A stretch of DNA of 48,403 bases, taken from the IMG/VR virus record IMGVR_UViG_3300047443_000189, positions 1 to 48,403 of that record; one strand, 5' to 3'. This stretch comes from a virus. Positions 1 through 48,403 of this stretch are shown piece by piece. The stretch's first letter is position 1. Each line of letters starts with the position of its first letter. Made by a program: the position numbers and the translations under genes. The notes beneath the pieces were generated by a model, which saw nothing but the letters and a program-made list of their open reading frames with translations, was not told the origin of the DNA and searched no databases.

Positions 1-612
1 TTCGACGGCAAGCGTATCGAACAGCTCGACCGCAAAGGCATGGTGAACAACAAGTTCAACGCCTTCATCATGCAGAAACTCGAAGCAGCCGGCGTGCCGA
101 CTCAATTCGACAAACTGCTGGGCGACAACGAATGCCTGGTGAAAAAACTCGACATGATCCCGGTCGAATGCGTTGTGCGTAACTACGCCGCCGGCAGCCT
201 GGTCAAGCGCCTGGGTGTTGAAGAGGGCATGAAGCTCAACCCTTACACCTTCGAACTGTTCCTGAAGGACGACGCCAAGGGCGACCCGTTCATCAACGAA
301 TCCCACGTCGTGGCATTCGGTTGGGGCACCGCCGAGCAACTGGTTCGCATGAAAGAACTGTCGCTCAAGGTCAACGAAGTACTGAGCAAACTGTTCGACG
401 ACGCCGGCCTGCTGCTGGTCGACTTCAAACTCGAATTTGGCGTGTTCTCCGACGGCTCCATCGTTCTGGGCGACGAATTCAGCCCGGACGGCTGCCGTCT
501 GTGGGACAAGGCCACTAAGAAGAAAATGGACAAGGACCGCTTCCGTCAGGGCCTCGGTGATGTCATCGAAGCCTACGAAGAAGTCGCCAACCGTCTGGGC
601 GTACCGCTTTAA
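1..612 (+). CDS. purC: Phosphoribosylaminoimidazole-succinocarboxamide synthase (SAICAR synthase), 5'-truncated by the window
   Basis: This enzyme joins aspartate to CAIR using ATP in de novo purine synthesis, in the cytoplasm. The reading frame is open from base 1, so the window cuts the gene; 203 codons are visible and about 33 N-terminal residues are missing compared with the usual ~236-aa enzyme. Family motifs seen are [12 protein letters not shown], the NESH segment, [11 protein letters not shown] and the GDEFSPD metal/substrate-binding segment near the C-terminus. It is the host housekeeping gene next to the phage integration site and is not part of the prophage. GC-rich codon use fits Pseudomonas. 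Confidence 0.97.
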
Positions 613-657
613 TCGACGCAAGCATCTGATAGCACGGAAAAAAATCGCTAAAGGGGG

Positions 658-686
658 TTCGCTTCCGGCGATTGTGCTGTTATGAT
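658..686 (+). promoter_or_regulatory. Probable tRNA-Ser promoter
   Basis: A -10 box TATGAT (681-686) lies 17 bp after a poor -35 (TTCGCT, 658-663) and is followed by the GC-rich discriminator GCGCGCC, typical of stringently controlled stable-RNA promoters. Expected start is about 693, just before the mature tRNA. Inferred from position and sequence only. Confidence 0.5.
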
Positions 687-696
687 GCGCGCCGTT

Positions 697-786
697 GGAG
701 AGATGCCAGAGTGGCCGAATGGGACGGATTCGAAATCCGTTGTACCTTCACCGGTACCTAGGGTTCGAATCCCTATCTCTCCGCCA
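697..786 (+). tRNA. tRNA-Ser (anticodon CGA)
   Basis: Class II tRNA of 90 nt including encoded CCA. Acceptor arm GGAGAGA (697-703) pairs with TCTCTCC (776-782). The anticodon stem ACGGA/TCCGT (724-728/736-740) encloses the loop TTCGAAA with anticodon CGA at 731-733, reading UCG. A long variable arm is present and the T-arm carries GGTTCGAATCC. The 3' end from 761 is duplicated at the far end of the window, so this gene is the phage attachment site and stays intact after integration. Confidence 0.97.
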
Positions 787-787
787 T
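761..787. repeat. attL core (27-bp direct repeat with attR)
   Basis: The 27 bases here, covering the T-arm, the 3' acceptor strand, CCA and one further T, are repeated exactly at 48167-48193. The sequences differ immediately outside both ends of the match. Together with the neighbouring integrase gene this defines the prophage left end. Confidence 0.93.
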
Positions 788-802
788 TATTGAATAAGAC
801 TA

Positions 803-838
803 AGCCCCTGTAATCGTTGAAGATTACAGGGGCTTTTT
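803..838 (+). terminator. Intrinsic terminator for tRNA-Ser, supplied by the phage
   Basis: A perfect 13-bp stem (803-815 with 822-834) is followed by TTTTT. It lies just inside the prophage, so after integration the tRNA is terminated by phage DNA. The host's own terminator appears displaced to 48203-48234; both share the 15-base string GGGGCTTTTTCGTTT. Confidence 0.88.
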
Positions 839-856
839 CGTTTCGTAGATTTTGTA

Positions 857-874
857 TAGGGCATTTTTAGGGCA
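857..874. promoter_or_regulatory. Candidate integrase arm-type sites, left arm
   Basis: TAGGGCA occurs at 857-863 and 868-874, exactly 11 bp apart and in the same orientation. The same pair with the same 11-bp spacing occurs near attR (48056-48073). One-helical-turn spacing near both att cores is what is expected of tyrosine-recombinase arm-binding sites. The rest of 875-1189 shows no convincing gene. Confidence 0.6.
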
Positions 875-1189
875 AAAAATGATTGTGTGAGACCGCCCTA
901 GGCCGCTGCCTCGTCAATTGCTCTAATGGCACCTGCACCACTTTCGCAGCTTTGATCGACGGATAATTGGCGGTAGTCGATCAAGGTTAGTTTTCCGAAT
1001 TTAGGCGCGGCATTCTCCAACCTCTTTTGTGCCTATTAGTGATGTTGGCGTGTATTTTGCCTTGAATAAAAATTGTGTGGCTGTTCCATTTGTCTGATGC
1101 GCAACGAAAAAAAACTACTACGCTCCGTGTGTGTCAAACTACATAGCTACGTCATGTACCAGCATTTTTTTCAAGGACAGGAGAGTCAC

Positions 1190-1471
1190 ATGAAGTTCCA
1201 CGACATTTTGTCAGCGCGCTTGCCAGAAATAGGCGAGTCGGTGAAAGAGTGTGTCAATTTGGGAGAATGGTTGCTTTTCAAAACTGAAGCCTCGGGTGAC
1301 CATCCTGAAGCCGCGTTCTATCTCAAGACTGGTACTTCCATTTTTGAGCTGGATGACAACGGTAGGTTGCTGCATGAGGTTTCGCAAGACGCCGAAAAGC
1401 TCGAGATAGACGAATTGTTCTACTTCGCGGACGTTTGTAAGCCGACTTCGCTGAGTAACACCCGCATTTAA
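1190..1471 (+). CDS. Hypothetical 93-aa protein paired with the caspase-like protease
   Basis: Start chosen at 1190 because AGGAG (1179-1183) sits 6 nt upstream; longer in-frame versions lack a ribosome site. The product is a small acidic soluble protein without signal peptide or membrane segment, and its C-terminal half is rich in Asp/Glu (SIFELDDNGR, KLEIDELFYFADVC). I do not recognise a family. It ends 36 nt before the caspase-like gene on the same strand, so the two are probably one transcript. Its role as sensor, inhibitor or substrate of the protease is inference only. Codon use is less GC-biased than the phage structural genes, as for many cargo genes. Confidence 0.75.
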   Translation: MKFHDILSARLPEIGESVKECVNLGEWLLFKTEASGDHPEAAFYLKTGTSIFELDDNGRLLHEVSQDAEKLEIDELFYFADVCKPTSLSNTRI

Positions 1472-1507
1472 GATGATGGAAGCGGCAGCACAGGGATGCC
1501 TACATAA

Positions 1508-2398
1508 ATGAGCTTGATTGGTGGGAGCACGAAGTGGGTGTTGTTTCTATCCGCGCATGCGGACGCTGAGCCCCGCCACATTGTCGATCTTGCATATGGT
1601 GTTCTTTGTTTTGAGCGCGCTGGTGTCAGCATCACGGACATTGCAATCTATATCGACGGAGCAGACCGAGTCTCCATCGAAAACTTCATCAAAATCGGAA
1701 CAAATTCTTCATTCGTCGTGAAGGAATCGAAGGATTTTTTTGTCGATCAAGCCAGCAACGTTCACGAGAATGTTGTCATGTTTGTTACGGGGCATGGCGG
1801 TCCCGACGGGATTGACGCAGCAACGCCGATCACGCCGTACGTTTTGTTAAATTGCTTGAAATCGTCGCCAAAGCTTAAAACCGCAGTGGTTTATCTCGGT
1901 CAATGCTATGCAGGGATTTTCAACTATATTGGGGCAGGGAGTAAGCAGCTAGGTAACGGTAACGTCGATCCTGACGTGATTTTTATCGGTGCGACCAACC
2001 TTCATGAGAGCCTCAGTTCGTCGACGACGGAGACTTTTTTGTCTGGCTCCTTTTCTTGGCCGGCGAACCTTTTCCTACTATTTGCATTCAAGTGGTTTTC
2101 GAATCCTGTTGACGTCGATGGCGACGGTAAATTTACGATTACAGATTCTTACAAATATGCTGGCGTCTATTCGAATGCAGCAAATAAGAACCAAAAGGCA
2201 GCGAGCTTAGCAAAATCTGTAGACCTGCAAGCGGCATGGGTCGCTGCAAGGAATGCCAACCAGGTGAATCCGTCTCCTGCAGCTAAGCTTACAGAAGACG
2301 CTGAATTCACTCGTTATGCATCGCAACTTTCGCTCCTCTACGTTCATCAGGAGTGTTGGATTCTCAATGCTATACCTTCACAGCGTATCGAAGTGTAG
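1508..2398 (+). CDS. Caspase-fold cysteine protease (C13/C14-like)
   Basis: 296 aa with no obvious signal peptide. The sequence shows the hallmarks of the caspase/legumain clan: a hydrophobic strand then His in FVTGHGG (His96), and a second strand ending in the nucleophile in VYLGQCYAG (Cys133). Residues 202-213 (DVDGDGKFTITD) form a canonical EF-hand calcium loop with Asp at loop positions 1, 3, 5 and 12; bacterial C13-like proteins often carry DxNGDGK segments at a similar place. The substrate is unknown. It lies between attL and the integrase, a common site for prophage cargo, behind the 93-aa gene. A role in abortive infection or regulated proteolysis is inference. Only a weak ribosome site (CAGGGA) precedes the start, so translation may depend on the upstream gene. 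Confidence 0.85.
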   Translation: MSLIGGSTKWVLFLSAHADAEPRHIVDLAYGVLCFERAGVSITDIAIYIDGADRVSIENFIKIGTNSSFVVKESKDFFVDQASNVHENVVMFVTGHGGPDGIDAATPITPYVLLNCLKSSPKLKTAVVYLGQCYAGIFNYIGAGSKQLGNGNVDPDVIFIGATNLHESLSSSTTETFLSGSFSWPANLFLLFAFKWFSNPVDVDGDGKFTITDSYKYAGVYSNAANKNQKAASLAKSVDLQAAWVAARNANQVNPSPAAKLTEDAEFTRYASQLSLLYVHQECWILNAIPSQRIEV

Positions 2399-2535
2399 CG
2401 AACTGACCGTAGGTGCGATCTCTCACATCCACTTTATCCTTGCAGCACACTGCGAGGACGAATGGAGAGATCAGCAGTCCGAACAAAGTTGTCCAAGCTT
2501 TCAGTGACTACCTCGCCTCTCGGACTTGGCGTTCT

Positions 2536-3753
2536 CTATTTGTTTCTAAAACCAAGCATTCTCGACACGATACCCGCCATGCTCTTGGTGTCCTTCGGTA
2601 TCCATCTTCCGTAATGCTTTCTCACCATCGTTGTGTCGGCATGTCCAAGCTGCCTAGCCACCCATTCGACCGGTACATAGCTCGATAGCATCTGGCTAGC
2701 GAAGGTATGGCGACATTGATTGGCACCTCGGTGGCGGACTTCCGCCTTTTTTAGATGCGCTGTGAACCAGTTGCTCAACGTTTTCCCACTCCAGAGCAAA
2801 CCACTGGTCGAGCTGCGGAAAAGAAACCTGACCTTCATTTTCTTCGACGAGATGTTGTCTCGCTGGATAACGGTGATCTCTTCCGGGGCCGCCTCCTTAG
2901 CTGCTGCAACAATCTCTCGCATCAATTCAAGTGCAGGGTCTATCAGCTCGATCACTCTTATTCTGGAGCGTTCTTTCGGGACCTTGAATTCGCCCACGAC
3001 CAGCGCACGACGGACCTGTACCAGGCCGGCATCAAGATCGATGTCCTCGACAGCGAGTGCGATGAGTTCGGATAGTGATAGTCCAGCCCAGCAGTTGAAC
3101 TCAATCATCCTGGTATCAGGTCGTCGGTCCGGATCCGCTTTGCCGATCAAATCAATCTCTGTGCGACTGAAGGGGTCGGCGTGTTCAAGGTCAACGTCCG
3201 AGCCGACGTTGCTGATTCGATCCAGTGGGTTGGCTTTCAAGATGCCGTCGCCGAAGGCGTCAGCCCAGACGCCTCGGACGACGGTGAAGATGTCGTTTAC
3301 TGTCTTTGGGGATAGGCCTTGCTTCAGCAGTTGCGCTTGAAACAGTTCGATATCGCTCTTGCTGATGTCAACGATTCGGCGTTTGCCAAACTTGTTTTCG
3401 ACGTGCTTGGCCTTGCTAGCATAGTTAACGACGGTGCTTGAAGCTTTGAGTGCGCGCTGAACCTCCAGCCATCGATCGATTCCTTCCTTCACGGTGCGCT
3501 TGAGAGAAGGTCCTCCGGTACCGGTGAACATTGCTGCCCTGGGAGAGTTGGGAAAGTGGGCCGCATAGTCGAAGCGGCCCTCTTTGATCTCTGCAAGGAT
3601 TGTGCGTCGCTTGTTGTCGGCGTAGGCAATCGCAGCTTTGTTTACCTTCGAGATCCCGTCCAGTGGTTCCCTGCATCGCTGGCCATTGAAGATGAACCAG
3701 ATACGCAACTGTTTGCCGTTCATCTCGACGCCAGTGGGCATCTTGTCAGTCAT
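2536..3753 (-). CDS. int: Tyrosine-recombinase phage integrase
   Basis: 405 aa. An N-terminal arm-binding region (about 1-75) is followed by a SAM-like core-binding domain (about 85-180) and the catalytic domain. Catalytic positions visible are Arg348 in NQCRHTF, His371 in QLGH and the nucleophile Tyr381 in HYGRW. The first Arg of the usual G-x-R-x-x-E-L box is Ser226 (GLSLSEL), and the usual His of HxxR is Asn345. The start at 3753 is preferred over a longer frame because its ATG overlaps the excisionase stop as ATGA. It is the last gene of the leftward early operon and faces attL, as expected for integration into tRNA-Ser. Confidence 0.93.
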   Translation of the reverse strand: MTDKMPTGVEMNGKQLRIWFIFNGQRCREPLDGISKVNKAAIAYADNKRRTILAEIKEGRFDYAAHFPNSPRAAMFTGTGGPSLKRTVKEGIDRWLEVQRALKASSTVVNYASKAKHVENKFGKRRIVDISKSDIELFQAQLLKQGLSPKTVNDIFTVVRGVWADAFGDGILKANPLDRISNVGSDVDLEHADPFSRTEIDLIGKADPDRRPDTRMIEFNCWAGLSLSELIALAVEDIDLDAGLVQVRRALVVGEFKVPKERSRIRVIELIDPALELMREIVAAAKEAAPEEITVIQRDNISSKKMKVRFLFRSSTSGLLWSGKTLSNWFTAHLKKAEVRHRGANQCRHTFASQMLSSYVPVEWVARQLGHADTTMVRKHYGRWIPKDTKSMAGIVSRMLGFRNK

Positions 3754-3965
3754 GGTTGACCTGCCATCCACTTTTCAATTGCTTCCTTGTTGTAAACCAG
3801 CACATTTGCAGGGTCTGTTCGGTAGTGCTTACCCTCCAGCCAAAGTCCGCGAGAGCGGTACTTGCGGACTGCTTCTGTGCTGAGTCCGAATACTGGATAA
3901 AGCAGGTCTTGGCGAAACCAAGCACCTGGTGCTATTTGAAAATCAATTTTTTCTGCAGCGCTCAT
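3750..3965 (-). CDS. Excisionase-like DNA-binding protein
   Basis: 71 aa, winged-helix/MerR-like, resembling the small Xis proteins found next to Pseudomonas prophage integrases (FGLSTEAVRKYRSRGLWLEGKHY, then an aromatic-rich end KEAIEKWMAG). The start at 3965 is set by an ATGA overlap with the methyltransferase stop, and its own stop overlaps the integrase start in the same way, so all three should be translationally coupled. The expected role is to bend attachment-site DNA and favour excision. Confidence 0.8.
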   Translation of the reverse strand: MSAAEKIDFQIAPGAWFRQDLLYPVFGLSTEAVRKYRSRGLWLEGKHYRTDPANVLVYNKEAIEKWMAGQP

Positions 3966-5764
3966 GCTGCCTCCTCCATCTGGCCCACGCTCAATCCAAC
4001 AGCAACTGGGCGTACCCACACCGGCATGTTGTTGAGCATGAAAGTTTCTCCGGCTTCAGCCAGCAACAGGGTGGTGCCCATCACATGCGCGATGGCCTCG
4101 GCAGCTGCTGGTGGAACTGCGTTACCGATACGCTCTCGCCAGGCCTGATCACTTAAGCCGTCCAGCTCGAACTGTTCCTCAGGCTCGATCAGGCTCTGCA
4201 GCGCGGCCAGCTCCAACGTGGTGAATGGGCGGTGCCAGGTGCCGTCGAGACTTTCAATCACGCAGGTCAACCGGTCATTGCCTTTAGGCATTCGGGGATC
4301 TGCCACCGACCAGCGCCCGTTGTCCTGCTTGGCGCTGGCCGATACGGCGCCGCATTGCTCATTCCAACCGACAACACCGTAATGTCCGCCACTCAGGTAG
4401 GCGTCACCCTTGACGCGCTTCATGCCAGGGCGGGGATCTGCGATCGACAATGCTCCGCTGGCTACCTGTTGCGATCCGGTGACAGTCCCAGCAGTTTTAT
4501 CCCCTGGACAAACCCCGAGCTTTCGGCTGCTCGCTCCTGGGTGCCAGTTGTGATATCGGGGATCCTGAACCGCAAAGGCACCTTGCCCCGTTGTGCTGCT
4601 GGCAATGACCGTTCCAGCGGTGTTGTCGAACGGCGTTACCAAATACTTGCCGAAGCCATCACCAGGCCGGCGAGGATCAGCAACGCTGAACGTTCCTTGC
4701 CCGGGTGACTTGACGCCGATTACCGCGCCACTCGTTTCGTCCCAGCGGCGCACGCCGTACTGCTGGTATTGGAGGGCACCAGCTTTGCTGCGCGGGTCTG
4801 CCACCGAGAACGCGCCATTGGTGGGGCGGCTCCGGCCGGCGACAACGCCCATTGAGTCGTCCCACTTGTTCACGCCGAGATACCCGCCGTAAGCCTCGGG
4901 CACAATCACGAAGTCACGCAGATAACCGTCCTCGATCACCAAGTCATTCAAACTGCGCCAGTCCTTGCCTGCGGTGACCAGAGCCAAGCGAACCCACGTT
5001 TTCCATTGCAGCGCAGGTACCCGGTGCATCGGGCCGGCGGCTTCGATATCGCCAGCGAGCGGCATGCGGCCGAGGATCGATCCGACTGACTTGAGCGTCT
5101 TCTTTTCCGGTTCATACAGGAACGGGGGCACCTTCTCGATATGGCGAGCCACCAGCAAGAAGCGCTTGCGGCTCTGGGCAAGGCCGCCGATGACGCCGCA
5201 GTCGTGGGTGGTTTCAGCAACCGCATATCCGTAGTGGTTCAGCAGTTTGTTGATCTGGTCCAGCAGGTTCCGGCCGCGAGTAACGAGGCGCGGCACGTTC
5301 TCGAAGACGATCAGCGATACCGGATCGTCCTTCCATGCCTCACACATCAGCCAGATGCAGCGCAACGTCAGCTCGTTCAGGGCCTGGTACTTCGGTGTCA
5401 GGCTCATCGTTTCGGACAGCAAGCCCGAGGCGCCCTTACATGGGCTGGAAATGAACACGGCGTCAGGCCGTTCATTGCTTGCAGCACGGCGAAGGTCGTC
5501 GGAGCTCGCCTCCGTCCAGCCGGCGGGCGGTTCTTTACCGTGGAAGCGGGTGTACTGGTCGCGGGTGAACAGATCCATTAGCGTGCCAGGAACGCCGGAC
5601 AGTCGCTCGAAGTCGCGCAGGCCTGCCGGATCTACGTCCACGCCACCGATGCACTGCCACTCGGCTTGAATGTGCCCAACGACAGGTTTGGCCCGGTTGA
5701 AGCCCTTAGCGCCGCCGCCCAGGCCACAGCACATGTGAAAGTGCTTGAGAGTGCGCTTGATCAC
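3962..5764 (-). CDS. Phage C5-cytosine DNA methyltransferase with five-repeat recognition region
   Basis: 600 aa. It transfers a methyl group from S-adenosylmethionine to cytosine C5. Motif I is CCGLGGGAKGF, motif IV has the catalytic Cys109 in SSPCKG, motif VI is ENV (155-157), motif VIII is QSRKR (197-201), and motif X is GNAVPP near the C-terminus. Between motifs VIII and X lie five copies of a roughly 40-residue repeat ending in VADPR or a variant (DPR at 323, 363, 401, 443, 489), where the target-recognition domain should be. The start is GTG at 5764: it overlaps the upstream stop as GTGA and has AAAGGAG 7 nt before it. No restriction endonuclease gene accompanies it, so it more likely protects phage DNA from host restriction than forms an R-M system. 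Confidence 0.92.
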   Translation of the reverse strand: MIKRTLKHFHMCCGLGGGAKGFNRAKPVVGHIQAEWQCIGGVDVDPAGLRDFERLSGVPGTLMDLFTRDQYTRFHGKEPPAGWTEASSDDLRRAASNERPDAVFISSPCKGASGLLSETMSLTPKYQALNELTLRCIWLMCEAWKDDPVSLIVFENVPRLVTRGRNLLDQINKLLNHYGYAVAETTHDCGVIGGLAQSRKRFLLVARHIEKVPPFLYEPEKKTLKSVGSILGRMPLAGDIEAAGPMHRVPALQWKTWVRLALVTAGKDWRSLNDLVIEDGYLRDFVIVPEAYGGYLGVNKWDDSMGVVAGRSRPTNGAFSVADPRSKAGALQYQQYGVRRWDETSGAVIGVKSPGQGTFSVADPRRPGDGFGKYLVTPFDNTAGTVIASSTTGQGAFAVQDPRYHNWHPGASSRKLGVCPGDKTAGTVTGSQQVASGALSIADPRPGMKRVKGDAYLSGGHYGVVGWNEQCGAVSASAKQDNGRWSVADPRMPKGNDRLTCVIESLDGTWHRPFTTLELAALQSLIEPEEQFELDGLSDQAWRERIGNAVPPAAAEAIAHVMGTTLLLAEAGETFMLNNMPVWVRPVAVGLSVGQMEEAA

Positions 5765-6369
5765 GGGCGAACTCCTTTGGCTTGCTGGCCAACAAGTGAG
5801 GCATGCTTCCACCCTCTACGCTTCCATGCTGCGAAGCCGGCCCGGTACGCGTAATGCTCACGTGCGAACGAGTCGGATGTCTTCGCACCTGGTGCGGTGA
5901 TGTACGTGCCTCGCTGGGCGCAGTACTGCAGGCCTTCGGGGACCGGGAACTCTTTCTCGAACTCAACGCGCTCGTCGATCTGCATCTCGTCGACGGCTTC
6001 TTGTGATGGGCTTTCAGAGTTGCTGTCAGGGTGCGTATACCCCACAGCAGGCTGCGCGAGCGGGCGATTCTGAGCGATTAGCGTTGCATTGGGTGTGGCT
6101 GCCTCGCGCAGCTTTTCGTGGGGTATAAGCGCCTCGGTGGTGCTGCTGGAAGAGGCAATAATGCCTGCTGCTTCGCAGCAGATACTGTTTGTTTCTAGTG
6201 TGTCGACGCTGGCTTTTTCGCAGAGCAAAGCGGTCGTGAATTGGTTGGTGTGCTGGTCCTTTTGCATGCCGCTTTCCTCCGGGGTTCGATTGCGCGTTGG
6301 TTCATCTGCTGCGAGTAGGGCGTGAGCCGGGTTGTGGTGAGTGTTGGACTGAGCGCTGATCCGGCTCAT
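5761..6369 (-). CDS. Hypothetical phage protein, 202 aa
   Basis: I do not recognise the family. The first ~115 residues are low-complexity, polar and Ser/Thr/Asn-rich, probably disordered. The last ~80 look folded and conserved-type (VEFEKEFPVPEGLQYC, REHYAYRAGFAAWKRRGW). AGGAG lies 8-12 nt before the ATG at 6369, which overlaps the preceding gene's stop as ATGA. It sits mid-operon between a membrane protein and the methyltransferase. Confidence 0.75.
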   Translation of the reverse strand: MSRISAQSNTHHNPAHALLAADEPTRNRTPEESGMQKDQHTNQFTTALLCEKASVDTLETNSICCEAAGIIASSSSTTEALIPHEKLREAATPNATLIAQNRPLAQPAVGYTHPDSNSESPSQEAVDEMQIDERVEFEKEFPVPEGLQYCAQRGTYITAPGAKTSDSFAREHYAYRAGFAAWKRRGWKHASLVGQQAKGVRP

Positions 6370-6785
6370 GCGACGTTCTCCTGATCGGCTGGCTCTAGCA
6401 GAGCTGCGATGGCAAGAGCCTGCTCGCGCAAGGCACGGGTTTCGCGTTCGAGTTTTTTACCCGTGCGGAAGGCGGCAAACGTCTCGGCGGCAATCCGGAG
6501 CTTGTCGGCGATATCGAGTAACGTCTGGCGTTCGGTTTCGCCGAGTGCCAACGCTTTCTGAAGGCGCTTACTGAATCGCGCCAGGTGGGCGTGGTCAGCC
6601 TTGATGAAATCGAGGGATGCTTTCAATTCGCGAATGGTCTTGGCGCTTTCGGCGCGCAGGATGGCATCGCTTTCTTTCATGCCCGCGGACTTGCCGTCGG
6701 TATGGCCCATGAAATAGCCGGCCCAGACTAGTAGTCCGGCCAAGGCGATCAGGGCGATGAGCGCGGAGATCTGAATAGCAGTCAT
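6366..6785 (-). CDS. Small membrane-anchored coiled-coil protein
   Basis: 139 aa. One N-terminal transmembrane helix (about residues 5-27, rich in Leu, Ala and Ile) is followed by a long charged helical region with heptad-like Leu/Ala spacing (ALALGETERQTLLDIADKLRIAAETF), probably a cytoplasmic coiled coil. The start at 6785 is chosen over a longer frame because AGGAG precedes it and the hydrophobic segment begins directly after it. Function unknown; early-operon context suggests interference with host or superinfecting phage, but that is a guess. Confidence 0.78.
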   Translation of the reverse strand: MTAIQISALIALIALAGLLVWAGYFMGHTDGKSAGMKESDAILRAESAKTIRELKASLDFIKADHAHLARFSKRLQKALALGETERQTLLDIADKLRIAAETFAAFRTGKKLERETRALREQALAIAALLEPADQENVA

Positions 6786-6843
6786 GTGGTGTGCTCCTGG
6801 TGATGTCACAGGCTGGTGGTGGCAGCCGTTCGGTTTGTGGGTG

Positions 6844-7161
6844 TTACTCGTTGGTGTCGTCCTGCTGTCGCTGCATATCTTCGTCGGCCTTGTATGCACG
6901 GATGTCGATCAGTGAGGCAACGTGTCGGATGTGGGCGTACTTCGGTGCCTTGCGGCTGGTGTCCAGCGTGGTGATGGGGAGCTGGATGCGGCCGCTGCTG
7001 ATCTCGGCCACGAACGATTGCTCGTTGAGGTTGCGGAAGTACTGTTCGCGTACTTTGTCCAGCGGGATCAGGACGTCGCCGAAGATACGGTAGAGCAATT
7101 CGACGGTGGCTGACTCTGGTGCCGGGAGCAGGCGGAGCGGGTTTTGTGCTGTGTTACTCAT
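6844..7161 (-). CDS. prtN-like: Pyocin activator PrtN-family protein
   Basis: 105 aa, resembling the PrtN family: LLYRIFGDVLIPLDKVREQYF (22-42), then the short winged-helix-like part ending PKYAHIRHVASLIDIRA. In P. aeruginosa PrtN switches on pyocin genes through P-boxes and is held off by the RecA-sensitive repressor PrtR. Here it lies in the leftward early operon downstream of a PrtR/CI-type repressor, so the same circuit logic may drive the phage late genes after DNA damage. No confident P-boxes were identified. Its ATG overlaps the stop of the preceding 59-aa gene. Confidence 0.8.
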   Translation of the reverse strand: MSNTAQNPLRLLPAPESATVELLYRIFGDVLIPLDKVREQYFRNLNEQSFVAEISSGRIQLPITTLDTSRKAPKYAHIRHVASLIDIRAYKADEDMQRQQDDTNE

Positions 7162-7333
7162 GGCTTTGTTGGGCCTCCTTGCGTTGTTTTCTGGTCGGGT
7201 GGTTCCAGGCGTTCAGGCAGTGGCGTTTGGTCAGCTCGCGCAGATGTTCGGGCACTTCGAGGAGCGCGGCGTTGCGCTCCTCTCGTGTCCGCATGGCGAT
7301 GATCTGGCGGGCGTATTCCCTAGGCCACGTCAC
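7154..7333 (-). CDS. Hypothetical small basic phage protein, 59 aa
   Basis: Starts at GTG 7333, inside the end of the KilAC-like gene, and ends at 7154, overlapping the start of the prtN-like gene. The product begins MTWPREYARQ and continues as a charged helix with Arg/Glu/Lys pairs, a conserved-looking ELTKRHC and WNHPTRKQRKE near the end. No clear Shine-Dalgarno is seen, so it is probably coupled to the gene above. The fit between two overlapping neighbours and the sensible amphipathic composition support it as real; function unknown. Confidence 0.6.
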   Translation of the reverse strand: MTWPREYARQIIAMRTREERNAALLEVPEHLRELTKRHCLNAWNHPTRKQRKEAQQSHE

Positions 7334-7604
7334 GGTTGTCTGCCGGTATGGCAGGCAGGTCGATGCCCAACTGTTCGGCTAGCCAGCGGATGCCGGGTTG
7401 TTTCACCTTGGTTGACTGGCTGTATTGCATGCCGAGCTGGTCGTGGTACCACTGGCCATCCTTGACCTTCAGGTATTCGCGGTCACGGTTGGGGTAGGCC
7501 GGCAGGTTGCGTTCATTGAGCAGACCCTTTTCCCGCATCTGGCTGATGAGTTTGGGCCGGGTCAGGCCGAGGTGGCTTGCGGCTTGGGCGAGTGTGCGAT
7601 CCAT
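7320..7604 (-). CDS. KilAC-domain-like phage DNA-binding/antirepressor-type protein
   Basis: 94 aa. The sequence follows the KilAC pattern found at the C-terminus of phage antirepressors: TLAQAASHLGLTRPKLISQM, then a turn with ERNLPAYPNRD, REYLKVKDG, and TKVKQPGIRWLAEQLG. Only this domain is present; there is no N-terminal Bro/KilA-N part. The start at 7604 has a GAGGGGG ribosome site. Probably it binds DNA or modulates the repressor; which one cannot be told from the sequence. Confidence 0.62.
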   Translation of the reverse strand: MDRTLAQAASHLGLTRPKLISQMREKGLLNERNLPAYPNRDREYLKVKDGQWYHDQLGMQYSQSTKVKQPGIRWLAEQLGIDLPAIPADNRDVA

Positions 7605-7614
7605 GGCATCCCCC

Positions 7615-8205
7615 TCAAGCGGCGTGCGCAGCAGGCGTTGCTGCAGCAGCCAAGTGGTTGATGGACTCGGTGACCTTGCCGAAGATCTCGACATCGGTGC
7701 CGCACACGGTGAAGCACTTGGTGTGTGGGCTCTTTACGCCGATGCTGAGAATGGTGGTGATACCGGGGCGCGTGTGGGTTCGGTGCACCGCGACGTGCAG
7801 GGGGACGTCGAAGCCCATGTCGAGACTCAGTACGCCGCCGGTGCGCACCAGCTCGAATACGCGTTGTTTGTCCTGGACTTCAAACCGGCCGTATTCGCGG
7901 CTTGCGTGAGGACGATGCGCCAGGTCGCCGGTGTTGCTCGGGTCGAACGGACCGTTGGCAATTTCTTCGATGAAGTCGGCCAGCTTGAGATGCATTTTCC
8001 TGCCGTTTTTCAAGGTCAGCGTGTGGCGTTCGCTGCCCAGTTCGACGACGAATACGGTCTCTGCGGTGCCGCGTTCAACCTTAAGACGGAACACCAAGGA
8101 TTCACGCTTGGGGGCCGACCTCAGGACGTGATTGAAGGTCTCGGTGAGGTTGACCTGGGCGTTGAGCAACTGCAGGGTACGGTTGTCGAGTTTGAATTTG
8201 TTCAT
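7615..8205 (-). CDS. Hypothetical phage early protein, 196 aa
   Basis: Unrecognised. A soluble, mixed alpha/beta-looking protein beginning MNKFKLDNRTLQLL, with a Lys/Leu-rich middle (HTLTLKNGRKMHLKLADFIEEIA) and an alanine-rich C-terminus. The start at 8205 has a GGAGGG ribosome site and overlaps the previous stop as ATGA. It is the second gene of the leftward early operon. Confidence 0.75.
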   Translation of the reverse strand: MNKFKLDNRTLQLLNAQVNLTETFNHVLRSAPKRESLVFRLKVERGTAETVFVVELGSERHTLTLKNGRKMHLKLADFIEEIANGPFDPSNTGDLAHRPHASREYGRFEVQDKQRVFELVRTGGVLSLDMGFDVPLHVAVHRTHTRPGITTILSIGVKSPHTKCFTVCGTDVEIFGKVTESINHLAAAATPAAHAA

Positions 8206-8378
8206 GCTGCGTGCCCTCCGCCGTTCGGATCGAATGAGGTGGGGGCAGTGCGAGGTTGCTGCTTCGGTTTGGTGGTGACAAACGAGCATCCGCTCTCGCG
8301 AGCCAAGCGCCGGATCTCGAAGATTCGGAAGGGGTCAGCAGCGGCCGGGTGGACGTGCAGGGTTGCAGTGGTGTGCAT
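8202..8378 (-). CDS. Hypothetical 58-aa first gene of leftward early operon
   Basis: Small protein starting MHTTATLHVHPAAADPF with a basic middle (FEIRRLARESG) and a Pro/Gly-rich end. GAGG precedes the ATG at 8378; a longer frame from 8414 is less likely because it would begin almost at the predicted transcription start. No family recognised. The stop overlaps the next start (ATGA). Confidence 0.65.
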   Translation of the reverse strand: MHTTATLHVHPAAADPFRIFEIRRLARESGCSFVTTKPKQQPRTAPTSFDPNGGGHAA

Positions 8379-8414
8379 GGTTTTGCCTCGCTCTGTGGTG
8401 AAAGAGTGAGGCAA

Positions 8415-8443
8415 ATATCACGCAGTGTGCTTATTTGTGTCAA
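8415..8443 (-). promoter_or_regulatory. Leftward early promoter
   Basis: On the minus strand a consensus -35 TTGACA (8443-8438) and a -10 TGATAT (8420-8415) are separated by 17 bp. Transcription would begin near 8408, about 30 nt before the first early gene. The palindromic operator 8444-8475 abuts the -35 on its upstream side, so repressor bound there could block or alter RNA polymerase access. Confidence 0.72.
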
Positions 8444-8475
8444 CACGATTCGTGATTATTTAATCACTAATCGTG
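8444..8475. promoter_or_regulatory. Repressor operator, left (two 11-bp sites in a large palindrome)
   Basis: Two 14-bp arms (8444-8457 and 8462-8475), complementary at 13 of 14 positions, flank a 4-bp centre. Each arm contains an 11-bp site of form CAC-N5-GTG: CACGATTCGTG (8444-8454) and CACTAATCGTG (8465-8475). The palindrome overlaps the last codons of the repressor gene itself. Confidence 0.75.
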
Positions 8476-9189
8476 CAAAAAACGGGATGATTTGAGAATT
8501 CCGCCGACCAGATGGATCTCCTTCACATCACTGGCGGCTATGTGAATAGGTGAGTGCTCAGCATTTACGCTGTCGAAACGGTACATCCCATCACGCAGGT
8601 AAATGAATTCTTTGATCATTGTTCTGCCAGCTTCAGTCCTTACTACGACCTCATCACCGCTGCAGTAGCTTTTATTTGGCTCGATGAGTACGTATTCACC
8701 ATTTTTAATCCTAGGAAGCATGCTGTCCCCAGTTACCTTAAGGCCATAGGCATCCGGATCATCGCTGTAGATATTCAGATATCCATCTCCGTGGCCTGGA
8801 GGGAAATCGAGTGCTTCAAAATATCCTTCGTTACCAAGTTGCGCGGTTCCTACCACTGGGACGCTGCCTGCTTTTGCCATACCGGCCGAAAGCAGAGTTT
8901 GAGCCCGTTGAGACTTTAGAGACGGTGGGACACTGATGTCGTAGATGTTTCCCGACGCATCGGTATAAATGGTGGGACTCGGGCCCTCGACGCCTTTGAC
9001 CAATTCCCCGAGTGGAACACCTAAAGACGCTGCGATTTTCCCCAGATCCTGCAGGTTGGGTTGGCGTGTTCCCTTTTCGTAGTTACCGATTCGAGATTGT
9101 GATTCCCAGCCACAGATGAGCGCCAAGTCCTTTTGGCTCAAACCTTTGGCCTTCCTAAGTGTTTTGATGCGCGAGCCTAGTGTGTTCAT
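8467..9189 (-). CDS. cI-like: CI/PrtR-type prophage repressor (XRE HTH plus S24 peptidase)
   Basis: 240 aa. An N-terminal XRE helix-turn-helix (about 5-60: LSQKDLALICGWESQSRIGNYEKG) is followed by a linker and a LexA/S24 domain with the catalytic dyad Ser156 (TGDSMLPR) and Lys193 (RTMIKEF). In RecA-cleaved repressors an Ala-Gly or Cys-Gly bond lies roughly 35-37 residues before the Ser; here that position reads Leu118-Gly119 (VGTAQLGNEG). The gene is divergent from cro and should hold off both early operons by binding the CAC-N5-GTG sites. It closely resembles repressors of pyocin-type regulation, matching the PrtN homologue downstream. Confidence 0.93.
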   Translation of the reverse strand: MNTLGSRIKTLRKAKGLSQKDLALICGWESQSRIGNYEKGTRQPNLQDLGKIAASLGVPLGELVKGVEGPSPTIYTDASGNIYDISVPPSLKSQRAQTLLSAGMAKAGSVPVVGTAQLGNEGYFEALDFPPGHGDGYLNIYSDDPDAYGLKVTGDSMLPRIKNGEYVLIEPNKSYCSGDEVVVRTEAGRTMIKEFIYLRDGMYRFDSVNAEHSPIHIAASDVKEIHLVGGILKSSRFLHD

Positions 9190-9225
9190 TTGGCATTTTT
9201 ACCACGCATTGAAATATTTTTTTCG

Positions 9226-9257
9226 CACTTTACGTGTTGCAAAAATCACGTATCGTG
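9226..9257. promoter_or_regulatory. Repressor/Cro operator, right (two 11-bp sites)
   Basis: CACTTTACGTG (9226-9236) and CACGTATCGTG (9247-9257), the same CAC-N5-GTG form and 21-bp centre spacing as the two sites at 8444-8475. They lie in the divergent control region between repressor and cro, the second inside the predicted cro promoter spacer. Confidence 0.65.
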
Positions 9258-9265
9258 TTTATTGT
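9237..9265 (+). promoter_or_regulatory. Rightward early promoter (cro)
   Basis: TTGCAA (9237-9242), a 17-bp spacer holding an operator, then TATTGT (9260-9265). TTGCAA is self-complementary, so the same hexamer could serve as the -35 of the opposing repressor promoter, giving overlapping divergent promoters. The sequence match is moderate. Confidence 0.5.
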
Positions 9266-9290
9266 TCCCTCCAGTTTAAGGAGGTGCTTC

Positions 9291-9515
9291 ATGAATAGGA
9301 TCGCTAGTTTTCGAGAGGGGGCGGGCATCAAGCAGCGAGACTTAGTTGCGACTCTCGGCTGGACACAAACTCGTGTGAGTAATTATGAGTCTGGACGGCG
9401 CGTCGCAGGTCTTGCTGAATCACGGGCCATCACGGCAGCCCTGAACCGGCTTGGCATCAAATGCTCGCTTGATGATGTGTTCCCGCCAGAGATAGACATT
9501 AAGAAAGCAGCTTAG
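9291..9515 (+). CDS. cro-like: Cro-like helix-turn-helix protein
   Basis: 74 aa, nearly all a single XRE HTH domain (GIKQRDLVATLGWTQTRVSNYESGRR). A perfect AAGGAGGT sits 6 nt before the ATG at 9291, excluding the longer upstream reading. It is divergent from the repressor across shared operators and is the expected lytic antagonist. Confidence 0.88.
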   Translation: MNRIASFREGAGIKQRDLVATLGWTQTRVSNYESGRRVAGLAESRAITAALNRLGIKCSLDDVFPPEIDIKKAA

Positions 9516-9540
9516 AAAAAAGGCGACCCAAGGGCCGCCC
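9516..9540 (-). terminator. Leftward intrinsic terminator after cro
   Basis: Read on the minus strand, an 8-bp stem with one mismatch and a 2-nt loop (9539-9532/9529-9522) is followed by TTTTTT (9521-9516). It would stop transcription entering from the right toward cro, implying leftward transcription of the 9541-9842 gap, perhaps an antisense RNA. Confidence 0.55.
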
Positions 9541-9578
9541 AGTTCCTCCCGGCACGCACCACCACAGCGCTGTCGGGT

Positions 9579-9735
9579 CGCGGTAAAGATAGGCGGGCAC
9601 ACCACATGCTAACCACCTCTCTTTACCGCGCTTTCCAAGGCACGGATGCCTTGGTGTTGCTGCCTTTTCCACCACAGATTGGGCAGCTGTTGCGCCAGAG
9701 GTGAACGACGGATCGTTCGCCTCGGCACGGTGCCG
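9579..9735. other. Structured non-coding block between cro and cII
   Basis: No convincing gene lies in 9541-9842. It holds an 11-bp inverted repeat with a 30-nt loop (9579-9589/9620-9630) and three compact hairpins: 8-bp stem with loop CGGA (9635-9654), 6-bp stem with the same CGGA loop (9703-9718), and a GGCAC/GTGCC hairpin (9723-9735). Minus-strand reading frames cover the block but lack ribosome sites. It may be a structured leader or small RNA. Confidence 0.45.
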
Positions 9736-9842
9736 GTGTCGATCCTGAAGATCTAGCCGGCGTTTGGGCCCTTTCAAGCCACGCGGCAAATGTATCACCA
9801 CTGCATGTCGCGCGGCACTGGCAACTTACAAGGATTAATGCC

Positions 9843-10361
9843 ATGAGCCGAATCGCTCTGAGTTCTGTAGAGCGGGCGCAGCGGGAAATCCTGCCGCTCG
9901 ATTTAGCGCTTTACCATGCTGCTCGGGACTATCCCGGCGGCGCTGCTGCAATTGCCGCCACCACCGGCAGAAACGCCACCACGCTGCAGCACAAGCTGTC
10001 TCCTACGCACCCCAGTCACACGGTCAACATTCAGGAGTTTGGCGAGATCCTGGAGCTGACCAAGGACCGCCGCATTCTGGATGCGGTACACGCGTTGGTG
10101 GGGGATACGACCTGGCAGGAATTGGCCGAGGCGTACACCAACGACATGCCTGAAACCTTGACCACCGGCATTGCTGAGTACTTTCGGCAAGTAGCTGACT
10201 TGGCTGATACATGGGCTAAGAGCATCGGCGACGGAGTGGTTAGTGACCACGAATTGGCCGCGATCCGCCTGCAGGTGTTTCGCGGTATTCAGGGGCTGCT
10301 GGGGATGTTCAACCGCGCCACCTACGTTAATCAGACAACGCGGGGTGTCGACCGTGGCTGA
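9843..10361 (+). CDS. CII-like phage regulatory protein (CP76 family)
   Basis: 172 aa. Resembles the CII/CP76 family: an N-terminal region SVERAQREILPLDLALYHAARDYPGGAAAIAATTGRN contains a predicted HTH, followed by LQHKLSP..HTVNIQEFGEILELTKD, the conserved core. AAGGA precedes the ATG. First gene of the rightward replication operon; the family generally regulates the lysis-lysogeny decision or early transcription. Its stop overlaps the next gene's GTG start. Confidence 0.8.
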   Translation: MSRIALSSVERAQREILPLDLALYHAARDYPGGAAAIAATTGRNATTLQHKLSPTHPSHTVNIQEFGEILELTKDRRILDAVHALVGDTTWQELAEAYTNDMPETLTTGIAEYFRQVADLADTWAKSIGDGVVSDHELAAIRLQVFRGIQGLLGMFNRATYVNQTTRGVDRG

Positions 10362-10581
10362 TATCGCCGACTTTGCCAACGATCTGGTGCAGGAGCGCCT
10401 CGATCAAGCGCTTGCCGCACGTAACGCCGCCAAGCCCGCTTTGGCGGCGCATTCGTTTCTTTTCTGCGAGAGCTGTGATGATCCGATTCCGGAATCTCGC
10501 CGGTTGGCTCAACCGGGTTGCACTCAGTGCGTGAGCTGCCAGTCCATCGAAGAATCGCGGGGGGCCCGGCATGCTCGATGA
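10354..10581 (+). CDS. TraR/DksA-type zinc-finger protein
   Basis: 75 aa from GTG 10354, overlapping the end of the CII-like gene. A helical N-terminal half (ADFANDLVQERLDQALAAR) is followed by a four-cysteine finger, CESC and CTQC, about 20 residues apart, as in TraR/DksA C-terminal domains. Small phage TraR proteins bind RNA polymerase through the secondary channel and mimic DksA with ppGpp. The end overlaps the primase start. Confidence 0.85.
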   Translation: MADIADFANDLVQERLDQALAARNAAKPALAAHSFLFCESCDDPIPESRRLAQPGCTQCVSCQSIEESRGARHAR

Positions 10582-12787
10582 GGTATTGGGGCAATTCGCA
10601 GACTATGGTCTTGAGCCTGAGCAGCCGCTGACTTTCGGCAAGCTGACCCGGTGCAAGACTTCGCAGGACAAGGGCAAGGAAAAAAACGGTTGGTACGTCG
10701 TCCATGAGCATCGGGCCGAGAAAAACGAAACGCTGATCTTCGGCAGTTTCGGTGACTGGCGTTCGGGTGAGTCGCAGAAGATCAAGGTCAAGGCTGGGCG
10801 GATGTCGCCGGAAGAGCGTGAGGTCATGCGCGCTCGGCAGGAAGACGCCAAGCGCCGCGCCGCCGAGATCGCGGCCAACGCGACACGTCGAGCGGCAAAC
10901 CGGGCGGCGGGCCTGTTCAAGCGGATGCCGGAAAAGGGCCGTAGCGATTATCTGGACCGAAAACAGATCGTCGGTTTCGGCGTTCGCTACGCACCGCGCT
11001 CCGGCGCGTTCTTGGTCCCTATGTGCAACGTGCGGGATGAGATTGTCGGCCTGCAAGTGGTATTTCCCGTCAAGCAGGAAGACACCGGTCGGGACAAATC
11101 CTACTGGCCCTACGGGATGTCCAAAGAGGGCGCTTTTCATCTGATCGGACCGCACCCGGATCCGGGTGAACCGGTGCTGGTGTGTGAGGGATACGCCACC
11201 GGCGCCAGCCTGCACATGGCGACCTCGCTGACCGTGGCCATCGCCTTCGATGCAGGCAATCTGTTGGTGGTCTGCAAGGCCATGCGTGAACGCTTTCCGG
11301 GTTGCCCGTTGATTGTCTGTCGTGATGATGACTGGAAGACCAAGCGGCCGAATGGCGAGCCCTGGAACCCCGGTGAAGAGAAGGCGAACAACGCCGCGTT
11401 GATCGTCGGTGGCCAAGTGGTTGCGCCGATCTACTCTGGTGAGCGGGAAGACAAGTGGACCGACTTCAACGACCTGCACGTTGCCGAAGGCTTGGAAGCT
11501 GTCCGGCGACAGGTACTGGCGGTGGTCAAGCCACCGGCAGCGGGTGGCTGGAAAGATCAATTGGCCCGCACTGAAAACGGCGCCCTGATTGCGCACATGC
11601 AAAACGTCGAGCTGATCCTCGGCAACGATGAACGCTGGGCCGGGGTTATCAGCTACAGCGCCTTCAGTTCGAAGCTGGTGAAGCTTCGGTCTGCGCCTTA
11701 TGGCGGCGGTGCCGGTGACTGGGCGGACATTGACGACGTGCGGGTGATGAAATGGCTCGCGCAGCAGTACAACCTCCGGGTGAAGGCGAGTCATGTGATC
11801 GAGGCGGTCAGTGTGGTAGCGCATGACCATGCGTTCCATCCGGTGCGGGAGTACCTGAAAAAGCTTGAATGGGATCGCGTGCCCCGGCTGGAAAGCTGGC
11901 TCACTGACGTGATGGGCGTGCATGCCAGCGACTACACCGCCAAGGTCGGCAAGCGCTGGGTTCTGTCGGCCGTTGCGCGGGTGATGAAGCCAGGTTGTAA
12001 GGCTGATTCGGTGATGATTCTTGAAGGCGCGCAGGGCGCTGGTAAGTCGACGGCGATGAGCATCCTCGGCGGCGAGTGGTTTATGGATACGCCATTTTCC
12101 TTGGGCGACAAGGATGGGTTTCAGGCGATTCGCGGGAAGTGGATTGTTGAACTGGGGGAGCTGGACAGCTTCAACAAGGCCGAAAGCACCAAGGCAAAAC
12201 AGTTCTTCTCTGCGTCCACTGACACCTACCGCGAGAGCTACGGCCGCAGAACAATGGACGTGCCACGCCAGTGTGTTTTCGTGGGTACGACCAACCAGGA
12301 TGAGTACCTCAAGGACACCACCGGCAATCGACGTTACTGGCCGGTCGCGTGTAACAAGGTCGACCTGGTGAAGCTGCGGGAGATCCGAGATCAACTGTGG
12401 GCTGAGGCGATGTTTTGTTATGAGGCGGGAGATATCTGGTGGGTGACGCCGGATGAGTCTCCGATGTTTGCGGAAGCCCAGGACCAGCGTTTTGTAGTTG
12501 ATGAGTGGGAGGGGCCGATTCTGAGTTGGTTGGAGGAGTCGCAGATCGGAGAAACCACCTCAGGCAGTGACGTGTTGAGCCAGGCGCTTAATCTGGATTT
12601 TGGGCATTGGGGTAAGCCCGAGCAGATCCGTGTTGGGTCGATCATGCACCGCCTTGGTTGGCGGCGGGTGCGAATGCCGGCTCTGCCCAAGAGCGGTAAG
12701 CGACCTTGGGCGTACAAAAAGCCTAAAGGCTGGGGTATCCCGCCAGCATTCCAGCCTGTCGCGTTTGAGGAGCCTTGCTTTGATTAA
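10571..12787 (+). CDS. Replication primase-helicase (Toprim plus VirE-family ATPase)
   Basis: 738 aa. The N-terminal region (about 1-80) resembles the DNA-binding part of phage primases and is followed by a charged linker. A Toprim domain has CEGYATG (Glu206) and RDDDW (251-255). A C-terminal VirE-type P-loop ATPase has EGAQGAGKST (485-494), Walker-B-like WIVELGELDS, and the GTTNQDEYLKDTTGNRRYWPV signature. It probably primes and unwinds DNA at the phage origin. This is the main replication protein; no separate origin-binding protein is evident. The start at 10571 overlaps the TraR-like gene. Confidence 0.9.
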   Translation: MLDEVLGQFADYGLEPEQPLTFGKLTRCKTSQDKGKEKNGWYVVHEHRAEKNETLIFGSFGDWRSGESQKIKVKAGRMSPEEREVMRARQEDAKRRAAEIAANATRRAANRAAGLFKRMPEKGRSDYLDRKQIVGFGVRYAPRSGAFLVPMCNVRDEIVGLQVVFPVKQEDTGRDKSYWPYGMSKEGAFHLIGPHPDPGEPVLVCEGYATGASLHMATSLTVAIAFDAGNLLVVCKAMRERFPGCPLIVCRDDDWKTKRPNGEPWNPGEEKANNAALIVGGQVVAPIYSGEREDKWTDFNDLHVAEGLEAVRRQVLAVVKPPAAGGWKDQLARTENGALIAHMQNVELILGNDERWAGVISYSAFSSKLVKLRSAPYGGGAGDWADIDDVRVMKWLAQQYNLRVKASHVIEAVSVVAHDHAFHPVREYLKKLEWDRVPRLESWLTDVMGVHASDYTAKVGKRWVLSAVARVMKPGCKADSVMILEGAQGAGKSTAMSILGGEWFMDTPFSLGDKDGFQAIRGKWIVELGELDSFNKAESTKAKQFFSASTDTYRESYGRRTMDVPRQCVFVGTTNQDEYLKDTTGNRRYWPVACNKVDLVKLREIRDQLWAEAMFCYEAGDIWWVTPDESPMFAEAQDQRFVVDEWEGPILSWLEESQIGETTSGSDVLSQALNLDFGHWGKPEQIRVGSIMHRLGWRRVRMPALPKSGKRPWAYKKPKGWGIPPAFQPVAFEEPCFD

Positions 12788-13142
12788 GCGAATCGATGAG
12801 ATGTTGAAGTTGTGGGCCGAGGATCTGCACAGCCAGCACGAAGGGGGATCGGAACTGGGCGGCGGCAACATGATTGCGATGCTGATGGCGTGCAAGGGGG
12901 AGCTGATACGTGGGACTCGCGGCAGTCGGGTGTTGCTGGATGAATCTGCTGACATTGAGTTGATCGTCAACAAACACTTGGCGCCCGAGTTAGCCTTGGT
13001 GGTGATGGAGCACTACTGCAACCACGACAGCTTCCTCTCACAGAAGATGCTGCATTGCGGGTGCAGTTCACGGACCTACTACCAGCGCTTGCATGATGCG
13101 CATGTAAGCATTGCCGGTTTACTGATGGGCAAGGCTGCATGA
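12780..13142 (+). CDS. Putative late-gene regulator (antiterminator Q/ArpU-like)
   Basis: 120 aa from TTG 12780, overlapping the primase stop, with GAGGAG 7-8 nt upstream; ATG 12801 is the alternative. The C-terminal half looks like a sigma-region-4 or ArpU-type helical DNA-binding domain (SFLSQKMLHCGCSSRTYYQRLHDAHVSIAGLL), also found in lambdoid Q-like regulators. Its place at the end of the replication operon, just before the lysis and packaging genes, fits a late transcription factor. The family call is tentative. Confidence 0.55.
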   Translation: MIKRIDEMLKLWAEDLHSQHEGGSELGGGNMIAMLMACKGELIRGTRGSRVLLDESADIELIVNKHLAPELALVVMEHYCNHDSFLSQKMLHCGCSSRTYYQRLHDAHVSIAGLLMGKAA

Positions 13143-13147
13143 TACTT

Positions 13148-13204
13148 GCGGCTACCGCGGCTACCGCGGCTACCGCGGCTACCGCGGCTACCGCGGCTAC
13201 CGCG
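13148..13204 (+). repeat. Tandem 9-bp repeat GCGGCTACC, six copies
   Basis: Six perfect units at 13148-13201 plus a partial GCG. They begin right after the stop of the Q-like gene. A frame opening at 13139 (ATGA overlap) reads them as Ala-Ala-Thr repeats, but no ribosome site or protein-like continuation supports a gene. The perfect copies suggest recent slippage expansion. Confidence 0.85.
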
Positions 13205-13211
13205 TCTGGCG

Positions 13212-13479
13212 CTGTCCCAGCGTCCTACCTTGTCCTACCGCTGATTCAGTTGGTAGGACAGCTACAGGCCGCGTGGTTAGAGGTCTGTCCTGCTGTCCCA
13301 TTGAAATTATCGACCCGCGCATGTGAGCGTAGCGGGAACGAGTACGCGCGCTTCGCGCATGCGTGTTTTTTAATTCTCTCTATATGCGTAAAAAGGATAG
13401 AAATAGTAGGACAGTGGGGCAGCGCCTTTATTTTCGGGGCTCTCAGCTGTCCCACCTTCCTGTCAATCAATGGGACAGG
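13212..13479. repeat. Iteron-like cluster of TGTCC(C/T)A motifs in both orientations
   Basis: About nine copies of CTGTCC(C/T)A, several extended to ACC, occur at 13212, 13222, 13231, 13252 (inverted), 13285, 13293, 13407 (inverted), 13447 and 13471 (inverted). An AT-rich stretch lies in the middle at about 13367-13405. No gene covers 13143-13682. Candidate roles are replication origin iterons for the primase just upstream, or late-regulator or terminase binding sites. Confidence 0.6.
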
Positions 13480-13660
13480 TAAGACAGGGGAAGGAGAAGC
13501 GATAGCCGAGGTGGTGTATTCGCCGACATTCGCTAGGCGTTCACCCTGCGTTACCCACTTATTCACCGGGTGGCATTAAAGTGGGGTTGCTGCCAGTAAA
13601 ATCCACCTGTAAAAAGTAGTCATCTTCGATAGGTGCGACTGCGGAGAGCGACACAAAAGA

Positions 13661-13684
13661 ACCGGCCCAATGGCCGGTTTTTTT
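13661..13684 (+). terminator. Intrinsic terminator between convergent units
   Basis: ACCGGCC (13661-13667), 4-nt loop, GGCCGGT (13672-13678), then seven Ts. It would end the rightward early transcript. Because the next gene is on the opposite strand and ends at 13683, it may act on both strands, though the minus-strand T tract is weaker. Confidence 0.85.
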
Positions 13685-14030
13685 ATTTCTGGGCGATTGA
13701 GCTATCGGTCGTTTCTGCCGTTTTTTTGTTGCGGTTAGGACTGGTCCAGTAAGCCGCGAGAGCTACTCCCACTGCTAGATACACGAGCGCGTTCCAGATG
13801 TTGACCAGCAGCCAAAGGACATCCAAGCGCGTCAGTGGCGCATCGCTCCTTCCGAACTTAATGATTTCCCATGTGCCGCTTCCTACCATCAGGAGGATGC
13901 TCAGAGTGATCCAAACTTTAAACGCCCATGCGCGCAGCTCTAATCTTTTTTGATGGGTTAGCTGAACCCATCCCATCATCAGCGTGCCTACCGCACCCAC
14001 TGTGGTTACAACGTCGACAAGCACACTCAT
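13683..14030 (-). CDS. Three-helix membrane protein, opposite in orientation to late genes
   Basis: 115 aa from ATG 14030 (MSVLVDVVTT). Hydrophobic segments at roughly 4-22, 38-56 and 70-95 suggest three transmembrane helices; the C-terminus is polar and charged (RNKKTAETTDSS). A GGAG lies upstream of the start, and longer frames lack one. No family recognised. A lone minus-strand gene between replication and lysis modules is typical of a lysogenic-conversion or superinfection-exclusion gene, or possibly a second holin; this is inference. Confidence 0.65.
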   Translation of the reverse strand: MSVLVDVVTTVGAVGTLMMGWVQLTHQKRLELRAWAFKVWITLSILLMVGSGTWEIIKFGRSDAPLTRLDVLWLLVNIWNALVYLAVGVALAAYWTSPNRNKKTAETTDSSIAQK

Positions 14031-14142
14031 TGGCTCTACTCCGGTCCATTGGAATTGTCTCGGAGAGAGCTTCGTACATTCTGCCGCAACAGCCAAGTAA
14101 TGCTCGGACTTGAAACCGAGTTTTTGAATCTCAGGAGTGAAC

Positions 14143-14487
14143 ATGACCAACGAGCAGCAAGCACTTTTAGATATGCCCATTTGGATGGTGATCGTGCTGT
14201 CGTTGGTCGGCGGTGTATCGGGCGAGATGTGGCGAGCTGATAAGGCGGGTGTTCGGGGCTGGCCGTTGATGCGGCGCTTGGCATTGCGCTCAGGTGCATG
14301 CGTGGCTTGCGGCCTGTCGACCATGATGCTGCTTCACGCTGCCGGGGTTTCGATAGTGGCGGCAGGTGGCATCGGCTGCCTGACTGCGATGGCCGGTGCC
14401 GATGTCGCCATTGGCCTGTACGAACGCTGGGCCGCCAAGCGGTTGGGCGTGTGTGAAGTGCCGCCAGCGGGTGGTGAGAAAGGGTGA
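14143..14487 (+). CDS. Putative phage holin
   Basis: 114 aa. Hydrophobic helices at about 12-28, 50-68 and 72-92, short polar ends, and a charged tail; resembles the HP1/phage_holin families of Pseudomonas and P2-like phages. AGGAG (14133-14137) is 5 nt from ATG 14143. It lies before the packaging genes and far from the endolysin (35.9 kb), a split lysis arrangement. A weak hairpin with TTTTT (14103-14125) precedes it and could attenuate readthrough. Confidence 0.7.
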   Translation: MTNEQQALLDMPIWMVIVLSLVGGVSGEMWRADKAGVRGWPLMRRLALRSGACVACGLSTMMLLHAAGVSIVAAGGIGCLTAMAGADVAIGLYERWAAKRLGVCEVPPAGGEKG

Positions 14488-14695
14488 CCGGCTGGAGGGC
14501 CCGTGATACGGGGCTTTCAAGGTTGTTGCGTGGTTTTGGTGCGCTATTTTGACGCCGGGGACCCTGGGGGTATCCGAGGGGTACGGGGTCGGAAACCCGC
14601 GGGAAAGCGTTAGCGGCAGTGTCCCCAGCTTACTGAAATTCAATCCATTGAAATTGAAAGGTTTGCATTGAAAAGCCGTTGAAAAGGAGGGCTTT
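14488..14695 (+). other. Non-coding region before terminase: candidate cos/TerS-binding region
   Basis: 208 bp between holin and small terminase without a gene. It contains a GC-rich run of G-tracts (14560-14605) and, at 14634-14688, repeated TGAAA elements (ATTGAAA three times, GTTGAAA once). Lambda-type GpA terminases cut cos sites next to the small-subunit gene, so this is the natural place for cos. The cut site itself cannot be assigned by eye. Confidence 0.35.
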
Positions 14696-15298
14696 ATGAC
14701 AGATCCAATTTACCTGTCAAAGAGCGCGTTCGCGGCTCGCATCGGCAGGACGCCGAGTTACATCACCTGGTTGAAAGACAACCACCGTTTGGTGCTTTCA
14801 CCGAACGGCAAACAGGTCGACGTGCTGGCGACGGAAGCCCTGATTCAGGAAACCGCTGACCCGAGCAAGGCCGCTGTCGCGGCTCGGCATCAGCAGGATC
14901 GGATTCAGCGTGACGTTTACAGCCAGCTGTCCACTTCGGTCGAGCCGACGCCCACGGCTGCGCCGCCGCAGCTTGTTAGAGGAGATGGTAAACAGCCTGA
15001 CTTCCAAAAGGCCCGCGCTTTGCGCGAACACAACATGGCCAAGTTGGCTGAGATCGAATTGCACAAGGCCCAGGGTTCGTTGGTTGCCAAGGACGCGGTC
15101 GAAACCGGTGCCTACAACGCCGGCCGATTGCTGCGTGATCAACTGTTCGGGCCGTTGCCGCAACTGTCCCATGACCTTGCGGCCATGACGGACCCCTGGC
15201 TAATCGAAAAACACCTGGCGGCAACATTCCGTCGAACGCTGGAAGAGGCCGAGCGTCTGTCTTCAGCGGACCTTGAGCACGCTATGACATCGAGTTAA
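14696..15298 (+). CDS. Terminase small subunit (Nu1-like)
   Basis: 200 aa. N-terminal winged-helix-type DNA-binding segment (YLSKSAFAARIGRTPSYITWLKDNHRLVLSPNGKQV), an Ala/Pro-rich linker, and a helical C-terminal part (REHNMAKLAEIELHKAQGSLVAKDAVE) with the AEIE..KGxLV-type core seen in Nu1 relatives. AAGGAGG precedes the ATG. It recognises the packaging site and recruits the large subunit encoded immediately after. Confidence 0.88.
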   Translation: MTDPIYLSKSAFAARIGRTPSYITWLKDNHRLVLSPNGKQVDVLATEALIQETADPSKAAVAARHQQDRIQRDVYSQLSTSVEPTPTAAPPQLVRGDGKQPDFQKARALREHNMAKLAEIELHKAQGSLVAKDAVETGAYNAGRLLRDQLFGPLPQLSHDLAAMTDPWLIEKHLAATFRRTLEEAERLSSADLEHAMTSS

Positions 15299-15302
15299 TC
15301 CC

Positions 15303-17330
15303 ATGCACACGGAATTTCCTGACGGTGCAAAGGTGTACCGTGAGGCCTATTTCCGTGGACTGCGCCCTGACCCCGACCTCTGGATCGATGAGTGGGCCGA
15401 TGAGTTCATGCGAATCCCGCGAGACACCGGCGCCCCTGAGCCCGGCCAATACCGCACCTCACGGACACCCTACGCCCGCGAACCCATGCGCTGCCTGTCA
15501 CCGGCTCACCCCAGCAGACGCGTGGTCACCATGGTGGCTTCGCAGTTGATGAAAACCCAGATCGCCTTGAACTGGATGGGCGGCCTGATCCACATGGCAC
15601 CGTCCAACATCCTGGCGCTGTTGCCCAGCCTGGGCCTGGCGAAACGTGTCTCGGGACGGATCAGCAAGACGATCAAGGCCACCCCGGCGCTGCGTGAACG
15701 CGTAGCGGCCAGCCGCTCACGTGATACGCGCAACACCATGGACACCAAGGAGTTCGAAGGCGGCTCGCTGTACGTCACCACTGCCGGCTCGGCGGCCAAC
15801 TTGTCGGAACTGTCGGCGCGCTACATCTATGGTGATGAGGTAGATCGTTGGGAAAATGATGTCGGCCAAGAAGGTGATCCGATCGGCCTGGCAGAAACCC
15901 GGGCGACCAACTTTGGGCGCAACGCGAAGATCTATTTTTCCAGCTCGCCAACAATCAAGGGCGCCTCGCGCATCGCCGATCTGTTCGACTCCAGCGACCA
16001 GCGCCACTACTACGTGCCATGTCCGACCTGCGGCCACATGCAGGTGCTGGAGTGGGAGCGGCTGCACTACAACAAGGATTACAGCACCGTCCATTACGAG
16101 TGCGCGGGACCTGATTGCGATGTGCTGATCGAGGAACACCACAAGAGCGACATGCTGGCCCGGGGTGAATGGCGGGCACACGCAGAGGGTGACGGCGAGA
16201 CGGTTGGTTTCCACCTGAACGCCCTCTACTCACCGACCGGCTGGATGGGCTGGCGTACGCTGGCCAAGGATTTTGAAGAGGCCAAAAAGGCCCAGTCCCA
16301 AGGTGATATGGGGCTGATGCAGGTGTTCTACAACACTCGTCTGGCCAAAGTCTGGGACAGCGCGCAGGAGCAAACCAAGGCCGAAGTGCTGATCGCTCGG
16401 GCGCGGTTGGAAACCTACACCCTCGGCACGATGCCGGCCGGCGTACTGATGCTGACCGGTGCTGTTGACGTCCAGGCCAACCGCCTGGAATTGATGGTGA
16501 TGGGCTTCGGTGTCGGCATGGAGCGCTGGGTGGTTGACCATCAGGTGATCTGGGGCGACCCCGCCGATGAACGCACCTGGGCGGTGCTGGATGAAAAACT
16601 CAAGGCGCGGTATCGCCATCCATGTGGCGTCGGCTTGGCGATCCTTGCCACCGGCGTCGACTCCGGTGGTCACCATACCGACGAGGTGTACCAGTTCTGC
16701 CGTGTTCGCCGCTGGCGCAACATCTTCGCCATCAAGGGCGCGAGCAAGCCTGGCAGGCCGGTCATTGCTCAGCGGCCGTCCATGGTCGACGTGACCTGGA
16801 GGGGCCAGACCGAACGCAACGGCGCCGAACTGTGGTTCGTCGGCACCGACACCGCCAAGGACTGGATCTACAACCGTTATCCGTTCCCGGACGGGCCGGG
16901 TTCACTGCACTTTGCCAACGACCTGCCGGACGAGTTCTTCGCCCAGTGTGTCGCCGAGCGCAAGGTGGCCCGCTACATCCGGGGTCACAAGCGTATCGAG
17001 TGGGTCAAGGGCAAGGCCGAGCGCAACGAAGCACTCGACCTGATGGTGTACTGCCTGGCCATGGCGCATTACCTCGGCATCAACCGCTACCAGGAACACG
17101 ACTGGGAGCGGGTGCGGCAGGCATTGGCCCAGTCCGGTCTGTTTGACGATGCCTTGGGAATCAAGCCTGTTCAGGGCGAGCGTGTCGACGAAGACGAAAC
17201 ACCCGCTCCTGCGGCCGTAAGACAAGCTCAACCCGCGCCACAACCCACTGCCCCGGTCGTGCACACACGACCCGCAGCATCGCCACCTCAACGCCGTAGT
17301 TCCACCAGCGGTTACCTGAAGAGACGCTGA
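15303..17330 (+). CDS. Terminase large subunit, GpA family
   Basis: 675 aa, the usual length for lambda GpA-type terminases. The N-terminal ATPase has the GpA-style Walker region (VTMVASQLMKTQIALNWMG, about 75-95) and IYGDEVDRWE as Walker B. The C-terminal nuclease region includes GVDSGGHHTDEVYQFC and EALDLMVYCLAMAH. It cuts concatemers at cos and pumps DNA into the prohead. The last ~40 residues are Pro/Ala-rich, probably the prohead-binding tail. Confidence 0.96.
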   Translation: MHTEFPDGAKVYREAYFRGLRPDPDLWIDEWADEFMRIPRDTGAPEPGQYRTSRTPYAREPMRCLSPAHPSRRVVTMVASQLMKTQIALNWMGGLIHMAPSNILALLPSLGLAKRVSGRISKTIKATPALRERVAASRSRDTRNTMDTKEFEGGSLYVTTAGSAANLSELSARYIYGDEVDRWENDVGQEGDPIGLAETRATNFGRNAKIYFSSSPTIKGASRIADLFDSSDQRHYYVPCPTCGHMQVLEWERLHYNKDYSTVHYECAGPDCDVLIEEHHKSDMLARGEWRAHAEGDGETVGFHLNALYSPTGWMGWRTLAKDFEEAKKAQSQGDMGLMQVFYNTRLAKVWDSAQEQTKAEVLIARARLETYTLGTMPAGVLMLTGAVDVQANRLELMVMGFGVGMERWVVDHQVIWGDPADERTWAVLDEKLKARYRHPCGVGLAILATGVDSGGHHTDEVYQFCRVRRWRNIFAIKGASKPGRPVIAQRPSMVDVTWRGQTERNGAELWFVGTDTAKDWIYNRYPFPDGPGSLHFANDLPDEFFAQCVAERKVARYIRGHKRIEWVKGKAERNEALDLMVYCLAMAHYLGINRYQEHDWERVRQALAQSGLFDDALGIKPVQGERVDEDETPAPAAVRQAQPAPQPTAPVVHTRPAASPPQRRSSTSGYLKRR

Positions 17331-17331
17331 T

Positions 17332-17538
17332 ATGTCCTTTACCCAGAAACACCTCGATGCCATCGAGCGCGCCATCGCACGCGGTGAAAAAACCGTGCGC
17401 TACAGCGACCGCACGGTGGAATACCGCACTGTCGACGAACTGCTCAGGGCTCGTGAAGAGATCCGCAGCTCGTTGACCAGCGCCGACGGCCCCCGTTCGC
17501 GGGTCGTGCGGCTCAGTCATGGAGGCAAGGGAATCTGA
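17332..17538 (+). CDS. Head-to-tail joining protein gpW
   Basis: 68 aa, matching lambda gpW in size and position (A-W-B order). Sequence MSFTQKHLDAIERAIARGEKTVRYSDRTVEYRTVDELLRAREEI shows the gpW pattern of helix, beta-hairpin, helix. It plugs the portal after packaging and accepts the tail. Its stop overlaps the portal start. Confidence 0.93.
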   Translation: MSFTQKHLDAIERAIARGEKTVRYSDRTVEYRTVDELLRAREEIRSSLTSADGPRSRVVRLSHGGKGI

Positions 17539-19022
17539 TGGCTCGACAATTTCCGGCGCTGTCTCGTAGCGGATTCTTGCTGCCATCGAACATCAAGGCC
17601 AGCTACGAAGGCGCTGGGGAGGGTCGCCGATCTGCCAGTTGGGACGCCACCGACAACGGCATCAACAGCATAAACACCCCGGCGCTGCGCAACCTGCGTG
17701 CCCGTTCGCGGGCAGCGGTGCGTAATGACCCGTACGCGGCCAACGCTATCAACAAACGGGTCAGCAACCTGATTGGCACCGGCATCACACCGCGACCAAA
17801 AATCAAGGACGAAGCACTGCGCAATCTGCTGCAGGAGCTCTGGGAGGATTGGGTCGAGGAGTCAGACGCCGACGGCTTGTGCGACTTCTACGGTCAGCAG
17901 GCGTTGGTGGCCCGTACTGTCGAAACGGCGGGTGAGTGTTTTGTGCGGTTGCGTCCGCGTGGTTTGGACGAAGGTCTGGTGGTGCCGCTGCAGCTGCAAA
18001 CGCTGGCACCCGAGTTCGTGCCGCACGACAAGTTCGAGACCACCCGCGACGGCAATATCATCCGCGCCGGGATCGAGTTCAACCCGGCCGGCAAGCGCGT
18101 GGCTTACTGGATGTACCGCTCGCACCCGCGTGATGCATCGTCGCTCAACAGCGGCTACAACCAACTGGTGCGGGTGCCGGCCAGCCAGGTGCTGCACATC
18201 TTCGAGCCGCTGGAGCCTGGTCAGTTGCGCGGCGTGCCACGCATGTCGCCGGTGCTTAAACGACTGCGCAGTCTGGACAACTACGATGACGCGGTGCTGT
18301 TTCGGCAGGAAGTGTCCAACCTGTTCGCCGGCTTCATCAAGCGACCGTCGCAGGACATGGGGCAGCAACCGCGTGACCCGGTCACTGGCCAGCTGATCAC
18401 CGCTGACCGCGACGGCTTCACGCCCATGGTCGCGCTGGAGCCGGGCACCATGCAGGAGCTGGGGGCAGGGGAGGAGGTCGAATTCTCCAAGCCACCGGAC
18501 GCCGGCAACAACTACCCGGACTTCATGCGTCAGCAACTGATGGCAGCGGCAGCGGGCACCGACACGCCATACGAGATCCTCACCGGTGACATGAAAGGCA
18601 TCAATGACCGGGCGCTGCGGGTCGTACTCAACGAGTTCCGGCGCCGTTTGGAGCAGCTGCAATTCAACGTCTACATCCACCAGCTCTGCCGCCCGGTTCG
18701 CGCCGCATGGCTGGACATGGCGGTGTTGGCTGGGGTGATTGAACTGCCGGACTACGCCAAACGCCGCCGCGAGTTTCTGCGCACGCGCTGGGTGCCGCAG
18801 GGTTGGGCCTACATCCAGCCGGTGCAGGACGTGCAGGCGCGCATGCTGGAGGTCAATGCCGGGTTTGGCTCGCGCAGTGAAATGTGTCTGCGCACCGGCT
18901 ACGACGCCGAAACGGTCGATGCGGAAAACGCCGCCGACGCTCAACGCGCCCGAGACTTGGGCCTCAATTACCGAACCCTCGTCGAGGTCGATGTTCAACA
19001 CGACGACCAGGAGAAACCATGA
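17538..19022 (+). CDS. Portal protein, lambda gpB family
   Basis: 494 aa. Shows lambda-portal features: RNDPYAANAINKRVSNLIGTGITPRPK near the N-terminus, the RGVPRMSPVLKRLRSLDNYDDA segment, and AAGTDTPYEILTGDMKGINDRALR. It forms the dodecameric DNA gateway of the capsid. The stop overlaps the protease start as ATGA. Confidence 0.96.
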   Translation: MARQFPALSRSGFLLPSNIKASYEGAGEGRRSASWDATDNGINSINTPALRNLRARSRAAVRNDPYAANAINKRVSNLIGTGITPRPKIKDEALRNLLQELWEDWVEESDADGLCDFYGQQALVARTVETAGECFVRLRPRGLDEGLVVPLQLQTLAPEFVPHDKFETTRDGNIIRAGIEFNPAGKRVAYWMYRSHPRDASSLNSGYNQLVRVPASQVLHIFEPLEPGQLRGVPRMSPVLKRLRSLDNYDDAVLFRQEVSNLFAGFIKRPSQDMGQQPRDPVTGQLITADRDGFTPMVALEPGTMQELGAGEEVEFSKPPDAGNNYPDFMRQQLMAAAAGTDTPYEILTGDMKGINDRALRVVLNEFRRRLEQLQFNVYIHQLCRPVRAAWLDMAVLAGVIELPDYAKRRREFLRTRWVPQGWAYIQPVQDVQARMLEVNAGFGSRSEMCLRTGYDAETVDAENAADAQRARDLGLNYRTLVEVDVQHDDQEKP

Positions 19023-20161
19023 AACTGCTTTCCCCCCTGAAGATTTTCAACAAGCTGGAGGGCCAACTGCCGATCCAGGACAAGCACTGGTACAGCCTGA
19101 AGGCCAGCGGCGAAGCCGAGCAGCGCACCATCGAGGTCTACGTCTACGGCGAGATCGGCACCTGGGGCATCACCGCCAATCAGTTCGTGCGCGACCTGGC
19201 GGCATTGGATGACGGCACCTCACCGATTGTCGTGGCCTTCAACAGCATCGGCGGCGACCTGTTCGATGGTCTGGCGATCCACAACGCTTTGTCGCGGTTG
19301 GGTGAACGCTGCACCGGCCGCGTTGATGCCTTGGCCGCCAGTGCTGCCAGCGTTGCCGTGTGTGGTGCGCACCGCGTGGTGGTCGCGGAAAACGCCATGT
19401 TGATGATCCACAACCCCTGGACCTACGCCTCGGGTGGTGCTGAAGATCTGCGCAAGGTGGCCACCGCGCTGGACCAGGCGCTGGAAGTGATTATCGCAGC
19501 CTACAAAGCCAAGGCGCCCGACATCGACGAGGTCGAGCTGCGGCGCCTGGTCAATGCCGAAACCTGGCTCACGGCTCGCGAAGCCGTCGCCTTGGGATTG
19601 GCCGACGAGGTGGGTGATGGTGTGCAGATCAAGGCCTGTCTGGGGCAAGGCGCGGTGATGCAGAAATATCAGCACACGCCCAAGGCGTTGCTGGATCAAC
19701 TCACTGAGCCCCTCGAACCCACCAAGCCGGTGGTGGACAAGCCAGAATCCACAGCCCCGGTAGTCGACTCGGCCAAGCTGGCCCTGCTGATCACCCAGTC
19801 CTGCAATCAAGCCGGCATCAGCAATCTGATCGAGCCCCTGATTGTCTCGACCAAGCTGGCTGATGAGGCCACCGTCCAGGCCGCGCTGACCCAAGCCAAA
19901 GCGATCCGCGATCTGTGCGTGGCGGCACGCTTACCGGAATGCGCTGTGGAGTTTGTGCAGGCTGGGCTCGATGCCGGTGCTGTGCGCGCACGGCTGTTCG
20001 ACAAGCTGGTGGGTAGTGGCGGGGGCTTCGAAATCGATAACAGCTTGCCGCAAAACGATGATCCGGCAGTGACCGTGAAAGCCAAACAACCCGATCCGTC
20101 CTCGATCTGGGCGGCCCGTCAGGCCGCACAATCTCAAACCTCAAAAGGAGCAAGACCATGA
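19019..20161 (+). CDS. ClpP-like head maturation protease
   Basis: 380 aa. The first ~210 residues resemble the ClpP/S14 fold: FNSIGGDLFDGLAIHNAL, catalytic Ser108 in AASAAS and His131 in MLMIHNP. The remaining ~170 residues, rich in Ala/Gln/Leu, probably act as scaffold, as in lambda gpC/Nu3. It cleaves scaffold and head proteins during prohead maturation. The ATG at 19019 overlaps the portal stop; longer frames are out-of-frame readings of the portal gene. Confidence 0.92.
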   Translation: MKLLSPLKIFNKLEGQLPIQDKHWYSLKASGEAEQRTIEVYVYGEIGTWGITANQFVRDLAALDDGTSPIVVAFNSIGGDLFDGLAIHNALSRLGERCTGRVDALAASAASVAVCGAHRVVVAENAMLMIHNPWTYASGGAEDLRKVATALDQALEVIIAAYKAKAPDIDEVELRRLVNAETWLTAREAVALGLADEVGDGVQIKACLGQGAVMQKYQHTPKALLDQLTEPLEPTKPVVDKPESTAPVVDSAKLALLITQSCNQAGISNLIEPLIVSTKLADEATVQAALTQAKAIRDLCVAARLPECAVEFVQAGLDAGAVRARLFDKLVGSGGGFEIDNSLPQNDDPAVTVKAKQPDPSSIWAARQAAQSQTSKGARP

Positions 20162-20502
20162 CCTTTAAATTGGAGCCGATGCACGCAGGTGAGTTTCTGC
20201 TGTCCGAGGGCGAAGGCAATATTTCCCGCGAGGCGATTAACGTTGCGGCAGGCCCGGCATTGGAGCCAGGTCAGATCCTCGGCCTGATCACGCTCACCGG
20301 CGAGTTTGCCCCGTACGAACCGACGGCTGAGGATGGCAGTGAAAACGCCGTCGCCATTCTTTACGGCCCGCTCGGTCAGTCAGACGTGGTGCGGCGCGGT
20401 CGCGCTGTGGTGCGTCTGGCCGAGGTCAGCGAAGCGCACTTGACCGGCCTCGATCCGGCTGCCGAAAAGGCTCTGGCCACGCGTTTTCTGATCGTTCGCT
20501 AA
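20158..20502 (+). CDS. Head decoration protein (gpD family)
   Basis: 114 aa, resembling lambda gpD: EFLLSEGEGNISREAINVAAG, GQILGLIT, and ENAVAILYGPLG. It trims the capsid surface and stabilises the expanded shell. AAGGAG lies upstream; the ATG overlaps the protease stop. Confidence 0.93.
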   Translation: MTFKLEPMHAGEFLLSEGEGNISREAINVAAGPALEPGQILGLITLTGEFAPYEPTAEDGSENAVAILYGPLGQSDVVRRGRAVVRLAEVSEAHLTGLDPAAEKALATRFLIVR

Positions 20503-20519
20503 GACGTTCCTTCATATGC

Positions 20520-20542
20520 ATCCCGCCGCGTGCGGGATTTTT
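20520..20542 (+). terminator. Intrinsic terminator-like hairpin between decoration and capsid genes
   Basis: ATCCCGC (20520-20526) pairs with GCGGGAT (20532-20538), followed by TTTTT. Similar CCCGC/GCGGG hairpins recur at 23658 and 34783 in the late region. It may partly reduce upstream readthrough or act as an RNA-processing site. Confidence 0.7.
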
Positions 20543-20561
20543 CGTTTCTGGAGAGTACCCC

Positions 20562-21557
20562 ATGGCCGATATCGCCATTTTTGAAGACGACGCTTTCAGC
20601 GTTCCCGCGTTGACTGCCGCGATCAACGAACAGGAATACCTGCCGGGCCGCATCAGCGGCCTCGGCCTGTTCCGCGAAGAAGGTATCACTACCCTGACCG
20701 TACAGATCGAGAAGGACGGTGACACCCTGGCTCTGGTGCCGGCGGGAGAGCGTGGTACCTCGGGCCTGGTGGTCGGTGGCAGCAAGCGCAAGCTGATCCC
20801 CTTCAATACCGTGCACCTGCCACAACGCTTTACCATCAAGGCCGACGAGATCCAGGGCATCCGTGCCTTCGGTCAGCGCACCGAATTGCAGTCGGTACAG
20901 GATGTGGTCAACAAGCGTCTGGCCAAAGCGCGGCGCCAGTTGGACGCCACTCACGAATTCCAGCGTATGGGTGCACTGAATGGCCAGGTGCTGGATGCGG
21001 ACGGTTCAACGGTGCTGCTGGACATTTACAAGTCCTTCGGCGTCTCCCGCCAAAAACTGGCCATGGGTCTGAACGATCCCAATGCCGAGCTGCGTGTGCG
21101 TGCCGGCGAAGCCTTAGACATGCAAGAGGATGCACTGGGCAGCGTGACCAGCAGCGGCTCCCGCGCATTCTGCGGCCAGAACTTCTGGAACAAGCTGATT
21201 GTTCACCCGTCGGTCAAGGAGACCTACCTCAACACCCTGCAAGCGGCCTCCCTGCGTGGTGACGCCCGGGAAAGTTTCGAGTTCGGTGGGATCGTCTGGG
21301 AACGCTATCGCGGCAAGGTCGCGGGCGTATCGTTTGTGCACGTCGACAAGGCGCTGCTGATCCCAGAAGGTGTGCCGGATCTGTACATCTCGACCTTTGC
21401 CCCGGCCGACTACATGGAAACGGTCAACACCGAGGGCCTGCCGTACTACAGCAAGATTGAGCCGATGGACTTCAACAAAGGCATGGCCGGTGAAGCCCAA
21501 TCCAACCCGTTGCACCTGTGCACACGACCTCGGGCGCAGATCCTGCTGGAGCTCTGA
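20562..21557 (+). CDS. Major capsid protein (gpE family)
   Basis: 331 aa, in the size range of lambda gpE. Landmarks: IFEDDAFSVPALTAAINEQEYLPGRI at the start, LVGGSKRKLIPFNTVHLPQR, GVSRQKLAMGLND and FEFGGIVWERYRGKV. It forms the icosahedral shell together with the decoration protein encoded just upstream. Confidence 0.96.
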   Translation: MADIAIFEDDAFSVPALTAAINEQEYLPGRISGLGLFREEGITTLTVQIEKDGDTLALVPAGERGTSGLVVGGSKRKLIPFNTVHLPQRFTIKADEIQGIRAFGQRTELQSVQDVVNKRLAKARRQLDATHEFQRMGALNGQVLDADGSTVLLDIYKSFGVSRQKLAMGLNDPNAELRVRAGEALDMQEDALGSVTSSGSRAFCGQNFWNKLIVHPSVKETYLNTLQAASLRGDARESFEFGGIVWERYRGKVAGVSFVHVDKALLIPEGVPDLYISTFAPADYMETVNTEGLPYYSKIEPMDFNKGMAGEAQSNPLHLCTRPRAQILLEL

Positions 21558-21559
21558 CC

Positions 21560-21880
21560 GTGGCCTTTCGCGACCTGGTCGACGAGATCGACGAGGTGGT
21601 GTTTGAAACCCTGGGCGACACGGCGCGGATCGAGGGCCGCGATGAACCGGTGCTTGGCATGTTCGCCGCGCCTTGGTTGCAACCCAAGATGGGCAAGCTC
21701 AACACCGGGTTGCGAGAGCCGAAGTTTGAGATCCGCGTTGGCGATTCGTACGGGCTGAAAAAGGGGCTGCTCGTCCGCGTGGATCTGCCGGAGCTGGACG
21801 GTGGCGGGGATTACGACTTGCTGCAGCTGGAGCCCGGCGGTGACGGTCTGGTCGCCTTGATTTTGAGGAAACGACCATGA
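21560..21880 (+). CDS. Head-tail joining protein (gpFII-like)
   Basis: 106 aa from GTG 21560 with GGAG upstream, 2 nt after the capsid stop. Short beta-rich protein (FRDLVDEIDEVVFETLGDTARI ... GLLVRVDLPELDGGGDYDLLQLEPGGDGL) in the position of lambda FII. Family call rests on pattern and gene order. The stop overlaps the next start (ATGA). Confidence 0.72.
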   Translation: MAFRDLVDEIDEVVFETLGDTARIEGRDEPVLGMFAAPWLQPKMGKLNTGLREPKFEIRVGDSYGLKKGLLVRVDLPELDGGGDYDLLQLEPGGDGLVALILRKRP

Positions 21881-22533
21881 GTGTCGGCAGTTACTTCAAG
21901 CCCTCGGCCAGCGGCGGGATGATCTCCCTGCAGACCTCGACGGCGGACCTGAAAGCCTTTCAGGACTTCGCCGCCGTGGTGCCCAAAGCGGCAGCCAATG
22001 CCCGGCGTCGGGCGATCAACAAGACCTTGCGTTGGCTCAGCTCCAACATCGCCCGCACTGTCGGCCGGCAGGAACGTATTGCGGTGGCGGCGGTGCGTCA
22101 GCGGTTACGAGCCTATCCGGTCAGCGGCGGAGCCAACAGCGGCAAGTTGTGGTTCGGCCTCAACGCCATGGAGGCCAGCCGTATCGGTCGCGTACGACAG
22201 GGCCAGTCTGGCGTGTCGGTGGCCGGTCGTCGTTTTCAGGGTGCCTTTTACAAGAAGGTCTACGGCAACGGTGCGGACATCTGGATCCGCACGACCAGCA
22301 AACATTTCGATGCCGACCACTACCCCGACAGCACTGTCAGTGTGCGTGGCGGAGCAAGTTCGGGGTGGATTGCCGAGCATGACAGTCGTTTCCCGCTGGC
22401 GAAGGCCAAGGTCTCGCTGGAGCAGGCTCGTCCGCACTTTGAAAGCTGGGTACGCAAGGCCGATGCACAACTGCTGCATGTCCTGCAGCAGGAACTCAAC
22501 TTTGAACTGCAGAAATACCTGAAGGGGAAATGA
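21877..22533 (+). CDS. Minor tail protein Z-like
   Basis: 218 aa. Resembles lambda gpZ-type proteins: an Ala/Arg-rich helix AANARRRAINKTLRWLSSNIAR, a basic middle with GRRFQGAFYKKVYG and IRTTSKHF, and SRFPLAKAKVSLEQ. GAGGAAA precedes the ATG. Z-type proteins help join completed tails to heads; the gene bridges head and tail modules. Confidence 0.8.
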   Translation: MSVGSYFKPSASGGMISLQTSTADLKAFQDFAAVVPKAAANARRRAINKTLRWLSSNIARTVGRQERIAVAAVRQRLRAYPVSGGANSGKLWFGLNAMEASRIGRVRQGQSGVSVAGRRFQGAFYKKVYGNGADIWIRTTSKHFDADHYPDSTVSVRGGASSGWIAEHDSRFPLAKAKVSLEQARPHFESWVRKADAQLLHVLQQELNFELQKYLKGK

Positions 22534-22534
22534 C

Positions 22535-23056
22535 GTGGCCGATGAAGCGGACGAGCCGTTCAGCCTGGAACAGTTGTACGGGGCGATCGAACGGCATGTG
22601 CAGGCGTACCTGCCGGGTGTTCAGACCGTTGCCGCCTGGCCGGCTATCGAGGATTGCGTGCGGTTGCCGGCGGTGGTTATCGAAATGGCGGAAATGGAGC
22701 CCGGCCAGGATCCGGGCACGGGAGAGGTGGGGTTGGCTTGCAAGTTTGAGGCGCGGGTCATCACCGATCCAATCCAGGAGGACCACCATCAACAGGCGGT
22801 TTTTCTGGCTGGGCAGCTCACTGTGTTGTTGCGCCTGCAAAGCTGGGGTGTAGAGGTGGAACCCGCCGAGTTTGTTCGGGCCATGCAGGACTGGACCAAG
22901 CCCGAACTGGATGGCTACACCGTCTGGGTCGTGGAGTGGACCCAACAAATCTACCTGGGCGAAGCGCAGTGGCCGTGGCCGGATCAGCCGCCGGGCACTC
23001 TGGTGCTGAATGTTGAACCGGGTGACGGAGCATTCCGGCCGGAGGATCTGTCATGA
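22535..23056 (+). CDS. Hypothetical tail-connector protein, 173 aa
   Basis: Starts at GTG 22535, 1 nt after the Z-like stop. A mixed alpha/beta acidic protein (LEQLYGAIERHVQAYLPGVQTVAAWP ... VGLACKFEARVITDPIQ) whose position after Z corresponds to lambda U or a tail-terminator protein. I cannot assign a family with confidence. The stop overlaps the baseplate V start. Confidence 0.7.
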   Translation: MADEADEPFSLEQLYGAIERHVQAYLPGVQTVAAWPAIEDCVRLPAVVIEMAEMEPGQDPGTGEVGLACKFEARVITDPIQEDHHQQAVFLAGQLTVLLRLQSWGVEVEPAEFVRAMQDWTKPELDGYTVWVVEWTQQIYLGEAQWPWPDQPPGTLVLNVEPGDGAFRPEDLS

Positions 23057-23640
23057 GTGCAGGGTACGTCAGCGCGCAGCATGACCGCATGCTCGCTGGC
23101 CTGGTCAAGGACTGCTACGTAGTGGCGGTGGATCTCGCCGCCTCACCGCCGGTGTGTCGCGTTTCCGACGGTGAATGGGTCAGCGGTTGGGTACGTTGGC
23201 ACAGCGTCGCGGCCGGCAAGGCCCGGCATTGGCGGGCGCCGAGTCTGAACGAGCAGGGCACGCTGATCAGTACCAGCGGTGATGTGTCGCAAGGCACGTT
23301 CATTCCCGGGCTGTATGGCAACGGTGGTCCGCCACCGGACAATCGTGACCACGTTGAAGTCTGGCGTTTCGACGATGGCGGTTCGCTGGTCTACGACTGG
23401 CAGGCCAAGCGTTACAGCATCAGCCTGCCCAGCGGCACGGTCACGATCAAAGTGGGTGCCACCCAGGCCGAGGTGATGGACAACGCCGTGACGGTGAAGT
23501 CCAGCGCGATCAACCTGGAGGCCAGCGTGAACATCAAGGGGCCGGTGAACATCGACGGTCCATTGCACGCGACGCAGAACATCACCAGCGACGAGTCGAT
23601 TATCGACACCGCTGGCAACAGCAACCATCACTCGCACTAG
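23053..23640 (+). CDS. Baseplate assembly protein V (spike)
   Basis: 195 aa. P2 gpV-like: an OB-fold region (CRVSDGEWVSGWVRWHSVAAGKARHWRAPSLNEQGTLIS) followed by a repetitive beta-helical stem (VTVKSSAINLEASVNIKGPVNIDGPLHATQNI) and a His-rich tip NSNHHSH that could bind metal. It is the membrane-piercing tip of a contractile tail. Marks the switch from lambda-like head to P2-like tail genes. Confidence 0.93.
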   Translation: MSAGYVSAQHDRMLAGLVKDCYVVAVDLAASPPVCRVSDGEWVSGWVRWHSVAAGKARHWRAPSLNEQGTLISTSGDVSQGTFIPGLYGNGGPPPDNRDHVEVWRFDDGGSLVYDWQAKRYSISLPSGTVTIKVGATQAEVMDNAVTVKSSAINLEASVNIKGPVNIDGPLHATQNITSDESIIDTAGNSNHHSH

Positions 23641-23657
23641 CGACAACGTTTAACCCG

Positions 23658-23679
23658 GCCCGCCACGTGCGGGCTTTTT
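23658..23679 (+). terminator. Intrinsic terminator-like hairpin after gpV
   Basis: GCCCGC (23658-23663) and GCGGGC (23669-23674) with loop CACGT, then TTTTT. Nearly the same hairpin as at 34783. Confidence 0.72.
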
Positions 23680-23695
23680 CTTACCCGGAGCAATC

Positions 23696-23929
23696 ATGGC
23701 CAAACCTCAAGACGATTCGGCGGTGCAGGATCTAGCTACCGCCACCAGCTCAACGCTGACCACCTCGACCACATCCTTTCGCGACACCCTCTACACCTCC
23801 CGCACGCTGATCCTGCCGGATGACCGCACGTTGGCCGTAGCGAAGGGTGTGGTCACGGTCAGTACCTCGGATGACGTAGCGCTGAAGTACCTCAAGGTCC
23901 ACGCCGAGTTCGAGCTGAAGAAGGAATAA
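23696..23929 (+). CDS. Hypothetical 77-aa tail-module protein
   Basis: Ser/Thr-rich N-terminus (VQDLATATSSTLTTSTTSFRD), then a short beta-rich part (RTLILPDDRTLAVAKGVVTVSTSDDVALKYL) ending in acidic/basic pairs. GGAG lies 5 nt before the ATG. No family recognised; it lies between baseplate V and W genes and is probably a virion or assembly accessory. Confidence 0.75.
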   Translation: MAKPQDDSAVQDLATATSSTLTTSTTSFRDTLYTSRTLILPDDRTLAVAKGVVTVSTSDDVALKYLKVHAEFELKKE

Positions 23930-23934
23930 CCCCG

Positions 23935-24261
23935 ATGATCGGAATGGATCGCCACACCGGGCAGCCCATCTCCGGTATCGAGCATTTACGTCAGTCCGTT
24001 CAAGACATTCTCAGTACGCCACTGCTGAGCCGCCGCGAGCGTCCGGAGTACGGCAGCAAACTGCGGCGCATGGTCGACCTGCCCATCAACGAAGGCTGGA
24101 AGAGCGCCGCGCAAGCCGAGGCCGCCCGGGCGCTGGGCCAGTGGGAGCCGCGACTAAAGCTTGAGCGGATAGGTGTCCTGTCTGTACTGGGCGGGCAAAT
24201 CAATATGCAGATCAGCGGCGAATACCTCGGTGTGCGCGGCACGTTGGAGGTGTGGGTATGA
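23935..24261 (+). CDS. Baseplate protein W (gp25-like)
   Basis: 108 aa. Shows the gp25/W lysozyme-like baseplate pattern: SGIEHLRQSVQDILSTPLLSRRERPEYGSKLRRMVDLPIN. It forms part of the inner baseplate and starts sheath polymerisation. AAGGA upstream; the stop overlaps gene J as ATGA. Confidence 0.95.
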   Translation: MIGMDRHTGQPISGIEHLRQSVQDILSTPLLSRRERPEYGSKLRRMVDLPINEGWKSAAQAEAARALGQWEPRLKLERIGVLSVLGGQINMQISGEYLGVRGTLEVWV

Positions 24262-25142
24262 GTACCCTGGTGGATCTGTCGGAGTTGCCGGCACCGGAGG
24301 TGCTGGAGCCGCTGGACTTTGAAGTCGCGTATGACGAAGCGCTGGGCGTTTTCCGTGGGCACATGGGCGACAACTGGACGGCTTCACTGGAAAGCGACCC
24401 GGTCACCAAGCTGCTGGAGGTCGGCAGCTATATCAAGCTCGGCAATCGGGCGCGGGTCAATGATGCGGCCAAAGCGCAATTGCTGGCCCATGCCACTGGC
24501 GGCGATCTGGATCACCTGGCGGCCAACGTTAATCTGAAACGTCTGGTGATTCAGCCGGCCGATCCGCTGGCGGTGCCACCCGTCGCGGCGATCCTGGAAT
24601 CTCACGACGCCCTGCGTGAGCGGGTGCAGTTGGCGTACGAAGGTTTGACCACCGCCGGTCCGCGTAACAGCTACATCCTGCATGCCCGTAATGCGTCGGC
24701 GTTGGTTTCCGATGCCACTGCCGAAAGTCCTTCGCCGGCCTGCGTTGATCTCACCGTCTTGGGGCTTGAGGGTGACGGTACGGTCGGTCCCGATTTGTTG
24801 GCATTGGTAGCCGACGCGGTGAATGACGAGGACGTGCGTCCGGTCGGTGATCGCGTGACGGTACGCGGCGCCGAGATACTGCACTACAGCATCGATGCGG
24901 TGCTGCACATGAAAGGTACCGGCCCGGAAAACGATGCCGCGCTCGTTGAAGCGATCAAGCGTCTGGAAGCCTGGATCAACCCGCGTCGCCGGTTAGGGCT
25001 TGAGGTGGCGCGCTCCGGGGTCGATGCGCAACTGCATGTCGCGGGCGTGGCTCGGGTCGAACTCAAGAATTGGCAGGATCTGGCCCCGACCAAGGCGCAA
25101 GCCGCTTACTGCACGGGATACAGCGTCGTGCTGGGAGGGTGA
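24258..25142 (+). CDS. Baseplate protein J
   Basis: 294 aa. P2 gpJ-like: N-terminal VDLSELPAPEVLEPLDFEV, the LGNRARVNDAAKAQLLAHATGGDLDHLAANVNLKR helix, then RERVQLAYEGLTTAGPRNSYILHA and the EDVRPVGDRVTVRGAEI beta part. It forms the baseplate wedge with I. ATG 24258 overlaps the W stop. Confidence 0.95.
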   Translation: MSTLVDLSELPAPEVLEPLDFEVAYDEALGVFRGHMGDNWTASLESDPVTKLLEVGSYIKLGNRARVNDAAKAQLLAHATGGDLDHLAANVNLKRLVIQPADPLAVPPVAAILESHDALRERVQLAYEGLTTAGPRNSYILHARNASALVSDATAESPSPACVDLTVLGLEGDGTVGPDLLALVADAVNDEDVRPVGDRVTVRGAEILHYSIDAVLHMKGTGPENDAALVEAIKRLEAWINPRRRLGLEVARSGVDAQLHVAGVARVELKNWQDLAPTKAQAAYCTGYSVVLGG

Positions 25143-25143
25143 C

Positions 25144-25752
25144 ATGCGCAGTCTTTTACCACTCAACAGCACGCCGCTGGAGCGCGCTATTGAGGCGACA
25201 TTCGTTGAGCAAACGCTGATCCCGCTGCGCACGTTGTACAACCCCGATACCTGTCCCGTGCATCTGCTGCCACACCTGGCCTGGGCGTGGTCGGTCGACC
25301 GTTGGGATCCGGACTGGTCGGAGCCGGTCAAGCGCGCGGCGATTAAAGCCTCGTTCTACATCCACAAACACAAGGGCACCATCGGCGCACTGCGGCGGGT
25401 GGTCGAACCCTTGGGTTATCTCATCGAGGTGCTGGAGTGGTGGCAGACCGTGCCTTTGGGGATCCCGGGTACTTTCGCGCTGAAGGTCGGTGTGCTCGAC
25501 ACCGGGATCACCGAGGAAATGTATCAGGAGCTGGAGCGCCTGATCGACGATGCCAAACCCGTCACCCGGCACCTGACCGGGTTGGCGATCAGCCTGGAAA
25601 CCCAAGGCGCTTTGAACATTGCGGTGTCCCTCTCCGAAGGCGACGTAATCGACGTTTACCCGCCGGTGATGCGTGACATCGAGGTCACGGGCCGCTTCGG
25701 TGTGGTCGGCCGCGAACACTCCATAGACACCCTGGACGTTTATTATGATTGA
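25144..25752 (+). CDS. Tail protein I (baseplate wedge)
   Basis: 202 aa from ATG 25144. P2 gpI-like: LLPLNSTPLERAIEATF, LPHLAWAWSVDRWDPDW, and HKHKGTIGALRRVVEPLGY. It links the baseplate to the tail fibres encoded next; the stop overlaps the fibre start by 8 bp. Confidence 0.94.
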   Translation: MRSLLPLNSTPLERAIEATFVEQTLIPLRTLYNPDTCPVHLLPHLAWAWSVDRWDPDWSEPVKRAAIKASFYIHKHKGTIGALRRVVEPLGYLIEVLEWWQTVPLGIPGTFALKVGVLDTGITEEMYQELERLIDDAKPVTRHLTGLAISLETQGALNIAVSLSEGDVIDVYPPVMRDIEVTGRFGVVGREHSIDTLDVYYD

Positions 25753-27511
25753 TGCGAATTCGCAGTTTTTAGCGATCCTCACAAACGTGGGCATGGCCAA
25801 ACAGGCGAACGCCGACGCGCTCGGCATTCCCTGGAAGATCACCGAAATGGGCGTCGGGGATGCCAACGGCACCGACCCGATCCCCAGCGCAACACAAACC
25901 AAACTGATCAGCGAGTGGCGCCGCCGGCCGTTGAATCAGCTCAAGACTGACCCGGCTAACCCGACGGTACTGATCGCCGAGCAGATTATTCCGGCCGATG
26001 AAGGCGGTAAGTGGATTCGCGAAATTGGGCTGTACGACATCGACGGCGATCTGGTCGCGGTGGCCAACTGCGCGCCGAGTTTCAAGCCGCTCCTGTCGCA
26101 AGGTTCGGGCCGCACCCAGATTGTGCGGATGAACTTCATTGTCACCAGTACCGGCAACATCACGCTTAAGATCGATCCGGGCGTGGTGGTGGCGACGCGT
26201 GACTATGTCGATCAAAAGGTATTGGAGGAGCTGGGCAAGCAGAACTTTAAACACTCGGTACTGGTGGCGACCTCCGGCAATGTGGTGTTGAGCGGCCTTC
26301 AGACCATTGACGGCGTGGCCTTGGTCGCAGGCGCGCGGGTGTTGGTGAAGAATCAGGCCGCAGCCAAGGACAACGGCCTGTACAGCGTGTCTGCGGCGGG
26401 TGTATGGACGCGTAGCGCGGATGCCGATAGCAGTCTGGAAGTCACGCCCGGGTTGTTTGTGCATGTCGAGCGCGGCACAACCAACGGCGACAGCATTTGG
26501 CAGTTGGTGACGGATGCGCCGATTGTCCTGGGCGTGACGGATCTGCTGTTTGAAATGGCGGCCGGGCGCACCGGTGTCAATGCCGGAACGTACCGCAGTG
26601 TGACCGTGGACAAATACGGTCGGGTGGTGGGCGGGACCAACCCGACCACGCTGGCCGGTTATGGGATCACCGACGTCTTCACCAAAACCGAAACAATCGA
26701 CTTGATTAACGGCGCGGGCCAAATCCCTTTAGTGGAGGTCAACACCTCCAAGTCCTTGGTGGCGGCCGAGTTGGGTCTTGTCCAGATTGATGCCAGCGCG
26801 GCGGCGTTGACGGTTGAACTGCCCGATGCCAACTCGGCGCTGGGTGTTCGTGGTGTGGTGGTGCGACGGGTCGATAACACCAGTAACCGGCTGGTGATCA
26901 AGGCGGCCGGTACCAACAAAATCAAGTTCCATACTCATCTGAATGCGGCCGGCTATTCGTTCCTGGTCCTGATGGGGGCCGGGGATTATTGGCATTTGCG
27001 CAGTGATGGCAAGGGCAACTGGATACCGATTGCGCGCTTAGACGGTACGGCACTCGGGCGGCCGGTGCTTGAAACGACCACCGTATTGAATCCAGGGGGG
27101 CACGTCCCGTTGGGCAATGCCCTCTTTGTTCGTGCCGATTGGCCCTGGTTGTGGGACCACGCTCAGCAGTCGGGAATGCTGACTACGGAAGCCGCTCGCG
27201 CGGGTATGGAGGGCGGCTGGACCTCGGGCGATGGCGCGACCACGTTCCGGAGTCCAGATCCGCGCGGTAAATTCTTCCGCCCCCTTGACGAGTCCGCCGG
27301 AGTCGACCCTGGCCGCGTAGGCGGTAGCTCTCAACTCGATGAGTTAAAGAGTCACGGCCACTATGTGGGTTCCGTAACCTACGGCACCCAGATGATGGGC
27401 GGCGGGAGCGTCACCTATGCCGCCTGGAGTGGTGGCAACACGGGCGCGACAGGCGGATCTGAGACACGCCCGAAAAACATCGCCTATCCGGGCCGAATTA
27501 AAGTGATCTGA
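25745..27511 (+). CDS. Tail fibre protein (gpH-like)
   Basis: 588 aa. The N-terminal ~150 residues match the tail-collar fibre baseplate-attachment domain (FLAILTNVGMAKQANADALGIPWKITEMGVGDANG). A repeated beta stem follows (SGLQTIDGVALVAGARVLVKNQ; GRTGVNAGTYRSVTVDKYGRVVGG). The C-terminus is a collar-like tip (FRSPDPRGKFFRPLDE ... GRVGGSSQLDELKSHGH ... ETRPKNIAYPGRIKV). The tip should decide host range. A fibre assembly gene follows. Confidence 0.92.
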   Translation: MIDANSQFLAILTNVGMAKQANADALGIPWKITEMGVGDANGTDPIPSATQTKLISEWRRRPLNQLKTDPANPTVLIAEQIIPADEGGKWIREIGLYDIDGDLVAVANCAPSFKPLLSQGSGRTQIVRMNFIVTSTGNITLKIDPGVVVATRDYVDQKVLEELGKQNFKHSVLVATSGNVVLSGLQTIDGVALVAGARVLVKNQAAAKDNGLYSVSAAGVWTRSADADSSLEVTPGLFVHVERGTTNGDSIWQLVTDAPIVLGVTDLLFEMAAGRTGVNAGTYRSVTVDKYGRVVGGTNPTTLAGYGITDVFTKTETIDLINGAGQIPLVEVNTSKSLVAAELGLVQIDASAAALTVELPDANSALGVRGVVVRRVDNTSNRLVIKAAGTNKIKFHTHLNAAGYSFLVLMGAGDYWHLRSDGKGNWIPIARLDGTALGRPVLETTTVLNPGGHVPLGNALFVRADWPWLWDHAQQSGMLTTEAARAGMEGGWTSGDGATTFRSPDPRGKFFRPLDESAGVDPGRVGGSSQLDELKSHGHYVGSVTYGTQMMGGGSVTYAAWSGGNTGATGGSETRPKNIAYPGRIKVI

Positions 27512-27518
27512 GGTTCTA

Positions 27519-28073
27519 ATGAATATCTATTTGTTCGATCCGCTCGGCATTCTTTCCGGGCCGTTTGAGTTGTCAGAGTTTCCGGAGGTCCCGGGGTTTG
27601 GCCAATATCTGCCGGGCAATACCGTCCAGCTGGAAAATCCTCTGAGCCAGCCCGAGGCTGGCCACGTATGGGTGCTGGTCGATGGGGAGCCGCAACTATT
27701 GGCCGACTATCGCGGCATGGTTTACCACACGGATACCGGCGCCGAGGAAGAGCATTTCGAGCTTGGCGATCTGCCTGAAGGACTGACCGCCAAGCCCCGG
27801 CCAGGTCAGTTCTATGTGTGGGCTGGTGGCGATTGGGCTCTGGATGCGGCGGCGCAGATTGCGGCGGCGCAAGCGGGTGAGCGAGCGTGGCGCAATGCAC
27901 AGGTCGCCGCGACTGACTATCTGGTAATGCCGGATTATCCGATCACCGCTGAACAGCGATCCGACCTGTATGCCTACCGCCAGGCGTTACGCGATTGGCC
28001 GGATGTGACGCTTTTTCCTGATCAGTCAGGCCGCCCCCAGCCCCCGGCCTGGATGGCCAGCTTGGCCCAATAA
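27519..28073 (+). CDS. Tail fibre assembly chaperone (gpG/Tfa-like)
   Basis: 184 aa. Begins NIYLFDPLGILSGPFELSEFPEVPGFG and ends with the usual helical region ERAWRNAQVAATDYLVMPDYPITAEQRSDLYAYRQALRDWP and a PQPPAW-type tail, as in fibre assembly proteins. Expected to fold and trimerise the fibre encoded just upstream. Confidence 0.9.
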   Translation: MNIYLFDPLGILSGPFELSEFPEVPGFGQYLPGNTVQLENPLSQPEAGHVWVLVDGEPQLLADYRGMVYHTDTGAEEEHFELGDLPEGLTAKPRPGQFYVWAGGDWALDAAAQIAAAQAGERAWRNAQVAATDYLVMPDYPITAEQRSDLYAYRQALRDWPDVTLFPDQSGRPQPPAWMASLAQ

Positions 28074-28099
28074 CGCCTCGCACTGACGGGGCGTTTTCT
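28072..28099 (+). terminator. Intrinsic terminator after the fibre genes
   Basis: A 9-bp stem with one T-G wobble (28072-28080/28087-28095) is followed by TTTTCTTTT. It overlaps the fibre-assembly stop codon. Confidence 0.82.
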
Positions 28100-28131
28100 T
28101 TTCCGTTACACGCAATTCGAACATCCCTGAC

Positions 28132-28155
28132 AGCCTCGCCTATGCGGGGCTTTTT
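28132..28155 (+). terminator. Second tandem terminator before the sheath gene
   Basis: An 8-bp stem with one wobble (28132-28139/28144-28151) then TTTTT. Tandem terminators imply that sheath and tube genes are expressed either by readthrough or from a promoter not recognised here. Confidence 0.75.
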
Positions 28156-28176
28156 CATTCCTGGAGATTGAGCCTT

Positions 28177-29343
28177 ATGAGTTTCTTTCACGGTGTCACG
28201 ACCACCTCGGTCGATACCGGCGCGCGCACCATCTCGTTGCCGTCGTCCTCGATCATCGGTCTGTGCGACACCTTCACCCCGGGCATGCTCGGTGGCGGCA
28301 CGGCCAAGGCCGGCGAGCTGAAGCTGATCACCACCGAGCGCGAAGCCATTGCGGCATTCGGCGCCAGTGCGGCGATTACCAAGGCCTGCCAGGCGATCTA
28401 CGCCAAGGCAAAGGCGGTCATCGTCGCCATCGGCGTGCCGAAGATGGATGACCCCGCGTTGCAGACTTCGGCCATTATCGGGGGCGTGCTGGCCTCGGGT
28501 CAGCGCACCGGCCTGCAGGCGTTGCTTGATGGCAAAAGTCTGTTCAACGCCCAGCCGCGGCTGCTGATCGCGCCGGGGCATTCGGCGACACAGGCGGTAG
28601 CCACCGCCATCGACAGCCTGGCGCAGAAGCTGCGGGCCATCGGCATCATCGACGGGCCGTGCACCACCGACGAGGCCGCCATGGCCTACGCCGACAACTT
28701 CGGCAGCCGCAACCTGTTCATGGTCGACCCGGGCGTGCAGTTCTGGGACACCGGCACCAGTGCGACGGTGAATGCCCCGGGCTCGGCGTGGACGGCCGGC
28801 CTGTTCGCTTGGACGGATGCGACCTACGGCTTCTGGGCCTCGCCGTCGAACAAGGAGTTCACCGGCATCACTGGCACCACCCGCGCCGTCGAGTACCTCG
28901 ATGGTGACGAAACCTGCCGGGCCAACCTGCTCAACAACGCGAAGATCACCACGATCATTCGCGACGACGGTTACCGCCTGTGGGGCAATCGGACGCTGTC
29001 CAGCGATCCGAAGTGGGCGTTCGTCACCCGGGTGCGCACGCTGTTCATCCTCATGGATGCGGTGCAGGCCGGGCACAAATGGGCGGTCGACCGCTCGATC
29101 ACCAAGACCTACGTCAAGGACGTCACCGACGGTCTGGAGGCGTTCATGCGTGACCTGAAGAACCAAGGTGCGGTGATCAACTTCGAGGTGTACGCGGATC
29201 ATGAATTGAACACGGCCAGCCAGATCGAACAGGGCAAGGTGTATTGGCGCATCCGCTTCACCGACGTGCCGCCGGCCGAGAACCCGAATTTCCTTTTTGA
29301 AGTCACCAACGAATGGATGACCGAAGTGCTTGAAGCCGCCTAA
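28177..29343 (+). CDS. Contractile tail sheath protein (FI)
   Basis: 388 aa, matching P2 FI in length and pattern: FFHGVTTTSVDTGARTISLPSSSIIGLCDTF near the N-terminus and the conserved C-terminal GAVINFEVYADHELNTASQIEQGKVYWRIRFTDVPPAENP. ATG 28177 is chosen with GGAG 28163-28166; an in-frame TTG at 28168 is too close to that site. It contracts around the tube to drive infection. Confidence 0.96.
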   Translation: MSFFHGVTTTSVDTGARTISLPSSSIIGLCDTFTPGMLGGGTAKAGELKLITTEREAIAAFGASAAITKACQAIYAKAKAVIVAIGVPKMDDPALQTSAIIGGVLASGQRTGLQALLDGKSLFNAQPRLLIAPGHSATQAVATAIDSLAQKLRAIGIIDGPCTTDEAAMAYADNFGSRNLFMVDPGVQFWDTGTSATVNAPGSAWTAGLFAWTDATYGFWASPSNKEFTGITGTTRAVEYLDGDETCRANLLNNAKITTIIRDDGYRLWGNRTLSSDPKWAFVTRVRTLFILMDAVQAGHKWAVDRSITKTYVKDVTDGLEAFMRDLKNQGAVINFEVYADHELNTASQIEQGKVYWRIRFTDVPPAENPNFLFEVTNEWMTEVLEAA

Positions 29344-29355
29344 GGAGGCCACCTG

Positions 29356-29859
29356 ATGATTCCTGAAGTTCTGTCCAACTGCGCCGGGTTTATCGACGGC
29401 GTGAGTTTTGCCGGCGAAATGCCGAGCCTCACCCTGCCCAAGGTGGTGCTGAAAACCGAAACCTACCGGGGCGGCGGCATGGCCGGCGAGATCGAGATCC
29501 CGACCGGTGTGGAAAAACTCGAAGCCGGGTTCACCACCAACGGCGTGCGTCGCGAGGCCTTGAAATGGTTTGGCCTCTCCGACCGCACCGCGTGCAACGC
29601 GGTGTTCCGGGGCTCGTTCAAGGGCCTAAAGGGCAAGGTCACCCCGGTCATCGTCACCATGCGCGGTGGCCTCAAAGAGGTCGACATGGGGGACTGGAAA
29701 CCCGGTGAAAAAGCCGAAAGCAAACACAACATGGCGCTGACCTATTACAAGCTCGAAGTCGATGGTCGGCTGATCTACGAGATCGACATGGTCGGCATGG
29801 TGCTGGTGGTCGACGGCGTCGATCAACTCGCGGAAGAACGTTCGGCCCTGGGCCTTTAA
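29356..29859 (+). CDS. Tail tube protein (FII)
   Basis: 167 aa. P2 FII-like: LPKVVLKTETYRGGGMAGEIEIPTGVEKLEAGFT and the C-terminal DMGDWKPGEKAESKHNMALTYYKLEVDG. AAGGAGG precedes the ATG. It polymerises into the inner tube inside the sheath. Confidence 0.96.
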   Translation: MIPEVLSNCAGFIDGVSFAGEMPSLTLPKVVLKTETYRGGGMAGEIEIPTGVEKLEAGFTTNGVRREALKWFGLSDRTACNAVFRGSFKGLKGKVTPVIVTMRGGLKEVDMGDWKPGEKAESKHNMALTYYKLEVDGRLIYEIDMVGMVLVVDGVDQLAEERSALGL

Positions 29860-29868
29860 GGAAAAAAC

Positions 29869-30180
29869 ATGACTCAAGCAATGGCCAAAGACTCGCTGCC
29901 CAAGTGGCTGCACATTACCGAAGACGGCTTTCGCATCGCCCTCAAATACCCGACCGAGCTGAGCGGTGTGCTGGTCGATAGCATGTCGATGCGTGCTCCC
30001 TGCGTACGCGATATTCGTGCCGCGCAGGCCACCTGCAGCGGTGATGAGGAGAAACGTGAGATGTCGCTGTTTGCCTCGCTGACCCAAACCCCAGAGGCAG
30101 ATTTGATGGCGCTCAAGCTGGTCGACTACATGCGTCTGCAGGGCGGCTATTTTCGTCTGGTCCAAGACGACGGCGTTTGA
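29869..30180 (+). CDS. Tail assembly chaperone E
   Basis: 103 aa. Small acidic/helical protein in the P2 gpE position, with SLFASLTQTPEADLMALKLVDYMRLQGGYF before the stop. It coats the tape measure during tube assembly. An overlapping +1-frame extension (to 30292) encodes an E'-type C-terminus with no start codon in a sensible place, indicating a programmed frameshift; see the separate entry. Confidence 0.9.
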   Translation: MTQAMAKDSLPKWLHITEDGFRIALKYPTELSGVLVDSMSMRAPCVRDIRAAQATCSGDEEKREMSLFASLTQTPEADLMALKLVDYMRLQGGYFRLVQDDGV

Positions 30181-30292
30181 TGCAACCACGTTGAAAACCC
30201 TGGCCAAACGGGTGGCCAAAGAGACCGGATTCTCGGCGGCCGAGATCGTGGCCATGCCATTCAACGAACTGGTGTGGTGGCTCACGGATTGA
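29869..30292 (+). CDS. E+E' frameshift extension of the tail assembly chaperone
   Basis: The +1 frame overlapping the end of E is open to TGA 30290-30292 and encodes an E'-like peptide (TLKTLAKRVAKETGFSAAEIVAMPFNELVWWLTD). E ends GGC GTT TGA T at 30172-30181. A +1 slip at GTT-TGA would continue as GAT GCA ACC, fusing the two, in a context resembling the prfB CTT-TGA site. No long homopolymer typical of -1 or -2 slippage is present. The fusion product would be about 140 aa. Known phages of this type make the longer chaperone by frameshifting; the exact site here is inferred. Confidence 0.6.
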
Positions 30293-30328
30293 GCCACCGT
30301 TCATTTCTCCGACGCTTAGGGCACGCAT

Positions 30329-32785
30329 ATGGCGAACAAACTGGCGCTTGGCTTTGTCATCGGTGGCGCCGTCGATTCAACGGTGGGCAAAGCGTTCAAG
30401 GACGTCGAAAGTAAAATCAAACACCTGGACGCGGTGGGTACCAAAGCCCGGGTGTTGCAAAACACCATCGGCGACACGATTCGCCTGCGCGAGGAGTGGC
30501 GCAAGGCGCACATGGCCGGCGCCGAAGGCGCGGGCAAGCTGCTGAGCAAACTGGAAAAGAACCTCGAGCTGCTGAAGAAACAGGGCATCGAGGTCGGTCG
30601 GCTCAACAAGGCCTACACCGCGATGGGCCGGGTCGCCGCCGGGGCTGAACTGAAGGCGCTAGGGCACAGGCAACTGGAGGAGGGGCGTTCGGGCCTCAAG
30701 AGCAGCGTCGGTCAGGCCGGGGCCATGGTCGCCGCCGTGGCCATCCCGACCAAGGTCAGCGCGGACTTCAGCGCGATCATTCGCGACATCGCGATCAAGG
30801 CCAACATTGCCAATGATCCCAAAGAAACGCAGATGTCCAAGACGATTATCGACACGTCACGGGACACCGGCATGGCGCGCAACCAGGTGGCCGAGGTGGT
30901 CAACGCGTTGGTCGGTGCCGGCATGGAGCTGGACAAGGCCCTGCAATACGCGCCGACGGCGGCCAAGTTTGCGATTGGGCAAGGGTCGGACGGCGGCGAA
31001 ACCGCGCGCATGATCAACGCCCTGGGGCAGAACGCCAAGATCACTGACCCGGCCATGATGCAAAAAGCCCTGGAGGCAATCGCTTATCAGGGGCAGGCGG
31101 GCAGCTTTGAAGCGGCCGACATGGCTAAGTGGTTCCCTGAGCTGCTCGCCGGCATGGGCAAGCTGGGCATCACCGGCATGGACTCGGTGACGCAACTGGG
31201 CGCCATGCTGCAGGTGCAAATGAAAACGGCCGGCGGTTCCGATGAGGCGGCCAATAACCTGAAAAACTGGATGGAAAAGATCGGCTCGGGAGAGACGGTC
31301 GCGGCCTACAAAAAGGCCGGGATTGATTACCAGGCGTCGATGACCACCGGCCTGCAAAGCGGTATGTCGACGCTGGAATCGAGTTTTGCCCTAGCGCAGA
31401 AGTACATTGCGGCCACCGACCCGAAGAAGGCGGCGGCCATGGCGCAAGCCACGGCGAAGATCAGCAAGGAGACGGACCCGGAAAAGGCGAAAGCCATGAT
31501 CGCGTCTCTGGAGCAAGCCTTGCGCACCGGTGACCTGTTTTCGGACATGCAAGTCAAGGCGGCTCTCACTGCGTACACGCAGAACAAGGACCTATACAGC
31601 AAACTGAAAAATGACTCGGCGCAGGCGGTCGGTATTCTCGACAAAAACCTGGCGGAACGCCGGCAGACGTCCTCACAAAAATGGGCCGAGATGGCCCAGA
31701 GCATGGACGACGGCATGCGCAGCATCGGAGATGCGTTGCGGCCGGTGACCGATGCAGTGGCTGAGGGCATTGCCAGCGTGGCCCGTCGCCTGACCGAATT
31801 CTCCGATGCAACCCCGCGTCTGGTGACCGGCATCGGTGCCGCTGTGGCCGGGTTGGTCGCCCTGAGTACTGTGGTCAGCGCGTTCAAAATGGGCAAGGGC
31901 CTGATGAACATTGGGCGCGGCACTTTGTTGGGCAACCCGAATATTCTGCAGAAGGTGATTGTCACCAACATGTCCGCCCTGGGTGGCGGACTGGAGGCCG
32001 GCGACCTCGATGCTGGTGGCGGCAAGGATAAGAAGGGCGGTAAGGGCGGCAGTGTGGGGCGCGGTGGCAGTATCGCGGCGGGCATGAAAGGGCCGGCCGC
32101 ATTAGCGGTGATCGACGCCGGCTTCAAGGCCGTCGACACCTACAACAACGCTGTGACGCAGGACGAAAAAGCTCAGGGTTACGGCGAGGCCGCCGGGGGA
32201 TTGGCCGGCACGCTGGCCGGCGCGGCGGCGGGTGCGGCCATCGGTACGGCCGTGCCGCTGATCGGCAATATCGTCGGCGGACTGATCGGCGGTTATCTCG
32301 GTTACATGGGCGGTGATGCCCTCGGCGGTTATGCCGGCAAGTCGATGTTTGGCTCCGATAAAGCGCTGAAGAGCCTGCCGGCCGCCGGGCCGCTGATGAT
32401 GACCAATGCCGGGCAGAACATCCCGCCGGTGATGGGCGATATCGCTCGTTCGTTTGCGCCGACTAAATCCGCCGCTACACCGGGCCTATTGCCGGAGCGG
32501 GAAGCTGACGGCCCCGCGTTGGGCGATGTCACACGCTCCCTGAGCAAACCTACGGTGCCGAGTGTGCCGGCGTTGTTGGCCCCGGTTCCTGCAGCACCCA
32601 AGGCCGAGCCGCCGAAGATCGAGCAGCGGGTGGAGATTCAGGCCCCACTGCACATCACCGTGCAGGGCGATGTGAAGGATCCGGCGCAACTGGCGCGAGA
32701 GCTGCAGCCCTACATTGATCAGCAATTGCGCCAGTCCACCCAGCAGCTGCAGAACCGCACGCTGTATGACGAACCGCATGTGTAA
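30329..32785 (+). CDS. Tail tape measure protein
   Basis: 818 aa. A long helical protein (KLEKNLELLKKQGIEVGRLNKAY), a TMP-type conserved region (FSAIIRDIAIKANI ... VAEVVNALVGAGMELDKALQYAP), hydrophobic Gly/Ala-rich segments (about 630-690) that may insert in the host membrane, and a C-terminal amphipathic region. Its length sets tail length. Follows the chaperone genes as expected. Confidence 0.94.
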   Translation: MANKLALGFVIGGAVDSTVGKAFKDVESKIKHLDAVGTKARVLQNTIGDTIRLREEWRKAHMAGAEGAGKLLSKLEKNLELLKKQGIEVGRLNKAYTAMGRVAAGAELKALGHRQLEEGRSGLKSSVGQAGAMVAAVAIPTKVSADFSAIIRDIAIKANIANDPKETQMSKTIIDTSRDTGMARNQVAEVVNALVGAGMELDKALQYAPTAAKFAIGQGSDGGETARMINALGQNAKITDPAMMQKALEAIAYQGQAGSFEAADMAKWFPELLAGMGKLGITGMDSVTQLGAMLQVQMKTAGGSDEAANNLKNWMEKIGSGETVAAYKKAGIDYQASMTTGLQSGMSTLESSFALAQKYIAATDPKKAAAMAQATAKISKETDPEKAKAMIASLEQALRTGDLFSDMQVKAALTAYTQNKDLYSKLKNDSAQAVGILDKNLAERRQTSSQKWAEMAQSMDDGMRSIGDALRPVTDAVAEGIASVARRLTEFSDATPRLVTGIGAAVAGLVALSTVVSAFKMGKGLMNIGRGTLLGNPNILQKVIVTNMSALGGGLEAGDLDAGGGKDKKGGKGGSVGRGGSIAAGMKGPAALAVIDAGFKAVDTYNNAVTQDEKAQGYGEAAGGLAGTLAGAAAGAAIGTAVPLIGNIVGGLIGGYLGYMGGDALGGYAGKSMFGSDKALKSLPAAGPLMMTNAGQNIPPVMGDIARSFAPTKSAATPGLLPEREADGPALGDVTRSLSKPTVPSVPALLAPVPAAPKAEPPKIEQRVEIQAPLHITVQGDVKDPAQLARELQPYIDQQLRQSTQQLQNRTLYDEPHV

Positions 32786-32797
32786 CGAGGAGGGCCA

Positions 32798-33643
32798 ATG
32801 GCCTATATGGAGCAACTGCATTCGGGGCTGAAATACCTGGCGACTGCCGGCGAGAGCGGAAGGCGTAGCCTGGACGGCATGCTAGGACCGGTCAACGGTG
32901 CCATCAGTGAAATCAGCGGTGCGGCATCGGAGTTGGAAGGCGTGCCGTTTGTGGGGCCAGTGATCGGGCAGAAGTTGCAACGGGTGATGCGCGGGGTCAA
33001 CGCGGCGCAGGCCAAAGTGGGTCAGGTGGTCGCCACCTACAACAAGGCCTCGCGCGCCGTGTCACAGATCGAAGAGCGCATGGGCCAGTTGAAAGAGCAG
33101 GCCGCCCGAGCGTCCACTGCAATCAACAAGATCGCGGGCAAGGTCAGTCCCGCGCTGGCCAACATCGTGCCCACCGGTTCGCTGGCCGGCGACAGCACAC
33201 CACTGCCGGAGGCGGTCATGCCGTTTCCGCACCTGTTGATTGTCCAGCCGCTGGACCCCAAGGCGCCGCCTTATTACTTCAATCTGGACACCGCCGCCTT
33301 TGATGAGCTGCGACGTTCGACTGAGTTTCGCTGGGCCTCGCAGGAACGCCTGGGCCGACGTCCAGCACAGCAGGCGGTCGGCATGGGCGAAGAAAAGATC
33401 ACCCTCAAAGGGGTGATTTTTCCCGGCTTCAAGGGCGGGATCAAGCAACTGGATACGCTACGCAGTCTCGGTGCCCAGTTGAAGCCCCTGACCCTGACCA
33501 CCGGTTATGGCGACGTGCTGGGCACCTGGTGCCTGAAGAGCGTCGAAGAAGAACAGAGCGCGCTGCTGCAGGGCGGGATCCCGCGCAAGCAAGCGTTCAC
33601 CTTGGAGTTTGCGCGTTATGGCGACGACCTGCAGAACGTCTGA
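32798..33643 (+). CDS. Tail protein U with N-terminal coiled-coil extension
   Basis: 281 aa, about twice the size of P2 gpU. Residues 1-130 are Ala/Gly/Gln-rich and helical (QAKVGQVVATYNKASRAVSQIEERMGQLKEQAARAS). The C-terminal ~140 resemble gpU (FPHLLIVQPLDPKAPPYYFNLDTAAFDEL ... ITLKGVIFPGFKGG ... GTWCLKSVEEEQSALLQGGIPRKQAFTLEFARYGDD). It caps or terminates the tail tube. GAGGAGG precedes the ATG. Confidence 0.88.
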   Translation: MAYMEQLHSGLKYLATAGESGRRSLDGMLGPVNGAISEISGAASELEGVPFVGPVIGQKLQRVMRGVNAAQAKVGQVVATYNKASRAVSQIEERMGQLKEQAARASTAINKIAGKVSPALANIVPTGSLAGDSTPLPEAVMPFPHLLIVQPLDPKAPPYYFNLDTAAFDELRRSTEFRWASQERLGRRPAQQAVGMGEEKITLKGVIFPGFKGGIKQLDTLRSLGAQLKPLTLTTGYGDVLGTWCLKSVEEEQSALLQGGIPRKQAFTLEFARYGDDLQNV

Positions 33644-33824
33644 CGGGGACCTGCTCGACACCTTGTGTTACCACGTTTACGGCCACCTTGCGGGCACCGT
33701 CGAAGCGGTGCTGGATGCCAATCCGGGGCTGGCCGATGAGCCACAACCGTATCGGGCCGGCATCGTGATCGAGCTGCCGGATTTGCCGGCACCGAGCAAT
33801 GACGGGGTGATGTTGTGGGGCTGA
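33618..33824 (+). CDS. Tail protein X (LysM-like)
   Basis: 68 aa, overlapping the end of U by 26 bp. P2 gpX-like, LysM fold: GDLLDTLCYHVYGHLAGTVEAVLDANPGLADEPQPYRAGIVIELPDL. It is a small tail completion protein. ATG 33618 is preferred; an in-frame TTG at 33609 is possible. Confidence 0.9.
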   Translation: MATTCRTSDGDLLDTLCYHVYGHLAGTVEAVLDANPGLADEPQPYRAGIVIELPDLPAPSNDGVMLWG

Positions 33825-33980
33825 TGTTCACGCCCATGCGTCGCCCTGATGACATTTCTTTGGTCCTTCACGGAGTGCCGGGAAAGTCGTTCTTGATCTT
33901 CAAGAACACACCGGGCCGTTAGCTTTGTACCGACCATAGGGCCTGACATTTCCAAGGCCTGTGCGCCGCCATTAAAGTAG

Positions 33981-34009
33981 TTGCAAGCGCTTACAAATTG
34001 TGTTTTAAG
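33981..34009 (+). promoter_or_regulatory. Candidate promoter for the cysteine-rich moron
   Basis: In the 286-bp gap between X and the next gene, TTGCAA (33981-33986) and TTTAAG (34004-34009) are 17 bp apart in an AT-richer stretch. It would give a ~95-nt leader. The match is modest, but the downstream gene also has its own terminator. Nothing else was recognised in the gap. Confidence 0.35.
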
Positions 34010-34110
34010 GGATGACCGCGAGCTGAAGGGTTCGTGGTGTGCTCCTGGAAGGTGCGCTGATCGAGTGAGGCTGTCTCCAGGTCTTTTCGAAAAAATAAAA
34101 GGATTTAGAC

Positions 34111-34674
34111 ATGACGTCTTTTCAAGATATAAAACCTGAGCAAGTCGATGCGCTCAAAAAGCAATCGCAAGCTGCCTTTGACGCACAAATCAAGCGCCAG
34201 CAAGAGGTTGCCAGCGCGAAGCCGGCGCTAAAAGAGGTCCTCGATCAGAAGGTGCACCCGCAATCGTTGTGTGGATGCGGATGCCAGCAGAACATTTGCG
34301 GCTACTTCTCGTTCGAAGGTTGCGGTTGCGGTTGCTATCCTCAGACCGAAACCATCCAGATTAGTGCGTCACCCGCCGATATCGGACCAAATGCTCCTCA
34401 GCAAGGAACCCGAGTGCGGTTCGTCGGCCAGGCGACAGGTGTGGGTACCAATATCAACATTTCCAGTCTCTACCTACAGGGCACCGTGCCTGATGCTGAG
34501 AACCTCATCGGCGTCCCGTTGTCGCTGCAATTGTCGATTAGTCCAGGTTCGCTCACTCTGTACCTTTTTGAAGGGCAGCGCCTGCTGGCCGCACTGGTCC
34601 ATCCCGCGCAGTATGCCGGGAACATTAGTGGGCAGTTCTCCGGCAGTGGAACCGGCTTTTTCCAGCCAGCGTGA
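34111..34674 (+). CDS. Cysteine-rich moron protein of unknown function
   Basis: 187 aa. A charged helical N-terminus (1-50, KQSQAAFDAQIKRQQEVASA) leads to a seven-cysteine cluster (Cys54, 56, 58, 63, 71, 73, 75) made of two CxCxC motifs, able to bind metal or form disulphides. The C-terminal ~100 residues are beta-rich (TRVRFVGQATGVGTNINISSLYL ... LTLYLFEGQRLLAALVHP), barrel- or jelly-roll-like. No signal peptide or membrane helix. It has AAGGA before the ATG, a candidate promoter upstream and a strong terminator downstream, and splits the tail genes X and D, so it is a moron rather than a virion gene. I do not recognise its family. Confidence 0.82.
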   Translation: MTSFQDIKPEQVDALKKQSQAAFDAQIKRQQEVASAKPALKEVLDQKVHPQSLCGCGCQQNICGYFSFEGCGCGCYPQTETIQISASPADIGPNAPQQGTRVRFVGQATGVGTNINISSLYLQGTVPDAENLIGVPLSLQLSISPGSLTLYLFEGQRLLAALVHPAQYAGNISGQFSGSGTGFFQPA

Positions 34675-34715
34675 TGTAGTCGGCCAGAAGTAAACAGCCC
34701 GACGCCGGGCAAGAA

Positions 34716-34746
34716 AGCCCTAGCCTCAAATGCTAGGGCTTTTTTT
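34716..34746 (+). terminator. Strong intrinsic terminator of the moron
   Basis: AGCCCTAGC (34716-34724) and GCTAGGGCT (34732-34740), a perfect 9-bp stem, then seven Ts. It isolates the moron transcript from the tail operon. Confidence 0.92.
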
Positions 34747-34782
34747 GGGGCTCTTTCCCGGTAATCCGTGAAGCACTTTTTT

Positions 34783-34807
34783 GCCCGCCGTGTGCGGGCT
34801 TTCTTTT
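34783..34807 (+). terminator. Late-operon terminator-like hairpin before gene D
   Basis: GCCCGC (34783-34788) with GCGGGC (34794-34799) and TTTCTTTT. It matches the hairpin at 23658 in stem and position type. The moron is therefore followed by two terminators, and gene D must depend on readthrough or antitermination. Confidence 0.72.
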
Positions 34808-34818
34808 GGACAGAATAA

Positions 34819-35868
34819 ATGACCCCAGCCTTTCGCGTTGTCGCCGACGGCGCCGACATCACCGCACGGATCAACGACCGGCTGCTGCAGCTGAAAACCA
34901 CCGACAAGCCCGGTATGGAGTCCGACGAGTTCGAGCTGCGTATCGATGATCGCGACGGTGCTGTAGCACTGCCGCCACGCGGAGCCGGCATCGAGATCTT
35001 CCTGGGCTACGCCGAAACGAAGTTAGCTCGCATCGGCCGCTACGTCGTCGATGACATCGATTTCTCAGGACCGCCGGACACCCTGGTGATTTCCGGCAAA
35101 GCCAGCGACATGCGTGGTAGTGGAAAGACCACACGGAGCGGCAGTTGGGAAGACGTACCGTTGTCACGCATCGTCGCCGATGTCGCTGCACGTAATGGCT
35201 GGCAATCGGTGTGTCGGGTGCAGACCAAGGTGCCCCGGGCTGATCAACTCAACGAGTCGGACTTCAATTTCATTACCCGCCTGGCCAAGCAGTACGACTG
35301 CACGGCCAAGGTGGCCGACGGCAAATTGCTGGTAATGCCTCGGCAGGGTGGGGAGAGTGCCTCGGGCAAGGCGTTTGGCGTGGTCGTGATTCGTCGTCGT
35401 GACGTCAGCCGCTTTCAGTTTCGGCTCGGTGATCGCAATGCCCACAAGGCGGTGTCGACCAAGCACCAAGACAAGAAGAACGGAAAACTCGTCGTGGTCA
35501 CCCTGGACAACGACGACTCGCCGGATGGCCTGCCGCCCGTGCACACCGACCGACACATCTACCCGAACAAATCCGCTGCAGAGGCGGCCGCCAAAGCACG
35601 ACTGACAGCCTTCAACCGGTCAACGGCCGGGGTTCGACTGGAAATGGTCGGGCGCACCGATCTGTTTGCCGAGCGAACGATTGATGCCCAGGATTTCAAA
35701 GTCGGTTTCGACGGTGAGTACCTCGTGGACTCAGTGGAGCAGGTGTACACCCAGTCTGGCTGGAGCACGACGGTCGAATGCAACGGCGGCAAGAAGGGCA
35801 AGGCGAAAGCCAAAGGCAAAAAGAAAAAAGCGGCGAAGGATCTGAAGGTCGTTCAGCTCCAGCAGTAG
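34819..35868 (+). CDS. Late control/tail protein D
   Basis: 349 aa. P2 gpD-like: FRVVADGADITARINDRLLQLKTTDKPGMESDEFELRIDD at the start, GKASDMRGSGKTTRSGSWEDVPLSRIVADVAARNGW, and ESDFNFITRLAKQYDC. It forms the spike-hub complex with V. The last ~30 residues are a Lys/Ala-rich tail (KGKAKAKGKKKKAAKDLK), which looks disordered. Confidence 0.95.
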   Translation: MTPAFRVVADGADITARINDRLLQLKTTDKPGMESDEFELRIDDRDGAVALPPRGAGIEIFLGYAETKLARIGRYVVDDIDFSGPPDTLVISGKASDMRGSGKTTRSGSWEDVPLSRIVADVAARNGWQSVCRVQTKVPRADQLNESDFNFITRLAKQYDCTAKVADGKLLVMPRQGGESASGKAFGVVVIRRRDVSRFQFRLGDRNAHKAVSTKHQDKKNGKLVVVTLDNDDSPDGLPPVHTDRHIYPNKSAAEAAAKARLTAFNRSTAGVRLEMVGRTDLFAERTIDAQDFKVGFDGEYLVDSVEQVYTQSGWSTTVECNGGKKGKAKAKGKKKKAAKDLKVVQLQQ

Positions 35869-35898
35869 CGCCGTAATCTCAACCAGGTGGAGACCCCG

Positions 35899-36462
35899 AT
35901 GTCACTCACAGAGCAACAGCTACAACGCATCATGCCCAACGCCCGCCGCCAAGCGGGCGTTTTTGTATCCGCCCTAAATGCCTCCATGATGAACCGGCAG
36001 ATCAATACGCCGAAACGGCAGGCAGCTTTCCTCGCCCAGGTCGGTCACGAGTCGGGTCAACTGCAGTACGTCCGCGAGCTGGGCGGCGATCAGTACCTGA
36101 GCAAGTACGACACCGGCAACCTGGCCGCAAATCTGGGCAACACGCCGGAAGCGGATGGGGATGGCCAGCGCTATCGCGGTCGCGGCCTGATCCAGGTCAC
36201 CGGCCGCAGCAACTACCTGCGTTGCAGCCTGGCCTTGTTTGGCGACGAGCGCTTGCTGCGGACCCCTGAGCTGCTCGAGCTGCCACAGTGGGCCGCCGAG
36301 TCGGCCGCGTGGTTCTGGTGGGTACGTGAGCTGAACGCGCTGGCGGATCGAGATGAATTCAATGCGATCACCCGCCAAATCAACGGCGGACTCAACGGCC
36401 TGAAGGATCGGCTGGAGTTGTGGGTTCGGGCGAGGGCGGTGCTATGCGTCTCATCGACCTGA
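35899..36462 (+). CDS. Endolysin, GH19 chitinase-like
   Basis: 187 aa. Glycosyl hydrolase 19 pattern: AFLAQVGHESGQLQYVRE with candidate catalytic Glu51 and Glu60, YRGRGLIQVTGRSNY, and FWWVRELNALADRDEFNAITRQINGG. It cleaves peptidoglycan. No signal sequence, so export needs the holin. ATG 35899 has GGTGGAG upstream; an in-frame GTG at 35887 lies within that site. Overlaps the spanin start. Confidence 0.94.
   Translation: MSLTEQQLQRIMPNARRQAGVFVSALNASMMNRQINTPKRQAAFLAQVGHESGQLQYVRELGGDQYLSKYDTGNLAANLGNTPEADGDGQRYRGRGLIQVTGRSNYLRCSLALFGDERLLRTPELLELPQWAAESAAWFWWVRELNALADRDEFNAITRQINGGLNGLKDRLELWVRARAVLCVSST
35938..35964 (+). terminator. Terminator-like hairpin inside the endolysin gene
   Basis: AACGCCCGC (35938-35946) pairs perfectly with GCGGGCGTT (35953-35961), followed by more Ts (TTTTT from 35960). 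It encodes codons for NARRQAGVF near the N-terminus. It could attenuate lysis-gene transcription unless the late antiterminator is active; function is inferred from structure. Confidence 0.55.
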
Positions 36463-36986
36463 TCCCGGCACCGTATCGGCTGCTGGCCCAAGGTGTGCTG
36501 CTGGCCGCTTTGACCGGCGGGTCTGCCGCGTTAGCGTGGCAGGTCCAGGACTGGCGCTACGGACGCCAGCTTGAGCAGCAAGCCCGCCTGCAGGCTGAAA
36601 CCTTCAACCAACTGACAATGGCCGCTGCAGCGCAGCAACAAGCCGAGCAGGACAAACGTCTCGCCCTGGAACAGCGGCTTTCCGCCAGTGAACAAACCCA
36701 TTACCGAGCCCTGAGCGATGCCCAACGTGATCAAGGTCGCCTACGCGACCGCCTTGCCACTGCTGATGTGCGCCTGTCAGTCCTACTCGACGCCACCGCT
36801 AACACCGGCATCGACCCAGTGCCAGCCACCACCTCCACCGGCGGCATGGTTCATGGCGCCACAAGAGCCCAACTTGACCCAGCGCATGTTCAACGAATTA
36901 TCGGCATCACCGATGCCGGCGACCAAGGATTGATTGCCTTGGCGGCCTGTCAGGCCTACGCCAAAGAAGTCTCAACACCGAAGTGA
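36444..36986 (+). CDS. Rz: Inner-membrane spanin (Rz-like)
   Basis: 180 aa from ATG 36444. One N-terminal transmembrane segment (about 14-37), then a long periplasmic coiled coil rich in Gln/Ala/Leu (QQAEQDKRLALEQRLSASEQ). A complete Rz1 gene is embedded in another frame. Together they fuse the inner and outer membranes at the end of lysis. Confidence 0.9.
   Translation: MRLIDLIPAPYRLLAQGVLLAALTGGSAALAWQVQDWRYGRQLEQQARLQAETFNQLTMAAAAQQQAEQDKRLALEQRLSASEQTHYRALSDAQRDQGRLRDRLATADVRLSVLLDATANTGIDPVPATTSTGGMVHGATRAQLDPAHVQRIIGITDAGDQGLIALAACQAYAKEVSTPK
36718..36933 (+). CDS. Rz1: Outer-membrane spanin lipoprotein (Rz1-like), embedded in Rz
   Basis: 71 aa in the +1 frame of Rz. Short signal peptide MPNVIKVAYATALPLLMCAC with a lipobox-like LLMC, then a Pro-rich periplasmic part (PPLTPASTQCQPPPPPAAWF), the classic Rz1 composition. 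Starts at ATG 36718. No genome annotator would see it without checking for nested frames. Confidence 0.85.
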   Translation: MPNVIKVAYATALPLLMCACQSYSTPPLTPASTQCQPPPPPAAWFMAPQEPNLTQRMFNELSASPMPATKD

Positions 36987-37103
36987 AAAAGAGCGACCGG
37001 AGTGGATGCGTCAACATTCAAACCGGTCGCCGTCCCTGCAGATGGTCCCTGCAAGTCCAGCCAAGGCTCTTACTCCGTGCACGAAGCGCGGCGAGCCTAG
37101 CAC

Positions 37104-37119
37104 CTGTTTATCCATACAG
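37104..37119. promoter_or_regulatory. LexA (SOS) box upstream of dam
   Basis: CTGTTTATCCATACAG, a full CTG-N10-CAG site with AT-rich centre and matching flank (GTA), ends 17 nt before the methyltransferase ATG. LexA bound here would block that gene until DNA damage. The preceding 36987-37103 shows nothing else recognisable. Confidence 0.68.
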
Positions 37120-37136
37120 TAAAGGTCTTGCTCTCA

Positions 37137-37931
37137 ATGTCTACACCCATCATCCCTTGGATGGGCGGCAAACGCCGCCTGGCCGACCGCCTCATTCCGC
37201 TCTTCCCACCTCATGAATGCTACGTCGAAGTCTTTGCCGGCGGTGCTGCGCTGTACTTCATGCGGCCCCAGGCCGCGCCGGTTGAAGTCCTCAACGACAT
37301 CAACGGCGACCTGGTGACGCTGTACCGCGTCGTGCAGAATCACCTCGAGGAGTTCGTGCGCCAGTTCAAATGGGCGCTCAGTTCACGCCAGGTGTTCGAG
37401 TGGCAGAAGATGACCCGCCCCGAAACCCTCACCGACATCCAGCGCGCCGCTCGATTCTTCTACCTGCAGCATCATGCCTTCGCCGGCAAGGTCACCGGGC
37501 AGACCTTCGGCACCGCCACCACTGGCCCGGCAATCAACTTGTTGCGGATCGAGGAAAACCTATCGGCCGCCTGGCAGCGCCTGTCCGGTACGTATGTGGA
37601 ACACCTGCCCTGGCTTGAATGCGCCGAGCGCTACGACCGTGCCCATACCTTCCACTACATGGACCCGCCTTACTGGCAAACCGCTGGGTATGGAGTGGAC
37701 TTTCCGTTTGAGAACTACGAGCGGATGGCTGAATTCATGCTGCGATGCAAAGGCAAGGTGATGGTCAGCATCAACGACCACCCAGATATCCGGCGCGTCT
37801 TCGAGGGCTTTCACTTCGAGACGCTAGATATCCGTTACAGCAACACCAATCAGCGGCAGGGGAAGGCCGAGGTTAGTGGAGAGTTGGTGATCATGAATTG
37901 GGAGCCTGCATCGTTGGATGGGCTGTTTTAG
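37137..37931 (+). CDS. DNA adenine N6-methyltransferase (Dam-like)
   Basis: 264 aa. D12 class N6-adenine methyltransferase: PWMGGKRRLADRLIPLFPP and EVFAGGAALYF bind AdoMet; DPPYW is the catalytic motif; NTNQRQGKAEVSGELVIMNW closes the domain. The start ATG 37137 follows a LexA box. It sits at the end of the lysis cassette, where Pseudomonas phages often carry a late methyltransferase, probably guarding phage DNA from host restriction or altering regulation. No cognate endonuclease is present. Confidence 0.92.
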   Translation: MSTPIIPWMGGKRRLADRLIPLFPPHECYVEVFAGGAALYFMRPQAAPVEVLNDINGDLVTLYRVVQNHLEEFVRQFKWALSSRQVFEWQKMTRPETLTDIQRAARFFYLQHHAFAGKVTGQTFGTATTGPAINLLRIEENLSAAWQRLSGTYVEHLPWLECAERYDRAHTFHYMDPPYWQTAGYGVDFPFENYERMAEFMLRCKGKVMVSINDHPDIRRVFEGFHFETLDIRYSNTNQRQGKAEVSGELVIMNWEPASLDGLF

Positions 37932-37997
37932 TTATCAAAGCTGTTCACCAGCGTATGGAGTGAGCCGGAAGGTCAGACAAATGAGGCGCTAAGTTGA

Positions 37998-38660
37998 TCA
38001 AGTGGTTTGCGGATTGTGGATGGAGCCCACCGGGCGGTCGACCTTGAACCACTCGAAAGCCTCAGTCGGTTCCCACTGCAACAGCATTATTTGCTCGGCG
38101 CGCTCTTTCGGTGTCGCCGGATTCATCCATTCCCGAGCCAGTTCGGGATTGAGCGTCACCGGCTGCCAATCGTCAATATCCACCATGCCGCCCTTGCTGT
38201 CGGCTTTGATGAATACAAAGCCGTCATGCTCGTCCGGTTCATGCTCGGCGTTGGGGTACTGGCCTATCGCGGCGCAGAAGATTGGTGCGCGATCCTTCCG
38301 GCGGATCAAATAGGGCTGTTTTTTCGGGCCACCCTCGTCAACCCATTCAAACCAGTTATCGATTGCAATGATCGCCCGATGCGGCTAGATCGCTCTGAAG
38401 AATGGATTGCTGGCGACTCTCTCTACTCGGGCATTGATCGGCGCGGCACGATCCATTGCCCAGGGCGGCTGCCATCCCCAGCGTACCATGTCGGCCCGCA
38501 GAAACTGGCCTTCCTGGTGAAAGAGGGCGAGTTGAGCGGACGGTGCGGCGTTGTGGAGCTCGAAAGGCTGGTCGCCTGCATAGTTGATCAACGCATTGGG
38601 AATGCTGAGCGCCGCGACAAAGTCATGAATGCCTCGGTACTGAGAAAGACGTCCGCACAT
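37998..38660 (-). pseudogene. yedK-like: SRAP (YedK/HMCES-type) protein gene interrupted by an amber codon
   Basis: SRAP proteins bind abasic sites in single-stranded DNA through Cys2. The frame begins MCGRLSQYRG with Cys2 intact, contains PINARVE, and continues past an in-frame TAG (38387-38385) as PHRAIIAIDNWFEWVDEGG, where family members have Trp-Pro-His, so TGG changed to TAG. The C-terminal region that normally has a catalytic His in an HDR motif reads DIDDWQP, so the His is missing as well. Read through, the product is about 220 aa, the normal length. Two independent lesions indicate decay. Confidence 0.85.
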
Positions 38661-38863
38661 GGTTGGAGCCCTCCGCTTGTGCTTTCAGCGTAGACCAGAA
38701 CCTGGCGGTTTGATGACGAAGCCTTGTCCGGAGCAGGTGGGGCAATCGTCTCTTCGGTCAAAGCATCCCTGCGCCTCTTTGGCTCACTGTCTGATATCAC
38801 CAATGGCATGCCAGCCTGGCGTGCTCATGCTTCGGCCCACCCCGAATAAGGGGCCCGTCCTCC

Positions 38864-39100
38864 CTATATGAACTCCCATGTGACGTCGGTTATACCTAAC
38901 GCTGTCACCTGCGGACGCAGCTGCGCTGCCCCGATGGCAGTCAAGTCAACGTCAACATCCTTCCGATGTTCATAGTGCTTAAGAATATTGAACAGCGCAG
39001 CGTACTCATCTGCTCTCGCATGCAATGGCGCAGCGATAAACAACTCCATCGGAAAACCAAACTCGTTGTAGCTGATTTTTAGCATCTCATTCTCACTCAT
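38864..39100 (-). CDS. Hypothetical 78-aa protein
   Basis: Starts at ATG 39100 with GAGGG upstream. Soluble, mixed alpha/beta, with Phe/Tyr-rich strands (LKISYNEFGFPMELFIAAPLHARADEYAALFNILKHYEHRK) and a short acidic end. No family recognised. It lies alone in the accessory arm upstream of the SRAP pseudogene on the same strand, 200 nt away. Confidence 0.6.
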   Translation of the reverse strand: MSENEMLKISYNEFGFPMELFIAAPLHARADEYAALFNILKHYEHRKDVDVDLTAIGAAQLRPQVTALGITDVTWEFI

Positions 39101-39571
39101 CACAGTGGCCCTCTGGCTCGCTGTCTGATCTCGAAAACCATAGCAGCCCTGTACAAATTCTTCTGATGGCTAAAAAAACACGACGAAAAGCATTTATCCC
39201 CCTCCGACGGTCTTTGCTTCCGTTTGTTGTGCAAAGGATCGTGGTGGTGCAAGTTAGTGGGCGGGCCGAGGCCTGCTGGGGGCTTTATGGGGTAAGAGGC
39301 TATCTCACTGTGTGCAAGGCTTTGCAAAAAAAAGAAGAAGGGTTGCAGAACGCTCAAGGGGGCGGCGGGCTGCAGACGAATTCTGGAAGCTCCGGTTTGT
39401 AGGGCCGACGATATGGGAAATCGGCTGTTTGGCGACTTTTCAAATTCTGAGAGACTCTAACTAGACCCATATTTGGCTGGTAATTCAATTTCCACCGAAG
39501 CGGCAAAGGGCTGGGGTGGTAGTCCTTTCAGGCCACTGAGGTCATTTCACATCCTGTTACAGGAAGGTGCC

Positions 39572-39661
39572 TCACATGTACGGAGCCACGATCCACCAAA
39601 CAACCGCAATCCATCCCATGCCCAGCGCCAATAACATGCCAATGTAGTATTTTTCAGTCAT
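39572..39661 (-). CDS. Possible 29-aa single-helix membrane peptide
   Basis: ATG 39661 to TGA 39572 encodes MTEKYYIGML followed by a hydrophobic helix (LALGMGWIAVVWWIVAPYM). The charge-then-helix layout is typical of small inner-membrane proteins. The ribosome site is weak (GGGTG). The rest of the 39101-39687 gap shows no gene: an A-rich tract near 39330 and a CCTGTTACAGG palindrome just downstream are the only features. Confidence 0.4.
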   Translation of the reverse strand: MTEKYYIGMLLALGMGWIAVVWWIVAPYM

Positions 39662-39687
39662 GGCGGCACCCGCAATGGAGAACCGGG

Positions 39688-40113
39688 TTAACAAGTATAG
39701 ATCCACCGCTTATGAATGGGAGTCCCCGGTTGAAGCAGGGTGGCGACCGCGGCCACCAGCTCATCCAGAGACCAGGGCTTACGCAGATAGATCGCGAAAG
39801 GGGGCACCGTCAGGGATCCTTCGTCATAACCAGATGTCAGTATCGCGGCAATGGAAGGCCATTGGCTTTTCACCTTCTCGATGAATTCAGCCCCTTGCAA
39901 TAGTCCAGGTAACCCTTGATCTGCAATCACGAGCGGGCATTCTCCCTGCGTCTCTGATAGGTGTGTGAATGCATCATCGGCGCTTTCGAAACCCAAGAGG
40001 GGAAGGCCGATGTCAGATAAAATTTCCATCATGAACGCGCGTATTGTGGGGTCGCCTTCCACAACGATGACTACGCCTGAGACAGGCAACAGTCGTTTCC
40101 AATGTCGATTCAC
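39688..40113 (-). CDS. Stand-alone response-regulator receiver protein
   Basis: 141 aa from GTG 40113 with GAGGAG 8 nt upstream. Only a receiver domain: acidic pocket Glu19/Asp21 (VVEGDP), phosphoacceptor Asp65 (VIADQGLPG), ILTSGY switch, Lys112 (YLRKPW). No output domain. It could act as a phosphate sink or partner for the histidine kinase 5 kb away in the same arm; the pairing is inference. Confidence 0.85.
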   Translation of the reverse strand: MNRHWKRLLPVSGVVIVVEGDPTIRAFMMEILSDIGLPLLGFESADDAFTHLSETQGECPLVIADQGLPGLLQGAEFIEKVKSQWPSIAAILTSGYDEGSLTVPPFAIYLRKPWSLDELVAAVATLLQPGTPIHKRWIYTC

Positions 40114-40342
40114 TGGTCGGCTCCTCAGAGGCGGCAGTCTGATTGCAGCAAGAGATGGAATCTCAGTGTAGGCACCTTTTTGGCGCTACTGGGAACTTTG
40201 GGAGCGCATTAAAGGTGGCTGTTTACTCGCTGGCCTCGCGAAGTAAAGGAATGTGCCCTGCAGACCGCGTAAGACGTGGCATTGTGGCAATTGGGAGACC
40301 AGGGATTGGGAACGCGGCGGTAAAAACGGCTGCCACCAGGTT

Positions 40343-40915
40343 CTACGTATCAGATTGGATTGATGATCCTGGTTGCGGCGAGACATTCGCTGACTCACCC
40401 AAGTCGTGGAGTCCTAATTTGATTAGTGATTTGTCGGAAAAAGACTGCTCAAAAATTTTTGTCACTCCACTGAAGGAGTCGGTAGCAATTACACTTAATC
40501 GAAGGCTTGATGTTCTAGTCGCTAATAGTTCGTCCAGGTTGAGGTGGGTTGAAACTATTCCTGTGTATCCAGCTTTTTTATCGTGCTTATTATATTGATC
40601 CAGGCTCGAGATATCATAAATATGTATATCTATTTCGTTCAGGTTGTATGCACGATTATTCCCGTCCTCGCTCTCGTTGTTTTCAATTAAAACAACCTTG
40701 ATCTTGATATTTTTTGCGACTCGTCGCGAAGAGCAATTTATAATCTTGAAGTCATAGCGTATTACGCCTTGAAGGATTGATTTTGCTATATATCTCGATA
40801 TTTTTAATTCCGGATTAATTCGGCTTAGGTATAGGATTATCAGAATGAAGAAAATGCAGCCACCTACCATGCCAGGCAATAACGATATTCCGATGTGGAA
40901 CGTGAAGTTAGACAT
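40343..40915 (-). CDS. Membrane-anchored protein of unknown function in AT-rich DNA
   Basis: 190 aa. One N-terminal transmembrane helix (about 10-30, GMVGGCIFFILIILYL), then a soluble domain of alternating strands (YDFKIINCSSRRVAKNIKIKVVLIENNES). AT-rich codons (AAT, AAA, ATA, TAT) contrast sharply with the GC-rich neighbours, suggesting separate acquisition. Start ATG 40915 has no clear ribosome site. No family recognised. Lone lysogenic-conversion candidate. Confidence 0.7.
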   Translation of the reverse strand: MSNFTFHIGISLLPGMVGGCIFFILIILYLSRINPELKISRYIAKSILQGVIRYDFKIINCSSRRVAKNIKIKVVLIENNESEDGNNRAYNLNEIDIHIYDISSLDQYNKHDKKAGYTGIVSTHLNLDELLATRTSSLRLSVIATDSFSGVTKIFEQSFSDKSLIKLGLHDLGESANVSPQPGSSIQSDT

Positions 40916-40921
40916 AATCGG

Positions 40922-41137
40922 TTAGCCAATATCGCGTTTCGTCAGTCGGGCCAAACCTTGTTTGATATGGCCGGCATTCTCTCTCATCGTCTCCAGGGCT
41001 CCCCGGACATTTCCGCCTACTTCCCGTGCCCCTTGCTCCTCAACCAGCAGAGTCAATTCCATAATGGCCGCCTCCATTGCCTGCTGGTTTTCGTACAGCC
41101 TGTCCAGTAGATCCGACAGTGAATAATTGCTTGGCAT
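40922..41137 (-). CDS. Hypothetical 71-aa helical protein
   Basis: Starts MPSNYSLSDLLDRLYENQQAMEAAIMEL with AAGGGA upstream; a predicted all-helical acidic protein ending in GALETMRENAGHIKQGLARL. Function unknown. A decayed relative with the same opening (MPNTDLL ... YENQ..LEAAIME) lies at 47340-47542, so the gene family was duplicated within this accessory arm. Confidence 0.75.
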   Translation of the reverse strand: MPSNYSLSDLLDRLYENQQAMEAAIMELTLLVEEQGAREVGGNVRGALETMRENAGHIKQGLARLTKRDIG

Positions 41138-41423
41138 GGTGTCGATCCCTTTCGAGAAAACCCAAGCATAGTACTGGCAGTGCCCATGTGGGGTAGTAAT
41201 TGCAGCTTGCTTGGAAATTTCTACAAAGCGAAGAAGTCGCATCGGATTAGCCAAGAGTGGAGAGATCCAATAGCCGCGATAGGGGCGACGTTCTGGCTGC
41301 CAGCATTACATACGAGGATGTGATCGCGGGTTTTCATCCCGGCCTCTTCTGCTGGTCACCGGAAGGCGACGGTAACTGGCCGAGAAATCCCCCGGCCGAC
41401 CTTTTCAATGTTCAAGTCAGGGT

Positions 41424-43109
41424 TTAACGCGCATGCACGTATGTGCCGGGAGCGGCCTCCATCGGTGGGTGATTCTGATTTCCCAGCCCCAGCAGGGTTT
41501 CGCGTTGCTTACCAGAACGCGCATGAATCCAGCCCAGCCAACCTGGCCACCAGCTGCCATCGTGCTTCTGCGTGTCGAAATACCAGGCACGCGGGTCGGA
41601 TGGCAGTTTGTCATTCTCTAGGTAGCTAGCCTTGAGATTACCTGGCGGATTGAGGATGCTCTGGATATGCCCGCTGTTGGATAGCAGGAAGCGCCGTTCG
41701 CCACCGAGCAGCAGGGTCGAGCGATATACTGCGTCCCAAGGTGTGATGTGGTCGTTGGTACCGGCGATGCTGAAGCTGTCGACCGTGACTTTCTGCAGGT
41801 CAATCGGCATGCCGCAGACCTCCAAGCCGCCAGGCTGCGTGAGCGGATTGAGTTTGACGAAATCCAATAGATCGCTATGCAGGGCGGCCGGTAGGCGAGT
41901 GCTGTCGTTATTCCAGTAGAGAATGTCGAAAGCCGGGGGGGACTTGCCGAGTAGGTAGTTATTGATCCAATAGTTCCAGATCAGGTCATTCGGGCGCATC
42001 CACGCGAAGACCTTGGCCAAGTCGCGGCCATCCAGCACGCCTTGCTGATTGGAGCGGCGCTTGGCGGCTTCCAGGGTTTGCTCATTGATAAACAACATGG
42101 CTGAGTTGTCGATCTGACTGTCCAACAGGCTGACCAGATAGGTTGCGCTAGCGACTTTGTGCAGCTGTCGTTTGGCTTGCAGGTAGCCTTGCAGGGCGGC
42201 GATGCTCAGACCGCCAGCGCAGGCGCCCATCAAATGGGCCTGTTTGCTGCCGCTGATGGCGTGGGTCACATCGAGGGCTTCTTCGATGGCCTGTACGTAA
42301 CGCGATAGGCCCCACTCGCGATGGCGAGCATCAGGGTTGCGCCAGCTGATGATGAACACTTGTAAGCCGTTCTTCAGTGCGTACTGAACGAAACTCTTCT
42401 CCACGCTAAGGTCGAAGATGTAGTACTTGTTGATCTGCGGCGGCACGATTAGCAATGGGCAGGCGTACTGTTTTTCGCTCATGGGCTGGTACTGGATCAG
42501 CTCCAGCAGTTCGTTGCGAAATACCACGGCGCCCGGGGTAATGGCGATATTCTGGCCGACCTCAAAAGCCTGTTTGCTAACCTGGCTGGGCATGCCGCCA
42601 TTGTGCCGCAGGTCGTCGAGCAGATGCCCCATCCCCTTGAGTAGGCTGGCGCCGCCGGTGTTAAACAGCTCCTTGACCGCTAGCGGGTTGAGCGGGCTGT
42701 TGGATGGCGACAGCGCATCGCCGAGTTGAGCCAATATGAAGCGTGCGCGGGCTTGGTCGTCGGCCACCAGATTGCTTTCGTCGACCCAGGCGTTCAGTTG
42801 CTTCTGCCAGGCCAGATAGGTCTGCAGGCTGCGGCGGTAGAAGGGGTTGAAGCGCCAGGATGGGTCCTGGAAGCGCGCATCCTGCATGGGGGAGGGATGT
42901 GACGTATTGCCGAGCAGCACGCGGCCCAGTTGGCCACCAAGTGCTAGAGCATGGCGGGCGCTATGGATCGGCTGTTTGATGCCCTGCAGCGCCAGAGTTC
43001 GCAGCGTGGGGAATAGACTTCGGCCACGTAAACCGAATACTGCGCTTCGTTCTGTCTTAACAATGGACGCGGATTCGGGCAAGGCGCTCGCCGCTGTTTT
43101 TTTTCGCAT
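41424..43109 (-). CDS. phaC: Class II polyhydroxyalkanoate synthase
   Basis: 561 aa, the standard length of Pseudomonas class II PHA synthases. It polymerises (R)-3-hydroxyacyl-CoA into medium-chain PHA at the granule surface. The lipase-like box GACAGG carries Cys297 (standard enzymes: Cys296), with Asp453 (GTNDHITPWDAV) and His481 (SNSGHIQSILNPPG) completing the triad. The N-terminal domain (about 1-90) is present. It follows phaG on the same strand with a 100-bp gap and no terminator, so the two are probably co-transcribed. The usual chromosomal order is phaC1-phaZ-phaC2-phaD-phaF-phaI with phaG elsewhere; a phaG-phaC pair inside a prophage is unlike that. Confidence 0.95.
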   Translation of the reverse strand: MRKKTAASALPESASIVKTERSAVFGLRGRSLFPTLRTLALQGIKQPIHSARHALALGGQLGRVLLGNTSHPSPMQDARFQDPSWRFNPFYRRSLQTYLAWQKQLNAWVDESNLVADDQARARFILAQLGDALSPSNSPLNPLAVKELFNTGGASLLKGMGHLLDDLRHNGGMPSQVSKQAFEVGQNIAITPGAVVFRNELLELIQYQPMSEKQYACPLLIVPPQINKYYIFDLSVEKSFVQYALKNGLQVFIISWRNPDARHREWGLSRYVQAIEEALDVTHAISGSKQAHLMGACAGGLSIAALQGYLQAKRQLHKVASATYLVSLLDSQIDNSAMLFINEQTLEAAKRRSNQQGVLDGRDLAKVFAWMRPNDLIWNYWINNYLLGKSPPAFDILYWNNDSTRLPAALHSDLLDFVKLNPLTQPGGLEVCGMPIDLQKVTVDSFSIAGTNDHITPWDAVYRSTLLLGGERRFLLSNSGHIQSILNPPGNLKASYLENDKLPSDPRAWYFDTQKHDGSWWPGWLGWIHARSGKQRETLLGLGNQNHPPMEAAPGTYVHAR

Positions 43110-43209
43110 GGGCCAAACTCCATCTACGTATTGTCATAGAGCCAAATAGAAAGGACTTGTACCAAAGCGCGCCAAACGGCTGCGCGAAGAATCAACCCAG
43201 AGCTATGCC

Positions 43210-44145
43210 CTAGCGGCGCAAGTGGCTATGCGCCGCACTGTGACTAAAGATACGGTCACTGACTGCGTAGCGGTGCCGGCTGCGCAACGGTGGCGGGCTC
43301 TCCAGTTTGACAAGGCTGGAAACCGGCTGCAGAAAACCCAGCAAAGCCTGCTGGGTATCATGCCAGGCCGTCGGGTGCTCCATATCGAGGAAGTGCCCGG
43401 CGTTCTTGATGGTCTGGAACTGAGCGTGACCGGAATGAGCGGCGAAAAGACGGGCGTCCGCCACCGAGGTGTATTCATCCCATTCGCCGTTGATAAACAG
43501 CATCGGAACTTCGATGGCATCGGCGCAGGAAACGTAGCAGTGAGTGTCCTGAGTCAGCACCTCATTGACGTGAAAATGCATCTGCCGGTATTCGTGTTCG
43601 TCCAGGCTGCTGACATGGCGCTCATTGAAACGCTTGAACAGCGACGGAAGATGTTTGCCGATCGTGCTGTTGATCAAACGCCCGACATTGCGCCGATCGC
43701 AGGCCTGAAGAAAATGCCGGCCGCTCTCCAGATAATCGCGCATCGGTGTGTTGATCCGTGCGGCGAATGAACTGATCACTGCCTTTTCAATTCGTTGCGG
43801 ATGCTGCGCCAGCGCCAGCAAGGTCGCCGCCCCGCCCCAGGAAAAGGACATCACATGCTGCGCGCGAAAGTGCTCGATCAACTCCAACAGTATTTCAGCC
43901 TCGTCTTCCTTGCGGATCGGCTGGTCATGCTGGTTGTGTTGTTTCGATTGCCCGGCGTAGGGCTGATCGTAGAGGACCACATTGAAACGTGGCCGCAGGT
44001 AACGCACCGTTTGAGCAAAAGATGCGGTCGTTGCCAGCGAGCCGTTGACCAGAATAATGGTCTTTTCGGCAGCGGAATTGAGATAGTGCTCGGTATAAAC
44101 CTTGTACTTCTTACCGATCTCGACGATGGCAGTCTTCAGCATCAT
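43210..44145 (-). CDS. phaG: 3-hydroxyacyl-ACP thioesterase/transacylase (PhaG/RhlA family)
   Basis: 311 aa alpha/beta hydrolase. Closely matches PhaG: LVNGSLATTASFAQTVRYLRP, nucleophile Ser102 in SFSWGG, Asp223 in NGEWDEYT and His251 in NAGHFLDME. PhaG supplies 3-hydroxyacyl units from fatty acid synthesis for PHA; RhlA uses similar substrates for rhamnolipid precursors. The VMSFSWGGAATLL and FNERHVSSLDEHEY segments favour PhaG. A GGGAAGAG lies before the ATG. The C-terminal ~30 residues (PPPLRSRHRYAVSDRIF) differ from the usual PhaG tail. The gene partner, phaC, is immediately downstream. Confidence 0.88.
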   Translation of the reverse strand: MMLKTAIVEIGKKYKVYTEHYLNSAAEKTIILVNGSLATTASFAQTVRYLRPRFNVVLYDQPYAGQSKQHNQHDQPIRKEDEAEILLELIEHFRAQHVMSFSWGGAATLLALAQHPQRIEKAVISSFAARINTPMRDYLESGRHFLQACDRRNVGRLINSTIGKHLPSLFKRFNERHVSSLDEHEYRQMHFHVNEVLTQDTHCYVSCADAIEVPMLFINGEWDEYTSVADARLFAAHSGHAQFQTIKNAGHFLDMEHPTAWHDTQQALLGFLQPVSSLVKLESPPPLRSRHRYAVSDRIFSHSAAHSHLRR

Positions 44146-44403
44146 GTCATTCTCTTCCCTGAATAAATTGGACTACGCGCAGGTGAGCGACTGCCCGTAG
44201 GCCATATCGCAGAAAGCAGACCAATTAGTCACTGACTGACCAGAGGTTCAGAGTTAAGCAGGTGATCTTCCACATGCAAGCGCGCAAACAAACTAATCCG
44301 ACGAGCTGTCAGCTATGCCCGTGAAGATGGACTGCCCGACGGCTCGGTGATCGAGTGGTGTGGGCTGAGCCCAGCAGATTTGGGAATGGGGGAAAAATGG
44401 TGA

Positions 44404-44424
44404 ATGGGGCAAAAATGGGGCAAA
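44404..44424. repeat. Tandem ATGGGGCAAA sites: possible relic of another integration site
   Basis: ATGGGGCAAA at 44404-44413 and 44415-44424, again exactly 11 bp apart, with a related ATGGGGG at 44386. This resembles the arm-type repeats found beside integrase 3' ends in Pseudomonas islands. A ~45-codon open fragment ending TGA 44403 just before it could be the end of a lost integrase or another gene; it is not recognised. Otherwise 44146-44649 shows no gene. Confidence 0.4.
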
Positions 44425-44649
44425 CCGTACGCCAAACCATGCCACTCAATGTCCATTATGCATTTGTGCAAGCAGACGAGAATGCGCGTTACGGCCAACA
44501 AACAAGGGCCTCTCCCGCCAAAACCGCCACATACCCAAGCGCAATCGGCGTATGGTCAGCTGGTGAAGCCGTCACCGGGTACTTTCGACCCAAAGCAGGC
44601 ATTCGCCGGAGGGTTTACAGGCTCTGCGGTACTTACTATCGAAACTCGA

Positions 44650-45777
44650 TTATTGGCAAACAGGTAAAGTCACACGGAAAATCGTGCCGTGCTCCAGCGT
44701 CGACTCGACCTCTATCTTTCCACCATGCCCCTCTACAATTTGAGCTGCTATGAATAATCCAAGCCCCAGACCGGAAGATGCTCCTTGTTCACCCTCGGAG
44801 TACTTGGAATAGCGTCCTTCCGGATCGAAGAGAGTGGGCAATGCACTGGGAGGAATTGGCTCTCCATGATTTTGCACACAAAAGTAGGCGGTGGTGCCAT
44901 CCCCGTTCAATGTGACATTAATTGGACGCTGTAAGTTGCCGTGTCGCACGGCGTTGCCAATGAGATTCGAAAAAACCTGTGCCATGCGTGATGGGTCGTA
45001 CTGGCCTGTTACCGGTTCCGTGTCGGTGAAAATGATATTTGCTTTGGGGTGGGCAACTGTCAGTTCATCCACTACAGATTTGCAAACAGAAGTGAGGTTA
45101 GCGTTTTCAGGTTGTACCGGGATGCCCGTGCCAAGGTTGCAGCGCGCCAGGTCGAGCAAGTCTTGCACCATCTGGTTAGCGCTTTGAACACTTGTAGAAA
45201 TCTGCGCAATTATTTTTTTTCCACGGCTGCCCAGTTCTTCAGTCTGCCTCAACAGATCGGCGCCCAGCATTACTGCGCCCAATGGTGTGCGAAGGTCGTG
45301 GCCCAACACCCCCAAGACTTTTTTTCGGGTTGTATCCACTGCTCGCCCATAAGCAGCAATAGACTCGGCAAGCGCTTGATCTATCGCCTCGTTGAATCGG
45401 ATCATGTCCTCAATCTGATGGTCTCGCTTTGGATATCCTTGGGCCAGCCACAGTCTGAGTACGCTCGACCTGAGGGCGCGATATTCGGAGACTGTCTGTT
45501 CAAGAGTGAAACCAGCAATCAGGCGCGTCAGTGCGTGACTTTCAGCCGCCGATTTTTTCTCGGTTAAAGGCCCGAGCCCCTGGGACTTGTCGATCTGTTG
45601 CTGCAGGGTTTGAGAGGTACGCATATCGAGCGCAACAGCCCTCAAAATATGCTCGGCATCGTTTCTCAGGCCTTGTGAATCCATCGCCGGCATCGAGATA
45701 TCAATAGACCTGGCAAATTCTTCCCACGCTTGCAGAATAAGCTCAAGGTTTTTGAGGATGAAATCTGGAAGTCTCAT
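44650..45777 (-). CDS. Sensor histidine kinase without membrane segments
   Basis: 375 aa. An all-helical N-terminal sensory region (about 1-145, RsbR-like: ILQAWEEFARSI ... LTRLIAGFTLEQTVSEYRALR ... RFNEAIDQALAESI) has no transmembrane helix. His160 lies in LGHDLRTPL (H box), followed by an N box (NLIGNAVRHG) and G boxes (GLGLGLFIAAQIVEGHGG). It should autophosphorylate and signal to a response regulator; the stand-alone receiver at 39688 is the only candidate in the window. Predicted cytoplasmic. Confidence 0.9.
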   Translation of the reverse strand: MRLPDFILKNLELILQAWEEFARSIDISMPAMDSQGLRNDAEHILRAVALDMRTSQTLQQQIDKSQGLGPLTEKKSAAESHALTRLIAGFTLEQTVSEYRALRSSVLRLWLAQGYPKRDHQIEDMIRFNEAIDQALAESIAAYGRAVDTTRKKVLGVLGHDLRTPLGAVMLGADLLRQTEELGSRGKKIIAQISTSVQSANQMVQDLLDLARCNLGTGIPVQPENANLTSVCKSVVDELTVAHPKANIIFTDTEPVTGQYDPSRMAQVFSNLIGNAVRHGNLQRPINVTLNGDGTTAYFCVQNHGEPIPPSALPTLFDPEGRYSKYSEGEQGASSGLGLGLFIAAQIVEGHGGKIEVESTLEHGTIFRVTLPVCQ

Positions 45778-46043
45778 GTTGACCCTAATTAGCCTCCGTT
45801 GTGCTATGAGGCTAGTAATCAGACGAATTTTGCCCGCTGCAATCAGCCTAGCGGAACGACGGGAACGGCGTTTCTGCGCGCAATGCCGCTCGTCAGTTTG
45901 AAACGGATCATCCGCGCCGCGCCAGACTGGGAAGCTTTCCCGGATATTAACAATGCAGCCAACGGTGAGTGCAGAGCGACAGGGGCTTGTGATGCAGAGA
46001 GTGATTGGTCGTTGAGCGGGTAGGCGAAGGACCGCTTTTGGCT

Positions 46044-46221
46044 GATTCTGTTGAAAAAGTCGGCCATGGTTTGCGCATCAGAAAAGTACGCGTCCGAGAT
46101 TGAAATCTTTACTTTTGGCAGAGGCTTCCGGACTCGGATCTCACGTAGCGGAGTGCAAAAAAGGCGTTTTAGCCAGTCAATGATCAGGCAGTTTGGGCAG
46201 ACCGACTTTTTCAACAGAATC
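46044..46221. mobile_element. MITE-like element with 20-bp inverted ends
   Basis: 46044-46063 and 46202-46221 are perfect 20-bp inverted copies (ends GATTCTG...). The 178-bp interior has no gene. The arms lie near similar short sequences outside (TTTTGGCTGATTC and AATCGGCCGATTT), so the original element may have been longer. It looks like a non-autonomous, transposase-mobilised repeat of a type I have seen scattered in Pseudomonas genomes. The surrounding 45778-46374 gap holds nothing else recognised. Confidence 0.7.
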
Positions 46222-46374
46222 GGCCGATTTCTGCCCGTCGCGACCCGTATTCGACCCGTAGTGGACATCGACGAAAGGCACTTGCTGGTACCAATTTTGC
46301 CTCATGCAAGGCCTCAGACTACCTATTATTATTTCAGGGGAAATCAATCCACTGTGACTCTGAGGACGTAAGTC

Positions 46375-46614
46375 ATGATCTCGATGCGTGAGCTACGCCA
46401 TATTATCGAATGCGGCTTTTTTCCGTTCTCCTGCACCTGCACGACAAATCCGGATGGATCGTTGATGATCAAAGTGTTTGATCAATCGTCCGGACAGGTT
46501 GAATTGTTGGTCACTGCCGTCACGACAGAGAAGCTGACGTCCAGCCGAGCGATAGCGGAACTCATAGGTGAGTTACGTAGTGAGATGGCCGTCAGATGCA
46601 CGAATTTTGCCTAG
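46375..46614 (+). CDS. DUF1652 family protein
   Basis: 79 aa. Strong resemblance to the Pseudomonas-specific DUF1652 family: ISMRELRHIIECGFFPFSCTCTTNPDGSLMIKVFDQSSGQVELLVTAV and SSRAIAELIGELRSEM. GAGGA upstream. Function unknown. Pseudomonas genomes usually carry several copies; this one lies within the prophage arm. Confidence 0.9.
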   Translation: MISMRELRHIIECGFFPFSCTCTTNPDGSLMIKVFDQSSGQVELLVTAVTTEKLTSSRAIAELIGELRSEMAVRCTNFA

Positions 46615-46645
46615 GGACGCTTAGGCACAACTCCTGAGAGCCAAG

Positions 46646-46858
46646 ATGACTATTGAAAAATTCGAAGAAGACTTGGCTCTGGCTCGTGCGGAACTGGCGG
46701 CTGCGACTGCAGAAGTTATGGCTTTCGTTAGAGCGGGGAGGGCCTTCGGGGAGAAGTGGGAGGCCGCCATTGAGCGAGAGCGCGAGGCACATAAGAGAAT
46801 GCAGCGGGTACTCAATAGCCCGGTGGCCTCATTCGTGGGTGGGAAGCAGGAGCCATAA
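46646..46858 (+). CDS. Hypothetical 70-aa coiled-coil protein
   Basis: Helical protein with Glu/Ala/Arg-rich heptads (KFEEDLALARAELAAATAEVMAF) and AFGEKWEAAIEREREAHKRM. Weak ribosome site. Lies 31 nt after the DUF1652 gene on the same strand. No family recognised. Confidence 0.6.
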   Translation: MTIEKFEEDLALARAELAAATAEVMAFVRAGRAFGEKWEAAIEREREAHKRMQRVLNSPVASFVGGKQEP

Positions 46859-46881
46859 TGGTTTGGCCATTCGCAGCCCAG

Positions 46882-47184
46882 TCAGATCGTCCCTGAGCGG
46901 TTGGTGGGGTGCTTCACTCCGGAGAACGTCTCTGGTTCGTTTGAAAGTGCTGGGAATTGCTCATTGATTAACGAGAGATGATCCAGCGCCTCACGAAACT
47001 TGGCATCTGCCCTCCCTCGAAGTTGCAAATATTGAAAGAACATCTCGCTATCAAGATCAGATCTATCCAGCAAGTCGATTGCTGATCGATTGAGGGCGTT
47101 CGCCTCTTCGAAAAGTTTTTCATTCTGCTCCATCGCCAAGCGGCGACAAGCAGTGAGATGGGCATTGGTGCGCTGAGAGTACAT
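46882..47184 (-). CDS. Hypothetical 100-aa protein
   Basis: Starts at ATG 47184 with AGGAGG 5 nt upstream. An all-helical soluble protein (TACRRLAMEQNEKLFEEANALNRSAIDLLDRSD), with an extended tail. No family recognised. Faces the 70-aa gene, ending 23 bp from its end. Confidence 0.72.
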   Translation of the reverse strand: MYSQRTNAHLTACRRLAMEQNEKLFEEANALNRSAIDLLDRSDLDSEMFFQYLQLRGRADAKFREALDHLSLINEQFPALSNEPETFSGVKHPTNRSGTI

Positions 47185-47339
47185 GGCCACCTCCTAATTC
47201 AATTATTCCCCTCGAACCGCCACCGCCGAGTCCAAGCGAGGTGACGCAACCGTAAGATTTTTGATCTCGCGATAGAGGTATGACCGCCCGTGTAGTAATG
47301 AATATCAAAGGGGATCGGTTCAAAAAATCGATTGTTTTA

Positions 47340-47542
47340 GAAGGAGTGGTGCCACAAAAAATTCATTTTTCTGAGGTATTGGCTGACGCTCTGACGCAGG
47401 ACTGACAATGGGTTGCATCGACCGGTTGAATCCACAGTCGGCCGAGCCGCGGACCTCGACCCAATTGGAAGGCTCCATGATGGCTGCTTCTAGGGCGAGC
47501 TGGTTTTCATAGCAGGGAGGGGAGCAGGTCTGTATTTGGCAT
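47340..47542 (-). pseudogene. Decayed paralogue of the 71-aa helical gene
   Basis: A GGAGG ribosome site and ATG 47542 open a frame MPNTDLLPSLL that stops at once; a shifted frame then reads YENQLALEAAIMEPSNWVEVRGSADCG, matching MPSNYSLSDLL ... YENQQAMEAAIMEL of the intact gene at 40922. A single indel near codon 11 disrupts it, and its end has drifted. The rest of 47185-47643 has no gene. Confidence 0.65.
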
Positions 47543-47643
47543 CGCGATTCCTCCGTGAAAAGGAAAGCGTAGTAGCTTGAAAACTTCATGGATCGGGTGG
47601 ATTCATGGAGGTTGACTCCATGATAAGCAGGGATTAGCAACCA

Positions 47644-48003
47644 ATGGCACTACAATTTTTTACTACTGCTCCGAAGGGGCTGCTAGCAGAGTTCAATGCG
47701 CGCATAGATCAGGATGAGCCTAAAGGGAAAATTACAACCTGGATCAGGGATAAAGACGGTGATTACACTCATGCTGCCAAGGAGTGGTCAGGAAAGGCCA
47801 GGTTTCGGCCAAGGGTGATTGACGAGGCTCTCGTATTTAACATCATTGGCACTAAGACAGCTGGAATGTCTATCACTGTCTATGGGTACTACCATGGACA
47901 TCTAACGGAAACGTTCCTCAACCATTTCGATACGATGTTTAAGTCGGCTGCTTCAAGTGCCAAGAACACTGCCGAGGATGACCTAGGTGGAAGCGCAGCA
48001 TGA
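47644..48003 (+). CDS. Hypothetical 119-aa protein next to attR
   Basis: Starts MALQFFTTAPKGLLAEFNARIDQDEPKGKITTW and contains VFNIIGTKTAGMSITVYGYYHGHLTETFLNHF, a compact alpha/beta pattern I have seen near the right ends of Pseudomonas prophages without known function. AGGGA lies upstream of the ATG. Could be a toxin, immunity or defence factor by position only. Confidence 0.7.
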   Translation: MALQFFTTAPKGLLAEFNARIDQDEPKGKITTWIRDKDGDYTHAAKEWSGKARFRPRVIDEALVFNIIGTKTAGMSITVYGYYHGHLTETFLNHFDTMFKSAASSAKNTAEDDLGGSAA

Positions 48004-48055
48004 TGGTGGTCGGTAGTTTTTAAAGGTGCTTTGCACTGGTTGGTGGTGGGAACCT

Positions 48056-48073
48056 TAGGGCAAAATTAGGGCA
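48056..48073. promoter_or_regulatory. Candidate integrase arm-type sites, right arm
   Basis: TAGGGCA at 48056-48062 and 48067-48073, 11 bp apart and in the same orientation as the pair near attL. Confidence 0.6.
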
Positions 48074-48166
48074 GATTCTGGGCCGCAATAGACCGCAGTA
48101 CGCCTGACACCAGGGACGAGGCCGCTGTATTTTCTGGCCTAGAGCGGTATGCACAGACACCTGAAG

Positions 48167-48193
48167 GGGTTCGAATCCCTATCTCTCCGCCAT
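48167..48193. repeat. attR core (27-bp direct repeat with attL)
   Basis: Exact copy of 761-787, the 3' end of tRNA-Ser without the rest of the gene. The match ends at both sides where phage and host sequences diverge. It closes the 47.4-kb prophage. Confidence 0.93.
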
Positions 48194-48202
48194 ACATAGA
48201 AA

Positions 48203-48234
48203 AGCCCCGTAGATGAGAATCTACGGGGCTTTTT
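48203..48234 (+). terminator. Original host terminator of tRNA-Ser, displaced beyond attR
   Basis: 12-bp stem (48203-48214/48219-48230) followed by TTTTT. It shares 15 bases with the phage terminator at 803-838. Confidence 0.85.
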
Positions 48235-48289
48235 CGTTTGCGCAGCTTTTTCCATCGGGTCACTTTCGCATCCGTCTGAAGGGATCAAC

Positions 48290-48327
48290 CACATAGGTAA
48301 CAAAACAGTTCAGGCACATAGGTAACA
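48290..48327. repeat. Direct 13-bp repeats at an insertion-sequence-like end
   Basis: CACATAGGTAACA occurs at 48290-48302 and 48315-48327, 25 bp apart. Multiple copies of such a motif beside a transposase-like gene end resemble the terminal binding sites of some IS elements. Confidence 0.45.
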
Positions 48328-48332
48328 CCTGA

Positions 48333-48403
48333 CTACTTACTTCTGATCACCTTGAGCGTTACATAGTCATCCTTGGCGTCTTTTTCATCAATGCGACCTA
48401 ATA
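48333..48403 (-). CDS. Partial CDS, C-terminus of a possible transposase
   Basis: On the minus strand the last 22 codons of a gene are visible (LGRIDEKDAKDDYVTLKVIRSK then TAG 48335-48333); the rest lies outside the window. The basic end and adjoining repeats suggest an IS transposase, but no catalytic motif is in view. Confidence 0.35.
   Translation of the reverse strand, partial: LGRIDEKDAKDDYVTLKVIRSK

Follow-up and report, generated by a model that had tools for sequence, protein, structure and literature searches.

Does a phage carry phaG and phaC as cargo of its own, and what could the two genes add to carbon storage in a host? The question is raised by a complete IMG/VR virus contig, the whole of which, 48,403 bases, is the stretch of DNA analysed here (the window), and in which a preliminary description had placed the genes inside a prophage. 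The reading that we favour, and think fairly probable, is that a mobile phaG–phaC unit was inserted together with its leader into the right-end bay of a temperate Pseudomonas phage, where it would add to the PHA system of the host, and that this copy of the unit is a recombinant.

Boundaries and content of the prophage

The features that delimit the element are these:

697–786 (+), host tRNA-Ser(CGA) gene, regenerated at attL (ARAGORN; flank of purC and tRNA matching a Pseudomonas chromosome)
761–787 (+), attL core, the 3′ end of tRNA-Ser (exact repeat)
2536–3771 (−), tyrosine integrase (phrog_1, Pfam Phage_integrase)
10571–38660 (+), phage core: primase/helicase, terminase, portal, head protease, capsid, tail sheath, tape measure, tail, endolysin, spanin and Dam methylase (PHROGs; full-length matches to relatives)
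48055–48166, the end also placed at 48186 (+), phage right-end arm adjoining attR (conserved in related phages)
48167–48193 (+), attR core (exact repeat; downstream match to a related chromosome)

The 27-bp 3′ end of tRNA-Ser is repeated exactly at 761–787 and 48167–48193, and a search across the window found no third copy, on which ground an island in tandem beside the prophage was rejected. The integrase has family members 70–97% identical in virus contigs, and an identical att motif adjoins the related integrase gene at 37 of 80 such virus loci; the phage right end (48055–48186) is kept beside attR at the equivalent place in related phages. On the host side, the left flank (1–787, purC and the tRNA) is 99% identical to the Pseudomonas chromosome of genome G360, so that a G360-like member of the P. 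fluorescens group is the likely host; no closer donor or host was found among 145 relatives of G360. Positions 48167–48239 match the native sequence after tRNA-Ser in the same chromosome (98.6% over 73 bp), and host sequence starts again only after attR, at 48193. Because the att repeats are exact and without a third copy, and the right-end arm still adjoins attR, the phaG–phaC pair, which sits between attL and attR in the manner of accessory (moron) genes, is by position inside the prophage, as had been claimed. The tRNA-Ser locus of G360 itself (L316) has repeated att-like copies about 2.5–2.8 kb apart after the tRNA, which suggests another integrated element there.

These boundaries bear directly on whether the virus record picked up the pair by mistake from the flanking host DNA, an error that does account for the other virus records with PhaG. 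Canonical phaG adjoins tRNA-Gly(CCC), a phage integration site, and virus records of prophages there therefore pick up the gene as flank: two records with PhaG (L347, L348) hold a flanking chromosomal phaG next to this tRNA, and a third (OQ658363.1, L349) holds one beside a Pf-type prophage. Such flanking genes are a trap for auxiliary-gene surveys. Here, however, the pair lies between exact att copies and on the inner side of the right-end arm, host DNA resumes only beyond it, and a third att copy was looked for to the left of 41 kb and not found, so that for this window the explanation is already largely refuted and very improbable. Acinetobacter ‘phage’ records with phbC were rejected as weak, partial matches of 30%.

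The 47.4 kb from att to att are apparently a complete prophage of a temperate tailed phage, in which the core genes having relatives for comparison were matched at full length and a repressor gene is also present (PHROGs). Two features of the element count against the reading favoured above: its length exceeds that of the measured relatives (39.5 kb for one with both att sites, at least 43.4 kb for another), and a stop interrupts the frame of a SRAP-like gene (phrog_1599, 37998–38660, minus strand) that L132 and other relatives have open. Given this length, it is a conjecture that the element is packaged whole. The same large size and interrupted gene fit an account, unlikely though not negligible, in which a one-off insertion put the pair into the resident prophage, possibly a non-mobile one, of a single strain, as a bystander that has never travelled in a particle; the full-length core genes and the two exact att sites speak against it.

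Two intact genes in one unit

The pair consists of two genes on the minus strand, phaG first, 100 bp apart:

43210–44145 (−), phaG, of the 3-hydroxyacyl-ACP thioesterase/transacylase type (identity, motifs)
41424–43109 (−), phaC, class II PHA synthase (TIGR01839; catalytic triad; dN/dS)

PhaC, 561 amino acids in an intact reading frame, matches the class II model TIGR01839 over its full length (residues 1–561) with 983.8 bits, above the cut-off of 855.4 bits, and scores below the cut-off of the class I model. Its catalytic triad (C297, D453, H481) is invariant in 10 aligned synthases from chromosomes and a plasmid. Judged by its sequence it belongs to the class II PHA synthases, and is predicted to polymerise medium-chain (R)-3-hydroxyacyl-CoA. 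PhaG (311 amino acids, also intact) has the alpha/beta hydrolase residues S102, D223 and H251 and the motif H177-x4-D182; S102, H177, D223 and H251 are kept in seven homologues. Each of the ten Pseudomonas genomes checked has a PhaG-type gene, with 59–66% identity to that of the window, the highest value being that of a P. putida genome. The dN/dS ratio is 0.15 for phaC, measured against the plasmid copy described below, and 0.07 for the recombinant segment of phaG, arguing for working enzymes in this lineage. An intact synthase with its full triad, an intact PhaG and their arrangement as one unit, all put forward earlier, are thus borne out.

Cassette edges and the cargo bay

The pair and its surroundings can be divided as follows:

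41256–44377 (−), phaG–phaC cassette of about 3.1 kb (flanks joined in L093 and L162; homology to plasmid and chromosomal units)
40922–41254 (−), small conserved protein, phrog_12397, at the left cassette edge (flank homology stops near 41254)
39688–40113 (−), stand-alone response-regulator receiver, neighbouring cargo (Pfam Response_reg)
44650–45777 (−), RsbRD_N-HisKA-HATPase sensor kinase, neighbouring cargo (domain matches)

In two relatives, L093 and L162, the sequences to the left of 41254 and to the right of about 44378 are only 40–80 bp apart, against 3.1 kb in the window, and homology to plasmid and chromosomal phaG–phaC units spans 41308–44334. The joined flanks of L093 lie about 1.3 kb beyond attR; the DNA directly flanking the cassette is therefore not phage core but accessory DNA of Pseudomonas at large.

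On a larger scale, the pair is positioned between the lysis and Dam genes and attR, a stretch that in related phages holds a Y-family polymerase, an AAA ATPase, a DUF3800 protein, a D12 methylase and an Mrr-like nuclease. An S-type pyocin, an acyltransferase with an SGNH domain and a SIR2-like protein also occur in this bay (respectively L088:16517-17722, L105:13124-15142, L164:13487-14599), and that of L093, read from its sequence, holds a GGDEF/EAL-type regulator, a LysR-type regulator and a short-chain dehydrogenase. By this comparison the right-end region is a cargo bay, variable among related phages. We propose that phaG–phaC, with its own leader, would have entered such a bay in a tailed, temperate phage that uses tRNA-Ser(CGA) of a P. 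fluorescens-group host as its integration site; its position suggests that it would move with the phage. The neighbouring sensor kinase has an 83% identical relative in genome G137, within 10 kb of the phaG of that genome; the idea that the cargo is a syntenic host block including the kinase was dropped, as kinase and PhaG in G137 are separated by 6 kb and their order relative to each other is reversed.

Occurrence of the unit outside phages

The same gene arrangement is found on the 410-kb plasmid of P. mandelii JR-1 (NZ_CP005961.1, 100150–102874) and in the chromosomes of P. fluorescens PS723, P. benzenivorans, P. tumuqii, P. aestuarii and others, where its sites vary. The plasmid unit shares gene order, spacing and leader with that of the window (PhaC 90% and PhaG 82% identical), but it sits among metal-resistance genes, with no phage, and its phaG differs by the recombinant segment described below. 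On this distribution phaG–phaC is a mobile accessory unit of Pseudomonas that is not specific to phages: the proposal of prophage cargo stands in so far as the pair is in a prophage bay, but the pair is no phage invention. The survey of prophages for the pair that had been suggested yielded no second virus record with it in the virus collections searched. This counts against the favoured reading and, with the arrival of the unit on plasmids and chromosomes by other means, is again what the one-off insertion discussed above would lead one to expect.

The PhaG clade of the window is present in 20 of 399 sampled Pseudomonas genomes (approximately 5%), mostly without PhaC. Among 19 further loci of the clade, 18 lack PhaC in the flanks (mostly about 10 kb per side), and in the remaining one PhaC is broken. 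Since most members of the clade are without PhaC, PhaG would have a role of its own, and the closest solved structure to it is that of RhlA (241 bits). It is conceivable, though improbable, that the pair serves lipid or surfactant metabolism, through an RhlA-like activity or the release of free 3-hydroxy acids, more than storage; the full class II PhaC, under constraint, that adjoins PhaG and the 66% identity of PhaG to the PhaG-type gene of the P. putida genome both tell against this. For the phage copy we retain the reading of a unit that adds to PHA storage. A little-noticed mobile phaG–phaC unit is, in any case, common to plasmid, chromosomes and phage.

Mosaic origin of the phage copy

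One segment of phaG has a history different from that of its surroundings:

43322–44192 (−), recombinant segment of phaG (near-identity to a lone chromosomal phaG)

This segment is 96.8% identical, over 873 bp, to the lone phaG of genome G228, which lies between a glutathione S-transferase-like gene and folD, and sliding identity shows plasmid-type cassette sequence on both sides of it. Synonymous divergence (dS) of the segment is 0.085 when it is compared with the lone gene, but 0.64 when it is compared with phaG of the plasmid. The phylogeny of both genes against chromosomal copies that had been called for gives conflicting trees: the place of the window differs between PhaC and PhaG, and its PhaC is nearest to the plasmid copy. 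The phage copy is, from these comparisons, a mosaic of a plasmid-type PhaC and a phaG taken for the most part from a lone chromosomal gene, and recombination would have replaced most of phaG in a plasmid-type cassette. Lone second phaG genes of the P. fluorescens group, such as that of G228, resemble the window gene in 98.5% identity of their products over PhaG residues 1–275 and in a related leader; they differ in having no adjoining phaC and another C-terminal end. Such cargo, the mosaic suggests, recombines with chromosomal paralogues.

The host flank is that of a G360-like genome, but the lone phaG of G360 is only 89–90% identical to that of the window, so the recombinant was probably formed elsewhere and then moved. 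On the evidence of this one locus, the cassette probably arose in a different species before its arrival, which weighs against a pair inserted once into an immobile resident prophage.

A conserved leader

Upstream of phaG is a further conserved element:

44219–44334 (−), non-coding leader upstream of phaG (kept in 21 phaG-clade loci)

Part or whole of this leader is kept in all of these loci, those without phaC included; its core comprises CCTGCTTAA and two TGGTC repeats. It is probably a native regulatory region carried along with the genes, and the pair would therefore be expressible without phage late promoters. Both genes are on the strand opposite to the phage late genes, as expected for expression during lysogeny. 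A search of the minus strand immediately upstream of phaG found no sigma-70-like promoter, which counts against the favoured reading. A sigma-54 promoter there is not claimed, as the pattern GG-N10-GC fits the window and slightly over half of its relatives, but not L004, L005 or L284.

Predicted contribution to host storage

PhaG acts as a thioesterase whose products are free 3-hydroxy acids, so that PhaC depends on a preceding step by a 3-hydroxyacyl-CoA ligase (PMC9049629); no such ligase was seen among the accessory genes examined. With this step absent from the pair, phaG–phaC would rely on a host ligase, and the earlier suggestion that the two genes could by themselves divert carbon into storage does not hold. 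In a lysogen, PhaG would free (R)-3-hydroxy acids from ACP intermediates of fatty acid synthesis, the CoA ligase of the host would activate them, and PhaC would polymerise the activated acids into medium-chain-length PHA, on top of the host pha system. Standard pha genes, which the preliminary description had proposed to look for, are indeed present in the likely hosts, here relatives of the window's own host: these already have phaC1/phaC2, and the Pseudomonas genomes checked for canonical phaG carry one as well. The resident phaC1/phaC2 are a further point against the favoured reading. Given the resident phaC1/phaC2, the prediction is therefore extra or differently timed storage and not a new capacity; the pair, we infer, adds to host PHA synthesis rather than founding it. 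That the phage spreads a self-contained, separately regulated phaG–phaC between species, so that lysogens store more or different polyester (a lysogenic conversion of carbon storage), is a bolder proposal that we regard as doubtful.

Compared with the canonical phaC1-phaZ-phaC2-phaD cluster and its separate phaG, the enzyme classes are shared, PhaG at the identities given above and PhaC with 71–76% identity to one canonical chromosomal synthase and 54–59% to the other. The canonical system differs in being chromosomal, with phaG apart from phaC, and in a PHA cluster that, as is established, has a depolymerase, a regulator and granule proteins (PMC8601165). Pseudomonas genomes have been described with extra class II synthases besides those of the main cluster, and the relevant passages of these sources (PMC8601165, PMC6543543) do not state a phaG–phaC pairing. 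In 2025 phaC was reported as a transcribed auxiliary metabolic gene of phages in PHA mixed cultures (PMC12013262). As in the window, a PHA synthase gene was assigned to phage contigs, with transcripts present in that case, but the calls are metagenomic ones by DRAM-v, and the relevant passages state no phaG pair and do not describe att boundaries. The impression that no described phage carries the pair agrees with the literature searched (mostly outside the subscription journals) and with the virus collections, but phage phaC by itself had already been reported; what appears to be new is the phage-borne phaG–phaC pair. A prophage with such defined bounds offers a concrete case for studying a possible influence of phages on Pseudomonas carbon storage.

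Other genes of the element

Two further features were observed in the element. Compared with phage L088, the window has an insertion of some 0.9 kb (33840–34764), which contains an open reading frame (34111–34674, plus strand) for a protein of 187 amino acids without a family match. A two-gene unit (1073–2398, plus strand) lies between attL and the integrase; it has no PADLOC match, and its second protein (296 amino acids) has a weak match, below the Pfam cut-off, to Peptidase_C13 (caspase-like), with HG and C motifs, which makes the unit a possible defence-type cargo.
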